A stretch of DNA of 64,000 nucleotides from Synechococcus sp. KORDI-52 (GTDB lineage: Bacteria > Cyanobacteriota > Cyanobacteriia > PCC-6307 > Cyanobiaceae): NCBI RefSeq assembly GCF_000737595.1, contig NZ_CP006271.1, positions 1,984,001-2,048,000 on the forward strand, written 5' to 3'. Position 1 is the first letter of the stretch; every line of letters begins with the position of its first letter. The position numbers and the translations under genes were made by a program. Positions 1 through 64,000 of the stretch are shown one piece after another. Below the pieces are notes generated by a model that saw nothing but the letters and a program-made list of their open reading frames with translations, did not search any database and was not told the DNA's origin.

Positions 1-1
1 A

Positions 2-1882
2 CACAGGACCCAATACGGATTCAAGGGGCGCCTCGACAGCAAAACAGGCGAGATCAAATACGGACTGGCAAAGGCACTACGGGATGCTCTGCCCGAGGCA
101 ACCTTCCTTGCCTTCACGGGAACACCCATCTCTCAAGACGACCGTGACACCCAGGCAGTCTTTGGGCATTACGTCTCCGTCTACGACATCCAGCAGGCAG
201 TCGAAGACGGTGCCACGGTGCCGATCTACTACGAGTCCCGACTGGCGAAGTTGGGATTGAAGGAGAGCGTCCTCTCTGGCGTCGACGACCAAGTGGATGA
301 ACTCTTTAGCGATGAGGACGACATCCCTGCTGCTGAGCGAGCAAAGAGTCGTTGGGCAGCGTTGGAGGCGCTGGTGGGTGCTGAACCTCGCCTGAAGCAG
401 GTGGCAGCAGATCTGGTCTCTCATTACGAGCAGAGATCCAAGACCCAACCAGGCAAGGCAATGGTTGTGGCGATGAGTCGGGACATCTGTGCCCGTCTCT
501 ATGACGCCATCGTTGCTCTACGCCCTGATTGGCACGACACCGATACGAGCAAAGGTGCCATCAAGGTCGTGATGACGGCATCGGCATCAGACGAGCAGCA
601 CCTCCAACCTCACCACACCAGTAAGCAGCAAAAGAAAGATCTGGAGAAGCGGTTCAAGGACCCTGCCGATCCCTTGAAGATCGTGATCGTCAGGGACATG
701 TGGTTAACGGGATTCGATGCCCCGTGTATGGCGACCATGTATGTCGACAAACCGATGAAAGGGGCGAACCTTGCTCAGGCAATCGCCCGTGTGAACAGGG
801 TTTTCAAGGACAAACCAGGCGGTCTGATCGTCGATTACATCGGCATCGCTCCTCAACTGAAGGAAGCACTGGCGACCTACACAGCAGCAAAGGGCAAGGG
901 CAAACCAACACTCGACACCAGCGAGGCAGTTCGGATCCTGAGGGAGCAACTCCAGATCGCCAAGGACATCCTTCACCCAGTGGATTGGAGCGGGTTCAGG
1001 GAGAAGGGCAAAGCACTTGAACTGATCTCCAACTGCCTCGACCACATCCTTGGCATTGCTGATGGCAAGCAGCGTTTCTGTGACACCGTTCTGAAGGTCA
1101 CCAAGGCATTCGCCCTCTGTGGCACCACTGAAGAGGCGATGGCGGTCTCCGAAGAGGTGGCGTTCCTTCAGGCAGTAAGAGCACCCCTGATCAAGGGTGA
1201 TGGCAGCGGGTCAGGTGACCCCATCGATGTGAACTACAAACTCCAGCAACTGCTGTCTGAGTCGCTGGTGGCAGAGGGCGTCATGGATGTCTTCAAGGTT
1301 GCTGGTCTGAAGAATCCCGACATCAGCATCATGTCGGACCAGTTCCTGGCAGAGGTTGCCAAGATTCCCCAGAAGAACCTGGCGGTGGAACTGCTCCAGC
1401 GCCTGATCAAGGACGAACTGAAGACCAAGTTCAAGACCAACGTCGTCAAGCAGAAGCGGTTCAGCGAACTGCTGACGGCATCGCTGAACAAATACTCAAA
1501 CCGTGCTGTCGAGGCGGCACAGGTGATCGCTGAACTGATCGAGATGGCGAAGAAGTTCCGTGAGGAACTAGAACGTGGCGTTGCCCTTGGTCTGACTGAT
1601 GCCGAACAGTCCTTCTACGACGCTTTGGCAGACAACCCGTCAGCACAGGAACTGATGAAGGAAGACGTGCTGGCGACCATGGCAAGGGAATTGGCGGAGA
1701 TGCTCAGACGTGACGCCACCATCGACTGGCAGTTCAAGGAAAACGTCAGGGCGAAACTCCGCCTGAAGATCAAGACGCTGCTCAAGCGATATAAATACCC
1801 GCCTGATCAGCAGGTCACTGCCATTGATTTGGTGCTCCAGCAGGCAGAGACCTTGGGAGAAGAGCTAGTGGAGGCGGCATGA
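2..1882 (+). CDS. hsdR: Type I restriction enzyme R subunit, C-terminal part (runs off the left edge)
   Basis: The frame is open from base 2, so the gene begins before the window. Seen: AFTGTP (nt about 107-124), the SF2 helicase motif III region typical of HsdR; then MWLTGFDAP and [10 protein letters not shown], matching motifs V and VI of helicase domain 2; then a long charged helical C-terminus as in HsdR subunits. The N-terminal nuclease domain and Walker A box are outside the window, as are any hsdM and hsdS. In the family, HsdR is the ATP-driven translocase and nuclease of a type I restriction-modification complex. The last 4 bases overlap the start of the next gene (ATGA), so the two are probably translated together. 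Family assignment is firm; activity cannot be judged from the visible part. Confidence 0.9.
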
Positions 1883-2805
1883 GGAACTACTACAGAGTGA
1901 TGCTGGGCAGAGGAAACATGTATGCCGATGTCTGTCGACAGCGGGGGTTTATCGGCGCTGGGTTCGACATCAAGCAAGACCTGAGCAACTCTCTCCCTGA
2001 AAATTGGCGTGAGTTCAACCAGAAATTCATCCCGATCTTTCTGGAGGTGAATCCGAGTAAGAGCAAGATCGCAGCAGGTCTCAGTTGTGGTGCTCTCCAC
2101 ACGATCTCAAAGGGGATACAGGTAGGCGACATCGTGTTGTCCCCAAACAGGCAGGGGCGTTATTTCGTCGGTGAAGTGACGGGTGAATACCGCTTCGTCG
2201 CTGGTAGCGACCAACCGCATCAACGGGCTGTCGCCTGGCATGAGGAACTCGTTGATCGATCCGACATGAGCGAATCGCTGCGGAACTCGGCAGGGTCGAT
2301 CGGAACCGTCAGCAACATCTCCAAATACAGAGAGGAGCTAGAGCAACTGATCAAGGATGAGGCGAAGACCCAAGCACTCGTTAGTCAGGACCCGACGGTT
2401 GAGGATGCCACCGTCTTCGCTCTGGAGAAGCACCTTGAGGACTTTCTAGTTGCCAACTGGTCCAGCACTCCTCTTGGGAATACTCATGATCTCTATGAAA
2501 CGGAAGAATCGAGTGGGCAGCAGTTCCCTACGGATACAGGTCCGATCGACCTACTCGCCATCAGCAAGGACAAGCAGGAGTTGCTTGTTGTCGAACTGAA
2601 GAAGGGACGTGCCAGCGATGCGGTGGTCGGACAGATCCAGCGATATATGGGTTATGTCAAAGAAGACGTTGCTGAAGACCACCAGCGGGTACGAGGCGTG
2701 ATCATCGCTTTGGACGATGACAAGCGGATCAGAAGAGCACTACAGGTTGCTCAAGGCATCGATTTCTATCGGTACGAGGTCAAGTTCGACCTGATCAAAA
2801 GTTAA
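1879..2805 (+). CDS. Restriction-associated nuclease: EVE/Mrr-N-like domain plus NucS-like PD-(D/E)xK domain
   Basis: A 308-residue protein starting in an ATGA overlap with hsdR. Residues 1-130 ([40 protein letters not shown]) look like the PUA/EVE-like domain found at the N-terminus of Mrr-type restriction proteins, which in related families senses modified bases. Residues about 175-300 fit a NucS/DUF91-type PD-(D/E)xK nuclease: GPIDLLAI supplies the acidic residue and VVELKKG the ExK motif, followed by the QIQRYMGYV helix. Coupling to hsdR suggests an accessory or modification-dependent nuclease of the same defence locus. That functional link is inferred; the nuclease motifs are seen. Confidence 0.8.
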
Positions 2806-2808
2806 TAG

Positions 2809-4248
2809 TCACGCCCCGGCCTGAATCTCTCGCACCACCTCATCAATCTGATCGCTCACATCAATCTCATTGCTTTGCCCGGCCAGCTCAGCGAACCGCC
2901 GGCCCTGCGGCAACAAACGGCTCTGCGCTGAACCCACCGCGGCATTGAAGCTCTTGTTCAAGCGAGTGATGTCTCTGCCTATGTCGTTGAACTTGTCGAT
3001 GAAGGTGAAAAAGCGCTTGTGCAGCTCAACCGCTTGCGCCTGAATCTCGTCGATGTTTTTGGCGATCTCCGCCTGCTGGATCGTCATCGCCAATCCCTTG
3101 AGGATCGCCAACAGGCTGGTGGGGAAAGTGAGGATGATGTTCTTGCTGAAGGCGTACTCCAGCAGCTGCGGGTCCCGCTCCAAGGCCATCGATAGGGCAC
3201 CTTCCACCGGGATGAACAGCACCACCCCATCCACCACTTGGCCCAGGGCGCTGAGCTTTCCGGCGTAATCCTTCTTGCTCAGCAGATCGATGTGGCTGCG
3301 CACCTTCTTCAAGTGCTCATTGAGGGCTGCGTCCCGCTGAGCTTGATCAGTGGCCTGCAGTGCATCGAGATAGCTCTCGATCGGTGCCTTGGAATCCACG
3401 ATCAAGCGGCGTGAGCCGGGGATCGTGATTACACAGTCCGGCCGGTAAGCACCCTCATCGGTACCAACATGCACCTGCTCGTCGAAGTCGCAGTAGGCGA
3501 TCAAGCCCACAAACTCCAGAATCCGGCGCAGGTTCACCTCACCCCACTGGCCCTTCACATTCGGGGAACGCAGCGCGGAGGTGAGCTGCTGGGCTGCACC
3601 TTGCACGTCTTCGCTGCGCTGGCGCAGATCGCGGGTGGTTTCCGCCAGCACCGTGAGCTTGGCGTTGGAATCCTTCTGCAACGCCTCCACCTGCTGGCGC
3701 AACTGCAGCACCTCCTTGGCGAACGGCTCACTCACCGTTTCCTTGGTGCTCTTGAGCAAGGCTTCGCGGGAGCCATCCAGCATCTGACCGCTCAATGAGC
3801 GGAACTGGGTGAGCAGATCCGTGCGGGCCTGCTCGAGGAACTGGGTTTGGCTCTCCTGGCTGCGCAGCTTCTCGGCCACCTCCGCCATGGTTGCCGTGAG
3901 CTTTTCTTTCTCACGCCGCAGCTGATCCATCGCTGCCAGTGCGGTGTCATGGCCGGCCTTGAGTGCATCCCGCTCCTGGCTCACGCCCTCCAGTTGCGTG
4001 CGGCTCACTGCCGCCTGTTCGCTGGCCTGTTGGACCTGCTGCTGTGCCGCCCGAAGTTCTGAGCCTTGCGCTTCCAGTTGCTGGCTGAATTGCGCCAAGC
4101 CCTGGTCGGCCTTCAGGAGCCGTTCTTCCAGTAGCCGGATCTCACCGGTGCCATCACCGCTTCTATTGCGACCAAACACCCGGCTGAGGATGAAGCCAGC
4201 AATCAACCCGGCCAGCACGCCGGTGATGAACAGAAGAGTGGGAGCCAT
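2809..4248 (-). CDS. rmuC: RmuC family DNA recombination protein
   Basis: A 479-residue protein with an N-terminal membrane anchor (residues 4-25, LLFITGVLAGLIAGFILS). A long Gln/Glu/Ala-rich coiled coil follows (about 30-200), then the conserved RmuC nuclease-like domain (about 225-440) with GQWGEVNLRRILE, DCVITIPG, IVDSKAPIESY and VDGVVLFIPVEGAL. The length is normal for the family. RmuC limits inversions and rearrangements at short inverted repeats in E. coli. It converges on the restriction genes with only 3 bp between stop codons. The gene looks intact. Confidence 0.93.
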   Translation of the reverse strand: MAPTLLFITGVLAGLIAGFILSRVFGRNRSGDGTGEIRLLEERLLKADQGLAQFSQQLEAQGSELRAAQQQVQQASEQAAVSRTQLEGVSQERDALKAGHDTALAAMDQLRREKEKLTATMAEVAEKLRSQESQTQFLEQARTDLLTQFRSLSGQMLDGSREALLKSTKETVSEPFAKEVLQLRQQVEALQKDSNAKLTVLAETTRDLRQRSEDVQGAAQQLTSALRSPNVKGQWGEVNLRRILEFVGLIAYCDFDEQVHVGTDEGAYRPDCVITIPGSRRLIVDSKAPIESYLDALQATDQAQRDAALNEHLKKVRSHIDLLSKKDYAGKLSALGQVVDGVVLFIPVEGALSMALERDPQLLEYAFSKNIILTFPTSLLAILKGLAMTIQQAEIAKNIDEIQAQAVELHKRFFTFIDKFNDIGRDITRLNKSFNAAVGSAQSRLLPQGRRFAELAGQSNEIDVSDQIDEVVREIQAGA

Positions 4249-4469
4249 CGCGCACCTAAACCATTCTCCTCAGGTTGCATCGATGGGCTGACAGTCGGGT
4301 CCCTCGTCTGGGGGAGAAAGAATGAAAATCTCCTGAGAAATAAATGCAACGAAGAAGATATCCCTCACCTGAAGGCTGCAGTCATTGAAAAGGGGCTGTG
4401 TAAGCCACTCGTGGCACTTAGTACAACAAAGATCTTGACCTTTTGATCCCTTTCTCGCCACAGGGGCTG

Positions 4470-4673
4470 TCAGAGAAGGCCAAGAGTCATCAAGACTGCT
4501 TCTTGATTCCAGAGAAATTCACCACGAGGAGCAAGTGGATTGATCTTGCGGCGATGAATACCTTCTTGCAAAAGCCCTTGGCGAAGCATATTTCCAAGAG
4601 TATTTCGATGAACTCCGAGACAAGAGGCCAACTCCCGAGTTCGCAACCAAGTAACAGGTGCGTCTTGCATCAA
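4470..4673 (-). CDS. Small helix-turn-helix (excisionase/MerR-like) protein
   Basis: A 67-residue protein. RTRELASCLGVHRNTLGNML is a convincing helix-turn-helix, followed by a wing-like segment GIHRRKINP and LWNQEAV, the layout of small excisionase-like or MerR-N-like DNA-binding proteins in mobile elements. It lies at the left side of the satellite-like module. No integrase is visible next to it. The family type is inferred from the motif alone. Confidence 0.55.
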   Translation of the reverse strand: MMQDAPVTWLRTRELASCLGVHRNTLGNMLRQGLLQEGIHRRKINPLAPRGEFLWNQEAVLMTLGLL

Positions 4674-4845
4674 AACCAGACAACTAAGACAAGTTACTAG
4701 GCCTTGTCAGTGCAGACCCAACAGGCACCAGACCACAAGCGCAGGGATACAAATCACCACATCTGGTGCTAGACGCCAACCAAAACACCACGGGTTGTGT
4801 CGACCCATACGTTGTCGAGGTAAACACCACTGAGGACGTTTTCTT

Positions 4846-5037
4846 ATGGATTTTCATCCACAAGGATTCAACAACCCTGCCTTTGGAGGGCGGAACGTAA
4901 GCCATCCGAACCTGACAAAACACGTGCAATCAAGAAATCCTCGTGTTGAAGGTGGAAGGCTTACAAGACCGGGTACGCGCGAAATGCGTCGCGCGGCAGA
5001 GCGCTTCCACAAGAAGCAGTCAAAAAAGAATAAATAA
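4846..5037 (+). CDS. Small basic protein of unknown function
   Basis: A 63-residue ORF whose C-terminal third is strongly basic (RREMRRAAER-like helix, then KKQSKKNK). I do not recognise a family. Support for it being real is its position immediately before a strong intrinsic terminator (5042-5061) on the same strand. A nucleic-acid-binding role is possible from charge only. Confidence 0.4.
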   Translation: MDFHPQGFNNPAFGGRNVSHPNLTKHVQSRNPRVEGGRLTRPGTREMRRAAERFHKKQSKKNK

Positions 5038-5041
5038 CAAT

Positions 5042-5061
5042 AGGGGCTTATGCCCCTTTTT
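5042..5061 (+). terminator. Rho-independent terminator
   Basis: A perfect 6-bp stem AGGGGC/GCCCCT with a TTAT loop, running into five Ts (5057-5061). It ends the small basic gene at 4846-5037. Confidence 0.75.
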
Positions 5062-5242
5062 CATGAACACGAGAAGTCCTGTAAATGCAGCGAAACTATC
5101 TCATTCAATAAGACAAGAGCTTATGTGCCTGGAACGATACTGCACAAATAGAATACAAATACAAAGATCACACCTGTTAAGACCAACCTGATGAGCATGA
5201 ATTCACTCCACTCACTACTGACGAAGAACATCAACCCTGAAG

Positions 5243-5611
5243 TCAGCTGATTCCCATTACTTTCTTCAACATCGCCACGAGCTCCTTCTTGCTGAAGCTC
5301 TCCAATGGAGGAGGAGGTGCATGGACACCCTGAGCCTCTAGGGCCTTGCACAACTCAGGCTTTTTAAATTTTGAATAGCCCTTGATCCCGTGCTGCTTAC
5401 ACAACCGCTTCAGCGTGACGACAGTCTGCTGCTTGAAGCTTCCGCGACCAAGAAGAGCCTTCAAATCATTCCGGCCAAGCAAAGCAGCCTCTGATTCTCC
5501 AGCTGGAACAGATACTGCTTTCAACTCGTGATCAAGCTCACGCAGAGCCCTTGCATCTGATTCAGCTACTGCCTTGAGGTTTGCCCTGAGGGCATCAGCG
5601 ATTTGTCCCAT
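5243..5611 (-). CDS. Small SAP-like DNA-binding domain protein of the mobile module
   Basis: A 122-residue protein. The C-terminal half holds two helix-extended-loop-helix stretches resembling SAP/Rho-N motifs: TLKRLCKQHGIKGYSKFKKPELCKAL split by the SKFKK loop, and SFSKKELVAMLKKVMG. The N-terminal half is helical and charged. Its start overlaps the end of the next gene by 17 bp, so the two are probably co-transcribed. A DNA-binding role is inferred from the SAP-like pattern. Confidence 0.55.
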   Translation of the reverse strand: MGQIADALRANLKAVAESDARALRELDHELKAVSVPAGESEAALLGRNDLKALLGRGSFKQQTVVTLKRLCKQHGIKGYSKFKKPELCKALEAQGVHAPPPPLESFSKKELVAMLKKVMGIS

Positions 5612-6080
5612 TAGTTCTCTCGTCGAGCTGCGCTTGGATTGTTTGCTGCTTATCGACGATCACCTGTAGTTGCTGCTTCGTCGAGGTCCACCTATTGATG
5701 AATCTGATCACGGCCTTGATCAGACGCCCGATGAAACCAGCACCTTGCATCGAACGACGACCCATCTGATAGGCACCGAATTCATTCACCAGGTCGTCAC
5801 CGGCATCTTCCAGTTCACCCACCACATTGGTGACGATCTCCAGCATCTCGTAGGCCTCTTGGCGAACCGAGGCTTCCCGTGCAGCAATCTCTCTCAACTT
5901 CGCCTCAAGTTGCTGCATGGCGGCTCGGTTGCGGTCCGCCCTACCTCGGTACTGGCCTCGACTCACCATCAACCCCCTATAGCTCTTGCGAAGCTCTAGG
6001 TAGACAGCATCGAGCTCTTCACGTTCCAGGGAAGTGGGCTCAGCAGGAAATCGTCCTGTCGGTGGGAACGAAGTGGTCAT
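5595..6080 (-). CDS. Coiled-coil protein of the mobile module, function unknown
   Basis: A 161-residue, mostly helical protein: a coiled coil around residues 20-90 (LEREELDAVYLELRKS, then QQLEAKLREIAARE) and an amphipathic segment FIGRLIKAVIRFINRW near residues 117-132. No family recognised. It sits between the small-terminase-like gene and the SAP-like gene on the same strand. A structural or membrane-associated phage-type role would fit, but nothing proves it. Confidence 0.5.
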   Translation of the reverse strand: MTTSFPPTGRFPAEPTSLEREELDAVYLELRKSYRGLMVSRGQYRGRADRNRAAMQQLEAKLREIAAREASVRQEAYEMLEIVTNVVGELEDAGDDLVNEFGAYQMGRRSMQGAGFIGRLIKAVIRFINRWTSTKQQLQVIVDKQQTIQAQLDERTNGTNR

Positions 6081-6162
6081 AAGGCTCCCGAGTTACTACA
6101 GCAAGCATGAACCAACAAAAGGGCGTTTGGATCACCCACTCAGGGGATCTTCAGGGAACGGT

Positions 6163-6648
6163 TCAACTCGGAAGTTGGTCCAGCAGCTCAGCCACCCCCA
6201 GTGCTGTTGCCTCAGTGTTCATGGATATATCCATGGCCTTGCAACTTGCAGACAGAGCTGAGGAGAGCTCACGACCTTGAAGTGACAAGCCTTGGTGCTG
6301 ATGTTGAAGAAGACTCCAACGCACAAAATCCATTAGTTCATCCGCCAGTTGCCCAAGACGACGCGAACGATCGAGCTGAAGGTCGCGGAACTCTCGCAAG
6401 TTCTTTTCATGACGATGAAGAACATCTGCAGTGCTCTGCGACCCCATCGTTTTCAGTATTTCTGCGTCGTACACGTCCAAGCGTGTCTGCCAATCCCAGC
6501 GATCGGCTCGACGACGCAAGGTTGATATGGAAGAGCCTGTGGCAACCGCAGTCTCCCTGTAAAGCCTGCCGGGTCCAGCATCGCGGTGAACGAGAAGCTG
6601 AGCGAAAGAATCGGCAGGCTCCCCTGGAAGTTGCTCGAAAGTAGGCAT
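6163..6648 (-). CDS. Small-terminase-like HTH protein
   Basis: A 161-residue protein from ATG at 6648; a longer TTG start at 6690 is possible but adds no conserved sequence. Residues 10-65 (SFAQLLVHRD, GRLYRETAVATG, STLRRRADRWDW, YDAEIL) match the N-terminal HTH layout of small-terminase-like proteins in phages and satellites (RSLRKVA...W..R...YDAE). The rest is helical. It lies just downstream of the primase on the same strand. A degraded second copy of its N-terminus is at 10888-10985. A DNA-recognition role is likely; terminase function itself is not shown. Confidence 0.5.
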   Translation of the reverse strand: MPTFEQLPGEPADSFAQLLVHRDAGPGRLYRETAVATGSSISTLRRRADRWDWQTRLDVYDAEILKTMGSQSTADVLHRHEKNLREFRDLQLDRSRRLGQLADELMDFVRWSLLQHQHQGLSLQGRELSSALSASCKAMDISMNTEATALGVAELLDQLPS

Positions 6649-6706
6649 CGTTGTTTGAACTAGATGATTCAGGCTTCCAACGGGAACCAACAGGAGTCAT
6701 CGAGCG

Positions 6707-8056
6707 TCACTGAGAACGTTTATGGACAAGCCTCTTCAAGTTGGCGAGGTGCTCACTGTTGGCCTTCTTGTACCACCAACGCTTCTGAGGCGATCCATAT
6801 CTCTGCAACAACTCAGTGATGGCAGATGAGATAGAGGCGCAGGTGAGGCCTTCTTCTTCTGCACGTTTAAGTGCTGCCACTGCGCGCATAGACGCATCTT
6901 CTGATCGCTTCTTATTCGCTGCCTCCTTCCAGCTGCCCTCATAACAAGGATCGAAGACAGCAGCTTTTTTACAAGCAGAACGACCTGGTCGCTCCTTACG
7001 AAGAATCTCCTCAACGTGTCCGCAGTGGTCATAAAAACCAGGACAAGCCACCAACAGCTCACAGACCTCATCAGCTATGAGATCGGCCTCTGCGTGTTGA
7101 CTGCGCGCAACCATCAAGGCGGCGAGCTGGAGTTGCTGAGTTTGGCCACGACCAGTCCAGCCAACCTTGAGCAGGTACTTGGCATCCTCCACGCTGATCG
7201 GTGAGAAATCAGACTTGTTAGGGGGCTCCCCCAACAGCCCCTCACCCTTAACCGCGGAAACTACTGGCGACGCGAAACGCCGTGAGAAAGGGACAACCCA
7301 ATTGAGTGGAACAAACTTGAGATCACCATCGGCACGCTCCTGAACCCAGTTGTAAGGACCACAATCTGGCTCCCTATGGCTGATCAACCTGGATTCAACG
7401 AGCTGGTTGTACGGAGCAGCCTCCTCCCAGTGAGCTCGAAATGCTCCTGGCTCCTCGACGATCCCGAATCCTTCAACACAAACGCCATTCCCTTGACCTG
7501 TGCAGGGCATACGGATCGCCCTGTAATCACTGTCACGAGCCTTGTCGTTGGGAAAGACCTCCAGAACACCTCCCGATAGCTGCAGAAGTTCGGGTTCTTG
7601 GAAGGCGTAGGACTCAGCATCCAAACCAGATTCAATGCCGGGCGTTAACAGTGCCCTTTTCATGGTTAGGGCAGCATCAAAAGTCTTAACCGGCTGAGAC
7701 AGCGGAAACCAGAGATGGATACCGCCACTGAAGCTGGAGCGAATTTGCAGCGGGCGATTCAGTCCCATCAAGCGGCATCTCTCAAGCAGCGTCTCGAGGG
7801 AACCCTCACCACGATCTGGATGGTGAGGAGATCGATGTTGATCAACGTCCAAGACAAGCCAGTTGGTTGTCTTGTTCGGACGGATTGCCAAGTACTGCGG
7901 CTGACCACCAGCCAGACCAAGGTGTTGAGCCAGAAGAGAGGCTGTTAACCAGCCAGATCGCGTGGTCTTTCCCCCGCTGTTTTCGACCACGTAGCCATAT
8001 CCAGGGCTTAAGACCCTCAGGAACCACTCCTCAAGCCGTTCACGCTTGAATCCCAT
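6707..8056 (-). CDS. Archaeo-eukaryotic-type primase of a mobile element
   Basis: A 449-residue protein. The catalytic acidic pair is visible in WLVLDVDQHRSP (about residues 65-77) and the sxH-type motif in SFSGGIHLWFPL (about 107-118), in the right order for an AEP-type primase domain. EVFPNDKARD and YRAIRMPC follow. The C-terminal half is helical, with RRYG/KRWWYKK-type positively charged segments, and could be a helical or HTH accessory domain. Such primases replicate plasmids, phage satellites and tycheposon-like elements. Its promoter side faces repeat copy A (8161-8255). An eroded copy of its first 40 codons lies at 10985-11105. Confidence 0.65.
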   Translation of the reverse strand: MGFKRERLEEWFLRVLSPGYGYVVENSGGKTTRSGWLTASLLAQHLGLAGGQPQYLAIRPNKTTNWLVLDVDQHRSPHHPDRGEGSLETLLERCRLMGLNRPLQIRSSFSGGIHLWFPLSQPVKTFDAALTMKRALLTPGIESGLDAESYAFQEPELLQLSGGVLEVFPNDKARDSDYRAIRMPCTGQGNGVCVEGFGIVEEPGAFRAHWEEAAPYNQLVESRLISHREPDCGPYNWVQERADGDLKFVPLNWVVPFSRRFASPVVSAVKGEGLLGEPPNKSDFSPISVEDAKYLLKVGWTGRGQTQQLQLAALMVARSQHAEADLIADEVCELLVACPGFYDHCGHVEEILRKERPGRSACKKAAVFDPCYEGSWKEAANKKRSEDASMRAVAALKRAEEEGLTCASISSAITELLQRYGSPQKRWWYKKANSEHLANLKRLVHKRSQ

Positions 8057-8160
8057 AGGCCAGGAGCAAGGGTCATAACGACGGATCAGAGCCCCGCCTC
8101 TTCAAACTACCCAGCCTCGTCATCCCCATTTGAAGGGCGTTCAGTTGCATATAACTGTCC

Positions 8161-8255
8161 CCAGTTGCACAAAAAATGAGGGACAACTCAAAGACAAGCC
8201 CCTCAGAACTGTTCCTGCAACTCGGAGCCAAGTGGCAGTAGCCCGAGGGCCCGTT
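8161..8255 (+). repeat. Island repeat copy A
   Basis: Starts CCAGTTGCACAAAAAATGAG and contains GGGACAACTCAAAGACAAGCC. The inner inverted pair is GTTGC/GCAAC, and it ends in AAGTGGCAG. It lies about 105 bp upstream of the primase start. Just before it, 8141-8156 holds another small palindrome (CAGTTGCATATAACTG). The rest of 8057-8571 carries no gene I can support; a weak minus-strand reading frame around 8200-8363 is unrecognised. Confidence 0.8.
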
Positions 8256-8571
8256 TTGGTACTTGACCGAGATGCCCTCAGTTGCCCTGAGATCGGCGTT
8301 CATGAAGGCAAGAATTGTCGCGAGTTCCCTGTACGTGGAACTATCGGCCAAAACTCGGCTCAAGTTGCTCTACTTGAAAGCCAGAGACAATTTGAGCGAA
8401 GGAATTCTCAGGCAACTCACCCACGGAAGAAGGACCAATAGCACTGAGCTGCCAGTAGAGCTACTGCTTGCTCTGAAAAGACACGTGCAGATCGATAGCC
8501 ATCGAACGCGTGCATATCTCGGACTAATAATTTTGCCTCGCGATTAGGCAGCCATCAATAGGTTGCCAATA

Positions 8572-10152
8572 ATGAGGTTCCGCCGACTCCGTTCCATGCA
8601 ATCGCTTGACCAACGTATGCAGCGTGTTGTTGTCCGGCGTCAGGAACTGGCACAGCGATGGGATGCTCTGCGGAACAACGATCTGCTCCAGCTGCTGGTC
8701 GTGACGTTGCCAAATCTGTTGCGGGCAGAGCGGTGCGGAGTGTTTGTGCTCGATCCCGATACCGATGAGCTGTGGCTAGAGGCCGGCACGAAAGTTGTGC
8801 AACGACAGATCTGTGCTGACCTTGAGGGTTCGATGGTGGGTGAGTGCGTCATCACCGGCAGCTGTGTCAACCGCTCAGGGCTGGAGATTTTGGAGGGAGC
8901 ACACCAAAAAGCGGGTGAAGCTCTTTCTTACAAGGTGTCCACCGCGATCACCGTGCCAATCCACGGAGATGCGTTGGAGGTTGTCGGAGCGCTTCAAGTT
9001 TTGAACCGCATCGATGGACAGCCCTTTTCTGCTGCTGACCAAACCCAACTGGAAGCGGTGGCCAATGCAATCCAGCCATCGGTGCAGGTCATGTACGCAA
9101 GTCGGGCCCTGCAGCAGCGATCGCTCAAGCTTGATCACACCATCGAAGTGCTGCGTGATCGCCTCGAGGCGCTGCGTCCTGGCCACAGTTTCCGCACCTT
9201 TGAACCAGCACTGCTGGCCCATGAAGAAGGCTTCTTGCATCACCGCTGGAATGGCCGTTGCTATCCACCATTCATCGACTATCGAGCTACCGAGCACCTC
9301 ACAAAGACTTGGGACACTCAGCCGAATGACGTGCTTCTAGCCACCCATCAGAAAGTTGGTACCCATCTGGCGAAAAAATATCTGGTGGAACTGGTGCGAG
9401 CCAATGTTGACCTGCCCGGCAGACATCCGATGGTGGATGGTGATATCGGGCATGGAGCGATGCCCTGGCCTGAGGTTCTGTTGTCCCAAGAGACCCCCGC
9501 CGATTGGCAAAGGTTCCAGGCAGCCACCTCGGATTGCCCACGGCTTTGGTATCTGCACTGCGCCGTTGACGATTTGCCATGCCGACGCATTCATCCTCAA
9601 ACGCGTTTCGTTGTGGCCATTCGCGATCCACGAGCCGCGCTGGTTTCCCAGTACTTTTTCTGGGTGCGCCACCCACTTCTGCAAGTGGATCCCGAACTCG
9701 AACTGGATCGTTTCGCTGAGCTGTTTGTGCAGGGAGATCTCTACTTCGGTAGTTATTTCCGTCATATCCGCGGTTGGTTAACACCCGAACCCCGACTGCA
9801 GGCATCCCAGATTTGCGCGCTTCGTTATGAGGACATGGTTGAGCGCAAAGCTGAAACCGTTGAGCAGCTTCAGCAGTTCCTTTTCCCTTCAGCGACTTTG
9901 GAACCAGAGCGGGCTGCAGCAATTGCAGCTGGGACCGAGTTTCAGGCCATGAAACAAGGCATTACGGCGAATCCAGGCAGTTTTCATCTCAATCCCAAGC
10001 TGTATTTTCGAGCGGGAACCACAGACAATTGGCGTCAGCATCTGTCGCATCGAGCCGAGGCGTTGGTGGCGAAGGCCGCTCGGGAGCAGTGGGCAGGAAT
10101 GGAGACGCATCCTCTGCTGGCAGGCTATCTCGAGGAGCTTGCTGATCTTTAG
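8572..10152 (+). CDS. GAF-domain sulfotransferase fusion protein
   Basis: About 526 residues from ATG at 8572; TTG 8563 or ATG 8596 are alternatives. Residues about 25-180 form a GAF domain (LRAERCGVFVLDPDTDELWL, MVGECVITG, STAITVPI, GALQVLNR, FSAADQTQLEAVANAIQPSV). A helical linker follows (190-215). Residues 240-525 form a PAPS-dependent sulfotransferase: the 5'-phosphosulfate loop is ATHQKVGTHLAKKYL, the 3'-phosphate site RFVVAIRDPRAALVSQYFFW, and the C-terminal FRAGTTDNWRQHL loop resembles the family RKG...GDWK. Predicted reaction: transfer of sulfate from PAPS to an unknown acceptor, gated by the GAF domain. It faces the convergent maiA-like gene. Both domains are clear; regulation by the GAF ligand is inferred. 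Confidence 0.8.
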   Translation: MRFRRLRSMQSLDQRMQRVVVRRQELAQRWDALRNNDLLQLLVVTLPNLLRAERCGVFVLDPDTDELWLEAGTKVVQRQICADLEGSMVGECVITGSCVNRSGLEILEGAHQKAGEALSYKVSTAITVPIHGDALEVVGALQVLNRIDGQPFSAADQTQLEAVANAIQPSVQVMYASRALQQRSLKLDHTIEVLRDRLEALRPGHSFRTFEPALLAHEEGFLHHRWNGRCYPPFIDYRATEHLTKTWDTQPNDVLLATHQKVGTHLAKKYLVELVRANVDLPGRHPMVDGDIGHGAMPWPEVLLSQETPADWQRFQAATSDCPRLWYLHCAVDDLPCRRIHPQTRFVVAIRDPRAALVSQYFFWVRHPLLQVDPELELDRFAELFVQGDLYFGSYFRHIRGWLTPEPRLQASQICALRYEDMVERKAETVEQLQQFLFPSATLEPERAAAIAAGTEFQAMKQGITANPGSFHLNPKLYFRAGTTDNWRQHLSHRAEALVAKAAREQWAGMETHPLLAGYLEELADL

Positions 10153-10169
10153 TGTTGGAGTCCTTTTGC

Positions 10170-10850
10170 TCAGACGCTGGAACGGTTTGGTGCATCAGGT
10201 TGCTGATCCGGTGCTGCCATTGCGAACGCTTCCAAGCTTTGACAATGCCTATGCAGGGCCACAAGCCGCTCAAACGGGCTGAGATCCAGCCCCAGGCGCA
10301 TCACCGCGTCGAGCTGAGGAACCACGCAGGCGTCGGCCATTGTGGGTGAGGAATCGAGGCAAAAGGGTCCAGAAAACGACGCCAGCCAGGTGTTGAGGTC
10401 GTTGAGTGCATGGAGCTGATGCTGTCGAATGCCCGCCTGGAGGGCAGGCTCCAGTGGCGTGGCAGCCGTTTGACCGCCCGCCTCGATGATGGGTTTGCGC
10501 AAACGTGCCGGGAGGAGCAGCGGTTGCATTGAACTGTTGATTTGTTCAGCAATCGCACGGCAGATTCGTCGTTCGCGATGCGTGGTCGGCAGCAGGGAGT
10601 GCCCCTGTTCGGGGAAGGTCTCTTCCAGCGTCTCGAGGATGGCCAGTGTTTGAACCCAAGGCTCGCCATCAACCACCAGGGTTGGCAGCTCAGCTCGGGG
10701 ATTGATGGCCCGGTACCAATCGCGATGTTGCTCGCCTCGATCCAAGGAGACAGGGGTGTAACTGAATGGCAGCTTTTTCAGTCGCAAACCGATCTGCAGA
10801 CGTTGGGAGGCGCTAGAGCGCCAGCATCCATACAGCTCTAGGGATGGCAT
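10170..10850 (-). CDS. maiA: Zeta-class glutathione S-transferase (maleylacetoacetate isomerase-like)
   Basis: 226 residues, normal family length. The N-terminal thioredoxin-fold motif YGCWRSSASQR matches the zeta-class active-site pattern SxxCxxR/SSCSWR. NPRAELPTLVVDG holds the cis-Pro, QTLAILETLEE the glutathione-binding segment, and QPLL and ADACVVPQLDAV the helical domain signature. Known members isomerise maleylacetoacetate with glutathione or act on haloacids. The tyrosine pathway genes are not in view, so the in vivo substrate is open. Confidence 0.8.
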   Translation of the reverse strand: MPSLELYGCWRSSASQRLQIGLRLKKLPFSYTPVSLDRGEQHRDWYRAINPRAELPTLVVDGEPWVQTLAILETLEETFPEQGHSLLPTTHRERRICRAIAEQINSSMQPLLLPARLRKPIIEAGGQTAATPLEPALQAGIRQHQLHALNDLNTWLASFSGPFCLDSSPTMADACVVPQLDAVMRLGLDLSPFERLVALHRHCQSLEAFAMAAPDQQPDAPNRSSV

Positions 10851-10887
10851 CAGGGAGATCGACGTTTCTAGTTCAAGATGACGCTTC

Positions 10888-11105
10888 TTAGCCCTTTGTC
10901 CCCGTCGTCTCTCGAACGAGCCAACCGAGTCCTACATCACGGTGGACTAGGCGCTGAGCAAAAGAATCGAATGTGCTCGGGAAAGAGAGCGAGTTAAACA
11001 ACCCAGCCGACTTCTCCTCCTGCCGCTTGACTCGATCACAAAGCAATACCCAGGATTCAAGATCCTCAAGAACCATTTCCCAAGCGGTTCACGCTTGATT
11101 CCGAT
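10888..11105 (-). pseudogene. Eroded remnant of the primase and small-terminase-like genes
   Basis: On the minus strand, 11105 to about 10985 reads GIKREPLGKWFLRILNPGY, then SSGRR, clearly homologous to the first 40 residues of the primase at 6707-8056 (GFKRERLEEWFLRVLSPGY); the ATG is mutated to ATC. From about 10985 to 10888 the sequence jumps to SFAQRLVHRDVGLGWLVRET, homologous to the start of the small-terminase-like gene (SFAQLLVHRDAGPGRLYRET). Roughly 1.4 kb between them is deleted. The upstream flank to repeat B is also homologous to the flank between the primase and repeat A. Confidence 0.8.
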
Positions 11106-11218
11106 GAGACGGGAGCGGGAGCCACAGCGACGGATCAAAAGCCGACGCTTCAATGGATCCAGCTTCGTCACGCCCATTGGTTCCCTTTGGGAGATCGAGC
11201 CATTGCCCATCGTTCCGC

Positions 11219-11385
11219 AAAGTTGCACAAAATTCCAGGGACAACTCAGAGACAAGACCCCGAGACCTATTCCCGCAACTGATAGCTAAGTGGCAGCAGA
11301 GGCCAGAAACCCCAGCGCTGATCAGCAGGATTCACACCAGCTCCAGCCACCACACTCCCCATCAATGCAGTGATTCTGCACAAAC
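11219..11385 (+). repeat. Island repeat copy B
   Basis: AAGTTGCACAAAATTCCAGG, then the two-motif segment GGGACAACTCAGAGACAAG, then inverted partner GCAACT, then the long conserved right arm (GGCAGCAGAGGCCAGAAACC, GCGCTGATCAGCAGGATTC, CATCAATGCAGTGATTCTGC). It follows the primase remnant as copy A follows the primase, and lies at the 3' side of the GST gene at 11445-12254. Nothing else recognisable is in 11106-11444. Confidence 0.85.
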
Positions 11386-11444
11386 AGGATCACCTCCGGA
11401 AATCACTCCCAGCAAGGATTCATGGAGCCGAGACCCCTGGCAGC

Positions 11445-12254
11445 TCAACTGGGTGATTTTGAAATCACAGCGAACTGACCGGCGTTACGCGCAATCTCCG
11501 ACTCGATCTCGTCCGGTGTTGCATACGGAGGGCCAAAGAAAGCAGGCCTAGAAAAAGGCACGGTGAGGCCGGTACTGAAGGACGGACGCTGGTGGAGCAT
11601 CTCGATCCAGGCAAGCAGATGACTCATCTCCGAGATATCGACATTGGCCCAATAGGCACTAGCGCAGTAGGGGAAACAGGCGACATCGACGAGTGTGCAG
11701 CGCTGGCCGAGCACAAAAGGGCCGCCCGATGACGCGAGCTGGTCGTCGAGCATGTGCAAACAACGTTCCGCTTCCGCAATGAAGCGACCAATGGCGAAGG
11801 GATCGTTGTGGCCGCGAACCTTGGCGATTCGCTGAAAGTACATGGCTTGCCCCATCGAAGGCCCGAGGGCGCTGACCTGCCAATGGAGCCATTGCTTCGT
11901 CTGCAGGTGCAGCTGCAGGTCCTCATCGGCAGGAGGCAGCAAAGGGCTCGCGAAGCGAGCTGCGCTGTACTCCAAGATGGCTCCCGACTCGGCGACTGTT
12001 ACTCCGCGCGCACGATCAATCAGTGCCGGAATCCGACCGTTTGGGTTGATGGAAAGAAAACGTTCACTGCGCTGTTCACTCTTCTCAAAGTCCACCAGTG
12101 CCCAGTCATAGGGCACACCCATTTCTTCAAACAGGATGGGGAGCTTCCAGCCGTTTTGAGTGGCATAGATCAGACAGCAGATTTCACTATGCGCTGAAGG
12201 CGACCACGCTGCGTCAAGTGTCACCTGCCGGGCGAGCCTTGATGTTTGGCTCAT
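11445..12254 (-). CDS. Glutathione S-transferase
   Basis: 269 residues. The N-terminal thioredoxin fold is seen in NGWKLPILFEEMGVPYDWALVDF, SINPNGRIPALID (cis-Pro) and VAESGAILEYSA (glutathione gamma-Glu contact). The C-terminal helical domain has QWLHWQVSALGPSMGQA, GGPFVLGQRCTLVDVACFPY and ISEMSHLLAWIEMLHQRPS. It resembles the Nu/YghU-YfcG type, whose members act as GSH-dependent disulfide reductases or peroxidases. It is flanked by direct repeats B and C, and pieces of its 5' end recur at 33898-34216 and 47505-47545. It appears intact. Confidence 0.85.
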   Translation of the reverse strand: MSQTSRLARQVTLDAAWSPSAHSEICCLIYATQNGWKLPILFEEMGVPYDWALVDFEKSEQRSERFLSINPNGRIPALIDRARGVTVAESGAILEYSAARFASPLLPPADEDLQLHLQTKQWLHWQVSALGPSMGQAMYFQRIAKVRGHNDPFAIGRFIAEAERCLHMLDDQLASSGGPFVLGQRCTLVDVACFPYCASAYWANVDISEMSHLLAWIEMLHQRPSFSTGLTVPFSRPAFFGPPYATPDEIESEIARNAGQFAVISKSPS

Positions 12255-12435
12255 GTCATCACCTCTCTCATTTCTGCATCCCTGATCAACGCTAGGGAGC
12301 TGATCCGATCGTTCAACTGAGTGCGCTAATCCTGAACTCAGATCAAATCAACCAAGCATTCTCTGGCTGTAGGCACCATGCCGAAGCCAATCTTGGCGCT
12401 CATCTCTGATGGTCGTCCAGCTGCCCTTCATTCAA

Positions 12436-12608
12436 CCCAGTTGCACAAAATTCCGGGGAAAACTCAGGGACAAGCCCTTCAAATCCATTACAACGTCTGG
12501 GCCTAAAGAGGCAGCAGCGGCCAGAAACCCCAGCGCTGATCAGCAGGATTCACACCAGCTCCAGCCACCACGCTCCCCATCAATGCAGTGATTCTGCAGA
12601 GGAATGGA
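12436..12608 (+). repeat. Island repeat copy C
   Basis: Begins CCCAGTTGCACAAAATTCCG and contains GGGGAAAACTCAGGGACAAGCC. A degenerate inverted partner CTGGG is at about 12497, and the full right arm ends in GATTCTGCAGAGGAATGGAT, abutting the chrA stop codon at 12609-12611. The left flank (12255-12435) is the GST leader, which is duplicated at copy F. Confidence 0.85.
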
Positions 12609-13796
12609 TCAAGCCAGGGTCAAACCACCCACTACGGCGCAGAACAGCACCACCCGCCACGCCGGTTGCCGCCAGCACACCAACAACACAAACGCCACCA
12701 ACGCCAGGCTGAACTCAGCGCCTCCGCGGATGCCTGTCTGCCATACGGGCTGAAACAACGCCGCCAGCAGGATGCCCACCACCGAAGCATTGATGCCCAG
12801 CAGGGCTCGACGCATCGGAGTCAAACGGCCCAGGTCACTCCAGAAGGGCAAGAGCCCACCAACCAACAAGAACGAGGGAAAAAAGAGGGCAAAAAGCGCC
12901 ATCACAGAACCGGCAATGCCCTGAAGTCCAGGCTGCAGATCAAAACCAAGAAAAGCCGCGAAACTGAACATCGGCCCCGGCACCGCCTGGGCAGCGCCAT
13001 AGCCCGCCAGAAACTGCTGCAGGTCGATCCAGCCGTTGGGAACCAAGGCTTGCTCCAGCAAGGGGAGCACCACATGACCACCGCCAAACACCAAGGCACC
13101 GGTGCGCAGGAAACCACTGAGCTGCTGAACCAACAGCGGTCTGGCCTCAGCAGACAACCAGGGCAGAGCCACGAACAGCAGCACAGCGAAACCAAGCAAA
13201 ATCACCGCCACCGAACGGCGCAGCGGAACCACGAGACGTTCCGGTGCCGATGGCTCCAGCTCAGGTGGGGTCAGCGCGCACCAACCCACCAATCCGCCAA
13301 GCAGCAGTGTCAACAGCTGAGCCCAGACGCGAGGCACCAACAGCACCAGCACAGCAGCCGCCACCAACAGGCTGGCCCGCTGCCGATCGGGAGCCAGCTT
13401 GCGCTGCAGGCCCAGAACGGCCTGGGCCACCACGGCCACAGCCGCCACCATCAAGCCATGCACCCAACCCCCATCGATCAAACGGGGATGGGCTGATAGC
13501 AGCGACGCCGCCAGCACCATCAACACAGCAGAGGGCAACGTGAACCCTGCCCAGGCCGCCAGGCCGCCAAGCCAACCGGCCCGGATCAGCCCCAGACCCA
13601 TGCCCACCTGGGAACTCGAAGGGCCTGGCAACAGCTGACAGAGACCAACGAGATCGGCGTAGGCCGCAGCGGTGATCCAACGCTCCCGCTGCACAAACCT
13701 CTCGTGGAAGTAACCGAGGTGCGCCACGGGGCCACCGAAGGAGGTCAACCCCAACACGAAGAACTGAACGAACACCTGCAGCGGAGCGGGCATCAC
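12609..13796 (-). CDS. chrA: Chromate transporter ChrA
   Basis: 395 residues, the long bidomain form. Each half has the family signature: GLTSFGGPVAHLGYFHERFV and LCQLLPGPSSSQVGMGLG in the N-half; GALVFGGGHVVLPLLEQALV and AVPGPMFSFAAFLGFDLQP in the C-half. About 10-12 membrane helices are expected. ChrA proteins export chromate. It lies 10 bp downstream of the ACR3 gene on the same strand, so an acr3-chrA operon for oxyanion export is likely. Its 3' third recurs at 31446-31863, and a trace at 39331-39400. Confidence 0.92.
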   Translation of the reverse strand: MMPAPLQVFVQFFVLGLTSFGGPVAHLGYFHERFVQRERWITAAAYADLVGLCQLLPGPSSSQVGMGLGLIRAGWLGGLAAWAGFTLPSAVLMVLAASLLSAHPRLIDGGWVHGLMVAAVAVVAQAVLGLQRKLAPDRQRASLLVAAAVLVLLVPRVWAQLLTLLLGGLVGWCALTPPELEPSAPERLVVPLRRSVAVILLGFAVLLFVALPWLSAEARPLLVQQLSGFLRTGALVFGGGHVVLPLLEQALVPNGWIDLQQFLAGYGAAQAVPGPMFSFAAFLGFDLQPGLQGIAGSVMALFALFFPSFLLVGGLLPFWSDLGRLTPMRRALLGINASVVGILLAALFQPVWQTGIRGGAEFSLALVAFVLLVCWRQPAWRVVLFCAVVGGLTLA

Positions 13797-13806
13797 GCTG
13801 CTCCTC

Positions 13807-14817
13807 TCAGGCGGGGAACAGGCGTCGGTTCCGGTTGGCCATCGCCACCAGCGACAGCATCACCGGAACCTCCACCAGCACGCCAACAACCGTGGCCAAG
13901 GCAGCCCCGGAGTTCAAACCGAACAGGCTGATGGCCACCGCAACTGCCAACTCAAAAAAGTTGGACGCGCCGATCATGGCCCCGGGTGCCGCAATCGATC
14001 GTGGCTGCCCTGCTGAGCGCATCCAGAACGCTGTGATCCAGAAGATCAGATAGGTCTGGAGGATTAAAGGGATGGCAATCAAAACGATGGCCAGCGGATT
14101 GGCCAGGATCGCCTGGGCCTGCACCATGAACAGCAGCAACACGGTGGCGATCAACGCGCCAATCGACAGGGGCTTGAGCCGCGTCTCCAACCGCTCAATC
14201 CGGCGAGTGCTGCGCAGGCTCAGCCGCGTGAACCATCCGGCCACCAGGGGGACCACGACGAACAGCCCCACTGCCGTAAGCATCGTGTCCCAAGGCACCA
14301 ACACATCCGAAACCCCCAGCAGAAGCGCCGCAATCGGAGCGAAGGCGAAGACCATGATCAGGTCGTTCAACGCCACCTGCACCAGGGTGTAGTTGGGATC
14401 GCCGTCGCTGAGACGACTCCACACGAACACCATCGCCGTGCAGGGCGCGACGCCAAGAAGAATCATCCCCGCCACATACTCCTGGCCGATGGCTGCCGGG
14501 ATCCAGGCGGAAAAAACGCCACGGATGAACAGCCAGGCAAGAGCCGTCATGGTGAAGGGCTTGATCAGCCAGTTCACGACGGCTGTCACCAAAAGCCCCC
14601 GCGGCTGCAGGCGAATCGCTCCGATGGAGGAGAAGTCAACCGCCAGCATCATCGGGAAAATCATTCCCCAGATCAGCACCGCGATCGGCAGGTTGATCCC
14701 CGCAGCCTCTAGGCCCGCAATGCTTACCGCCGCATCAGGGAACCAAGCGCCAAGGCCAACTCCCACCACAATTACCAGACCAATCCAGACGGAGAGATAG
14801 CGCTCGAACAGACCCAT
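13807..14817 (-). CDS. acr3: Arsenite efflux permease, ACR3 type
   Basis: 336 residues with about ten hydrophobic helices. Family landmarks: [17 protein letters not shown] at the N-terminus, [17 protein letters not shown] with the conserved Cys of ACR3, [15 protein letters not shown], and [19 protein letters not shown] near the end. It exports arsenite across the plasma membrane. No arsenate reductase or ArsR gene is adjacent. First gene of a likely two-gene operon with chrA. It lies head to head with the phosphite operon, which is sensible because arsenate enters through phosphate-type uptake; that link is inferred. Confidence 0.9.
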
Positions 14818-14963
14818 TAATCCATCAAGAAATCTTGATGCGATAACACTACGTCCAACAGGTTCCGGTCACAAAAGGATGTGTTCTGGAATACATGAAC
14901 AACTGCCTTAAATAGCGACAAAGCCACCAGCCAAAACAAGAGCGAGCTGGATTAGGCCAAAAA

Positions 14964-15056
14964 ATGTTGGATTACAAATCTGCCTGCCTCACGCTGCTTG
15001 TTGTACTTGCGGCGATCAACACAGTGATCAACCTTCGAGCTCACCGGAGGCGCTGA
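14964..15056 (+). CDS. Possible small single-span membrane protein
   Basis: A 30-residue ORF: acidic start, hydrophobic stretch ACLTLLVVLAAINTVINL, basic end RAHRRR, which is the pattern of a small positive-inside membrane peptide. No Shine-Dalgarno is evident. It is the only plausible gene in the 490-bp gap between acr3 and phnC (14818-15309). Confidence 0.3.
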   Translation: MLDYKSACLTLLVVLAAINTVINLRAHRRR

Positions 15057-15225
15057 GGGAGAGCATCAATTTGCCCACACTCTTCATCGAACAGAGCCAT
15101 GAACCCATCAAGGGATGCTGATGCGATGAGCCAGGAGAGACAGGCTCCGATCACAGGAAGCCACAGGTTATGAATGCAATAAGATCAGACCAAGAAATTT
15201 AAAAATTAGCAAGCGATAAGCAAGC

Positions 15226-15255
15226 CTCTACTAGTCCTTATCCATTTGTTAATCG
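15226..15255 (+). promoter_or_regulatory. Candidate Pho box upstream of the phosphite/phosphonate operon
   Basis: Three 8-mers with 3-bp spacers: CTCTACTA, CTTATCCA (15237-15244) and GTTAATCG (15248-15255). The last two resemble the cyanobacterial PhoB half-site CTTAACCT; the first is weak. It sits 55 bp before the phnC ATG. The match is by eye and imperfect, so PhoB control under phosphate stress is a hypothesis. Confidence 0.35.
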
Positions 15256-15309
15256 TCAGCGCCAGATGAAGGCTAGATTTTCTTAGCAAGTGCTCTGGAG
15301 AACAAGGCA

Positions 15310-17015
<1,706 letters not shown>

Positions 17016-17028
17016 ACCCGTTCTTCTG

Positions 17029-17059
17029 TCCCGGTGGTTTCCACCATCGGGACCTTTTT
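17029..17059 (+). terminator. Intra-operon attenuator/terminator between phnD and phnE
   Basis: A ten-pair stem TCCCGGTGGT/ACCATCGGGA (one G-U pair) with a TTCC loop, followed by CC and five Ts (17055-17059). It occupies the 55-bp gap between phnD and phnE. Partial termination here would give excess binding protein, as is common in ABC operons. Confidence 0.65.
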
Positions 17060-17070
17060 GGTCTTCGGTT

Positions 17071-17880
17071 ATGAGTGCTTCCGTTGATACCCATCGCGCC
17101 ATTCTTCGGCGCCATGAGCTGCGATGGCGTCAGCAATTCCTGCGTGTGCTGGTGATTCTCACCGCGGTTGTTGGTTCCTTGGCCGTTGTTGGTCTGTTTG
17201 ATCCGAATCGGATCGCCACTGGGGTGCCGGCGATTTTGAACTTGCTGCCAGAGATGTTTCCGCCGGATTTCGCTCGGTGGCCGTTCTGGATCAAGCCTTT
17301 GATCGACTCGATGGCGATGAGCATCGCAGGCACCTCCATCGCGGTGTTCTTCTCGCTCCTTCTTTGTTTCTTTGCCGCCCGAAACACCAGCCCCAGCTCG
17401 GCGCTTTACGTGATCGCCACGGCAGTGCTCAATGTGACCCGAGCCGTTCCCGAGTTGATCCTCGGCATGATTCTTGTGGCTGCTGTTGGCTTCGGAGCAC
17501 TGCCCGGAACCCTGGCGCTTGGCCTTCACTCCGTGGGCATGCTCGGCAAGTTTTACGCCGAGGCGATCGAACTCTGCGATCAAGAGCCGATCGAAGCCGC
17601 CCGCTCATCGGGGGCATCTGAACTGCAGGTAATCGTTCACAGCATCCTTCCTCAGGTGTTTCCAGCCATGGCGGATGTCACCTTCTACCGCTGGGAATAC
17701 AACTTCCGGGCTTCGATGGTGGTGGGCGCCGTTGGCGCCGGCGGCATCGGCTTGGAAATCATCAGTGCCCTGCGAATCATGGAGTACCAACAGGTCTCGG
17801 CCCTGCTGCTGGTGGTGCTTGTGGTGGTCACAGCACTCGATTCGATGAGCAATGCTCTGCGGCATTGGATGGTGCAATGA
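17071..17880 (+). CDS. phnE: Phosphite/phosphonate ABC transporter, permease
   Basis: 269 residues from ATG 17071. Membrane helices are evident at about 25-45, 82-105, 118-145 and 215-262. The permease coupling (EAA-type) loop is EAARSSGASELQVIVHSILPQ, and the PhnE-typical end is YRWEYNFRASMVVGAVGAGGIG. The last codons overlap ptxD in ATGA. It forms the inner-membrane channel of the importer (ptxC in phosphite nomenclature). Confidence 0.92.
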   Translation: MSASVDTHRAILRRHELRWRQQFLRVLVILTAVVGSLAVVGLFDPNRIATGVPAILNLLPEMFPPDFARWPFWIKPLIDSMAMSIAGTSIAVFFSLLLCFFAARNTSPSSALYVIATAVLNVTRAVPELILGMILVAAVGFGALPGTLALGLHSVGMLGKFYAEAIELCDQEPIEAARSSGASELQVIVHSILPQVFPAMADVTFYRWEYNFRASMVVGAVGAGGIGLEIISALRIMEYQQVSALLLVVLVVVTALDSMSNALRHWMVQ

Positions 17881-18878
17881 CGACCCTCATGCGCCATCAA
17901 CAGCGGCCCCATCTCGTGGTCACGAACTACGTGCAGGAGGAGGTGATCGACTTCCTCTCCGAATTCGCACGGGTCACCGCCAATCGCAGCCGGGAGCCCT
18001 GGAGCCGTCGCGCCCTGTTGGAAACAGCAGCGGACGCCGACGGCCTGCTGATGTTCATGCCGGATTGCGTCGATGCCGACTTTCTGGATCACTGCCCGCG
18101 GCTGCGCTCGATCGCCGGAGCCCTGCGTGGGTTCGACAACTTCGATCTCTCCGCCTGTGATGCCCGGGGCATTCGCTATCAATTCATCCCCAATTTGTTG
18201 GCGGCACCAACGGCAGAACTCACCGTTGCGATGCTGATCAGCCTGGCGCGATCCATCCAGGCAGGAGATGCCTTCATGCGCACAGGCCAGTTCCCTGGAT
18301 GGCGGCCCAATTTCTACTCCAAGGGAGTGATCAACAGCACGGTTGGCATCGTGGGGATGGGGCAACTCGGCATTGAATTCGCCGAGCGCATGCGGGGCTT
18401 TGGCGCAACGCTGCTGTACTGCGATCCCGTTCGTCTTGATCGCCCATCCGAGCAACGTCTTGAACTGCAGCATGTGGAGTTCAACGACGTGATTGAACGC
18501 AGTGATCACCTGGTACTGATGGTGCCGCTCACGAACGACACGCTGCATCTGATCAATGCGGATGTGTTGGCCCGGTGCAAACCGGGGGCAGTGCTGGTGA
18601 ATCCATGCCGCGGCTCGGTGGTGGATGAACAGGCTGTTGTGCGCGCGCTGCAATCAGGCCAGCTGGGGGGCTACGGAGCCGATGTTTTTGAGATGGAGGA
18701 CTGGGCCCGAGAGGACCACCCCTCTTCCATTCCCCAGGGCTTGCTTGATCAGCGCGATCGCACGGTGCTCACCCCGCACATCGGGTCAGCCGTTCAATCG
18801 ATCCGAGAAGACATCGCCATGACGGCGGCCCGCAATCTCAAGGCACTTGTTGAGTCCACCCTGATGCCGATCAGATGA
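17877..18878 (+). CDS. ptxD: NAD-dependent phosphite (phosphonate) dehydrogenase
   Basis: 333 residues of the D-2-hydroxyacid dehydrogenase fold. Closely PtxD-like features: MFMPDCVDADFL, ALRGFDNFDL, PTAELTVAML, the NAD-binding glycine run VGIVGMGQLG, and all three catalytic segments NPCRGSVVDE (Arg), FEMEDWAR (Glu) and TPHIGSAV (His). These, especially FEMEDWAR, separate PtxD from ordinary hydroxyacid dehydrogenases. It oxidises phosphite to phosphate with NAD. ATGA overlaps at both ends show tight coupling with phnE and phnY. Confidence 0.95.
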   Translation: MTTLMRHQQRPHLVVTNYVQEEVIDFLSEFARVTANRSREPWSRRALLETAADADGLLMFMPDCVDADFLDHCPRLRSIAGALRGFDNFDLSACDARGIRYQFIPNLLAAPTAELTVAMLISLARSIQAGDAFMRTGQFPGWRPNFYSKGVINSTVGIVGMGQLGIEFAERMRGFGATLLYCDPVRLDRPSEQRLELQHVEFNDVIERSDHLVLMVPLTNDTLHLINADVLARCKPGAVLVNPCRGSVVDEQAVVRALQSGQLGGYGADVFEMEDWAREDHPSSIPQGLLDQRDRTVLTPHIGSAVQSIREDIAMTAARNLKALVESTLMPIR

Positions 18879-19645
18879 GCAACACCACAACCACAACGCA
18901 CTGGGATCCGAAGGATCTCCTGGAATTCCAAGGGCGTCATCAACAGGACGGCGTCGTGCATGTGCCCGGCTTGGTGGCAAGCGACGCCATGGCTGAGCTG
19001 CTGGCTTGGATTGACGACATCTCCAACGCATCGACATTGGGGCGCCACTACTTCGAAAGCACAGACCGTGGTCGGGTCAAAGCGCGAACCGAAGACTTCG
19101 CCAAGGATCACCCTCCCCTGCATCAGTTCCTGACCCAAGGGCGGGTGCACGATGTGCTCGAAGCCTTGTTTGGCGAGCCGCCGGTGCTGTTCAAGGAAAA
19201 GATCAACTACAAGCACCCCGGTGCCGCCGGGTACGCCCCCCATCAAGATGCCCCGGCCTATCCGTTTGGCTCGCTGCACATCACGATGCTGCTGGCCTTG
19301 GATTCAGCGGATAGAAGCAATGGCTGCTTGGAATTCGCCAAGGGGGCCCATCACAACGGGGTGATCGATATGAATGCCGATGGATGCCTCCCGATTGAGC
19401 GGGCAGCTCAACTCGAATGGACGCCGATGCCTGTGGCGGCTGGAGACGCGGTGTTCTTCAACTCCTTTGCACCGCACCGCAGCGGCACCAATCGCTCCGA
19501 TCGTTCGCGCCGCGCGTTGTACGTCACCTACAACGCCAGCTCCGAAGGCGATTTGCGATCGGAGTACTACGACCACAAAAAGCAGGCGCTGGCGGAAGGG
19601 CGCGTCAGCTTGATCAACCACTTTCTCGGGGAGGACGTCTCATGA
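18875..19645 (+). CDS. phnY: PhnY-type Fe(II)/2-oxoglutarate phosphonate dioxygenase
   Basis: 256 residues, PhyH superfamily. Iron ligands: PHQDAPAY (HxD, about residues 124-126) and the distal His in FAPHRSGTN, with the 2-oxoglutarate-binding Arg in SRRALYVTY. PhnY hydroxylates the alpha carbon of 2-aminoethylphosphonate or, in related picocyanobacterial enzymes, methylphosphonate. It shares ATGA overlaps with ptxD and phnZ, so the phosphite and phosphonate branches are translated as one unit. Confidence 0.9.
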   Translation: MSNTTTTTHWDPKDLLEFQGRHQQDGVVHVPGLVASDAMAELLAWIDDISNASTLGRHYFESTDRGRVKARTEDFAKDHPPLHQFLTQGRVHDVLEALFGEPPVLFKEKINYKHPGAAGYAPHQDAPAYPFGSLHITMLLALDSADRSNGCLEFAKGAHHNGVIDMNADGCLPIERAAQLEWTPMPVAAGDAVFFNSFAPHRSGTNRSDRSRRALYVTYNASSEGDLRSEYYDHKKQALAEGRVSLINHFLGEDVS

Positions 19646-20247
19646 CTGCTGCACTGGCCGACCACGCCATCGAATGGATGAAATCCATGCAAGCGGGGAG
19701 TCGCGAGGAGCGCGTTGACCTGCTCTTCGCCTATCTCAACACCCATGGGCAATCCAGCTACGACCCATCGGTGACGCAGCTGGAACATGCTCTGCAGACA
19801 GCGCATCTGGCCCACCAGGAGTCGCGGCAGCCCCACCTGGTGGTTTCATCACTGCTTCATGACATCGGTCATCTGATGATCGATGAACACGATGAGCAGA
19901 GGGATTTCCTCGATCAGGACTGCGCCCATGAGGCCGTCGCAGCCCGAGCACTCTCGGTATTCTTCCCCACGCAGGTTGTTGCCCCCGTACAGCGGCATGT
20001 CTCAGCCAAACGGCTGCTGTGCTCCCTCGATGAGACGTATTACGCGGGGCTATCGGATGCATCGAAACGCAGCTTTGCCGTGCAAGGCGGAGAGCTGAGC
20101 CGTTCAGAAGCAATGCGGCTTTTGGCCTTGGAGGGGATGGACGATGCCATGACCCTGCGGCGCTGGGACGACCGGGCCAAGGTTCATGGGGTTGAAGTGC
20201 CCGACTTGGATGCCTACAGACAGGTGGTCTTGAACCATCTCCTGTAG
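19642..20247 (+). CDS. phnZ: PhnZ-type HD-domain diiron phosphonate oxygenase
   Basis: 201 residues from the ATG overlapping the phnY stop. HD-domain metal ligands: EHALQTAHLA (His), SLLHDIGHLM (HD plus His), HEAVAARAL and RHVSAKRLL (His), in the PhnZ order. The typical PhnZ stretch YYAGLSDASKRSF.VQGG follows. PhnZ cleaves the C-P bond of the hydroxyphosphonate made by PhnY, releasing phosphate. Last gene of the operon; repeat D follows 48 bp later. Confidence 0.9.
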   Translation: MTAALADHAIEWMKSMQAGSREERVDLLFAYLNTHGQSSYDPSVTQLEHALQTAHLAHQESRQPHLVVSSLLHDIGHLMIDEHDEQRDFLDQDCAHEAVAARALSVFFPTQVVAPVQRHVSAKRLLCSLDETYYAGLSDASKRSFAVQGGELSRSEAMRLLALEGMDDAMTLRRWDDRAKVHGVEVPDLDAYRQVVLNHLL

Positions 20248-20295
20248 AGCAGGATTCAAGCGAGGTCAGCTCCCTGGGAGTTGCACACGATTGAT

Positions 20296-20410
20296 CCCAG
20301 TTGCACAAAATTCCAGTGACAACTCAGGGACAAGCCCCTCAGACCTGTTCCGGCAACTGATTGCTAAGTGGCAGCAGCGGCCAGAAACCCCAGCGCTGAT
20401 CAGCAGAATT
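20296..20410 (+). repeat. Island repeat copy D
   Basis: CCCAGTTGCACAAAATTCCA, then GTGACAACTCAGGGACAAG and GGCAACTG as a good inverted partner to CAGTTGC, then the right arm up to GCTGATCAGCAG, where similarity stops. A second GTTGCACA lies 20 bp upstream, as in copy E. It fills the gap between phnZ and the AAA/iron-sulfur gene (20248-20588). Confidence 0.85.
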
Positions 20411-20588
20411 ATTGCCGTCTCCAGGCATGCATCTCATAAAACCAACCAAAGATTCTGTCGAGATGGATTCATCAAAGGCAAAAAGCCGTGAGTAAGGGGA
20501 TGGTCCACAGCAAACCAAGCTGAATGTCTCAAACGCGGGCGGCTTCGCGAGTTTTTTCCAAACTAAAGAAAATAAATCTGGTTGGGCA

Positions 20589-22658
20589 TTGGCCGCACCC
20601 CCTGTTCTGCTGAGTTTGGCGCCCCTGCTGGTGGGTCGTGCCCGTCGCGGTGTGGTGGGCAGTAGTCGTTACGCCAAAACGCTTCGGGAGTCCGTGCGCC
20701 AGGCCGCCGCGGATGGCCAGCGGCGAGCGGTCTTCATCCTCGGAGAACCGGGGCTGGAGAAGGACAACCTGGCGGCGCTGATCCACTTCGGATCCCCCCA
20801 GCGCAAGGAGTTAATGCTGCGCCTGGATGCGGCTCTGCTCAAGGCTGATGGCAGCGATCTGCTCGAGCCCCTGGATTCCTCGGATGGTCGCTCCCTACTT
20901 GAGCTCGTTGGTGACGGCTCACTCCTGATCGATCAGCTCGATCGTGCGCCTGAGGGCCTCAAACCGCTCCTCCTAGAACTACTGGAGGGGCAGCACGGCT
21001 TCCGAGGACGCCTGTTTTTCACCTCAGAGACGGTGTGCTCCGACATTGAGCGGCGCTGCAGCCTGATTCGGGTGCCGCCGATACGAGTGCGCCGGCAGGA
21101 CCTCGGGGAGTGGTTGCGCTATGGGATCCGATTGCGCAGCCGCAAACTCGGCTGGCCCCAGGCCCCTGACGTATCCGAGGCGATAATCAAACGGCTCCAG
21201 GCCTACGACTTCCCGAACAACATCCGTGAGCTGGAGACCCTGGTTGACAGGGCCCTGCAGCAGATCCGGCGCCAGGAGGGCAGCACGGTTCCGATGCTGA
21301 TTCCGGAGGACGTCTTTTGGACGTCGCCTCGCCAACAGCGCTATCGCTTCGATATCTGGCGTTGGAAGCCTCAACTGAGGGAGTGGATGCGAGCCCCATG
21401 GCTCTGGAACACTCTGCTCTTCGGCGTGGTCAGCTGGGTATTTGTTTTGGTGAATCTCTGGCTCTGGCTGGGGCCGCAGGACCGGGCCCACAACGGTGCC
21501 TTGAACCTCTTCTGGGCCTGGTGGTGGCCGTTGATCCTGCTGGGTTTTCCCCTGGTTGGCCGTCTGTGGTGCTCCTTCTGCCCCTTCATGGTCTGGGGCG
21601 AAATCAGCCAACAACTTGCGCGAATCCTGGGTTGGCGACCCGCTCGCTGGCCCCGCGGGGAAACTGACGGGTGGGCCTCCCCCCTGCTGGCGGCGGGCTT
21701 CGCCTTGATCCTGCTCTGGGAAGAGGTCTGGAATCTGCAGAACACAGCCTGGCTGAGCAGTTGCTTGCTGTTGTTGATCACCAGCGGGGCGGTGATCGGC
21801 TCGCTGCGCTTTGAGAAACGTTTTTGGTGCCGCTATCTCTGTCCCGTTGGCGGCATGAACGGGCTCTTTGCAAAGTTGTCCGTGTTGGAACTCCGCGCCC
21901 AGGTCGGCACCTGCAGCGGCAGTTGCAGCAGCTATGCCTGCTTCAAAGGCGGACCGGCCGATGGCGAAGGACTGGCGACAGCGGGTTGCCCGCTCGGCAC
22001 CCATCCGGCCCACCTGCATGACAACCGCAACTGTGTTCTTTGTTTGACCTGTGCCCAGGCCTGCCCCCATCGCTCGGTTCAGCTCGCCATCAGACCCCCT
22101 GCCGCCGATATCCAGCGAGAGATGGAGCTACCCCGTGGAGAGCCCAGTCTGCTGCTGGTCCTGGCCGGCGACGTCTGTTTGCACCAGGCCCCGCGCATGC
22201 TGGCTTGGATTCCAGGTGCTCCAGCCAGCCTGGTGGAGGGTCCACTGCTGCCCCGATTGCTCATGGCGCTGCTGGCCCTCTCGATCCCCACACTGCTTTA
22301 TGGCTCGGCCTGCTTGGTCTTTAACCGTCAACGTCTCCGCCGGACGCTGTATGGCCTCCTGCCCCTGATTTGGGCGCTGTTGTTGGCTAGGCACCTGCCC
22401 TTGGGCATGGGCGAAGCCGGTCAGCTTCTGCCCGTCAGCCTGTCGCCACTGAATGGGTCCTGGACTGAGTCCTTGCCGTCCTGGCAGGCGGACGCCCACG
22501 TGATCGCCTTTTGCCAGAGCCTGGCCGTTCTGCTCGGCTGGGGCTCCAGCGTGGTGCTGCTGCGGCGCCAGTTGGCGACCCATCGGACCTCCTGGCTTGG
22601 GGCCTCAGGTTTAACCGTTGCCCTGGCCGTGGCGGGACGCTGGCTTGTGGCGGCCTGA
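20589..22658 (+). CDS. Sigma54-activator-like AAA+ domain fused to NapH-like iron-sulfur membrane protein
   Basis: About 689 residues; the start is uncertain (TTG 20589 used; the frame stays open further upstream with no clear ATG). Residues about 15-235 resemble an NtrC-type AAA+ domain (FILGEPGLEKDNLAALIHFGS, DGSLLIDQLDRAPEGLKPLLLELLEG, YDFPNNIRELETLVDRAL), but the Walker A glycine before Lys is Glu and the GAFTGA loop is absent. Residues 275-400 and 555-689 are membrane helices. Between them lie CxxxCP-type motifs (WCSFCPF, WCRYLCPVGG), a Cys cluster (TCSGSCSSYACF) and a ferredoxin motif CVLCLTCAQACPH, as in NapH/RdxA/NosR proteins. Probably a redox-active membrane protein with a regulatory or assembly ATPase-like domain; function unknown. 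Confidence 0.75.
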   Translation: MAAPPVLLSLAPLLVGRARRGVVGSSRYAKTLRESVRQAAADGQRRAVFILGEPGLEKDNLAALIHFGSPQRKELMLRLDAALLKADGSDLLEPLDSSDGRSLLELVGDGSLLIDQLDRAPEGLKPLLLELLEGQHGFRGRLFFTSETVCSDIERRCSLIRVPPIRVRRQDLGEWLRYGIRLRSRKLGWPQAPDVSEAIIKRLQAYDFPNNIRELETLVDRALQQIRRQEGSTVPMLIPEDVFWTSPRQQRYRFDIWRWKPQLREWMRAPWLWNTLLFGVVSWVFVLVNLWLWLGPQDRAHNGALNLFWAWWWPLILLGFPLVGRLWCSFCPFMVWGEISQQLARILGWRPARWPRGETDGWASPLLAAGFALILLWEEVWNLQNTAWLSSCLLLLITSGAVIGSLRFEKRFWCRYLCPVGGMNGLFAKLSVLELRAQVGTCSGSCSSYACFKGGPADGEGLATAGCPLGTHPAHLHDNRNCVLCLTCAQACPHRSVQLAIRPPAADIQREMELPRGEPSLLLVLAGDVCLHQAPRMLAWIPGAPASLVEGPLLPRLLMALLALSIPTLLYGSACLVFNRQRLRRTLYGLLPLIWALLLARHLPLGMGEAGQLLPVSLSPLNGSWTESLPSWQADAHVIAFCQSLAVLLGWGSSVVLLRRQLATHRTSWLGASGLTVALAVAGRWLVAA

Positions 22659-22673
22659 GCTCAATTCAGGCCG
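22651..22673 (+). terminator. Stem-loop at the end of the AAA/iron-sulfur gene
   Basis: CGGCCTGA/TCAGGCCG, an 8-bp perfect stem with a 7-nt loop. The stem includes the stop codon. There is no T-run behind it, so it may be an mRNA-end stabiliser rather than a true terminator. Confidence 0.4.
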
Positions 22674-22773
22674 AATCGAACAGAGCGTATGCAAGAGCAT
22701 GTTCAACACTGCGTCATCCAGTGGCCTACCGAAGCTCGTAAGCGGCCCTGCCAATGATCGGTCGGGTCTCCTC

Positions 22774-22920
22774 CTACACCTGCTGCGCAATCGCCAGAAC
22801 TTCAGCCTTAGAGCGGATGTCCCGAAAGAGCCGTTCAGGGGAGCACATCGACAACATCACCTCACCCGAATCAGTCTGGGAGATGGCGATGCGACAGGGC
22901 ATCAACACATCTGCTCCTTG
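22774..22920 (-). pseudogene. DUF302-like C-terminal fragment
   Basis: The minus strand reads VLMPCRIAISQTDSGEVML, then SPERLFRDIRSKAEVLAIAQ and stop. The (L/M)PC...V pattern followed by a short helical end resembles the C-terminal half of DUF302 proteins. The upstream half is missing because the sequence switches to phosphoketolase on the other strand. The match is by memory of the family pattern and is tentative. Confidence 0.4.
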
Positions 22921-22947
22921 ATAAAAACGAGGGGTTGGGATGTAGCC

Positions 22948-23478
22948 ATGGAGCAGGCAGTGTTGACGATCCGTCAGATCCAGGAGACCGCCCACAACAG
23001 CGACAATGCCGAACGGCCCAATTGGCCGATGCTGGTGATGCGCTCACCGAAGGGCTGCACCGGTCCAGCGGAGGTGGACGGCAAGAAGCTCGAAAACTTC
23101 TGGCGCTCCCACCAGGTGCCCATCACCGATGCGAAAACCAACCCGAAGCACCTGCAGCAGCTGGAGGCCTGGTTGAAGAGCTATCGGCCCTGGGAACTGT
23201 TTGACGAAACCGGAGCCATCCGCCCCGAGATCCGCTCCCTTTCTCCCAAGGGGGAGCGGCGCATGGGTTCAAATCCCCACACCAACGGCGGCGTGCTGCG
23301 ACGCAATCTGGTGTTTCCTGATCTGACGAACTACGCCATGGCGGTGGAAACCGCCGGCACACGTGTCGACGCCAACACCACTCCGCTGGGCGAACTGATC
23401 CGCGAGATGAAGTGTTGTCTGCAAGCGCATGGGGAGAACACACAATCAGACAAAAGAGTGCTCAGCAATAACACCTAA
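22948..23478 (+). pseudogene. xfp: Internal fragment of xylulose-5-P/fructose-6-P phosphoketolase
   Basis: About 150 residues from the middle of an enzyme of roughly 800: NWPMLVMRSPKGCTGPAEVDG, WRSHQVPI, LEAWLKSYRPWELFDETG, GERRMGSNPHTNGG and LVFPDLTNYAM are all phosphoketolase landmarks in the correct order. The thiamine-binding N-terminus and the C-terminal half are absent. After about 23410 the frame drifts to unrelated residues and stops. It cannot encode an active enzyme. Confidence 0.8.
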
Positions 23479-23867
23479 GACTTCAATACCTCAGAGACAA
23501 CGACAAATGGGAGTGGCGGAGATTTAAAAAAGCCGTGGAAGTAATCACAGCCATGACTTGCAAGAAAATCAATTTGCGAGTCGCCCTGAACGCATTCAGC
23601 AACAACTTTAAGACCCAACTCGCGGGCCATCAGAATCGTACCTTTCACTATCGCAGTATTCTCACGATTGACCGGAACAGCATCGACAAAAGCTCCGTCA
23701 ATTGTGATATATTTAATTGGGAGGGTTTGAAGAACTGCAAGAGATGAATAGCCTGTACCAAAATCATCAATACATAGATCAACACCCAAATCAGCAAGCT
23801 CAGCAAAAAGCTCTTTAGCCTGAGCAAGATCAGTCAAGAGCGATGTTTCGGTAAGCTCTATAAGCTA
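23475..23867 (-). pseudogene. C-terminal fragment of an EAL-domain c-di-GMP phosphodiesterase
   Basis: The minus strand reads LIELTETSLLTDLAQAKELF, then DLCIDDFGTGYSSLAVLQ, IKYITIDGAFV, ARELGLKVVAECV and GCDYFHGFF: the E-T, DDFGTGYSS, K-D and E motifs of the EAL fold after its midpoint. The EAL motif itself and everything upstream are missing; a TAG stop lies just before LIEL. Even the retained part has ITIDGAFV where a K-DR-FV would be usual. Nothing recognisable lies in the AT-rich 23868-24157. Confidence 0.8.
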
Positions 23868-24157
23868 TCGAATGAAAACTCAAATACGAGTGCAATAAGC
23901 GGCTAAAAGCCAAATAGGCTCTGTGCTCAACTAAAGGGGAGAGAAGATCTAGAGAGCTGTTGAGATCTCTGGAGGTCTGATGCGTCTATTGTTCGTCAGA
24001 ACTTCGTCAATATCGCATCCAATTGATTGACTATGATGCCGGCAAAAGCAGGTTCAAGTGGAAATCATGTGTTAATTATTGGCACCAATCAGATTCTGCA
24101 CTATAAGATTATAGATGAATGTAAGCAAGACAACTATCTTGCGAATCGTAACAGAAA

Positions 24158-25051
24158 CTATTGGCTTTTGAACTTAAAGGCCGGTATAGACTGTACCCAG
24201 GGCATATAACGAAGCGAGAATACACCCGTTAGATGGCAGGATTCGTACTCCTTTGGCGGTGAATACTCTGCACGAAAAGGGGTCTCAGAACTTGATGCCT
24301 GAATGAATGCTTCACGTACGATACCCACGTCACAAGGCAACTGATTGAAATAAGCCTGAAGAGCCGGCTCAGGCAGATCCTTTACTCCAGCTCCATCTTG
24401 CCACCAGACATGCAAACCTATGTCTTGAAGACCTGAAAGCCATTTAGCATTGGCATTGGGCGAGAGATAACCAAGATTATATGCACTGATATGAAGTGGC
24501 TTGTTCAAGCGCTGGGACATAAGCTGCAGTTGATTCTGGGTAAGACGGCGCCGGCCAATCGTTGTAAATAGCCGATCTGATAATTCAGATGGGAAATACC
24601 AACCAACAACTTCAATTTCTCGTTCTTTTAACAAGGGAAGTAGTTTCGAATGGAGAGATAACGATCGGCGCTGCAAGCTTGTCCAGTATTCTTCAAATCG
24701 GTCTTCCCATCCAGCTTGCAAAATCGTTTGCGAAAAGGAAGGGTCTGCATACAGACCAACAATCAAATCCAACCCCTCTTGCTGAGCGATCAGCAGGCTG
24801 GTTAGTAGCCATTCTTCCTGATCAATGAGGAAATCACCAAACTGAGTCCATTGGATAACAATGGTGCGGTATTGATTGCGATAAGCCTCACGCCAGACAT
24901 AAGACCAGTCACTACTACTTATCCTGCTATCACCTTTAAGTGGTTGATAAAAAAGTATCTCACTAGCTCTAGATACTGGAGCGAACAAGACAAACAGGAA
25001 GACATAGATAGCAAAAGTAATAAGTTTGCTTTTGTGTAAGCGGAGTTTCAT
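24158..25051 (-). CDS. ybcH: YbcH-like (DUF4434-type) secreted glycosidase-fold protein of the Nfr operon
   Basis: 297 residues with a signal peptide (LITFAIYVFLFVLFAPVSRA). The mature part fits a DUF4434-type TIM-barrel: ILFYQPLKGDSRISSSDW, YRTIVIQWTQFGD, GLDLIVGLYADPS, VVGWYFPSELSD and HISAYNLGYLS. In E. coli the third gene of nfrB-nfrA-ybcH encodes a protein of almost the same length and family. Its ATG overlaps the nfrA stop (ATGA). Likely a periplasmic hydrolase or processing factor for the exopolysaccharide; the reaction is not known. Confidence 0.75.
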   Translation of the reverse strand: MKLRLHKSKLITFAIYVFLFVLFAPVSRASEILFYQPLKGDSRISSSDWSYVWREAYRNQYRTIVIQWTQFGDFLIDQEEWLLTSLLIAQQEGLDLIVGLYADPSFSQTILQAGWEDRFEEYWTSLQRRSLSLHSKLLPLLKEREIEVVGWYFPSELSDRLFTTIGRRRLTQNQLQLMSQRLNKPLHISAYNLGYLSPNANAKWLSGLQDIGLHVWWQDGAGVKDLPEPALQAYFNQLPCDVGIVREAFIQASSSETPFRAEYSPPKEYESCHLTGVFSLRYMPWVQSIPAFKFKSQ

Positions 25052-27540
25052 AAGTTGAGGGTAAGACTCAGTAAGCCACCAGGAGTATTCTGATAAAGAT
25101 CAGTTGACAGAGGTTGTTGGAATTCAACGCGTATAGTAAATCGGCGCCGATAGGCTCGGAGCTCATCCTCTTGCAACCAAAACTGCCAGCGCAAACCAAC
25201 ACCCACACGGATATCATATTTAGTGTTCTGAAAACCAATCTGAGACAGTAGATAAGGACTTATTGTTTGGGCTGGCTTGGAACTGAGTTTCCATGTTCTA
25301 CCCTGAGAGTAGCGATAGAGACCAATCAACTGAGATTGCTCCATAAAATAAGCAGTATCAAAATAGAGCGATCTTTCATTCCAGACAGCCCGATCTTCCT
25401 TCCATTCACCATTCCAACGGCCTTGGTCAAAAATAGATCCATTAAATCGAAGTATTACATCATCAGACAGGAGATCCCCAACACGGCCCTGCCAATATTC
25501 GGCATAAAGATTAAGATTTAGATCCTTATAAGGCTTGTATCGGAAACCAAGACCACTGGATAATTGAGATTCGGATCGAGCAAGATCGTATATGCCGATT
25601 GATCTAACGTAAGTAAATAACTTTTGAAATTTAAGCGTGTGCTCATAACTTGAGGAAGCAGTAACGATTTGCTTAGATTCAGGAATAAGATCATCAATCA
25701 GTAAACCTTCAATTGATTGGCCATAGGGAGATGTTGTCAAATCAATGAGCCAGTTATTCCGTCTAGATAACAGCTCATAATTGCGCTTGAGTCCGTAGAG
25801 CCTTTGGCGTTGGGAAGCTAATCCCAAGTGCTCTGTTGAGCTCGCTGGATCCTGCTCAAGTTCAATTGCTCGTTTGTAATGCTTCAATGACAACTTGATT
25901 TCACTACGACGCTTAAATAATTTGGCAATCTCTGCCTCTAACACAGCATTGCCATCGCTGATCTGACTGGCACGTAACAGAGGGGTTAGCGCCTGATCCC
26001 TAATCTGGGAATCGGAGTCTTGGCTGAGAGTAAAACCATAATCACTTAGATAGCGGAAATTATTTGGGTCCAACTCATTGGCTCTCTTCAATAAGTCACG
26101 GGCCTCAATGAGATTGTCGAGATCTCGAGCGATTAACCCTGCCTGATAGAAATCTGATGCATCAGAACTTTCACTGGAGAGAAAAATACCAAAGCGCTCA
26201 TATGCAGAGTCCAAATCGCCAGACGCGGCTGCAATTAATGCACCCAATCTCCACTCATCAACTCCAAGGTCAGTTATGCGTTTCCAATGTTCTTTCGCTT
26301 TCGCAAGTTGGTTGAGCTCAAGAGAAACCTGCGCCATTCCTGCTTGTACTTCTGATTGATCCTGCTCAATGAACGGTAAATTTTCCCAGATTTCATAGGC
26401 TCGTCTTGGCTCACCGGCAGAGGCAAGACTAAATGCGAGCATGTTTTGGGCATCATGGCGTCCCAAAACGATTGCTTGCTCAAAGTAGGCCGATGCCTCG
26501 CCTGGTCTGGCACGTATTGAGCACAACCCATAGGCATACCATTCTCCAGCAGAAGCAATCTCTGCAGATCGCGAATTAAACTCAGGTAGGAGGTTACATT
26601 CACCACGGCTAGCGAGTAATTCAAAAAGAACGCCCCGTTCATTGGGAGGCAAAAGCGGGGCAAGTGAAGTTAAGACTATCGCTTCTGGAGGCTCTACTTG
26701 AGAATAAAGATTGATTAGACGTTTTGCTAGTTTAGATGGGATTAAAGAACCAACTGAATGGTTTAGAAGCAATTCCGTTTCAAGTAACTCTAATGCTTCC
26801 TTTAAGCGACCAGCTTCAATCAGTCGATAGCTAAGTTCATCAAGAGTAGGAGGCGGTAAATCTGGTGGATTTAATGTGTCCCTTGCCAAGGTCAAGCGTT
26901 CCAGGAGCACAGGCAACATCTCTGAGCCACGTTCCTCAAGGGTTGTTAACTCCTCAACGACAGCTTTCCAATCTTGGGCCAATTCAGCAAGACCACTGCG
27001 ATAAGCAACATCACCACCCCGGTCGCGTAGCCAGAGCCAAGCCACTTCAGGGCCTCTCAAAAGGCGTAATTGTTCAGCACGGGCTTGAATGAGTGTTGTG
27101 GCATGGTCTCCAGAGTGATCTTGCGTGAGCCATTGTTCGACTCTGCTTTCAGGCACAGATTTCGAATCATTTAGCCAACTCAGCTGAATCTGTTGATAAA
27201 GGGGCTCATGACTATTTGGGTGCAAAGCATCAAGGGCTTCGCCATACCGTTCTTGTGCTAGAAGCGCCTCAGCCAGTATCAGCTTTGCGTGGCGGGAGTC
27301 GGGTTGAATTCTTAGAACAAAACGAGCATCTCGTTCAGCGTCTGTATATCGCTGCTCACTTAATGCACGAGAGGCTTTGGATAAGTATGGATAACTACTG
27401 AACCATTTCCAATCAAAGATCGGATCAGTAAAATCTAATGCTTTGGCAGGTTGAGCCGTACCAAAAACTATTTGAACAAAAATCAACACACTACATAGCT
27501 TGATCAAGCGATCAAAATGTGGCTTTAGTAAATAGATCAC
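25048..27540 (-). CDS. nfrA: NfrA-like outer-membrane TPR/porin protein for exopolysaccharide export
   Basis: About 830 residues from GTG 27540 right after the nfrB stop; a TTG at 27567 inside nfrB is the longer alternative. Signal peptide CSVLIFVQIVFGTAQPAKA; then TPR-type helical pairs over residues about 30-570 (YTDAERDARFVLRIQPDSRHAKLILAEALL split over two helices). The C-terminal NfrA_C beta-rich domain (about 590-830) has TSPYGQSIEG, LSSGLGFRYKPY, LYAEYWQGR and YDIRVGVGLRWQFW. NfrA is the outer-membrane partner of NfrB and the phage N4 receptor in E. coli. It overlaps ybcH by 4 bp. AT-richer than the ptx region. Confidence 0.85.
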   Translation of the reverse strand: MIYLLKPHFDRLIKLCSVLIFVQIVFGTAQPAKALDFTDPIFDWKWFSSYPYLSKASRALSEQRYTDAERDARFVLRIQPDSRHAKLILAEALLAQERYGEALDALHPNSHEPLYQQIQLSWLNDSKSVPESRVEQWLTQDHSGDHATTLIQARAEQLRLLRGPEVAWLWLRDRGGDVAYRSGLAELAQDWKAVVEELTTLEERGSEMLPVLLERLTLARDTLNPPDLPPPTLDELSYRLIEAGRLKEALELLETELLLNHSVGSLIPSKLAKRLINLYSQVEPPEAIVLTSLAPLLPPNERGVLFELLASRGECNLLPEFNSRSAEIASAGEWYAYGLCSIRARPGEASAYFEQAIVLGRHDAQNMLAFSLASAGEPRRAYEIWENLPFIEQDQSEVQAGMAQVSLELNQLAKAKEHWKRITDLGVDEWRLGALIAAASGDLDSAYERFGIFLSSESSDASDFYQAGLIARDLDNLIEARDLLKRANELDPNNFRYLSDYGFTLSQDSDSQIRDQALTPLLRASQISDGNAVLEAEIAKLFKRRSEIKLSLKHYKRAIELEQDPASSTEHLGLASQRQRLYGLKRNYELLSRRNNWLIDLTTSPYGQSIEGLLIDDLIPESKQIVTASSSYEHTLKFQKLFTYVRSIGIYDLARSESQLSSGLGFRYKPYKDLNLNLYAEYWQGRVGDLLSDDVILRFNGSIFDQGRWNGEWKEDRAVWNERSLYFDTAYFMEQSQLIGLYRYSQGRTWKLSSKPAQTISPYLLSQIGFQNTKYDIRVGVGLRWQFWLQEDELRAYRRRFTIRVEFQQPLSTDLYQNTPGGLLSLTLNL

Positions 27541-27541
27541 A

Positions 27542-29707
27542 CTAACAACCCAACATCGATAGTCCAACTTGGCGATCCAATTGTTGCTCTACAATCAACG
27601 CATCAACAACTTCATCCTGAAGTATATTTAAATCGACTAAATGCTCCCCTAATTTCTTTTGCAAAGGCTCAAAACTAATCAGCGCTTGACTCAAAATTGC
27701 CTGGTTGATTAAACCCTTCTCAACAGCCAAATCACCAAGAAGGACTAAATGGCTGCAGAAGGAATCGAATACAATGATATCTGAATTGAATAATTCTACT
27801 AGTGAGTTTAAATTTGCAGATAATGCATCAGTTCTATCTGGACGAAATGCGTGAATAAGCCCTATCTGCACTCGGCCTTGTGGGACAATAACTTGTTTCG
27901 TCGGCATTTTTACTGATCTACTAATTACGCCGAGAGCAACATTGCTAATCGCACTCTCTCTAGCCAAAACCAAGACACCCGACTCAACACGTAGAGGCAA
28001 AACTGAATACTTAAATGCCAGCCTTTCACCTATAAAATTTGTCAAATTTGTGTCTATCTCGAACGGATTAATATCATCAAATTCAATATCTTGCTGCTCT
28101 GCCAAAGCTGCACTCAACTCCACTGTCGTTATCATGCCCATTTTTAGCAAGGTCCTTCCGATTCGCTGTCTACTGCTTTTTTCCAAACCCTGTTGGAGTT
28201 CTAGTTGTGTGATCACACCTTGATCTATCAATATTTGACCTAAAGGCCTTCTCCCTGTAGATGATGCAACGCTGGGAAATACATGGGTTGTTTTATCCCA
28301 TGCAACCTTTCGAGCACTACCAATAGCCAAAACTTGCCGATAAGCCCTCCAATTGGCTCGGAAATTGATCCAATTAGCCCATACCATTCGAGGAATTGCA
28401 ATAATGCCGGAAGATAATCCGTAGAAAATTGTTGTAAAGTAGACTCTCTGAACGACTCTATTTAAAAGCAGAAACCCATTCAAAAGAAGTAGGTAGGCGA
28501 GCAACTTGCTATTGCCTAAAACTGGTGGATAATCCCAAGTTTTGAAGTGGATAAAACCTATAATCCAGATAATGAGGAGCTGTATTAACAAAAAAATAGA
28601 CAACAATCCGATCATATTGCTAATGCCACCCCTTCTATCACGCCATAAAAAATAGTTGATCAACCAATTGTTTGACCAAGGCAAAGTTACAGACCCTTGG
28701 AACACAATGCCTGTAATCCAGCGAGATTTTTGGCGAACCGATGTCGCAGCAGTATCTGGGAAGTTTTCTCGAACACATATCGAATGACTTACACGCTTCC
28801 GTACCCCAAATCGCTGTTCCTTTAATGGAGCCAGCACTGGGTCTCGTGGACTGTAATGAACAAATATTTCTCGCATGCCACGCTGACGAAGGCGAATCCC
28901 AATGTCATAATCCTCAGTCAGGCTTTGCGTGTCAAAGGCAATTCCTTCACCTTCATCTAACAGAAATGTCAATGCTTTACGGCTAAAACATGTACCAACT
29001 CCAGCACTCGGAACCAATCCTGCAAGCGCTTCACGAACAACAACCTCTTTTCCGTGCCATTCGGCGAATTCATCGGCATAGTGATTTGCTGTAAAATTCC
29101 ACCAATTTCGATGAAGATATGGAAAAACAGGTACTTGCACAAGATCGTTTTCACCAACAAGTAGGTTGAATAAACGCAGTTCCAGTGGAGAAATTACATC
29201 TTCAGCATCATGCAAAATAAATCCCGAAAATTTGATTGAAGCAGCTTGTTCAAACTCCAATACAGCTGACAGAATATTATTAAGGCAGTCAGCCTTGCTT
29301 GTAGGCCCTGGCAATGCACAGATGACTTGATGCACATTGTCGAAAAGAAGGGCTGCTTCCCTAGCATCTGCTTGTGTTTCTGGATCATTAGGATATGTAC
29401 CAATGAAAAATTGATAATTCTCATAATCAAGTTGTACTGCAGCAGTCTTAACCATCTGACCTATAACTCCTACCTCTCGCCATGCAGGAACCATAATTGC
29501 TAGGGGCTTTTCAGTTTTCGAATACAGAAGATCTTCATCCGCACGTCGATGACGGCTATATATGAACAATTTTTTCCATATCTTGCGAATCCAAAATAGT
29601 GAATCCACTATCAAATCTTCAAGACCAAGTACGAGCAATATCAAAGTCAAAACAAACGCAAAAAGACGCAAGCCATACAGATATAAAATCATCACGTCGG
29701 ATGGCAT
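27542..29707 (-). CDS. nfrB: NfrB-like c-di-GMP-responsive glycosyltransferase of the inner membrane
   Basis: 721 residues. TM helix at 8-30; family-2 glycosyltransferase core with AIMVPAWREVGVIG, GTYPNDPETQADA, PGPTSKADCLNN, GFILHDAEDVISP (catalytic Asp), SLTEDYDIG and RQKSRWITGI (QxxRW-type); further TM helices at about 365-440. The C-terminus (about 490-620) carries an MshEN-type module: RRPLGQILIDQGVI, IGRTLLKMGMIT and LAFKYSVLPLRVE, the class of domain that binds c-di-GMP in E. coli NfrB. There NfrB makes a ManNAc polymer and is switched on by c-di-GMP. First gene of the operon, followed by nfrA and ybcH. Confidence 0.88.
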   Translation of the reverse strand: MPSDVMILYLYGLRLFAFVLTLILLVLGLEDLIVDSLFWIRKIWKKLFIYSRHRRADEDLLYSKTEKPLAIMVPAWREVGVIGQMVKTAAVQLDYENYQFFIGTYPNDPETQADAREAALLFDNVHQVICALPGPTSKADCLNNILSAVLEFEQAASIKFSGFILHDAEDVISPLELRLFNLLVGENDLVQVPVFPYLHRNWWNFTANHYADEFAEWHGKEVVVREALAGLVPSAGVGTCFSRKALTFLLDEGEGIAFDTQSLTEDYDIGIRLRQRGMREIFVHYSPRDPVLAPLKEQRFGVRKRVSHSICVRENFPDTAATSVRQKSRWITGIVFQGSVTLPWSNNWLINYFLWRDRRGGISNMIGLLSIFLLIQLLIIWIIGFIHFKTWDYPPVLGNSKLLAYLLLLNGFLLLNRVVQRVYFTTIFYGLSSGIIAIPRMVWANWINFRANWRAYRQVLAIGSARKVAWDKTTHVFPSVASSTGRRPLGQILIDQGVITQLELQQGLEKSSRQRIGRTLLKMGMITTVELSAALAEQQDIEFDDINPFEIDTNLTNFIGERLAFKYSVLPLRVESGVLVLARESAISNVALGVISRSVKMPTKQVIVPQGRVQIGLIHAFRPDRTDALSANLNSLVELFNSDIIVFDSFCSHLVLLGDLAVEKGLINQAILSQALISFEPLQKKLGEHLVDLNILQDEVVDALIVEQQLDRQVGLSMLGC

Positions 29708-29810
29708 TTACACACCCTCACTGATTCGATATCGAAGCGATCAATACTCATTTTTCTGTTAATGCTTAGCCATCTTGTTGGCTGTTGATTTATCGTTTGG
29801 ATTGCATTTA

Positions 29811-29869
29811 TCAGCAAAGCTCAAGGCAATTCTCAGCAAAGCTCAAGGAATTTCTCAGCAAAGCCCAAG
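29811..29869 (+). repeat. 22-bp tandem repeat upstream of nfrB
   Basis: Two full units TCAGCAAAGCTCAAGG(C/A)A(A/T)TTC and a 15-bp third (TCAGCAAAGCCCAAG). It lies 104 bp upstream of the nfrB start, so it could be a regulator-binding array. Apart from this and the ORF at 30042-30218, 29708-30283 holds nothing recognisable. Confidence 0.75.
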
Positions 29870-30041
29870 TTTTAAGGTGAATATTGCTACTGTCGCGACA
29901 ACAAGCCATTATCTTTACAAATGTTCATTAAAATATGAGTAGAACTTCAGACCAGCTATTGATCTGAGTTGCTGGAGTCACCTGCGCCAGGCCGTGCGCC
30001 CCTAAACCGGCGACAACGAGGCGATCCTGCCTCAACAATCC

Positions 30042-30218
30042 ATGTCCACCTCCGCACCTCCCCAACGCCGCAATAGACGCGGCTTCTTCACCTCAGAACG
30101 ATCGCTGCGTAAGCTTGGCAATTCGATTTGGAAGAAGCAAACCCTAACGGCAGAAGCGAGCGGGCAGCCCCCCTCAAGCCAACCAAAACCATGTAAACAC
30201 GTTATAACAGAATCGTAA
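30042..30218 (+). CDS. Possible small basic protein
   Basis: A 58-residue ORF with an Arg/Lys-rich N-terminal half (PQRRNRRGFF, SERSLRKLGNSIWKK) and a Ser/Pro/Gln-rich tail. No family recognised and no clear ribosome site. The higher GC and basic character resemble other short orphan genes of marine Synechococcus. Low confidence. Confidence 0.3.
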   Translation: MSTSAPPQRRNRRGFFTSERSLRKLGNSIWKKQTLTAEASGQPPSSQPKPCKHVITES

Positions 30219-30283
30219 TAACCTTACATGAGGATCTGGCTTTGACGCGCTAATCTCATACGACAGCTCTGCCCTTCTCCGAC

Positions 30284-30589
30284 GTGGAACACCTAGCCGA
30301 ATACTTCAAGGTGTTCTCAGAGCCCAACCGCCTGGCCGTTCTTGAGGCCCTGCGGGGAGGAAAACGCAATGTCACCGCGGTTGTGGACACCACGGGGCTG
30401 AGCCAAGCCCTGGTGTCGAAACATCTCAAGCTGCTCACGATCGCCGGGGTTGTGAGGCGATGCCCAGAAGGATCACTTGTTTTCTATGAAGTGATCGATC
30501 GCTCTGTTTATCGGCTCTTGGCTCAGGGAGACAAGTTGCTGAAGGAATCTCGCCGACAACAGCTGGATGCCCTGAGCGCTTCGCTCTGA
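30284..30589 (+). CDS. ArsR/SmtB-family winged-helix regulator
   Basis: 101 residues from GTG. Core: EYFKVFSEPNRLAVLEALRGG, then the recognition helix region TTGLSQALVSKHLKLLTIAGVV, then the wing CPEGSLVFYEV. The metal-binding CxC motif of arsenic or cadmium sensors is absent, so the signal is unknown. The stop overlaps the next start codon (TGATG), coupling it to the pentapeptide gene; it probably once regulated that pair. Confidence 0.8.
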   Translation: MEHLAEYFKVFSEPNRLAVLEALRGGKRNVTAVVDTTGLSQALVSKHLKLLTIAGVVRRCPEGSLVFYEVIDRSVYRLLAQGDKLLKESRRQQLDALSASL

Positions 30590-31223
30590 TGGTGGCCGCC
30601 CCCCCCCCCCCCACCACCGCTGAGGAACTCATGCGGCAGTTGAAGGAATGACAAACGTCCTTCCCCAACCTGAATTTCAATGGTGTGAATGGGCTGGAGC
30701 TCGACCTGCATGGTTGCGATTTACGCAATGGGAACTTCAAGGAGTCGCGATTCGGGCATGCAACATTTTCTGCAGCCAATCTCCAGGACTGTTCGTTCCA
30801 GCAAGCAATGCTATGGGGAGCAGATTTATCAGGCGCCTCAGCGCAATCATCGAAATGGCATGATTCCGACCTATCCAGTGCCAGGCTCCAAAAAGCCAAC
30901 TTCAGCGGTGTTTTTTGCATCGATGCTGCCTTCGCGGTGTTCTTGCCGCCGGGAGCATTTGGCAGGGAGCGAGGTTGGTGGAAGCAGATTTCCGCTCAGG
31001 TCTCGATCAATTCACTGACCTCGGTGAAGCCAACTTGCACCAGGCAGACCTGAGCTTTGCTCAGCTCCAAGGCGCCAGTCTCAGGGGGGCAGATTTGAGT
31101 GAAAGCTGCCTGTATGGAGCTGACCTTAGCGAGAGCGATTTGCGAGGAGCAGATCTAAGGGGGTGCGACCTCAGCGGCACTCAGCTGAAAGGAGCTCTTC
31201 TCCCCGAGCATCTGAACCCTTAG
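30589..31223 (+). pseudogene. Pentapeptide-repeat protein gene with a nonsense codon and a frameshift
   Basis: Starts MVAAPPPPTTAEELMRQLKE, then TGA (30649-30651), then the same frame continues QTSFPNLNFNGVNGLELDL with pentapeptides (FSAAN, LWGAD). At the T6 run 30911-30916 the frame must shift by +1 base: seven Ts would give ANFSG VFLHR CCLRG VLAAG in register. After it come ARLVE ADFRS, ANLHQ ADLSF, ASLRG ADLSE and ADLRG to the stop. About 200 residues of A(D/N)LxX repeats in the ancestor, a right-handed beta-helix of unknown role. Two independent lesions mean no full product in this form. Confidence 0.8.
30599..30612 (+). repeat. Poly-C tract of 14
   Basis: A homopolymer inside codons 4-8 of the pentapeptide gene. 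Such runs slip during replication, so gene length could vary between cells; it is also a place where sequencing errors occur. Confidence 0.9.
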
Positions 31224-31272
31224 GCAAGGTCCGCAATAAGGGCAAGCCCCCTGGGAGTTGCACAACATTGAT

Positions 31273-31445
31273 CCCAGTTGCACAAAAAGCGAGGGACAAC
31301 TCAGGGACAAGCCCCTCAGACCTCTTGCCACAACATATAGCTAAGTGGCAGCAGCGGCCAGAAACCCCAGTGCTGATCAGCAGGATTCACACCAGCTCCA
31401 GCCACCACACTCCCCATCAATGCAGTGATTCTGCAGAGGAATGGA
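31273..31445 (+). repeat. Island repeat copy E
   Basis: CCCAGTTGCACAAAAAGCGA, then GGGACAACTCAGGGACAAGCC, then AAGTGGCAGCAGCGGCC and the full right arm, running directly into the truncated chrA copy. The left flank CCTGGGAGTTGCACA resembles the left flank of copy D. Confidence 0.85.
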
Positions 31446-31863
31446 TCAGGCCAGGGTCAAACCACCCACTCCGGCGCAGAACAGCACCACCCGCCAGGCC
31501 GGTTGCCGCCAACTCACCAAGAGCACAAACGCCACCAACGCCAGGCTGAACTCAGCGCCTCCGCGGATACCTGCCTGCCAGACGGGTTGAAACAACGCCG
31601 CCAGCAGGATGCCCACCACCGATGCGTTGATGCCCAGCAGGGCTCGACGCATCGGAGCCAATCGGCCCAGATCACTCCAGAAGGCCAAGAGCCCACCAAT
31701 CAACAAGAACGATGGAAAAAAGAGGGCCATGAGCGCCATCACAGAACCGGCGATGCCCTGAAGCCCTGGCTGCAGATCGAAGCCAAGAAAGGCCGCGAAA
31801 CTGAACATCGGCCCCGGCACCGCCTGGACAGCGCCATACCCCGCCAGAAACTGCTGCAGGTCA
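31446..31863 (-). pseudogene. chrA: Truncated second copy of chrA (3' third only)
   Basis: The minus strand encodes about 138 residues nearly identical to the C-terminal third of ChrA at 12609-13796 (PGPMFSFAAFLGFDLQP, ALLGINASVVGILLAALFQP and the same stop position). Similarity ends abruptly at about 31863, corresponding to about 13026 in the intact copy. Together with repeat E this is a segmental duplication of roughly 590 bp of the C-chrA junction. Beyond it, 31864-32138 is AT-rich and holds nothing recognisable apart from the promoter side of the next gene. Confidence 0.9.
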
Positions 31864-32138
31864 TGTAGTCACAATTCCAAATCTCGAGAAAGATGTCGTG
31901 ATCTTACTGAGAAAAACAAGCAAAACCGCTAAGAGAGATATGAGGCAAAGCTCTAGGCTATATACAGTGGAAATCTGCAACTCGAGGATACAACCATATC
32001 AAAACAGTGACTAAAACATACTATTTATCTTGGGAAAAAGCAGCACGGTTGCGAAAAATCCTTCGAGAAACGAGGCACAGTCTATCTTGTGAGACAATTG
32101 AGTATAATCGTTTGACTTAGAATGCTTTGCGCAATCGA

Positions 32139-33386
32139 ATGAAAAATAATCATGCTTGGCGCTTCTGGTTGTGGATCACAGCCTCCTTTTGCCTTGGGAC
32201 TATCTCGTCACTTGTACTTATTGCGCTGGTATTCTTCGGTGTAGTTGATTTTAATCCCGAAAACAGGCTGGCCAAAAGAGTTAATATTCCAAGGGATGAA
32301 CTCACTCAGCGACGGAAGCAGGAGATGGTTGAATTTCTAGAGCGCAAAAGAAGATGGACAGAAAAGCTGGTCGATCGAATGCATGACAGATACTTAGAAA
32401 ATCCGAATTCGACGATGGATTTTTTGGTGATATCTGGAGGGGGTGAACATGGGGCTTTCGGAACGGGGTTTCTTGTTGGCTGGTCTAAAGTTACTGACAA
32501 GAACGGATCAATGCCTCTATTTGATGGCATAACTGGTGTTAGCGCAGGATCTCTCATAGCGCCTTTTGCGTACATTGGAACGAAGCAAAGCCTCGAAAAG
32601 ATCAACCATTTTTTTCGAAATACAAGTCCCGATTTTGTTGTCTTAAGGAAGCCGATCTTTCTTGCTCCAAACAACATGAGCTTGGCGCGAGTACCAGGCC
32701 TAGAAAGAGCAGTCGGAGAAGCATATAACCAGTCAACTGCTCAGCAAATTGTCGACAAAACAAGTTCCGGTCGACTTCTGCTGATTCAGTCAACAAATCT
32801 AGACTTGGCATTTCCAGCTGTTTTTAATTTTGTTGCAGCAGCCAAGAAATCTGTAGCTGAAAATGATGCAAAACCAATGACAAATATTCTTCTTGCATCA
32901 ACCGCCATCCCCGGGATGTTTCCGCCACGTGAGATGAACGGTTTTTTATATGTAGATGGAGGAGTTGAAGGTAATTTTTATTATGGAGGACATCCTTCAA
33001 AACCTGTAAATACCTTCGGCGGAATTTGGAAAAGAAAGCATCCTGGCATCCCAATTCCGAAGACCCGTTATTGGGTGATCATCAACGGTAATCTCAGGGA
33101 GTCGCCGAAAACCAGTGAAACTGGATGGGCCAGTATTGCGTATAGAAGTCTAGAAGTTTCTGAGGGTTCAGGACAAGTTGTTTCGCTCAGAGAGCTCTTC
33201 TCAATTGCAGAGTTAACCAAACTTCGTGGTCTTGGCGAAGTTGAAGTTCGTTGGATCGCTATCAACGAGCCTCTCAAACGTGGTGTTTTCCCAAAAATAT
33301 TTAACAACAATGAGATGAGACGATTGTCCAATCTGGGTGAAAGTCTGGGACGCGATCCTAATTCCTGGAATTTAGCCTCACCTTGA
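32139..33386 (+). CDS. Membrane-anchored patatin-like phospholipase
   Basis: About 415 residues from ATG 32139 (TTG 32127 is the longer option). N-terminal TM helix (FWLWITASFCLGTISSLVLI). Patatin motifs in order: oxyanion loop SGGGEHGAFG, nucleophile elbow GVSAGS, and catalytic Asp in VDGGVEG. The length and single anchor fit bacterial patatin-like lipases, which cleave acyl esters of phospholipids. Moderately AT-rich, no operon partner, flanked by two gene fragments. Confidence 0.82.
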   Translation: MKNNHAWRFWLWITASFCLGTISSLVLIALVFFGVVDFNPENRLAKRVNIPRDELTQRRKQEMVEFLERKRRWTEKLVDRMHDRYLENPNSTMDFLVISGGGEHGAFGTGFLVGWSKVTDKNGSMPLFDGITGVSAGSLIAPFAYIGTKQSLEKINHFFRNTSPDFVVLRKPIFLAPNNMSLARVPGLERAVGEAYNQSTAQQIVDKTSSGRLLLIQSTNLDLAFPAVFNFVAAAKKSVAENDAKPMTNILLASTAIPGMFPPREMNGFLYVDGGVEGNFYYGGHPSKPVNTFGGIWKRKHPGIPIPKTRYWVIINGNLRESPKTSETGWASIAYRSLEVSEGSGQVVSLRELFSIAELTKLRGLGEVEVRWIAINEPLKRGVFPKIFNNNEMRRLSNLGESLGRDPNSWNLASP

Positions 33387-33773
33387 CCTTTTCAAATCAT
33401 CCTGAATGTAAGAATAAAAATGGGCGGGCAACTTCGAACTTAATCAACTGTACATAAAAACTCCTCTCACAAACTTCAAGATTACATTGGGTAGATTGAC
33501 TTAAGGATAAAGAAAGCAGCGATTGCTGATTTTTCACTAATTTATGAAGAACCCGAGAATGCCATCTCAAGAGCGGCCAATCAGTCCATAAGCAAACGAC
33601 AAACTTTAAATAAGAACTGATCAATCACTGGATGGCTAGCAATTTCCTGGCCATGACGCTTCCTCTGGAGCATTTGGATAAAGCTTTTGAAGAATCTCCT
33701 TCGATTTCGGACCATTCTTGTCGAGCAACTCTGTCTAAAGACTGAGTGATGAATTGGGGAACAAGAACAAACC

Positions 33774-33830
33774 GGAGAGGAGAGGAGAGGAGAGGAGAGG
33801 TGAGGAGAGGAGAGGAGAGGAGAGGAGAGG
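33774..33830 (+). repeat. AGAGG pentanucleotide microsatellite
   Basis: About 11 copies of AGAGG with one TGAGG variant. Perfect short tandem repeats this long are rare in cyanobacterial genomes. The surrounding 33387-33897 contains no gene I can support. Confidence 0.9.
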
Positions 33831-33897
33831 AACACTGCTTCGCAGCAGATAGGCAGTCCAACGATTCGGGATATACCAGGAAATCATTAGGCCGTGA

Positions 33898-34216
33898 CCA
33901 GCAAAGAGCTTGCGAAGCGAGCCGCGCTGAACTACAAGATGGCCCCAGACTCGGTAATGCTTAATCCGCGCGCCCGATCTACCAGTGCTTGAATCCGACC
34001 GTTGAGATTGATAAAAAGAAAACGTTCACTACTCTGTTCATTCGTCACAAAGTGGACCAATGCCCAGTGATAGGGCACAGCCATTTCTTCAAACAAGATG
34101 AGGAGCTTCCAGCCGTTTTGAGTGGCATAGATCAGACAGCAGATTTCGCTATGCGCTGAAGACGACCACGTTTCGGCGAGCGTAACCTGCCTGGCGAGTC
34201 TTGATGTTTGGCTCAT
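33898..34216 (-). pseudogene. 5' fragment of a GST gene (copy of 11445-12254)
   Basis: Minus strand MSQTSRLARQVTLAETWSSS, then CCLIYATQNGWKLLILFEEM and ITESGAIL, then a TAG where the intact gene has GAG (Glu). The similarity continues as FSAARFAS to about 33898 and ends. The leader upstream (34217-34396) and repeat F are also copies of the corresponding GST leader and repeat C. Multiple substitutions make this older than the chrA duplication. Confidence 0.88.
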
Positions 34217-34396
34217 GTCATCGTCTCTTTAATGCCAAAACCTCTAATCAACACTAGGGAGCCAGTTCGATCGTTCCACTGAGTGCTCCAATCTTGAACT
34301 TAGATCAAATCAACCAAGCATCTTCTTGCTGCAGGCACCATGACGCAGCCAATCTTGGCGCTGATCTCTGATGGTCATCCAGTTGCCCATAATTGA

Positions 34397-34573
34397 CCCA
34401 GTTGCACAAAATTCCAGGGACAACTCAGGGACATGCCCTTCAGACCGTTAACAGGAACTGGGAATAAAGCGGCAGCAGCAGCCAGGAACCCCAGCGCTGA
34501 TCCGCAGGATTCACACCAACTCCAGCCACCACGCTGCCCATCAATAGGGTGATTCTGCAGAGGAATGGATCAG
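34397..34573 (+). repeat. Island repeat copy F
   Basis: CCCAGTTGCACAAAATTCCA, GGGACAACTCAGGGACATGCC, then AACTGGG as an exact inverted partner to CCCAGTT; the right arm ends GATTCTGCAGAGGAATGGAT. After it the sequence does not continue into chrA but into unrelated DNA leading to the psbA fragment. Confidence 0.87.
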
Positions 34574-34829
34574 GTCATTCATCAGGCCGATCACTTCATC
34601 CCACATCGCTGCAGCCATCACGGCAAGCGGTCGGATGCGCAGAACAAGCAGATCCCCTGCGCAACGCGCACCGCTGGACAACTGGTAAGTCGGAGCTGTC
34701 GAAGAGATCAGGACCGCTCAGGCTGAGCGTCGTGTCAGCCGCGCAAACTCCCTTTACATTCCCGCTGTCGGGTTAGCCGACCTTTCTTATTTGCAACCGG
34801 GATTCGTCCCACCGGCTTTTTCCGTTCTC

Positions 34830-34910
34830 ATGACCACCACCCTCCAGCAGCGCTCCGGAGCTTCCAGCTGGCAGGCCTTCTGTGAGTGGGACACCTCCAC
34901 CAACAACTGA
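34830..34910 (+). pseudogene. psbA: psbA (photosystem II D1) 5' fragment with leader
   Basis: Reads [20 protein letters not shown], then DTSTNN and stop. This is the D1 N-terminus, where marine cyanobacteria have CEWVTSTNNRLYVGW; Val is Asp here and the gene stops right after TSTNN. The 90 bp upstream (TTTACA at 34753, then a short hairpin) look like a psbA promoter/leader. The other 330 codons are absent. 34911-35338 is AT-rich and empty as far as I can see. Confidence 0.8.
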
Positions 34911-35338
34911 TTCATTGTTTGGCAGGAAATGCGATCGCTCAGAAGCTCAGGTCCATATCACTCTTGAGGTGGTTTTGATGCTTTTTAGCTCTTGAAAGAA
35001 AGATGATTGATTTTACTTTTAAAAGATGAATCAAAATGCATTTCGTGATCAGAACTGAACATGGTGAAATTATTTTCTTGATTTATTGTTAAGGATTGCG
35101 TGCATGTTTTGAAAAATATTTAAGGGGCATAAGTTTTATTTTAATGCTCATGACTTGCATGAGTTTAGTGTTGTGCATAGGCTCACAATCCTTCTCGCCC
35201 AAAGTAGCGCGTGCATGATACCGGCTGATCTATGCCTGCTGCATAAGCATGGGGCTAGAGAATATTTCCTGATACTATGCATAACTACTGAAAATCTTAA
35301 TTTACATCTGTTGATTAGTTGATGACTACTCATAGAGG

Positions 35339-36370
35339 ATGCTATTGACTTTCAACGTGATCGGAATCCAACGCATGCAAACGAGCCTTAAGCAATTAGA
35401 ACCTTTTTGGTATCCGCTGATGCCATTGGAAGCATGGGATGGTGAGCCACTTTCGGTTCAATTGCTGGGTCGAATGCTTGTTTTATGGCGTCGCAGGGAT
35501 GGTCAAATAGGCGCCTTGGATGATCGCTGCCGCCATCGTTCGGCTTCGCTTTCAGGTGGTCATGTTGGTCTGGATGGGTACCTTCACTGTCCATATCACG
35601 GTTGGGCTTTTGACACGGATGGCCACTGCCGGGAGTTGCCTCAGCAACCGAATCAGACCATCCCCAACAGATGCCACACGAAGGCTTACCAAGTCAAGGA
35701 ACAACACAGCTTGGTGTGGGTCTGTCTTGCGAATCAAGCAAAGCTGCCGATCCCACCGCTCTCGAAGCTTGCGTCCGGTTGTCATCGACGCATTCAAGGG
35801 TTTCATGAGCAATGGCAGTGCTCTGCATTCCGTGTGATCGAAAATGGGTTGGACAACTTCCATCACTACTTTGTGCATCGGGGAGTTCTTGACGCCCTTT
35901 CCCCCATACCAGAGCCGATGGAAGGCGGTATCACTACTACTAGTGATGGGTTGAAATTCAGTATTCCCCTCGAACTCAGCACAACTGAGGCACTAGAGGC
36001 CACGGTTGGGGACTGCAGCCCTACGCCGCGTGTTGAAAGATATGTGCATTGGCTAGCTCCATTGGGACTCACTCTTAAGCTCACCTGGCCAAATGGAAGA
36101 CAGCAATGCATCGTCTTATTCGCTGTTCCTCGTGACTCGTATTCCTGCACAATTTTGCGCTTTTATTTGCGCAACGATACGGAAGAAGAGGTGAGTCAAT
36201 CTAGCGTGATTGCTTTCGAACGCACGTTAATCGATCAAGATCGACGCATTCTTGAAGCGATGCCTTCCGATTTAGACCCATGTCCAGTCGGGGAGCAGCT
36301 GATTGAGGCGGATCAACCGATCGCTCGCATGCGTCAGCTGCTCCAGAAGTTTTTGGCTACGACTTCCTGA
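35339..36370 (+). CDS. Rieske-type non-heme iron oxygenase
   Basis: 343 residues (ATG 35339; ATG 35375 is a plausible shorter start). N-terminal Rieske [2Fe-2S] ligands: CRHRSASLSGG and CPYHGWAFDTDG (CxH...CxxH). Mononuclear iron site segment: ENGLDNFHHYFVHRG (2-His plus acid). This is the layout of ring-hydroxylating or PaO/CAO-like single-component oxygenases. The substrate is unknown. Its end overlaps, tail to tail, the end of a second Rieske gene on the other strand by 37 bp. Confidence 0.85.
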   Translation: MLLTFNVIGIQRMQTSLKQLEPFWYPLMPLEAWDGEPLSVQLLGRMLVLWRRRDGQIGALDDRCRHRSASLSGGHVGLDGYLHCPYHGWAFDTDGHCRELPQQPNQTIPNRCHTKAYQVKEQHSLVWVCLANQAKLPIPPLSKLASGCHRRIQGFHEQWQCSAFRVIENGLDNFHHYFVHRGVLDALSPIPEPMEGGITTTSDGLKFSIPLELSTTEALEATVGDCSPTPRVERYVHWLAPLGLTLKLTWPNGRQQCIVLFAVPRDSYSCTILRFYLRNDTEEEVSQSSVIAFERTLIDQDRRILEAMPSDLDPCPVGEQLIEADQPIARMRQLLQKFLATTS

Positions 36371-37509
36371 GCAGAAACCTTTGCGTAACCAAAATCGATC
36401 GGTGTGCCTGTCATCTGTTCCAAATAGTGGAAGAAATGGTAAACAGGAGCGTCATTACATGAGGCATTGCCGATCGGAAGTTCACCTGGATCAAGAAAAC
36501 GAGCTTGGCTTTCAATAAAAGGTTTATCTTCTTCACTATTTTGAATTGATAGATCACGAAGACGATTCAGAAATGGCTGAAACTCCATTGCTCCCCAAAC
36601 ATCAGGATCGATGTAAATGCAGCCTCGCGTCATTGTCGCCATCGAGTCTTCGGGAACGAATAGCACAGCAATGAATAATCCGTTGGCAATTTTGTTGAGC
36701 CAAAGGTTCGGAGCTCCTCCAACCTTCCAATAGGCCTGAAGGGAGTCGCTGAATTGCTGATACGTGACAAGTACCGAGCGCTCCTTATCTCTGCATTTCA
36801 TATGCATACCACTAAGAGTTTCTGCTCCCATCCAGCGACGCATGCGATGCACCACTCGGGCGATCCCGTGAACCTGAAATCCATGCGTGTGGTCAATTCC
36901 GCTAGTAATTGTGATTCCCCATGGTCCACAGGGATAGCGATAGTCAAATAGCGGATGGCAGTGGAAACGAGCTGGATTGTTTAGCTGCTCGAACTCCTGA
37001 GGTAAGCAAATAGCTTCCCGCGCGGCCTCTATTTGCTCTGATGGCATGGCGAGATGTCCACGATCGTCGAATAGACGATCACTCATCGGTAACCAAAGAA
37101 ATCCACCCTCCTCCAGGAGAGGCAGGTTCAGCAGCGATTCCGCATGACCTTTTTCGCCGTGTAGAGAACGTACACAGTGCCCTTTTTGATTGAATTCTTG
37201 ATAGTGAAAGGGGCAGCGCACTGTGTCACCGACGACACGGGGTGGCTCATTCCCGCTAAAGAAAGATACGTGGCGATGGGGGCAACGATCGATGTGGGCA
37301 GATGCTGTCCCATCGGCACTACGTAGCAGAAGCAAAGGCAGCCCGAAAGCCTGCAAGGCGATGGCCTTCTCACGTTGAAGTTCTACAGAATTCAGTACAG
37401 GCCAGGCCAGTGGCAGTCGAGATAGCCAGGGACGGCTGAGGTCAAGACTCTTTGGATCTCGCCTACGAACCAAAGGTTGATATTCATTTTTAACTGATTC
37501 GTGGCTCAA
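36334..37509 (-). CDS. Second Rieske-type oxygenase
   Basis: 391 residues. Rieske ligands CPHRHVSFFSG and CPFHYQEFNQKG. The expected iron-site region is around FHCHPLFDYRYPCG and GIDHTHGFQVHG, which supplies His and Asp candidates but not the textbook D-x2-H-x4-H spacing. It is not a close copy of the convergent 35339 gene (different length and flanking motifs). With that gene and the MFS protein it forms a compact group probably devoted to one small molecule; which one is not visible. Confidence 0.78.
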   Translation of the reverse strand: MSHESVKNEYQPLVRRRDPKSLDLSRPWLSRLPLAWPVLNSVELQREKAIALQAFGLPLLLLRSADGTASAHIDRCPHRHVSFFSGNEPPRVVGDTVRCPFHYQEFNQKGHCVRSLHGEKGHAESLLNLPLLEEGGFLWLPMSDRLFDDRGHLAMPSEQIEAAREAICLPQEFEQLNNPARFHCHPLFDYRYPCGPWGITITSGIDHTHGFQVHGIARVVHRMRRWMGAETLSGMHMKCRDKERSVLVTYQQFSDSLQAYWKVGGAPNLWLNKIANGLFIAVLFVPEDSMATMTRGCIYIDPDVWGAMEFQPFLNRLRDLSIQNSEEDKPFIESQARFLDPGELPIGNASCNDAPVYHFFHYLEQMTGTPIDFGYAKVSAQEVVAKNFWSS

Positions 37510-37701
37510 GGGAAACGCTTTTTTATTTCGTGTATCTTCTCACATTGAATGATTCTTCCGTTCATCCTCTTGATGGTTTAATAGCAGTAGGTGGCTTAAG
37601 ATACTTAGTGGCTTGGTCCACAGCATCAGGGGGCATTGAGGTCATCAACTTCACTTCATGCGCTAGATCTTTTTTTTCACAACGATGGCACGGGACAGCT
37701 C

Positions 37702-38895
37702 TTATTCGTGAGTCCTCGGCTGCCATGTGGGGCGTTCGACAACAATTGCAAGTCCCATCAGAGTAATTGCGAACATGCATGTGCCAGCCCACCCCCATTG
37801 GCTCCAAAACAGAGAAATTAGCGTTGAGCAGGCCGCTGCACCCAGATAGCAGGTGAGAAATAACTGACTGCTCATTCGACTTCGTGCTGCTGAATCGATC
37901 GAATAGATACGAGCTTGGTTGGCAATGAAGCTGCCCTGCACCCCAAGGTCAACGGCCATTAGTCCCAGGGCCAGTGCAGACAGTGCTTGCTTGTGTATTC
38001 CCATCAGCATAAATCCGCCTGATGCGCAAAGCACTCCTGTGAGCACGATTCGGTCGGGTCCTAGATGGTCAACAAGTCGACCAATAATCGGTGCGGCCGT
38101 AATGCTTGCTAAACCAATAAATCCAAAGCTGCCTATTACTGCCGGACCAAATTGCCAGGGTGGACTTGAAAGATAAATGGCTATTGCACTCCATATCGCC
38201 ATGAAGCTGCCAAACAATAAGCCTTGTGATATGCAGGATCTACGCAGAAGTGGGTGACGGTACCAAAGGTTGATCTGTGCGCGTTGCAATCTCCAGTACG
38301 AGGTTTTGCTGGTAGGAGCTACGTCCGGCAGGCGTGTTCGAAATAGTAAAGCGATAGCAAGCATCACAATGGCTGAGAAGGCATAAATAAGGCGCCAGTC
38401 CCATAGCTCCGCAACCCAGCCGCTAACACTACGCGATAAAAGAAGTCCGCTAAATTGACCACTCAAAATGATTCCTAACATCCGGCCATGCGTGGGCTCT
38501 GGAGTGATAGCTGTCAAATAAGGGGGCATAAGCGATGGAATCAGCGCAACCATCCCAAGAGCGAAACAACTGCACAGCAGCAAACCGAAACTTGGTGCTA
38601 GCAGAACAGAACCACAAGCCAACGCCATGCCTATGGCTAACAGCGTTAGTAAGCCACGTTTCTCTCTCACATCACCCAGAGGAAGTACAAGGAGAAAACC
38701 CAATGCCATTCCCAACTGCGTGATCATTGGAGCTTGCAGGACTGTTCCCGGCGATAGCTGAAAGGCTCCTTTAATCTTTGGCAACAGGGATTGGGAATAG
38801 AAGGGATTGGCAACGCTCACCCCTACCGCTAAGGCCATGAGCCAAAGCGGCGGCGGCACACTCTGAAAATTCGGTTTTTCGTTTGATCTAGACAA
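37702..38895 (-). CDS. MFS transporter
   Basis: 397 residues with 12 predicted helices. Loop 2-3 motif GDVREKRG is the MFS signature (GxxxDRxGR-like), and SGQFSGLLLSRSVSGWVAE is the motif-C region of drug/H+ antiporters. A central loop (RTRLPDVAPTSK) joins two six-helix halves. It lies downstream of the second Rieske oxygenase on the same strand, with a 192-bp gap. Export of the oxygenase product or a related compound is a reasonable inference. Confidence 0.85.
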   Translation of the reverse strand: MSRSNEKPNFQSVPPPLWLMALAVGVSVANPFYSQSLLPKIKGAFQLSPGTVLQAPMITQLGMALGFLLVLPLGDVREKRGLLTLLAIGMALACGSVLLAPSFGLLLCSCFALGMVALIPSLMPPYLTAITPEPTHGRMLGIILSGQFSGLLLSRSVSGWVAELWDWRLIYAFSAIVMLAIALLFRTRLPDVAPTSKTSYWRLQRAQINLWYRHPLLRRSCISQGLLFGSFMAIWSAIAIYLSSPPWQFGPAVIGSFGFIGLASITAAPIIGRLVDHLGPDRIVLTGVLCASGGFMLMGIHKQALSALALGLMAVDLGVQGSFIANQARIYSIDSAARSRMSSQLFLTCYLGAAACSTLISLFWSQWGWAGTCMFAITLMGLAIVVERPTWQPRTHE

Positions 38896-39158
38896 AGGAC
38901 GAGCTCACTGCATGTATCAGTTTGAGTCTGATCTTTCATCGGTAGGCACGACACAACCACTTTTTAACGAGGTTTTTACAGCTGCAGCACTGCACTGCTC
39001 CCATTGACAAGCAGTTAATCGCCAGTGAGACTTATTAAGGCATCTGCAATCTATTTATCGAATTTGCCTTCTACGCATTTTCGGAAGAGGTAAAGGCTGT
39101 TGCAAGAGCATTGAGTACGGCAATCAAAATTTTCCTGAGTTGCCATTAGTCGCATCAT

Positions 39159-39400
39159 ATTGCACAAAATTGCAGGGACAATCTTGGGACACTCTCGACA
39201 GAAACAATGTAAACAAGTGGTCTAAAGAGGCAGCAGCAGCCAAGAAGCCCAGTACTGATCAGCAGGAATCACACCAGCTCTAGCCACCACGCACCCCATA
39301 AACGCAGTGATACTGCAGAGAAATGAATCAGGCCAGGAGCAAACCGCCCAACACAGCGCAGAAAAGCGCCAACCTAAACGCCGGTAGCCCAGTAGGTGAC
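39159..39400 (+). repeat. Island repeat copy G with a trace of chrA 3' end
   Basis: A diverged copy: ATTGCACAAAATTGCAGGGA, GGGACAATCTTGGGACAC, GGCAGCAGCAGCC, ACTGATCAGCAGGAATCAC, GATACTGCAGAGAAATGAAT. From 39331 it continues CAGGCCAGGAGCAAACCGCC, a degraded form of the chrA end that follows copies C and E. Similarity fades by about 39400. The rest of 38896-39755 shows nothing codable that I trust. Confidence 0.75.
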
Positions 39401-39755
39401 ATGGCTCGAACTCGCAGCGTGAAAACACACTCGAGAGGTAATCAGGCATTAATGCTTAGTAAATATGAGCACAAAAAAACCTAGGTTTGACCTGGGTCTG
39501 TTCAGCGCTTCGTTGTGAAGCTGGCCTGATCTGTTGGGGGCCGCCGCCAAGCTCGCCCCCTCCCAACCTCAGGCTTTCGAAGGCTTGCTGGTCAAAGCTG
39601 CGGACATGGCTGTGGCCAGGAGCATGCAACCAACAACGGCGAGGAATCCCATCGGTCTGAAGTGACTGCAGGAATGATTGCCTTTTGACGGACCTCTCGC
39701 CTGTCGCGGTTGCAACAGAACTGACAGGAAGCCCTTCCCCCAGACGCCGTCTCAA

Positions 39756-40007
39756 TCAGTGACCGGCATGATCGCCTTCTTTAAGGGTCGAAAGCGGAAC
39801 ATCGCTGTGAGGTTGTCGAAGCCCGAGCATCACTTGGTGTGAAGGCGGCTCATAGGCAGCTTTCACTGCGGCCAGTGATAAAAACTCGATGATCACGGTC
39901 AGAGGGCCTGCGTTGGATTCACGGACATCCGTCTTGAGGTCTCTGCAGAGCAAGCGAGCTCTAGATTTAGCTAGGTAAACCTCAAAGGCCTGGAGGAATG
40001 GCCCCAT
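39756..40007 (-). pseudogene. DUF1330-like protein, probably N-terminally truncated
   Basis: 83 residues: PFLQAFEVYLAKSRARLLCR, GPLTVIIEFLSLAAVKAAYE, LGLRQPHSDVPLSTLKEGDH. The VIIEF...A..AY pattern is the core strand-helix of DUF1330 (dimeric alpha-beta barrel) proteins, usually about 95 residues. The first strand is missing, so it is either a short version or a remnant. No function can be assigned. 40008-40645 holds no convincing gene. Confidence 0.45.
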
Positions 40008-40645
40008 AGCTTCAGGGTTGGTGGTTGTTCCAGCAATACTTCAGTAGCCCTTAGCCAATCGTTCAATGTGAGGTAACAGAAGGATTGCATGAATCAGCTG
40101 GACAGAGAATTAAGCAGGAACCATTTCATCTCTGTTCTGCATCAGTAAAACATTTGTTTTCTCTTACTCGATACGATTCTGCATTGAAATCGATTTATTC
40201 AACTCAGATGCGCCTGCTATGACATAAATAGTCGATCATTCTTCCAACGAAACTAGCACAATGATAATTGTATCAGGGCTTGCCTACAACCGCACGCTTC
40301 CCCCTTGCAAAAGCAGTAGATAGATACGACAGTGGCATTGAATTCAATTTCGCTTGGTTTGATCATGGATAAACGTGTGGAACCTGAATTACATACAAGT
40401 GACGTTCCCGCCTCAATAAATTCAATGCACAATTGATCTACTTGGCAGACGGCATGAGACCACCTTATGTCTTGCCTCATGCGAATAACCTGCATATCTA
40501 CATCAGAATTAGATCACTCAAAAGAAGGGAAGTCGAAAGAACAACTTGCAAGAAGAGTTAGGCCCTATGGACAATGATGACTTTCAATTCAGCACAGGTG
40601 CAAGCCAAGACTAGCTTGCACCAATCATTGACCGGAAGGCCCGGA

Positions 40646-41584
40646 TTAGAGGCCGAGGAACATGGCAGGTATACGGTCCAGGGCATGGATCCCCAACATT
40701 TGCGACACCACATTCACCAACATTCCAGCGATGTGAGCAGCACCCACGAGAGCCAAGCCTCTCCACAGCTTTTCATAATCAGCGGGGGGCTTATTTCCAA
40801 CCCAGGCAGGAGAAACAGCTACGTATTCCGGCGCTGGGGGCACATCAATGGCCATGCTCACTCCAGAGGCAAGGCTGCTGCGGATCAAGCTGTCGTTCCC
40901 TTTAGATCGATCGCTACTCGCAAAATTTTTCTCAAGAGACGCAATTCGAACAAAATTAAGCATTGACATTCCGCTTGAAGAGGTGAATGAGCGGACGTAT
41001 GGAACCCCATGATCACCGAAAACTTCTGTATATTCTGCGGAATCAATGATTGCATCAACCAGGGCATCAAAACCTTGCTCTGATTGAATTGCAGCTGCAT
41101 TTGCAACTTCTTGCTGATCAAGGGGTGGTCGACCAAGTAAATGCTTGAAATTAAGCTCAATGCCGCGATATGCAGAGACTTTGTAGAAATAACGAGACTT
41201 GTAGAGTTCGCTTTTAGCGAGGCCCCTAACAAATTCGCGAGCACAAAGACGTCCATCAGCAAATTGCGCTTCAAGCACACCGCAGCGTTCATGGTCCATC
41301 ACATGCGCATTACCTAAAACCTGTCTGTATGCAGCCTCTATGGCCTGATGGCATGCCTCCATATCAGATGGCGCATAACGAGCAAATGTCACCCGATAAG
41401 GACATTCAGAATGATCTCGAGGGCCTACAGGTATATGCATCTGAGCGCATGATTGGCGTAAGTACTCAGCATTCGTCAAAGGAGCTTGCTTCTCCCCAAA
41501 GGTCGCCTGCGGCGAAGAAAAACTGACATCAGCCGCTTTTGACTCGGCACCGAATCTGAATTTTGGAGAGAGAGAAGCGTTCAT
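40646..41584 (-). CDS. Phycobilisome linker with C-terminal membrane helix (CpcL-like)
   Basis: 312 residues. A PBS_linker_poly domain spans about 50-190: YRVTFARYAPSD, CGVLEAQFADGRLCAREFVR, SELYKSRYFYKVSAYRGIEL, NFKHLLGRPPLDQQEV, IIDSAEYTEVFGDHGVPY. A Ser/Gly-rich linker region follows (200-260), then a hydrophobic helix LVGAAHIAGMLVNVVSQMLG (about 279-298). A linker domain plus membrane tail is the hallmark of CpcL, which anchors rod-only phycobilisomes to thylakoids near photosystem I in other cyanobacteria. No other phycobilisome gene is nearby. An eroded copy of the tail lies at 47262-47471. Confidence 0.82.
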   Translation of the reverse strand: MNASLSPKFRFGAESKAADVSFSSPQATFGEKQAPLTNAEYLRQSCAQMHIPVGPRDHSECPYRVTFARYAPSDMEACHQAIEAAYRQVLGNAHVMDHERCGVLEAQFADGRLCAREFVRGLAKSELYKSRYFYKVSAYRGIELNFKHLLGRPPLDQQEVANAAAIQSEQGFDALVDAIIDSAEYTEVFGDHGVPYVRSFTSSSGMSMLNFVRIASLEKNFASSDRSKGNDSLIRSSLASGVSMAIDVPPAPEYVAVSPAWVGNKPPADYEKLWRGLALVGAAHIAGMLVNVVSQMLGIHALDRIPAMFLGL

Positions 41585-41915
41585 TTAAAGCAGAATTACT
41601 AAAAAGACTTGCAGGGCAATTGCGAGCACAAGTTGGGCTATGAATCAATTGCCTTGAAGCACCAACAATAAAATAGTTCAGCGATTGATTTTTTTCATAC
41701 GGAAAAGAAAATTCAATTAAAATATGATTCGACATATTCTATTTCCTAAATATTAACGAGAAAGTCCGAAACAATTTAATTCGCGGCGACTGCTGCGCAG
41801 ATCCAAGTGAACCTAGAAGCAACAAGCTTCATCTTTCAATAGCTGAACCATTGCGGGGTGTAGAGGAGTACACCATGCCAAATAACAGCGGGTAAGCCAG
41901 GAAATCAGCCATGAT

Positions 41916-42044
41916 CTACTTGTTGAACAGAGCATGCCAGGCGACGTAGCTGCCTCCACCCAGCAGCACCAAAGGAAAGATCATCTTGCTGAAGCCCAGC
42001 AAGATGACACCACCAAGGCTGATGAGCCCGACCTTCTTGACCAT
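41916..42044 (-). CDS. Small two-span membrane protein
   Basis: A 42-residue ORF: MVKKVGLISLGGVILLGFSK, then MIFPLVLLGGGSYVAWHALF and NK. Strongly hydrophobic with Gly-rich turns and Lys at both ends. The frame is open a further 13 codons upstream (QAGDIYDVSQA) without an ATG, so it may be a truncated longer protein. No family named. Of the remaining 41585-43354, two minus-strand frames (42695-42904 and 42950-43267) look protein-like but I do not recognise them; the rest appears empty. Confidence 0.45.
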   Translation of the reverse strand: MVKKVGLISLGGVILLGFSKMIFPLVLLGGGSYVAWHALFNK

Positions 42045-43354
42045 GGCCTGACTAACGTCATAGATATCCCCAGCTTGAACCGGTCATTACGACACTGAGG
42101 CGGCGGAACTCCTTAGGATACCCCGTCCCTTGAGCAACCAAGACACGAGAGTTGCAGAGTTTGCTGGAAAACGGTGGGGTGAAGGAGGCAATGACGGTTG
42201 CCCTCAACGAGGTCGGAACAGGGCCCGTTCCGCATGTGAATCAGACTCTTGAATGCTTGTCCTCTAGCCAAGAGGCAGCCGTTTGCTCATTACGGCAGCC
42301 AAGGATTTGTAACGTAGGGAACATATGGTCTGGAATTGCGTGGACGGGACTCGCCTTAATGACTGGTTGTTAGATCAGCTGGAAGAACAAGATGAAACCG
42401 ACAAAGCTCACCAAAGCTCCAGAAGACTTTGCCGACTACAGGGTCTGCGACCCAGAAAGAATTTGAGGTGTAGTCAGGGGAACTTTGGCGGCACTGCACC
42501 TAATCGAAGACATGCCTTACCTAAGCGCAACTATGACAAGGCTCTATACAGTTGACTGGAGCTGGTGCGCTGACAAAATCTCGAGGATAGAAGAACTCAA
42601 TAAACCTACAATCAGCAATCACAGACCCAATGAAGGTGTCATTTCGGAAATAAGACGAACTCTACGGCTAACTGCATTGTTACTGGCAAGCTTTTCACAC
42701 CATTGAGGTCCGAACGCTGCTGCCAAATACTTTTTCGAGGCTCTCAAGTAACGCCTCCGTTGCCCTGACTCTCCGCCAACCCAGACCAGAATCTCTTTTG
42801 TGGTTTAACTCATGTAAGATACCCTCCAACATAAGGGCTTGTCTTGATGTTCTCCGTTGATTTTGCTTCACAAAGCAGAGACTATCGATATACAAAATCT
42901 CCAACGGCAGTACACAGCACCTCCAAGCACTTCAGATCCTCCAACTATTTCATATTTGACGAGATCTATCAATATTTTGATCCCCCGCGTCTGGTTGAAG
43001 AGCAATGATCGTTGAACGTTTTGAGTAGATCCACCTCATGCAGCAAAGAGAGGGGAATACATCCTTAATCGTCTTCGACCTTAGACGGCAGTCAACAAGG
43101 TTATAAGCCTCACCTATCGAACTGTTAACGACGAGACACTGCTGTAAGCCGAATGAGTTTGCTAGTTTCCTAACAAGTGACTGACAGTTCAGCCAACCCG
43201 TTTTGAGTATCGTGTTTGAGATTTCGTTGTCGTTGTGCTGCAGTATCTGCCCCTGGCTATGGCGCACAGGTGACTTTAATAGAACTCAGCTGTAAGTGCA
43301 TACTTTAAACTATGCCAATACAAACCACCATACAGTTAAAAAGCAAAAGAATAT

Positions 43355-43846
43355 CTACTGACCAATCAACTCTTTCTTCACTGTAGCGATTCTCAGAAAC
43401 AAATCGGCTCGTTTTTTCTGGAGCAAGAGGTTGGATAATACAAAGCGGCTCACCACGACCAACCCACACAGCTCTAAAACCCCACCAAGCAAATCACCAA
43501 TCAAAGGCAAGTGATTTATTGAATGCAAAATATTTGACGCAATCACTAAAATCAGTGCAGCAATCACAGCACCAAGAATGGACAGAAAAACTGGATAGAT
43601 CTGTTGAAAACCATTAAGATTGAGACCCTTGAGAGAATTAAGACCTTTCTGCAGATAAACCATCAATTCATCAAGACTTGACTGAGTTGCAGGCTGGGGA
43701 TCATCTTTACCTGACTGAAGACTGATTTCAGCAGGATCATCAGATGCCATCTTGATGGTTTCTGCCTGATCGCTATGCACCCGGAGTGGATCCTCAAATG
43801 GCAAGCCACGCTCAGCTCCAGAGTTGGACTCAGTGGCCATCACCAC
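43355..43846 (-). CDS. curT: CURT1/CAAD-domain thylakoid membrane protein
   Basis: 163 residues. A polar N-terminal region (1-75) is followed by an amphipathic helix (LQKGLNSLKGLNLNGFQQIY) and two TM helices: SILGAVIAALILVIASNIL, then LLGGVLELCGLVVVSRFVLS around the short LPLIGD turn, ending in a basic helix QKKRADLFLRIATVKKELIG. This is the CAAD/CURT1 layout. Such proteins bend thylakoid membranes and are needed for thylakoid margins and photosystem biogenesis zones. The copy seems complete. Confidence 0.82.
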   Translation of the reverse strand: MVMATESNSGAERGLPFEDPLRVHSDQAETIKMASDDPAEISLQSGKDDPQPATQSSLDELMVYLQKGLNSLKGLNLNGFQQIYPVFLSILGAVIAALILVIASNILHSINHLPLIGDLLGGVLELCGLVVVSRFVLSNLLLQKKRADLFLRIATVKKELIGQ

Positions 43847-44178
43847 TCCAATGAAGGAAGTGCCACTATCGAGGAAAAAAGCAAACCCTTCAAAATTTCT
43901 TTAAAAAAAGAAATTCAGGACACACTTCTCAGCATCAGAAGTGAGGCGCGAAAAATTTCGAAACACTCCCTCAATAAAAATCAATGAAGAGCAGTCCAGA
44001 TCGCCATAAAATAAGGCCTATCAAGTGAAGTTGCCGCCCATTGTCTCAACCTTAACCGCCGGAGAAGGTTCGCAAAAGCTCAGGATGAGAAGTAGTTGCT
44101 GGCAGCAGAGGCCTGAGTTAAAGCGTCACACGCCTGGCCATGCTCAATCCGAAAAAGGCCTTAATTCCACACAAGTCA

Positions 44179-44275
44179 ACCCAGTTGCAAAAAAATGAGC
44201 GACAGCTCAAAGACAAGCCCTACAGATCCATAGTAGTGTCTGGGAACACAGTGGCAGCAGCGGCCACAAACGCCA
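44179..44275 (+). repeat. Island repeat copy H
   Basis: ACCCAGTTGCAAAAAAATGA, GCGACAGCTCAAAGACAAGCC, CTGGGA as inverted partner, then GTGGCAGCAGCGGCCA; similarity stops before the long right arm. It is most like copy A (both have the ATGAG variant). The rest of 43847-44804 is AT-rich with no supported gene. Confidence 0.78.
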
Positions 44276-44804
44276 AAATCAATTCGTCTTCCCTTCTTAG
44301 AAAGAATGAATTCCGAAACGGCTAAAGCCAAAATATAAAATCATTCAAAAACCAGAGAAAACAGCTCATGGCAAGAAAAAAGCTGATACTGGAACGAAAA
44401 GAAAATGAATATCTAAACCAAATAATGACGAAAGATCAGTGAGGCGACAGTACCACTCACTCTGATAAGAATTATCCAGTAAAAGCAGAGAGCGTTATCG
44501 AGGCTCAACAAATTTACAGCGAGTCAACGCTTCCTTAACACATCACTTAAACCTTACGACAATAGAACAATAAGCTTGCGCTTCAACAGCTACAAGATTT
44601 GCCAAACAAAGCAAAGGGTCATTCAGTAGATCAAAGGTACTGACATCAGAAAAGCCTCTGACAAAGAGAGATGAAATCACATGATTAACATTAGCATTAA
44701 TAGAGGAAATCAATAGCAAAAATAAAATAAACTGAACGTAAAGAATTAGGCGAAAGTCGCAAAAGCAGCTAAAATAATCTTTAATGGTCTTACAGCTGGC
44801 ATAG

Positions 44805-46892
44805 GTGATAGAGCTATATCAAACAGCGAAAAAAGAATACTTATATTCAAAAAAAAAGAGCGCCAAATCCCTACGCTTTATTTGGCGTACATTTATTGTT
44901 GCTTCATCGGCGCTTTGGATCCTTCTTTTCCAAGACAATCTTCACAGAGCATCCGCAAAATACAGAAGAGAAAAGGAAGTCCATAGTGGCTTGATTCAGT
45001 TGAGACTAAACCAACACAGAACAACTGTTAAAGACTGGGGTCACTGGGATGATATGTATGAATTTGCACTTTCTGGAAATGAAAAGTTTATTGAAGAGAA
45101 TGTAATGCATACGTCAATTGCAGTTGACAATCAACAATTGATTTTCGCAAAAGAGACTAAAGAACCCAAGGATCTCAAGAAAGCAGAGCTTAAAACAGAG
45201 CTCAAAAAGTGTTTAAGCAAGGAACTGCATATTTTTAAAACTCAAAAATTACCAATCATGGATTCCCGTGAGATTGTATGCAAAACATCAGAAAGGTCGT
45301 ACCTTGGATCAATAACCTCAGTATTAAAATCGGACGGGAGAGGGCCATCAAGAGGCTTTCTTATACACTTAAGTTCATTTGAAAGACCAAGCTATAACAA
45401 CAGCTTAAATAAAACTTTCAAGGACATTGCTGATAATCTAGTCAAACATGGGCATTTCATAGATGGAACAATTAGTACAGATCCTCTGACCGTTATTGAT
45501 CAAAAAAATAATATCAAGAGCACTTCATTGCCTGCCATATATGAATCCACTGAAAAAACATTGCCATTATGGCTTTTTATTAATACCTGCCTATGGTTCA
45601 TCTCTCTCATTTGCTTGGCATTCGCACGCAAAATGCGCATGAAATCACTAATCAATGCAAGGGAGCTTAGGTCAAGATCTTCTGTAGAAACATCAAGTGT
45701 AAGGTCGCTCATAACTTATTCCTCTGTTTTTATAGAAAAGCCAACAAGAAACTATTGGTTAGCTGTGATAAACATGAGCATAGAAATGCCTAAAACATTC
45801 TGCACTAATGCAGAGTCACGTAGATATGCAAACACAATACTTCAAGCTCGCTTAAAACAAGATGATGGACATATCATGGCCGCGCAAGACAAAGAAAATA
45901 ATATAATTTGGGTTTTTCAAACCTACTCATCGAACGAATCACCTTGCGAAGTCCTAAAGGGGATCCTTAGTAGCTTCGAAGAAAGCGTAAACAGCACCAC
46001 AAGAACCTGTGTTTCGGCAATTGTCTCACAGTGCAATTTTACAAATATAAAAGGAGCAATTGATAATTTAACATTAATCTCAGCCAACATCTGCTCAGCA
46101 AAAACTCTGCAAAAAGTCGAACTTGTTAGCGAATCAGGAAACTCCGAAGCGGAACAGATTAGAGCGGTGCAAAGGTTAGATTATTTCGTTGAACAATTAG
46201 TCACAAAACAAGAAATAGGCCATAAATTTGAAAATGTATATAACATTGAAAGCGCCTATCAAACCCCAAAAAAATTAGTATATAAGGAGATTCTCTTGTT
46301 ACTGCCGGAGGAAGCAAGAGATCAAATTAGCGTAGGAGATTTCATCTGCTCAGCCGAGAAAAACAATTTAATTCATATTATTGATATAAAAATGCTTAAA
46401 CTAGCAATCTCTATCCTATCAAATAAACCAAGCCATCACTTAATGATTGGAATTAACTTATCAGCCAAGACATTCTCTGAAAAAAAACATTTCGAGGAAA
46501 TCATTGAAATCCTAAAACTCACTTCGAGACCCATAAGGCAAAAAATTATTTTTGAGATTACTGAGACAGCTTTCATTGAAGATAGCAATGTATTAAAGCC
46601 TCGGGTTCAGAGAATCAGGGATCTTGACGCAAAGATAGCTGTAGACGATTTTGGATCTGGATACACATCTTTCGCACAGATATTCAATCTAGATGTAGAC
46701 TTTATCAAGCTTGACCTACTATACACACAGCAGCTGACGAATCCAGATGTAGATGCACTGGTTAGTTTCTTAAAAACATACTCTAAAAACAGATCAAGCC
46801 AATTGATATTAGAAGGTATTGAAACTCTTGAACAATTAGAACACTGGCTATCAAAAGACATTCATGCCTTTCAGGGGTATTACTTTGACTAA
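44805..46892 (+). CDS. CHASE4-EAL c-di-GMP phosphodiesterase, membrane bound
   Basis: 695 residues from GTG. TM helix 1 (FIVASSALWILLFQD), periplasmic CHASE4-like domain (LNQHRTTVKDWGHWDDMYEF, residues about 69-88), TM helix 2 (LWLFINTCLWFISLICLAFA). A degenerate cyclase-like segment without GGDEF follows, then an EAL domain from about 495. The EAL motif is changed to KEILLL, keeping the Glu; INLSAKTF, FEITETAF, VDDFGSGYTSF, IKLD, EGIE and FQGYYF keep the other metal and substrate residues. It probably hydrolyses c-di-GMP in response to an external signal, possibly weakly. Low GC suggests transfer. Confidence 0.8.
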   Translation: MIELYQTAKKEYLYSKKKSAKSLRFIWRTFIVASSALWILLFQDNLHRASAKYRREKEVHSGLIQLRLNQHRTTVKDWGHWDDMYEFALSGNEKFIEENVMHTSIAVDNQQLIFAKETKEPKDLKKAELKTELKKCLSKELHIFKTQKLPIMDSREIVCKTSERSYLGSITSVLKSDGRGPSRGFLIHLSSFERPSYNNSLNKTFKDIADNLVKHGHFIDGTISTDPLTVIDQKNNIKSTSLPAIYESTEKTLPLWLFINTCLWFISLICLAFARKMRMKSLINARELRSRSSVETSSVRSLITYSSVFIEKPTRNYWLAVINMSIEMPKTFCTNAESRRYANTILQARLKQDDGHIMAAQDKENNIIWVFQTYSSNESPCEVLKGILSSFEESVNSTTRTCVSAIVSQCNFTNIKGAIDNLTLISANICSAKTLQKVELVSESGNSEAEQIRAVQRLDYFVEQLVTKQEIGHKFENVYNIESAYQTPKKLVYKEILLLLPEEARDQISVGDFICSAEKNNLIHIIDIKMLKLAISILSNKPSHHLMIGINLSAKTFSEKKHFEEIIEILKLTSRPIRQKIIFEITETAFIEDSNVLKPRVQRIRDLDAKIAVDDFGSGYTSFAQIFNLDVDFIKLDLLYTQQLTNPDVDALVSFLKTYSKNRSSQLILEGIETLEQLEHWLSKDIHAFQGYYFD

Positions 46893-47261
46893 CTGCTTCT
46901 CAAAAACACCAATATCACTCTTGACTTAAATACTAGCGTCTTCGACTTTAACCAATCCGGCCATATTGCAGAAGCCAAAGTGTTCCGAACAAAAAACAGG
47001 AGACAAATTCATTTAGGCGCAAGAATTCAAATGGGGGCACCGATCACGTGCAATACAAATAGTGTGGTAAGAAGGCTTGAATCACGCAGTTTTTTTTACA
47101 ATAAAACCCGTCAATAATTCCTAGTCGCACAATACATCGAGAGTCGCCAGGAATATTCACATACTCAAATCAGAGATAACCGCAAAACCATGTAGCCGTC
47201 AGATGCATACTGATACAGGCCCAGAGACTGGCATGTACCCATCATTCATAGCCAAGTGCAG

Positions 47262-47471
47262 ATCAGAGGTCGAGGCACATGGCAAGAATATGGTCGAGTG
47301 CATGGATCCCAAGCATTTCCGACATCAAATTCACCAACATTCAAGTGATGTGAGCAGCACTCACGAGAGCAAGGCCGCGCCACAGCAGCAAGGACTGCAA
47401 ACCGATCATGAGATACATTCCTTCCAAAGAGATGGGAAGATTCCAGACGTAGTGGGTGGCAAACTCATACA
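47262..47471 (-). pseudogene. Eroded copy of the CpcL-like linker C-terminal tail
   Basis: The minus strand reads LLWRGLALVSAAHIT, stop, MLVNLMSEMLGIHALD, then HILAMCLDL and stop, against LWRGLALVGAAHIAGMLVNVVSQMLGIHALDRIPAMFLGL (split here only for reading) in 40646-41584. One TGA replaces GGA. Upstream residues (YFLYEFATHYVWNLPISLEG) do not match the intact linker, so this copy came from a relative with a different stem. No start codon or linker domain remains. Confidence 0.8.
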
Positions 47472-47504
47472 GAAAATATCAATGTACGATAAAGGTAACC
47501 ACGT

Positions 47505-47640
47505 GATTGCAAGCGATACCTGGCTCGCGAGCCTTGATATTAAGCTCTTGTTATCACGTTTCTACTTACTGCATCCCTAATCAAACAACTCTGAGCGGTC
47601 GATCCCATCGTTCAACTGATTGTCGCAGTCCCATCCTCAG
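47505..47640 (-). pseudogene. Trace of the GST 5' end and leader
   Basis: CCTGGCTCGCGAGCCTTGAT at 47519-47538 corresponds to the first codons of the GST at 11445-12254 (SRLAR). The following 100 bp (CATCCCTAATCAA, GATCCCATCGTTCAACTGA, CCTCAGATCAAATCA) match the GST leader in the same order as before repeats C and F. It therefore links copy I to the same cassette edge. Confidence 0.72.
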
Positions 47641-47660
47641 ATCAAATCATCTGACAATCG

Positions 47661-47755
47661 TCCTGTTACACAACATTCCAGGGAGAACTCAGCGACAATC
47701 CCTTCAGAGCAATTGTTCCAACTGAGCAGCAAGGTGCAACTTCGGCCACAAGAGG
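47661..47755 (+). repeat. Island repeat copy I
   Basis: A diverged copy: TGTTACACAACATTCCAGGG, GGGAGAACTCAGCGACAATCC, then CCAACTGAGCAGCAAGGTGC; only the core and left part of the right arm remain. It is the rightmost copy seen in the window. Confidence 0.7.
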
Positions 47756-47971
47756 CAAGTCTGATTCCAAATGGGGGGCTTTCAGTGCAGGCCATTTAGA
47801 GGCACAACCACGAAATTTCCAGTTGTATGCGATGCGGCTGCTTGCTTAAACGTGGCATGCCCCCGTTGACATCGACAGGTGCGCTGAATCAGCAACTACA
47901 TGGTCATGGCACATCCCGGAACATGAAGTGGAAGCCAAGGCTCATGATGAGGAGAGAACGAGCTGAAATCG

Positions 47972-49071
<1,100 letters not shown>

Positions 49072-49088
49072 GAACAACGACCTGAACG

Positions 49089-49954
49089 ATGGAGTTGATC
49101 AACTCTCACCGCTGCTTCGACGGAGAGCAACGCCGCTACAAACTGAACTCCCAACAGATCAACAGCTCCACGACAGTTGGAGTTTTTTGCCGAAGCAGGC
49201 GCTTGGACCGAAACCAGAACGCGCCCCCGCTCTGATCTGGCTTTCCGGCCTGACGTGCAACGACGAAAACGCTGTACAGAAAGCAGGTGCGCAGAGACGT
49301 GCATCCGAACTTGGCCTGGCACTAGTCATGACGGACACCAGCCCACGAGATGATGACATCCCAGGTGATCCAGAGGGAAGTTGGGACTTCGGGCATGGTG
49401 CCGGCTTCTACGTGGACGCCGAGAAACAGCCCTGGTCATTGCACTACAGGATGCACAGCTTTTTGGTGGAAGAGCTGATCTCACAGCTATGCAATGAAGT
49501 GCCCCTGGACGAGCAAAGGCTGGGCATCTCCGGCCACTCCATGGGAGGTAACGGTGCACTGGTCCTGGGTATGCGACATCCTGATCTCTACCGATCGGTT
49601 TCCGCAGTGGCTCCAATCGCACACCCAATCGAATGCCCTAGGGGACAGAAGGCATTCATACACCTGCTTGGGACAACATCTGACGACCAGCTCAGATGGC
49701 GTCGATGGGATGCAGTGACACTCCTGGAGGACGGTTACCTGCGGGAGGACTGCCTGCTGGTGGATATCGGTTCAGCGGATCCCTTCCTTGAGGAACAGTT
49801 GCGTCCAGAGGAGCTAAGCAACGCCTGTTCAAAAAGCGGGCAGCGTCTTGAGATGATGAGGCATGAGGGCTATGACCACAGCTATTTTTTCGTGGCCAGC
49901 GTGATCGACCGACATCTTGACCACCACGCCAACGCTTTAAAAGCAAAAATTTGA
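49089..49954 (+). pseudogene. frmB: S-formylglutathione hydrolase with a single frameshift
   Basis: MELINSHRCFDGEQRRYKLN, then TVGVF in frame one, and after the T6 run 49183-49188 the other frame continues LPKQALGPKPERAPALIWLSGLTC to the normal end; one more T would join them as TVGVFLPK. The rest is intact: GAGFYVDA, the nucleophile GHSMGGNGAL, Asp in DIGSADPF, and His in HEGYDHSYFF. 288 residues if restored, normal length. Either a recent inactivation, a sequencing slip, or rescue from an internal TTG at 49187. It follows frmA by 17 bp. 49955-50273 holds nothing clear. Confidence 0.85.
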
Positions 49955-50273
49955 GCTGATCCAAGCCAGCTTTTGCATCAGACGAGATGTCTGCCGTTCA
50001 AAGCCCCCTTCTGGAAGCGCTCATCCTGGAAAAGCGCTTCACGTAACCACGACTAATTACACAACAAGGCAGAAACACAAAAGTGGCCGTTCACTCAGAC
50101 CCAGTTGTGAGACCTGACGAATACAAGGGAATGCAATCAAAGCCCCTGCCAAGAATATCCAATAAATCTGCTTTAGCCAAAACAGCAAATAGGAAGAGAA
50201 GACCCGAAAAAAGAAATGATTCATATCTTTTCATGTCACCATTAAGGCCTGCACCTAAGATAGATTGAAGCAG

Positions 50274-51266
50274 ATGTACGTGACCATGAATAAGATCACC
50301 AGCAAGGGCTCATGGAAAAGGCCATTAATATGCAATCAAAAAAGGCCACCAAGTCATGTACATCATAGCTCCGGCGAATTAAAATATGCAAGAAAAATCC
50401 TGTTTATGCTGATACTACTTCCACTGACCAGTTGCAATTGGAACACAACGATCGAGACAAAAAATGAAAGGGAGGTTGGGTCAGGAAATAGTGAATGCGC
50501 AGGGAACACATCCGACGATGCTGTTCGGCGGAGAATATCAATCGTGCCCCAGTTTTCTGCAACAACCATTCATGCCGCCTACTGGCCGGTATTGACACAG
50601 ATCGGTAAGAAAGCAAATTTATGCTTTGAATTGGTACAGCAAGAATCTATTCCCGACTTTGAAGAAGCCCTGAGAAACAAGGAAGCCGACTATGCATTCA
50701 TGAATCCTTACCATCAGGTGATGTTCAAGAAAGAATATAAACCACTTCTCAGAGACAGCAAGAAGCTGTTGACTGGCATTATCGTGATTAATCGTAAAAG
50801 CACAGCAAGTACATTAGAAGATCTCGATGGAGCAGAGTTGCTACTGCCAGCTCCAAACGCTTTTGCGGCATCCTTGCTGACACGAGCACTCTTTGATCAA
50901 CAAGGAATTGAGATCAAACCACGCTATGTGAAAACTCACCAAAATGTCTATCGGGGAGTTGCACGGAACACCAAAGTCGCTGGAGGTGGCGTCAATAAAA
51001 CCTACACCAGGGAAAGCAAAAATCTGCAAGCAGAGGTGATGATCCTTCAAGAAACTCCTGGCCATCCTGCCCATCCCTTCTCAGCGTCAAAATCAATGCC
51101 GTTACAAGAAACAAAGGCAATACAAAGCCTATGGATAGAGATGGCGAAGCAACCAGAATGGAAAACTCTCTTGGAAAAAGTTCAAATCCCTTTTCCGATG
51201 AGGGCCGACTACCAAAGAGATTATGCGCCGCTAGCGGGTTTAGGACTTGAGCGTTTTGTCGAATAA
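50274..51266 (+). CDS. PhnD-family substrate-binding lipoprotein paired with a c-di-GMP enzyme
   Basis: 330 residues from ATG 50274 (TTG 50265 and ATG 50286 are also possible). An unusually long N-terminus precedes the lipoprotein signal ILFMLILLPLTSC. The binding domain has ISIVPQFSATTIHAAYWPVL, KEADYAFMNPYHQVMF, LEDLDGAELLLPAPNAFAAS and ETPGHPAHPF, the phosphate/phosphite/phosphonate-binding (PhnD/PtxB) fold. No permease or ATPase adjoins it. Instead its TAA overlaps the ATG of a GGDEF-EAL gene (TAATG). It likely senses a ligand for that protein; ligand identity is unknown. Confidence 0.8.
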   Translation: MYVTMNKITSKGSWKRPLICNQKRPPSHVHHSSGELKYARKILFMLILLPLTSCNWNTTIETKNEREVGSGNSECAGNTSDDAVRRRISIVPQFSATTIHAAYWPVLTQIGKKANLCFELVQQESIPDFEEALRNKEADYAFMNPYHQVMFKKEYKPLLRDSKKLLTGIIVINRKSTASTLEDLDGAELLLPAPNAFAASLLTRALFDQQGIEIKPRYVKTHQNVYRGVARNTKVAGGGVNKTYTRESKNLQAEVMILQETPGHPAHPFSASKSMPLQETKAIQSLWIEMAKQPEWKTLLEKVQIPFPMRADYQRDYAPLAGLGLERFVE

Positions 51267-53635
51267 TGTTCATAATCGAATCAATAAAGCATCTATGTAA
51301 GTCAAGTACGGAAGGGACTCAAGGTTTCAAACCGTATGCTGTTCTTACGGGATGCATGGCTATTTCAATCTTACTGGCAGATCTAGCTATTAATAACTAT
51401 GTCGCGCAGAAAAGAAATAACGAATTCAAAGACGATATTATCCAATTGGGACTGTCCATCCGAAACGATCTTATCAAACGTGATTACAACCAGATCGATG
51501 AAGCTCTCCTTGGATTTCTGAGGATCAAACGAGCCGTAAACTGCTTGACGGTGTTCAATTCAAGCAATGAAATTCAATCTACAGCACTCCGCTTGCAGAT
51601 CGACGAAACACCAACAATTCACTATGGTGAACTGCCCCAACAATGCCAGCTTGAACCCGCAAAGATCAAGCAAGATACAGACCGCTGGCAAATCCGAGCA
51701 TCAACAATTATTGAAAATGACAATATCCCTATCGGGACATTAGTTGGTTATACGAAGACAAATCTGGAATCAATTACAACAATACGCTCCATTGAAGCAG
51801 CTCTACTGACTGCACTGAGTGCTGTCTTTATTCCGGCTTTTATTCAGTTGCGCTTGTCCGGGAAGCGTGAACTCCGCATGGAGAAGGATAAGGCGGAACG
51901 CATCTCAAGCCTAATGAACAAACTTGAAAAAGCAGAACAGCGCACGCGTTCTGCTTTCGAGGGATCAAACGATGGGTGGTGGCAGTGGAATGTTCTCGAA
52001 AACAAAGCAACGCTCTCCGGCAAAATCATCCAATTGCTTGAGGTTGCAGATGACAACACAATTTCAGAGGTTAATGCCGTAATTTCAGGGGACTGGTGGA
52101 GAGACTATGTCAGCCAGGATGACAAGGAGAACTTTCAACAGTTTCTGCTCGCCATATGCAACAAAGATGAGAAAACAGCAAGAACGTGCATCAAAGAAAA
52201 GGAACTCGTGGTCATCACAAAACGTTCCAAAACAGAGATTCACCTACGAGTCACAGCTGTCATCACAGAATATGAAAAAGAAATTCCCTCCAGCGTTGCC
52301 CTCGTCGTAAATAACATCACAAGTCAAGAAATACAAAAGAAGCGCATCCATCATCTCGCATTTCATGATCAATTAACCGGCCTTTACAACCGATCGGCAC
52401 TCGAACATGGAATTGAGAGTGGAGATTCTGAAAATAGCAATTATCAGCTTGTTTTTATGGCGTTAGACCTCGATAAATTTAAATTCATCAACGACTCTTA
52501 TGGCCATTCAGTAGGAGATGAGCTTCTGATCCAAGTGGCCAATCGACTCAAATCCGAGCTCAAACAAGAAGATTTCATTGCGAGGATTGGTGGTGACGAG
52601 TTTGTCGTCTTGATGCGCTTTGATTCAGAGGGACAAAGAGAAATTGTTGAGAAGGCAAAATCAATAGCGGATCGTTTGCTGACTGCACTTTCCAAACCTT
52701 ATGACCTAGAAAACTGCGTAGCAAACAACACCTCGAGCATTGGTATCAGCATCGAAAAGGGGCCAAAGAAATCCGGTAAGCAATTAATGGATGAAGCAGA
52801 CCTTGCACTTTATAAAGCCAAAGCTAAAGGTCGAAATCGCTACTTCTTCTATCAAGATGGCATGGCACAAGGGGTGAGGAAGCGTGCAAAAACGGCAAGC
52901 CTCCTTCAAAGCCACCTTGAACGGAACATGGCCTCCATCAAGCTGGAGCCTCTTGTTTCGCTCACTAAGACAGGATCGCCAAGTCGCGACATGACCATCA
53001 CAGGCTATGAAGCACTGTTTCGATGTCCCAGCATCAGCGCAACAGTGCCCTACTTGATTCAGTGTGCAGAAGAAGCAGGAATCATCAGAATGGTCACAGA
53101 CTGCGTCTTAAAAAATATCAGCAATTTAACCCGTGAGGGCAGCATAGACAACACGCATTATGTATCCGTTAATATAAGCCCACTTGAATTTCTAGAGGCA
53201 AACTTTCCCCATAGATTTTTAAACCAGCTCAACCGCAACCAACTCAATCCTCAACGTATTAAAATTGAAATAACTGAATCGACTTTGCTTCAGGATCTTG
53301 GCACAACTCGAATAAATATGCAGGAGTTAAATGCTGCTGGGGTTGAATTTCTCATCGATGATTTTGGCACCGGCTATTCATCCATCGAGCTGCTAAGAGG
53401 ACTTCCATTTCATTACCTCAAGATTGACCGAAGCTATATCAATAACATGAAGCATACTTCAGGCTTGAGACTGGTTAGAGCTATGATTGAGCTAGGAAAA
53501 GCATTCGATCTCACTGTAATTGGTGAAGGAGTGGAGACACAGTTTCAGTTGAGTACACTGGAATCCCTGGGATGTGACCATGGACAAGGTTACCTCTTCA
53601 ATGACAAGGCCATAAGTGGCAGTTTTATGATTTGA
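51266..53635 (+). CDS. Membrane GGDEF-EAL dual-domain c-di-GMP protein
   Basis: 789 residues. TM1 about 26-45 (GCMAISILLADLAINNYVA), periplasmic domain about 50-165, TM2 about 172-190 (IEAALLTALSAVFIPAFIQL), coiled coil, PAS-like domain (NDGWWQWNVLENKATLSGKI) about 235-345. GGDEF domain: HDQLTGLYNRSALE, LDLDKFKFINDSYGHSVGD, RIGGDEFVVL. EAL domain: GYEALFRCP, VNISPLEF, IEITESTLL, IDDFGTGYSSIELL, KIDRSYI, GEGVET, GQGYLF. All catalytic signatures are present, so synthesis, hydrolysis or both are possible. Probably controlled by the coupled PhnD-type lipoprotein. Confidence 0.9.
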   Translation: MFIIESIKHLCKSSTEGTQGFKPYAVLTGCMAISILLADLAINNYVAQKRNNEFKDDIIQLGLSIRNDLIKRDYNQIDEALLGFLRIKRAVNCLTVFNSSNEIQSTALRLQIDETPTIHYGELPQQCQLEPAKIKQDTDRWQIRASTIIENDNIPIGTLVGYTKTNLESITTIRSIEAALLTALSAVFIPAFIQLRLSGKRELRMEKDKAERISSLMNKLEKAEQRTRSAFEGSNDGWWQWNVLENKATLSGKIIQLLEVADDNTISEVNAVISGDWWRDYVSQDDKENFQQFLLAICNKDEKTARTCIKEKELVVITKRSKTEIHLRVTAVITEYEKEIPSSVALVVNNITSQEIQKKRIHHLAFHDQLTGLYNRSALEHGIESGDSENSNYQLVFMALDLDKFKFINDSYGHSVGDELLIQVANRLKSELKQEDFIARIGGDEFVVLMRFDSEGQREIVEKAKSIADRLLTALSKPYDLENCVANNTSSIGISIEKGPKKSGKQLMDEADLALYKAKAKGRNRYFFYQDGMAQGVRKRAKTASLLQSHLERNMASIKLEPLVSLTKTGSPSRDMTITGYEALFRCPSISATVPYLIQCAEEAGIIRMVTDCVLKNISNLTREGSIDNTHYVSVNISPLEFLEANFPHRFLNQLNRNQLNPQRIKIEITESTLLQDLGTTRINMQELNAAGVEFLIDDFGTGYSSIELLRGLPFHYLKIDRSYINNMKHTSGLRLVRAMIELGKAFDLTVIGEGVETQFQLSTLESLGCDHGQGYLFNDKAISGSFMI

Positions 53636-54036
53636 CTTGGCAATATTTCGGAGCGTAAATATAGATAGTTAACAAACAAAAGCTCAATACAACTTGACCT
53701 CCACCTCGCTCTAGTGTAAATCAGCGCCTTTGAAGCACAATCATCCCTAGATTGGTGAATGTCAAACAGCACAGAATCCATCCATTCTGAGGCATGAATA
53801 CAAAGAAGAAGAAGCGACGATCATCTGTAGAGACCAAAAAGAAGGCAATGAGCAATTATTAGGCTATGATCAACGAAGATCAAGAGAATTGAAACATTAA
53901 AATCGATTTCCAATGCAAATGGAATCAAAACCAAATCCATCTCTGTCCCATCCCAGAGAGACTTGTCCATAAACACGACAGCAGAGAAACCAAAACACTT
54001 ATCGGGCAACATCACCACTGATCACAAACATCCTGG
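53636..54036 (+). other. Intergenic stretch without a recognisable gene
   Basis: AT-rich DNA between the GGDEF-EAL gene and the decayed GGDEF gene. Short minus-strand frames here show no domain, start signal or codon pattern that I trust. Confidence 0.5.
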
Positions 54037-55454
54037 ATGAAAGGAATCAACTTACATCTTAAGCAGTCACAACGATTTGCCGTGGTGCTGTGCTATCTGC
54101 AATCACCCCAACAGTTTGATCGACAAATGATCACAGAGATTCTGCCGCTTACTTCAGATACTGTTGATGCTAACATTCAGAACTTTATCAGCGAACCCAT
54201 GCTGGCATCAAGACTGACCGCAGATAACAGTTTGCTGGTTGATCTCTTGCATGAGAACAAGCAACAACCTGATGCCATCGCCGCTTAGCTCACATCAATT
54301 CAACAAAACAGCGAGGTCACAAAAGCATTTCTGTCTCGGATGAGACACAGACGTATTACGGCCCGTTCGGCCTCGTGAGAACCATCAACGCCGCGTCAAG
54401 CAACGATCAGTGGTATCAGAACTTTCTTAATTCCAGAAGGGCAACTTAAAATAATATCGACCGTGATACTGCTGATCCCTCGCGCACCCTGGCGTTTGTG
54501 AACGTACGCATTGAAGGTGCGGATCGCAAACTCCTCGGCGTGGCTGGCGTGGGAATTGACGTCAATTTTTTGAGAAACAAGCTCATCAGCTATCAGCATC
54601 AATATGGAGCACGCCTGTTACTGGTTAACCAAGCTGGTCAAATCGTTCTTGCTTCGGATGCCAGACAAGGAAACCTCTCTGAGCTTGAAGACATTGGTCG
54701 ACCCAGTCAAACGATCCTGAGTCATCCCTCAAAAGCCCTACAAATGCCCTACGCAGGCCGTGTTTTATTTGAAGTCCAGACCGATTCCGCGTTCCAGCTG
54801 GACTCAGGCTGTTGTTCAAACTGTCAACGCTGAAGAGCAAGCCCTAAGAAGCCTGTTGATTCAAAACATTGTTGCGGCAGTGGTGATCGGTTCTTTGTTA
54901 ATCCTTGTTGACCGCCTGACGATCGGGCAAGACCAGGAAAAACTTGCACAATCAGCCAACACGGACAACCTCAGTGGACTGCTGAACCGCCAGATGTTTA
55001 CAGCGATCTTCGAGAAATACACACGCGCTGGCTCGGGCTCGCACCCCAACCTCGCCAACGCCCTGATGGAAATCGATGATTTCAAACGGTTGAATGACAC
55101 CTACGGCCATGCTGCCGGAGATGCAGTTATTCGCGCCGTCGCCGCCACAATCAAGGGCAGCATGCGCGAAGGTGACCCTGTTTTCCGCTGGGGCGAGAAG
55201 AGTTTCTGGTGCTCATGCCAACAGCGAACCTTGATCACGCCAGAGTTCGTTTGGAAGCGTTGCGTCGGCGTGTACGCGATATGGAGATTGAACTGAAAAC
55301 CGATCGCTGCACCACAGTCACCCTGAGCTTTGGAGTAACGATGTACAGACCCAACGAAGCCAACGAGTCGGCTCTGGACCGGGCCGACCAAGCCCCCTAC
55401 AAAGCCAAGCACACGGGTCGTGATCGGATCGTCGTCTTCGATCCGCCGGGATGA
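54037..55454 (+). pseudogene. Decayed sensor diguanylate cyclase (GGDEF)
   Basis: Pieces in order: QRFAVVLCYLQSPQQFDRQM; TAG at 54286; NSEVTKAF then frameshift to VSDETQTYYGPFGLVRTINA; TAA at about 54449; then RTLAFVNVRIEGADRKLLGV and QAGQIVLASDARQGNL (dCache-like sensor end); frameshift near 54780; WTQAVVQTVNAEEQALR and TM IVAAVVIGSLLILVDRL; GGDEF region DNLSGLLNRQMF, MEIDDFKRLNDTYGHAAGD, RWGEKS where GGDEF should be, frameshift near 55200; ending VTLSFGVTMYRPNE, RDRIVVFDPPG. About 460 residues originally. Several lesions, no activity expected. 55455-55631 holds nothing clear. Confidence 0.88.
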
Positions 55455-55631
55455 CATAGCCCAAACAGGACGATTTCCATTGAGAACTGATCAATCATTG
55501 CTCGACTTCAGTGGAACATTGCCCGTCTCAAATCATGAGCAGTTTGAATCAAGAGGCGAACCAGAGAATCTGAAACGAAACACACGCAGTGGACACCACA
55601 GAAAAGCAGCCCTGATGCAAACACGACATCG

Positions 55632-56978
55632 ATGAACCAACCAAGTATGGACAGACTCCCTGGAAGGTTCGGATCGATCTCAGTGGAAATCTTTCCTCGC
55701 TCTATCCACATCAAGCCTGAGAGTTGCCTCCGACGGCTGAAACGCTTAGGAATCAGGTCATATCAGCGGCTGTTGCATGGACTGGCCCTGGTCCTTCCCT
55801 TTCCGCAAGCCCAGCTGCTGGTGGGTCGCGGAAGCGTTCAGACGCTCGCTGCTGAAGTTCGACGTCGACGTTGGTCCCGCCCCCTGCTGGTCACCGACCA
55901 GACATTGATTGAGCTTGGAGTCGCGCAGCATCTGCTCGACCATTTGACAGCCATAGATGTCCGCTGCGCCGTCTACCACCAGGTGGAGGAGAACCCCTCC
56001 CTCAGCTGTGTGGAACAGGGACTCCAGCACTACCGCAACGAAGGCTGCGACAGTCTGATCGCCGTCGGCGGCGGATCCGTGATCGACGTTGCCAAGGGCA
56101 TTGGCGCCCGAGCAGGCAACCCCTGGCTCTCTCTGCGCTGGATGGAGGGTCTGTTCCGGGTGCTGCTGCCTCCTCCACCGCTGAGCTGTGTTCCCACCAC
56201 TGCCGGTTCCGGCTCCGACGCCTCTATCGCAGCGGTGTTGACCGACCCGGCGAACGGACGAAAGCTCACCATCGCCGATTTCAAGCTGATGCCACGGCTT
56301 GTTGCGATCGATCCCATGTTGATGCTGGCACTTCCACCGGCCGTGACCGCTGCCAGTGGCATGGATGCCCTCACCCATGCAGTGGAGTCCTACATCGGCC
56401 GCAATGCCACACCGTTCAGTGAGAACAAGGCCCTTTCCGCCCTGCGACGCATCGCCGCCTGGCTGCCTCAGGCCTACCGCCAGGGGAACCATGAACAGGC
56501 ACGACTGGAAATGGCCCTGGCAGCCCACGAGGCGGGACAAGCATTCACCCGCACCAATGTGGGCTACGCCCATGCCATCGCCCATGCCCTGGGCTGCACC
56601 TACGCCATTCCCCATGGCCTAGCCAATGCCATGGCACTGCCGGAAGTGCTGCGTTGGTCGCAACCATGCTGCGAGCAGCGGCTCGCCAGCCTGGCTCGAG
56701 AGCTTGGCCTTGGTGAGAGGAACGCGGCCGATGGAGATGGAGAGCTCGCCACGCGATTCATCGTCTGGGTGGAAAACCTCAATTCACAGCTGGGTATCCC
56801 GGCGGCCGTGGCATCACTGCACAGCAATGACATCCCGGCCATCAGCCGCAGGATCCTGCAGGAAGCCCATCCCAGCTATCCGGTGCCACGCCTGCTGAAT
56901 CACGCCGACTGCGAAGCCTTGCTGCGGCGTTTACAGCTCAGAGACACCATCAACGACCTGCAATCGCCCACACAGTGA
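55632..56978 (+). CDS. Iron-containing alcohol dehydrogenase
   Basis: 448 residues. About 55 leading residues precede the family start (QAQLLVGRGSVQTLAAEV). Then SLIAVGGGSVIDVAKGIGA (nucleotide binding), VPTTAGSGSDAS, AASGMDALTHAVESYIG, VGYAHAIAHALGCTYAIPHG with the metal-binding His residues. Fe-ADHs interconvert aldehydes and alcohols with NAD(P)H; the substrate here is unknown. The stop is followed at once by the alpha/beta-hydrolase-like gene. A pyruvate-decarboxylase-type gene lies 5 kb downstream, so acetaldehyde is one candidate substrate. Confidence 0.88.
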   Translation: MNQPSMDRLPGRFGSISVEIFPRSIHIKPESCLRRLKRLGIRSYQRLLHGLALVLPFPQAQLLVGRGSVQTLAAEVRRRRWSRPLLVTDQTLIELGVAQHLLDHLTAIDVRCAVYHQVEENPSLSCVEQGLQHYRNEGCDSLIAVGGGSVIDVAKGIGARAGNPWLSLRWMEGLFRVLLPPPPLSCVPTTAGSGSDASIAAVLTDPANGRKLTIADFKLMPRLVAIDPMLMLALPPAVTAASGMDALTHAVESYIGRNATPFSENKALSALRRIAAWLPQAYRQGNHEQARLEMALAAHEAGQAFTRTNVGYAHAIAHALGCTYAIPHGLANAMALPEVLRWSQPCCEQRLASLARELGLGERNAADGDGELATRFIVWVENLNSQLGIPAAVASLHSNDIPAISRRILQEAHPSYPVPRLLNHADCEALLRRLQLRDTINDLQSPTQ

Positions 56979-57068
56979 TTGTCATTTGTCGGGTCTTCGC
57001 TGATCACCAGCGGAACTGCTGTCTATTTCAGGCGGCCGCTACTTTCTCTCCAGCAATCCAGCAAGCCG

Positions 57069-57908
57069 ATGACATCGACAGCCAGATCCATGCCATCTCT
57101 GCTGCTGATTCACCCGATTGGCGTGGGGCTGTCCTCCCGCTTCTGGGAACGGTTCATCCGGCGTTGGCAACGCGACGACCCCGAGGCCGTATTGATGGCT
57201 CCGGATCTAATCGGCTGCGGTCAGGCCCCCAGCAGTCGCGATCCCCTCACACCAGAGGACTGGGCAGAACCACTGGCAGCCATGCTGCGGGAGCGCAACA
57301 GCGGGCCCGTGGTGCTCGTCACCCAGGGGACCTCGCTTCCCATCGCTCTTGCCCTGCTTGAACGGGTGCCGGAACTGGTCTGCGGACTGGCAGCAATCAG
57401 TCCACCGGGATGGCATGTGTTGCATCAACCGTTTCCGATCGAGCGTTCCCGGCGGCTCTGGCGCTGGCTCTTCCGCGGCCCCATCGGCAACCTGTTCTAT
57501 CGCTACGCGCGGCGGCGCCGCTTCCTGCTGAGCTTCTCTCGAAAAAACCTCTTCGCACGAGCGGAAGCCGTTGATGAGGAATGGTTGCAAACCTTGAGTG
57601 AAGGGTCTCGCGCGATGAACACCAGATGGGCGGTCTACTCATTTTTGGCCGGCTTCTGGCGGCGCGACTGGGAACCTCAGCTCACCGGCCTGACCCTGCC
57701 CTTGCAGGTGGTGTTCGGAACATCCGCGACGGGCATCGGCCGTTCACGCAGCTGGGATGATCTCAACGAGCGTCTCGCCACGTACCGGCAGAAGCTGCCC
57801 CATGCCGTGATCGAAACCATCCCTGGCAGGAATGTTCTCCCCTATGAATCCACCGAGGCCTGCGTCAATTCCGTCAGACGATGGTTCTCAGAGCAGCACT
57901 GGAGGTGA
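57069..57908 (+). CDS. Alpha/beta-hydrolase-fold protein lacking the catalytic nucleophile
   Basis: 279 residues from ATG 57069 (the frame is open back to TTG 56979). Fold motifs: LLLIHPIGVGLSSRFWERFI (oxyanion loop), LMAPDLIGCGQAP, and at the nucleophile elbow VVLVTQGTSLPIALALLERV, where GxSxG is expected; aligned that way the Ser position is Gly. The cap and C-terminus (LPLQVVFGTSATGIG, VIETIPGRNVLPYESTEACV) are present, but the usual His is replaced by NVLPYE. Likely a non-hydrolytic member, perhaps a lyase-like or binding protein. Co-directional and adjacent to the Fe-ADH. Confidence 0.72.
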   Translation: MTSTARSMPSLLLIHPIGVGLSSRFWERFIRRWQRDDPEAVLMAPDLIGCGQAPSSRDPLTPEDWAEPLAAMLRERNSGPVVLVTQGTSLPIALALLERVPELVCGLAAISPPGWHVLHQPFPIERSRRLWRWLFRGPIGNLFYRYARRRRFLLSFSRKNLFARAEAVDEEWLQTLSEGSRAMNTRWAVYSFLAGFWRRDWEPQLTGLTLPLQVVFGTSATGIGRSRSWDDLNERLATYRQKLPHAVIETIPGRNVLPYESTEACVNSVRRWFSEQHWR

Positions 57909-57916
57909 GGGCCTTC

Positions 57917-59305
57917 TCAACGCCTCATCGCCACCACCTGCAGACGCACGGGATTTGACGGGCCCAGCGTGAAACCACGCCGGCGTGGTTTGTTGTCCCG
58001 ATCGCTGGGGGACGTCAACCGGTAATTGGCACCTCGAAGCAAGCTCACGAGAATCAGCTTCATTTCATACGCGGCCAAAGCCGCGCCGATGCAGCGCCTG
58101 GAACCGGCCCCGAAACTCAGGAATTCGTGGGAGCCGTAGCTGCGTCCGACGAAGCGATCAGGATTGAAGCGGAGCGGATCCGGATACAGATCACTGCGTT
58201 CGTGCAAAGCCTGAATGCAGACGAGCAACACGTCACCGGGATGGAAGACGAAGCCGCCCATGGTCACGGCTTGCTCCACCCGACGCGGAAACATGAGCAT
58301 GGCCACCGGATGAATCCGCAGCACCTCGCTCACCACAGCCGAGAGGTAAGGAAGTCTGGTGATCGCCTCCGGATCGTCGGGATCGGGAAGCCCGTCCAGC
58401 TCCTCCAGCAGACGGCGTCGGACGTCTGGACGGCGATGTAACCAGTGAAGTGCCCAGGTGAGTGCGGTGGCCGTGGTCTCATGGCCAGCGAACAGCAGGG
58501 TGAAGAGTTCATCGTGGAGCTCGTCATCGCTCAGACCTTGCCCCTGTTCGTCGGTGCACGCCAACAGCAAGCTGAGGATGTCGACCGGTTGATCATCTGC
58601 CCTGGAACACTCCAGTGCACGACGTCGTGCCGTGATTTGCCCAAGCAGCACGCGGCGTACGGCGGCCTCCGCAGCTTTGATGCGCCCGCCGGGGCTCCAA
58701 GACCCAAGGTCTCGACGCAGGAAGGGGAAGAAAAGCAGCAGGGAACCCAAGCGCCCAGAGCGAATGCCCAGACTCGCGTTCAACGTTTGTTCGACCTGGC
58801 GCATGGATTCGCCGTCGTGCAACCCAAACACGGCGGTGAGGATGACGCGCATCGTGATGCGTTGCATCCGAGAGCGGGCATCGAAAACATCCCCCGGTGA
58901 AAGGTCGGCCATCACCTGTTCGGCCAGGGCCGTGATCAAGGAGCCGTAGGCCTTGAGGCGTTCACCGTGAAACGGCGGCGTCAGGAGTTTGCGACGCTGG
59001 CGATGCATCGCAGGCGATAAGAGAATGATCGAGTGCTGACCAACCACCTGCGACAACAGGCCGTTGAGCTCACCCGGTGCGCTGATGGAAGGGCCACCAT
59101 CGTGATTGATCAGATCCTTGATCACCGCCGGGTCACTGATCAGCACCTGCCGAGGCGGCAATGTGGGCGACATTCGAACCCGAATCACACCCGAAGACGC
59201 ACGGAAGCAACGCCGGTAATAGGCAATCGGCCGAAGGATCGCTTCCAGAACCTGACGGTAAGGCGGTACGTGCAACTCAGGAATCTGCTTCACGTCAGTG
59301 CGCAT
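57917..59305 (-). CDS. Cytochrome P450
   Basis: 462 residues. I-helix AGHETTATALTW, K-helix ExxR in SEVLRIHP, PERF-type NPDRFVGRS and heme loop FGAGSRRCIGAALAAYEMKL with the axial Cys. The N-terminus has no clear membrane anchor, as usual for bacterial P450s. General resemblance is to cyanobacterial CYP110/CYP120-type enzymes that hydroxylate fatty or retinoid-like chains; this subfamily call is tentative. It converges on the alpha/beta-hydrolase gene and is divergent from the thioredoxin operon. Confidence 0.9.
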   Translation of the reverse strand: MRTDVKQIPELHVPPYRQVLEAILRPIAYYRRCFRASSGVIRVRMSPTLPPRQVLISDPAVIKDLINHDGGPSISAPGELNGLLSQVVGQHSIILLSPAMHRQRRKLLTPPFHGERLKAYGSLITALAEQVMADLSPGDVFDARSRMQRITMRVILTAVFGLHDGESMRQVEQTLNASLGIRSGRLGSLLLFFPFLRRDLGSWSPGGRIKAAEAAVRRVLLGQITARRRALECSRADDQPVDILSLLLACTDEQGQGLSDDELHDELFTLLFAGHETTATALTWALHWLHRRPDVRRRLLEELDGLPDPDDPEAITRLPYLSAVVSEVLRIHPVAMLMFPRRVEQAVTMGGFVFHPGDVLLVCIQALHERSDLYPDPLRFNPDRFVGRSYGSHEFLSFGAGSRRCIGAALAAYEMKLILVSLLRGANYRLTSPSDRDNKPRRRGFTLGPSNPVRLQVVAMRR

Positions 59306-59458
59306 TGATCCCCAACACCCGTCTGCTGAAGGCTAAAGACACCGGCACGGCTGAACAGACAACCGACCACTGACGCACGGAAAACAGCCCGAGAAAGGAT
59401 GGCTTGTGAATCCAAAGCGGCATCCCATCTGTATGGATAGCAGCAACGCTCATCTGCT

Positions 59459-59947
59459 TTGAAATCTCCTTTGAAAAAGCATGTTGTTGGCCTCGGCCTG
59501 CTTATCGGTGCCGTGATTCCTGTCGCAGCGCCATTTGCTCCACCGTTGATCATGTCAACCGGCGCACTCCACACCTCACCTGCCCATGCCGCCACTCCAC
59601 TTCCAGCACCGCTACAGGGCAAACCAGTGGTCGTTGAGATTGTTGCGTCATGGTGCAGCGCTTGCCAGACCATCAAGCCGGTGATGCAGACCCTCCGCCA
59701 GCAAGAAGGCGACGCGGTGCACTGGGTGCGTTTTGATGTGACAAATCCCGCTTCCACACAACAAGCTGCTGATCGCGCAGAACACCTCGGACTGGGCCCA
59801 TTATTCAAGCGCCACCGCAGCCAGACCAGTCAGGTGAGCGTGATCAACCCCGAAACAGGACAGGCCGTCAAAACATTTCGAGCCCAACCCAATCTGGATT
59901 CCTATCTCAAAGCCATCGCAACCACCCGTTCGATGATCGGCAGTTAG
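59459..59947 (+). CDS. Secreted or lumenal thioredoxin-like protein
   Basis: 162 residues from TTG (no ATG available in frame). Signal peptide or anchor HVVGLGLLIGAVIPVAAPFAP, Ala-rich linker ending AHA; thioredoxin fold with redox site VASWCSACQTIKPVM (CxxC), then HWVRFDVTNP and QVSVINPETGQAVKTF. It sits 6 bp before ccdA, so it is probably the extracytoplasmic partner that CcdA reduces. It may oxidise or reduce disulfides in the lumen or periplasm. Confidence 0.8.
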   Translation: MKSPLKKHVVGLGLLIGAVIPVAAPFAPPLIMSTGALHTSPAHAATPLPAPLQGKPVVVEIVASWCSACQTIKPVMQTLRQQEGDAVHWVRFDVTNPASTQQAADRAEHLGLGPLFKRHRSQTSQVSVINPETGQAVKTFRAQPNLDSYLKAIATTRSMIGS

Positions 59948-59953
59948 GCGGCC

Positions 59954-60802
59954 ATGTCAGTAGAAAAATCCAAGCGATGCTTGTCCCGTCGAAAACAGAT
60001 CGCAGTTCTTGCTGTGATCGCAGCCGCTCTTGTGGTTGCAGCAGGCCCGATTGAGTTGGCTGTTCTATCCATCAGCCAAAGCTATGCCGAATGGCTCAAC
60101 CGCTGGAGCAACAGTCATGCCTGGGCGACGCTGGGATTGCCTGTGCTGGCCTTCGGGGGCGGATTGATTGCCAGCGTGTCGCCCTGCGTGCTGGCACTTC
60201 TGCCCGTTCAGCTTTCCTATCTCGGTGCTCATCGGCAGCAACAGCCAAACCCCGGCAAGGTGATCCAGTTCAGCCTTGGCGTGGTGACGGCTTACAGCCT
60301 GCTCGGATTATTCACATCGTTAGCAGGAACGTTGCTGATTGACCATCGCGGCGGGTTGTTGATCACGGCAGGTGTGATCGTGATCTGCATGGCGTTGCAA
60401 CTGAAAGGGTGGGGTCCACGGATTCCATGGAATCGTCTGAATCTCAGCCCCAAAGGTGATCTCAACCGGATCAAACACCTGCCGGTCGGGGCCTTTGTGA
60501 TTGGGTTCACGTTTGCGCTGGTCACATCCCCCTGTGCCAGCCCTGTGCTGGCGGCAGTGGTCAGTGTCTCCGCAGCCACTGGCTCGCCTCTTCTGGCCAC
60601 CGTGGCCATGGTGTCGTACGCCATTGGCTACAGCATGGTGATTCTGCTGGCGGGTTTAGGCGTTGAACTCGGTGGTTTGCGGCGTCAATTGCTCGCCCAT
60701 GGCAACCAGGTCTCGGGAATCAGCGCCATGGTTCTGTGCAGCTTCGGGGTGATCTACGTCTGGAGCGGATTTCAAAATCTGCAGCTGATGGGTTCTCTGT
60801 GA
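59954..60802 (+). CDS. ccdA: CcdA-type thiol-electron transporter
   Basis: 282 residues. An extra N-terminal TM helix, then a six-helix CcdA/DsbD-beta core with the two redox cysteines in ASVSPCVLALLPVQLSYLG (helix 1) and LVTSPCASPVLAAVVSVSAA (helix 4), symmetric as in the family. It carries reducing power from cytoplasmic thioredoxin to the outside. Its TGA overlaps the GTG start of the sigma factor (GTGA), tying redox transfer to the regulator. Confidence 0.87.
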   Translation: MSVEKSKRCLSRRKQIAVLAVIAAALVVAAGPIELAVLSISQSYAEWLNRWSNSHAWATLGLPVLAFGGGLIASVSPCVLALLPVQLSYLGAHRQQQPNPGKVIQFSLGVVTAYSLLGLFTSLAGTLLIDHRGGLLITAGVIVICMALQLKGWGPRIPWNRLNLSPKGDLNRIKHLPVGAFVIGFTFALVTSPCASPVLAAVVSVSAATGSPLLATVAMVSYAIGYSMVILLAGLGVELGGLRRQLLAHGNQVSGISAMVLCSFGVIYVWSGFQNLQLMGSL

Positions 60803-61311
60803 CCTCTGAGCATGAGATCCACCCAGAGGTGTTGGGGCGTCTCTTCGACGACCATGCCGCTGCGGTGTATCGCCTGGCCTTCAGTCTTCTCTCTCAACGC
60901 CAGGACGCCGAAGATCTCACCCATGATGTCTTCCTGCGGTTTCAACGCGGCGGCTTCAATTCGGAACGCGGTTCGATCCGTCAATACCTCCTTCTGTTGA
61001 CCCGATCCATGGCCCTGAACCGATTGAATCAACAGCACAATCGCCGCCGCATTCTCGAGTGCTTCAGACCTGGTTGCGGGCAACAAGACCCCATCGATCT
61101 GCAGGCCATGAATGAACGCGTCGAGCTTGAGCTGGCTCTGTCTCAGCTCTCGCCCCGCGAACAACAGATTCTTGCCATGAACTACCACAAAGGCGTCAGC
61201 CAAAGCACGATTGCGACCACACTGAGCCTGCCCTTGGGCACCGTGAAGACGATCAGCCGTCGCGCGTTGATCAAACTCCGCAATGCACTGGTCTCTCGCG
61301 AGGTGAGTTGA
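60799..61311 (+). CDS. ECF-type RNA polymerase sigma factor
   Basis: 170 residues from GTG 60799. Region 2: LFDDHAAAVYRLAFSLLSQR, DAEDLTHDVFLRF; region 4: LSPREQQILAMNYHKGVSQS, TIATTLSLPLGTVKTISRRA, LIKLR. The spacing is normal for group IV sigma factors. It is coupled upstream to ccdA and downstream to an anti-sigma gene (TTGA overlap region), so it is probably held inactive by that partner and released by a redox or envelope signal. Confidence 0.92.
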   Translation: MTSEHEIHPEVLGRLFDDHAAAVYRLAFSLLSQRQDAEDLTHDVFLRFQRGGFNSERGSIRQYLLLLTRSMALNRLNQQHNRRRILECFRPGCGQQDPIDLQAMNERVELELALSQLSPREQQILAMNYHKGVSQSTIATTLSLPLGTVKTISRRALIKLRNALVSREVS

Positions 61312-61313
61312 TC

Positions 61314-62030
61314 ATGGCCTCAAATCCCAACACGAACAGAGAATTCAGCAAGAGGAATGAACTGCTTGCCGGCCAGGTCCTGGGAAACCTCAGTGCAGAT
61401 GAACGGGCGTCTTTGACGGAACATCAGCCACGGTCAGCAGAAGAGCAGTCACTGCTTGAAGAGCTGCAAACAGCGCACAGCCGTATGGAGCATCATTGCC
61501 CCCCTCCGCTCTCGGAGACGGTCAAAGAGCGACTGTTGAACTCGGCTTACAGGGCAAGAACGTCTCATCCTGAACGCTGGATCATTGGTGGATTGCTTCT
61601 GATTCTCACGTTGACTGGAGGGGAGCTTTATCGATCGAAGCTGAAGCTTGCACAGCAAACACCAACCTCGCCATCGGTTGCTCTACGGACAGAAGACCTC
61701 GCCATTGCACTTCACGCGACCAAGCCAGGTGCCATGAATCAGGCCCACGGCGAAGTCGTGATACGTCCGGGACAGGGGAGCAATCTTCTGCGGGTGAATC
61801 ACTTACCACAAGCACCCCAAGGAAGGCTCTATCGACTTTGGGCCCTCACCCCAGATGGAATGAAAGGTTGTGTCCATTTTCTTCCTGATCCACAGGGAAA
61901 GATCGAGATGTCCATCCCGCCACAACCCACGGGATCAGCCACACAACTTTTGATCAGTCTTGACCCTCTTTCATCCCGTGAAAACGTTGATTCTCAACCC
62001 GTGGAACCGGTTCTCACGAGTGCCATCTGA
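61314..62030 (+). CDS. RskA-like anti-sigma factor
   Basis: 238 residues from ATG 61314 (TTG 61308 overlaps the sigma stop). N-terminal helical anti-sigma region (ELLAGQVLGNLSADERASL), no zinc HxxxCxxC motif, one TM helix (WIIGGLLLILTLTGGEL, about 92-108), extracytoplasmic RskA-type C-terminal domain (ATKPGAMNQAHGEVVIRPGQ, APQGRLYRLWAL, GSATQLLISLDP). It should sequester the ECF sigma at the membrane. The single Cys (KGCVHF) lies outside the membrane. Confidence 0.87.
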   Translation: MASNPNTNREFSKRNELLAGQVLGNLSADERASLTEHQPRSAEEQSLLEELQTAHSRMEHHCPPPLSETVKERLLNSAYRARTSHPERWIIGGLLLILTLTGGELYRSKLKLAQQTPTSPSVALRTEDLAIALHATKPGAMNQAHGEVVIRPGQGSNLLRVNHLPQAPQGRLYRLWALTPDGMKGCVHFLPDPQGKIEMSIPPQPTGSATQLLISLDPLSSRENVDSQPVEPVLTSAI

Positions 62031-62094
62031 ACGCTTTGTTGCCATTTGGAACCGCGACGGTCAAGCTCGATGAATTCAACGCAACGAAGGCAGG

Positions 62095-63801
62095 ATGTCT
62101 CCCTCTGTCGTGACCTATGCCCTCGATCGCCTCGCCGATCTCGGCATCGGCCATGTCTTCGGTGTTCCCGGCGACTATGCCTTCCCAATCAACGATGCCG
62201 TGGAGGTGCATCCGCGGTTGCAGTGGGTGCCGTCGGCCAATGAACTGAATGCTGCCTATGCGGCTGATGGCTACGCCCGCCGACGAGGGGCTGGCATTGT
62301 CTGCACCACCTATGGCGTGGGGGAACTCAGTGCACTCAATGGCCTGATGGGTGCCATGGCCGAACGTCTTCCCGTCTTTCATTTGGTCGGCACACCCAGT
62401 CAACGGATCGTGCGCCAGGGGCTGATCTGTCATCACACCCTCGGAGATCAAACCTATGACCGTTTTGAAGCGATCTCTGCGAGCGCAAGTTGTGTCAGCG
62501 CCAGGCTCACACCTGAAAACGCCGTCATCGAACTGGAACGGGTGATTGACAAGGCTCTGGAGGAATCAAAGCCTGCTTATCTCACCTTTCCGATGGATCT
62601 GGCGCTGATGCCGATCACCGGTAAGCCGATCCAGGGATCTCCAATCGGCCAGGTTGATCAACACGCAAGTGTGAGCCGGGAACTGGAGGCCGTCCTCGAT
62701 CTCCTGGAGGCAAGGATTGGCGCAGCATCCAATCCCGTGGTGCTCCCCACCATCACCCTGAAACGTTTCGGTCTTGTGCCTGCCCTGGAACGTTTCCTCG
62801 AGGCATCCGGCCTGGCCTATGCAACAACGCCGATGGACAAGTCGCTCCTGAGTGAAGACCATCCCGCTTTCCTTGGGATGTACAACGGCCATCGATCGAC
62901 GCCCGCAAGCCTTGGCAAGGTCGTGGAAGAGGCTGATCTGCTGCTCGATCTGGGTGGATTGGTCCTGGAGGACCTCAACACAGGCCTCTGGAGTGGATCA
63001 CTTGATTCCAACCGACTCATCGCGGTGCATGCCGACTGGGTGCAGGCAGGGCATCAGGTGTTCACGAGCGTCAGCATCAGCGATGTCCTTGCCGGGTTGA
63101 CAGAACGCCTTCGGAAAGCGTCGCCGAGTCTGTCCTCCTGGGGAGATCAGAGGGTTGTACAACCGGCTGCGTTGCTTCCCCTCAGTGAAGCCATGGATCA
63201 GCCCACCGATTCGGCGAGCTTCTACCCCCTACTTCAACGATTTCTACGCCCCACTGACCTTTTGGTGTCCGATACCGGCACCTGCCTGTTGAAACTCAAT
63301 TCCATCCGGTTACCCGCAGGGGTGGCCATGGAAAGTCAGACCCTCTGGTCATCGATCGGGTGGGGAACACCATCGGCTCTGGGATGCGCCCTTGCTGAAC
63401 CGGAGCGCAGGGTCGTTCTGGTCACCGGCGATGGCGCCCACCAACTCACGATGCAGGAGATCGGGGTGATGGGGTTCACCGATGTGAAGCCTGTGGTGAT
63501 CGTTCTCAACAATGGCCTGTATGGCGTGGAGGCCTTGATCAGTGAGACCGGGCACGCCTACAACGATTTGCCCCCCTGGCGTTATGCCGAGATCCCGTCA
63601 ACGCTTGGATGCGAAGGTTGGTGGTGCGGGCGAGCGGCAACCGTTGCCGAACTGGAGGAGGCATTGACCTCAATCAACGCGCATCAGGGGGCGGCGTACC
63701 TGGAAGTGGTCATACCGGCAGAAGAGAGCCAGCCCCTGGAGGAAGAGGTGATTGAAACCATGCATCAAACAATGACCCCGGATTCCACGTCGCACAACTG
63801 A
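62095..63801 (+). CDS. pdc: Thiamine-diphosphate decarboxylase (pyruvate/indolepyruvate decarboxylase type)
   Basis: 568 residues, typical length. N-terminal domain with the catalytic Glu in VPSANELNAAYAADGYAR and the His pair in CHHTLGDQTYDRF, both hallmarks of PDC/IPDC and absent from acetolactate synthase. Central domain 190-340. C-terminal TPP motif GDGAHQLTMQEIG...NNGLYGVE. It converts a 2-keto acid to an aldehyde plus CO2. An Fe-ADH 5 kb upstream could reduce the aldehyde. It stands alone 64 bp behind the anti-sigma gene and may be read through from that operon. Confidence 0.88.
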   Translation: MSPSVVTYALDRLADLGIGHVFGVPGDYAFPINDAVEVHPRLQWVPSANELNAAYAADGYARRRGAGIVCTTYGVGELSALNGLMGAMAERLPVFHLVGTPSQRIVRQGLICHHTLGDQTYDRFEAISASASCVSARLTPENAVIELERVIDKALEESKPAYLTFPMDLALMPITGKPIQGSPIGQVDQHASVSRELEAVLDLLEARIGAASNPVVLPTITLKRFGLVPALERFLEASGLAYATTPMDKSLLSEDHPAFLGMYNGHRSTPASLGKVVEEADLLLDLGGLVLEDLNTGLWSGSLDSNRLIAVHADWVQAGHQVFTSVSISDVLAGLTERLRKASPSLSSWGDQRVVQPAALLPLSEAMDQPTDSASFYPLLQRFLRPTDLLVSDTGTCLLKLNSIRLPAGVAMESQTLWSSIGWGTPSALGCALAEPERRVVLVTGDGAHQLTMQEIGVMGFTDVKPVVIVLNNGLYGVEALISETGHAYNDLPPWRYAEIPSTLGCEGWWCGRAATVAELEEALTSINAHQGAAYLEVVIPAEESQPLEEEVIETMHQTMTPDSTSHN

Positions 63802-63835
63802 GCGATGGAAGCAACGTTGGGGAGTGACCTCGACG

Positions 63836-64000
63836 TCAGTCACGAACGGCCTCTCCCGGCAGAAGCGGAAATGGGCTGGACTGCAGAAGCCGACGAATTC
63901 CCAGCCGGTCACGCCACTGACTCAGAGGGGTCTGCCAACCCTCCTCCCACCGCTGAGCCAGAAAGGGTTGGGCCTGGGCACCAAGATTGAGGCCGTAGGC
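63836..64000 (-). CDS. C-terminal end of an unidentified protein (runs off the right edge)
   Basis: The minus strand reads AYGLNLGAQAQPFLAQRWEE, GWQTPLSQWRDRLGIRRLLQ, SSPFPLLPGEAVRD and stop: 54 residues with good codon use and no internal stop to the window edge. It converges on the decarboxylase gene. No family is recognised from this tail. Confidence 0.5.
   Translation of the reverse strand, partial: AYGLNLGAQAQPFLAQRWEEGWQTPLSQWRDRLGIRRLLQSSPFPLLPGEAVRD

Follow-up and report, generated by a model that had tools for sequence, protein, structure and literature searches.

Features of the locus and anatomy of the repeat

The stretch of DNA that was analysed (64,000 nucleotides, referred to here as the window) carries a repeat that occurs eight times in the 2.57-Mb genome, always on the + strand and always between 8.1 and 44.3 kb of the window. 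Since it is restricted to this region and to a single strand, its copies, A to I, represent one local, co-oriented family. Each copy is composite and reads, from left to right: an arm (part 1), a core of 14-17 bp, and a right flank that starts with the 5' end of a DUF4336 gene (part 2). The copies, and the genes and gene fragments that adjoin them, are (positions in the window):

5243..8056, - strand: satellite-type genes, comprising ORFs 5243-5611 and 5595-6080, a terminase small subunit gene (6163-6690) and a primase-like gene (6707-8056)
8143..8229, + strand: copy A, P' arm (paired AGTTGCAyA, GGGACAA), upstream of the satellite primase; located by self-BLAST
8230..8310, + strand: copy A, degenerate core followed by the P (integrase-side) arm of a second element, CCGAGATGCCCTCAGTTGCCCTGAGATCGGCGTTCATGA; assigned by eye
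10968..11255, - strand: primase 5' remnant left of copy B (52% over residues 1-46)
11217..11380, + strand: copy B, arm, core (11292) and 92 bp of part 2
11445..12254, - strand: intact GST cassette gene, between copies B and C
12439..12616, + strand: copy C, arm, core (12510) and part 2
12609..13796, - strand: intact chrA (chromate transporter), right of copy C
20279..20412, + strand: copy D, arm and core (20370), after the 3' end of a gene that we take, from its sequence alone, to be PhnZ-like
31256..31343, + strand: copy E, P' arm (AGTTGCACA at 31256 and 31276)
31344..31453, + strand: copy E, core (31347; palindrome TGGC-AGCAGCG-GCCA from 31346) and part 2
31446..31862, - strand: chrA 3' end fragment at copy E, cut at 31862
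33899..34388, - strand: GST 5' end and leader, cut at 33899, left of copy F
34381..34577, + strand: copy F, arm, core (34471) and part 2
34735..34911, + strand: truncated psbA leader and first ~26 codons, right of copy F (93-94% to the psbA cassettes of relatives G022 and G023)
39154..39389, + strand: copy G, arm, core (39229), part 2 and a chrA trace
44176..44275, + strand: copy H, arm and core (44253)
47416..47725, + strand: copy I, GST leader trace and degenerate arm

The arm measures ~90 bp and contains two copies of AGTTGCACA, at a spacing of 20 bp, and two of GGGACAA; part 2 comprises the 110 bp that is shared between copies. Alignment with relatives placed one sharp split point in the repeat, with the arm to its left and the DUF4336 5' end, on the minus strand, to its right (as in part 2 of copy E). 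This point coincides with AGyGGCAGCAGCGGCCA, the best copies of which read TGGC-AGCAGCG-GCCA, i.e. two 4-bp inverted halves flanking 7 bp. Like part 2, the core stems from the DUF4336 5' end. The core 15-mer matched the window 21 times (≤ 3 mismatches) against 3.3 expected, and the 14-mer with at most one mismatch recovered precisely the copies in repeats B to H.

The right arm of copy A was compared by eye with the P arms of G000 (the window's own genome), G002, G003, G021, G024 and L194, and on that comparison copy A resembles a tandem junction (P'-core-P), the joint expected from two elements integrated in tandem. No chrA was found to its right. The left flank of copy D was also found in G022, G030 and G033. 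In addition, the array region contains a truncated EAL-domain gene (23475-23837) and an 80% direct repeat (40608-40769 and 47225-47386) that is part of a phycobilisome linker gene (40646-41584), the second copy of which sits immediately left of the GST trace of copy I.

The DUF4336 site and the recombinase gene beside it

The DUF4336 gene (PF14234) was found in 29 of the 34 genomes, including all 19 good assemblies, with one intact copy in each, and in ten relatives the part 2 DNA runs on uninterrupted into the intact gene. In the window's genome it lies 6 kb left of the window. The gene order on its 3' side, where menB and menD are presumably the conserved neighbours by our reading of the sequence, is conserved in most relatives compared. 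The repeats lie on its 5' side wherever both occur close together on one contig. The first gene shared on that side encodes an amine-oxidase-like protein (placed elsewhere in a few genomes), and the distance to it varies widely: ~1.5 kb in G027 and G028, where the site is near-empty, 3.6 kb in G004, 13.6 kb in G030, 16.6 kb in G022, 21 kb in G002 and ~85 kb in the window's genome, where the entire window falls within the island. The island has an intact target gene at one edge and displaced fragments of this target at the other ends. Scans for tRNA genes, one of them at the DUF4336 site, found none.

In the window's genome, a 407-aa ORF (L166:6054-7277) immediately adjoins the 5' end of DUF4336. 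The protein was found intact at this position in five genomes (G000, G003, G021, G024 and a MAG of another genus), with homologues that are 77-84% identical, and as a remnant in G005. A search of Pfam and PHROGs matched no family. The AlphaFold model (mean pLDDT 76.8) had as its 20 best PDB matches exclusively tyrosine recombinases: XerH, XerA, lambda Int, IntI4, mycobacteriophage Int, Cre and Tre, with eight matches at E ≤ 0.001 and modest TM-scores (about 0.3-0.4 to the query). The residues R241, K272, R357 and Y390 are invariant in six sequences, while the catalytic histidine positions are both replaced, and a distant relative matches PF00589 just below its cut-off. By modelled fold and conserved residues the protein is a tyrosine recombinase, and it would presumably be active as such. 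The Pfam integrase model had matches in every genome of the genus, none of which, among the matches listed, lies in the array near DUF4336; the 407-aa recombinase was detected only by reading the gene adjoining DUF4336. Several array-bearing genomes lack it at the site. Neither a profile of the protein nor the exact arm pattern retrieved relatives or matches from viral contigs.

The recombinase side of the DUF4336 junction carries the paired arm motif of the repeat in inverted form: between the core and the recombinase gene lies an integrase-side arm, TTGTGCAACTGGGCACAACCTTGTGC, the comparison of which with the reverse complement of the repeat arm gave 0/1000 shuffles in nine of ten cases and 3/1000 in the other. 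Tyrosine integrases with a lambda-like attP use two arms with binding sites that face a short core, and by analogy the arm-core-arm arrangement beside the recombinase gene has the layout of such an attP.

In the window's genome, one element of ~14 kb extends from the DUF4336 core to copy A and encodes the recombinase, type I restriction-modification, a NucS-like nuclease, RmuC, a terminase small subunit (TerS; 6163-6690, phrog_6299) and the primase-like protein (6707-8056, with an AEP-TOTE match below the Pfam cut-off). The latter matched none of the annotated phages and was found within the genus only in the window's genome, apart from one distant copy in G018. The elements of G021 and G024 that contain the recombinase gene are about 5-6 kb each. 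The former is a shorter version, with the recombinase, a TerS (phrog_6299, 1.9e-12; 55% identical to that of the window) and a 986-aa ORF that ends in an arm and a decayed core; this ORF is primase-like by eye alone and had no match in Pfam or PHROGs. The latter spans ~5.1 kb between two perfect cores and holds the recombinase gene and an excisionase-like gene. For the element of G003, no right end was found in the stretch searched (L172). Judged by their gene content, the elements of G000, G021 and G024 look like phage satellites.

The best reading of these observations is serial integration, at the 5' end of a protein gene, of satellite-like elements and of cassettes without an integrase, in a manner comparable to tycheposons and tRNA-linked islands; we put the probability that site-specific integration has taken place repeatedly at the first codons of DUF4336, with the repeats as the attachment-site junctions that it left behind, at roughly 0.85. 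In a competing reading the recombinase is incidental, and the island is driven by incoming DNA that undergoes RecA-type homologous recombination at a dispersed repeat already present. The lengths of the arms and part 2 would indeed suffice for homology-driven exchange, and in many array genomes the site lacks a recombinase gene, but such exchange leaves the initial joining of the arm to the DUF4336 5' end, the palindromic core, the inverted arm pair by the recombinase gene, and the DUF4336 location and orientation unexplained, and as the sole driver we consider it improbable. It may well act in addition to site-specific integration: repeats already in place probably contribute to the shuffling described below by recombining homologously with one another, the two contributions being inseparable in these data.

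Mixing of flanks and origin of the cut genes

We read 49 junctions taken from relatives, selected by a core with at most two mismatches plus an arm motif or DUF4336 at the left; badly decayed junctions (A, I and that of G005) are absent from the counts. The arm motif lay 70 bp from the core in 24 of the 27 arm junctions, a fixed spacing that partly reflects the common descent of the arms, and all 18 junctions that were comparable, from eight genomes, had the DUF4336 orientation. The same classes of right flank recurred with different left flanks: chrA with seven (DUF4336, GST and others), psbA with three and GST with two. The GST unit, for instance, follows DUF4336 directly in G033:C31 and follows copy B in the window. 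The flanks on the two sides are independent of each other, so the pieces stem from more than one ancestral neighbourhood. The 110 bp common to the copies hides where the crossovers fell.

Within the window, self-BLAST recovered every pair of homologous truncated flanks with shared breakpoints that had been claimed in the initial annotation. The 3' end of chrA was shared between copies C (12429-13025) and E (31266-31862) at 91% over 600 bp (92.9% over 409 bp for the chrA part alone), and a trace of it at copy G (12441-12670 versus 39160-39389) at 78%; the GST 5' end with its leader was shared between 11937-12611 and 33899-34572 at 85%, with a trace at copy I (12120-12350 versus 47416-47649) at 72%; and the primase 5' end was shared between copies A (7983-8241) and B (11032-11299) at 71%. 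The E-values of these pairs (about 1e-24 to 0) exclude chance. The psbA gene that is truncated at copy F is intact in two relatives, G022 and, adjoining DUF4336, G023. The copies in the window are 62-89% identical in their arms and 81-96% in the core plus part 2, so the events differ in age, as the initial annotation had proposed; that recombination was focused on the repeats is likewise supported.

The complete psbA (D1) units are found at L058:9091-10170 (G023), where the gene is the first unit beside DUF4336, and at L048:11100-12179 (G022). A GGAGA-type microsatellite (33775-33832) sits just to the left of where the GST fragment is cut. The arrays also contain a second, diverged type of chrA with 72-75% identity (L061:5050-5934, L063:7286-8170 and L038:5253-5759). 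Finally, chrA with a piece of part 2 was found away from the DUF4336 array, at G012:C1:781490-782149 (~107 kb off) and on another contig at G027:C3:242183-242859, from which it appears that the chrA unit may also have reached other places.

The initial annotation had traced the flank pieces to the neighbours of an ancestral site and had taken them as evidence of repeated duplication or unequal exchange at the repeats. Such an origin from a single GST/chrA site in this genome is not supported; the flanks are independent, and the ancestral site is the DUF4336 5' end, outside the window. A reading in which chrA with part 2 was the ancestral chromosomal neighbour of DUF4336 was considered and dropped, as several genomes have quite different units at the same core. 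Local tandem duplication with unequal crossing-over, in which an ancestral GST-repeat-chrA block was copied within the chromosome and the copies decayed, would be in line with copies that share one region, one orientation and decayed homologous flanks, but it fails on the relationships of these flanks. The chrA fragment of copy E (519 bp with part 2) is 95.5% identical to that of G002 (over 442 bp) and 94.6% to that of G022, both above the 93.6% to the local chrA of copy C; a tree joining the chrA of C and E as sisters was rejected (p-AU = 0.0056), the grouping of E with G002 being weakly supported (88/84). The GST fragment of copy F is 84% identical to the GST of C, which itself is 91-92% identical to those of other species (G033 and G012). 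The E and F fragments are hence not recent local copies, and according to these sequence comparisons their flanks came from, or were exchanged with, other lineages. The same units moreover occur in other genomes with other partners, also directly after DUF4336, and copy A ends in an integrase-side arm (matched by eye), so that we regard local duplication as very unlikely. A short non-coding repeat in several copies might suggest a MITE-like element, small, transposable and non-autonomous, or else a regulatory RNA that is transcribed and has been copied to many places, but both can practically be dismissed: an Rfam search of the repeat gave no match, every copy lies at one locus and on one strand with none scattered over the genome, one end of the repeat is DUF4336 coding DNA and the right edges differ in length.

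Proposed serial integration and its relation to known systems

In the favoured reading of serial site-specific integration, the tyrosine recombinase, encoded beside DUF4336 in elements with a phage-type small terminase and a primase, would bind the paired AGTTGCACA arm sites on either side of the core and cut at the 14-17 bp core. Every integration would keep DUF4336 readable at the left edge and push the older units rightward, and consequently the array would grow in one direction, as core-cargo-arm, core-cargo-arm. Later decay of the cargo would leave chrA, GST, primase and psbA as cut pieces on the cores, and units without an integrase (GST, chrA-phn, psbA) may move in trans. A further elaboration, which we hold to be possible though with odds clearly below even, is that of an integron-like platform, in which circular integrase-less units, each with one arm-plus-core site, are captured one-directionally at the DUF4336 5' end, in trans, by the satellite-borne recombinase and are exchanged between species. 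Like integron cassettes, the units without an integrase share one orientation, each end in an att site and have their first position beside the recombinase, but they carry arm-type sites by a double-strand-type core and often hold several genes, and the recombinase was not recognised as IntI by Pfam or PHROGs.

Serial insertion marked by fragments of the target gene has been described for the tRNA-linked islands of Prochlorococcus, with tRNA-Met remnants in MIT9313 (PMC2784084), and for tycheposons in picocyanobacterial islands (as cited in PMC10872708). As far as these systems are described there, the present island shares with them a tyrosine recombinase (here predicted), one chromosomal site, repeated target-gene fragments and a cargo of nutrient and other genes; it differs in having a protein gene, at its 5' end, as target, with no tRNA found at the site by scanning, and in that the recombinase escapes the Pfam integrase model. 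A family of picocyanobacterial tyrosine integrases that is invisible to profile libraries was reported near tRNA-Phe or tRNA-Cys (Flamholz et al., PMC10187409). Compared by description, the recombinase at DUF4336 resembles this family in its occurrence in marine picocyanobacteria, its invisibility to PHROGs, the Arg/Lys/Arg/Tyr set and a cargo of restriction-modification and nutrient genes, and differs in its location. The small element of G021, with its predicted integrase, its terminase small subunit and an ORF that resembles a primase by eye, looks similar to phage satellites of the PICI/PICMI type (PMC10803314), and that of the window's genome appears to have a like gene set plus cargo; unlike those satellites, its primase and recombinase remain unmatched in phage libraries and the units accrete in tandem. 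We found no report of DUF4336 as an integration site in the open-access papers searched, an earlier report elsewhere being possible, and the DUF4336 5' end as target, the anatomy of its att sites and the exchange of cassette-like units among species at a single locus appear to be new.

For one large variable island of marine Synechococcus, the analysis names the site together with the enzyme and the recombination sites that are probably involved, and it indicates how this island, with its phosphonate, chromate, photosystem (psbA), phycobilisome and defence genes, probably grew. With the att sequences as a simple marker, insertion events can be found and put in order in any picocyanobacterial genome.
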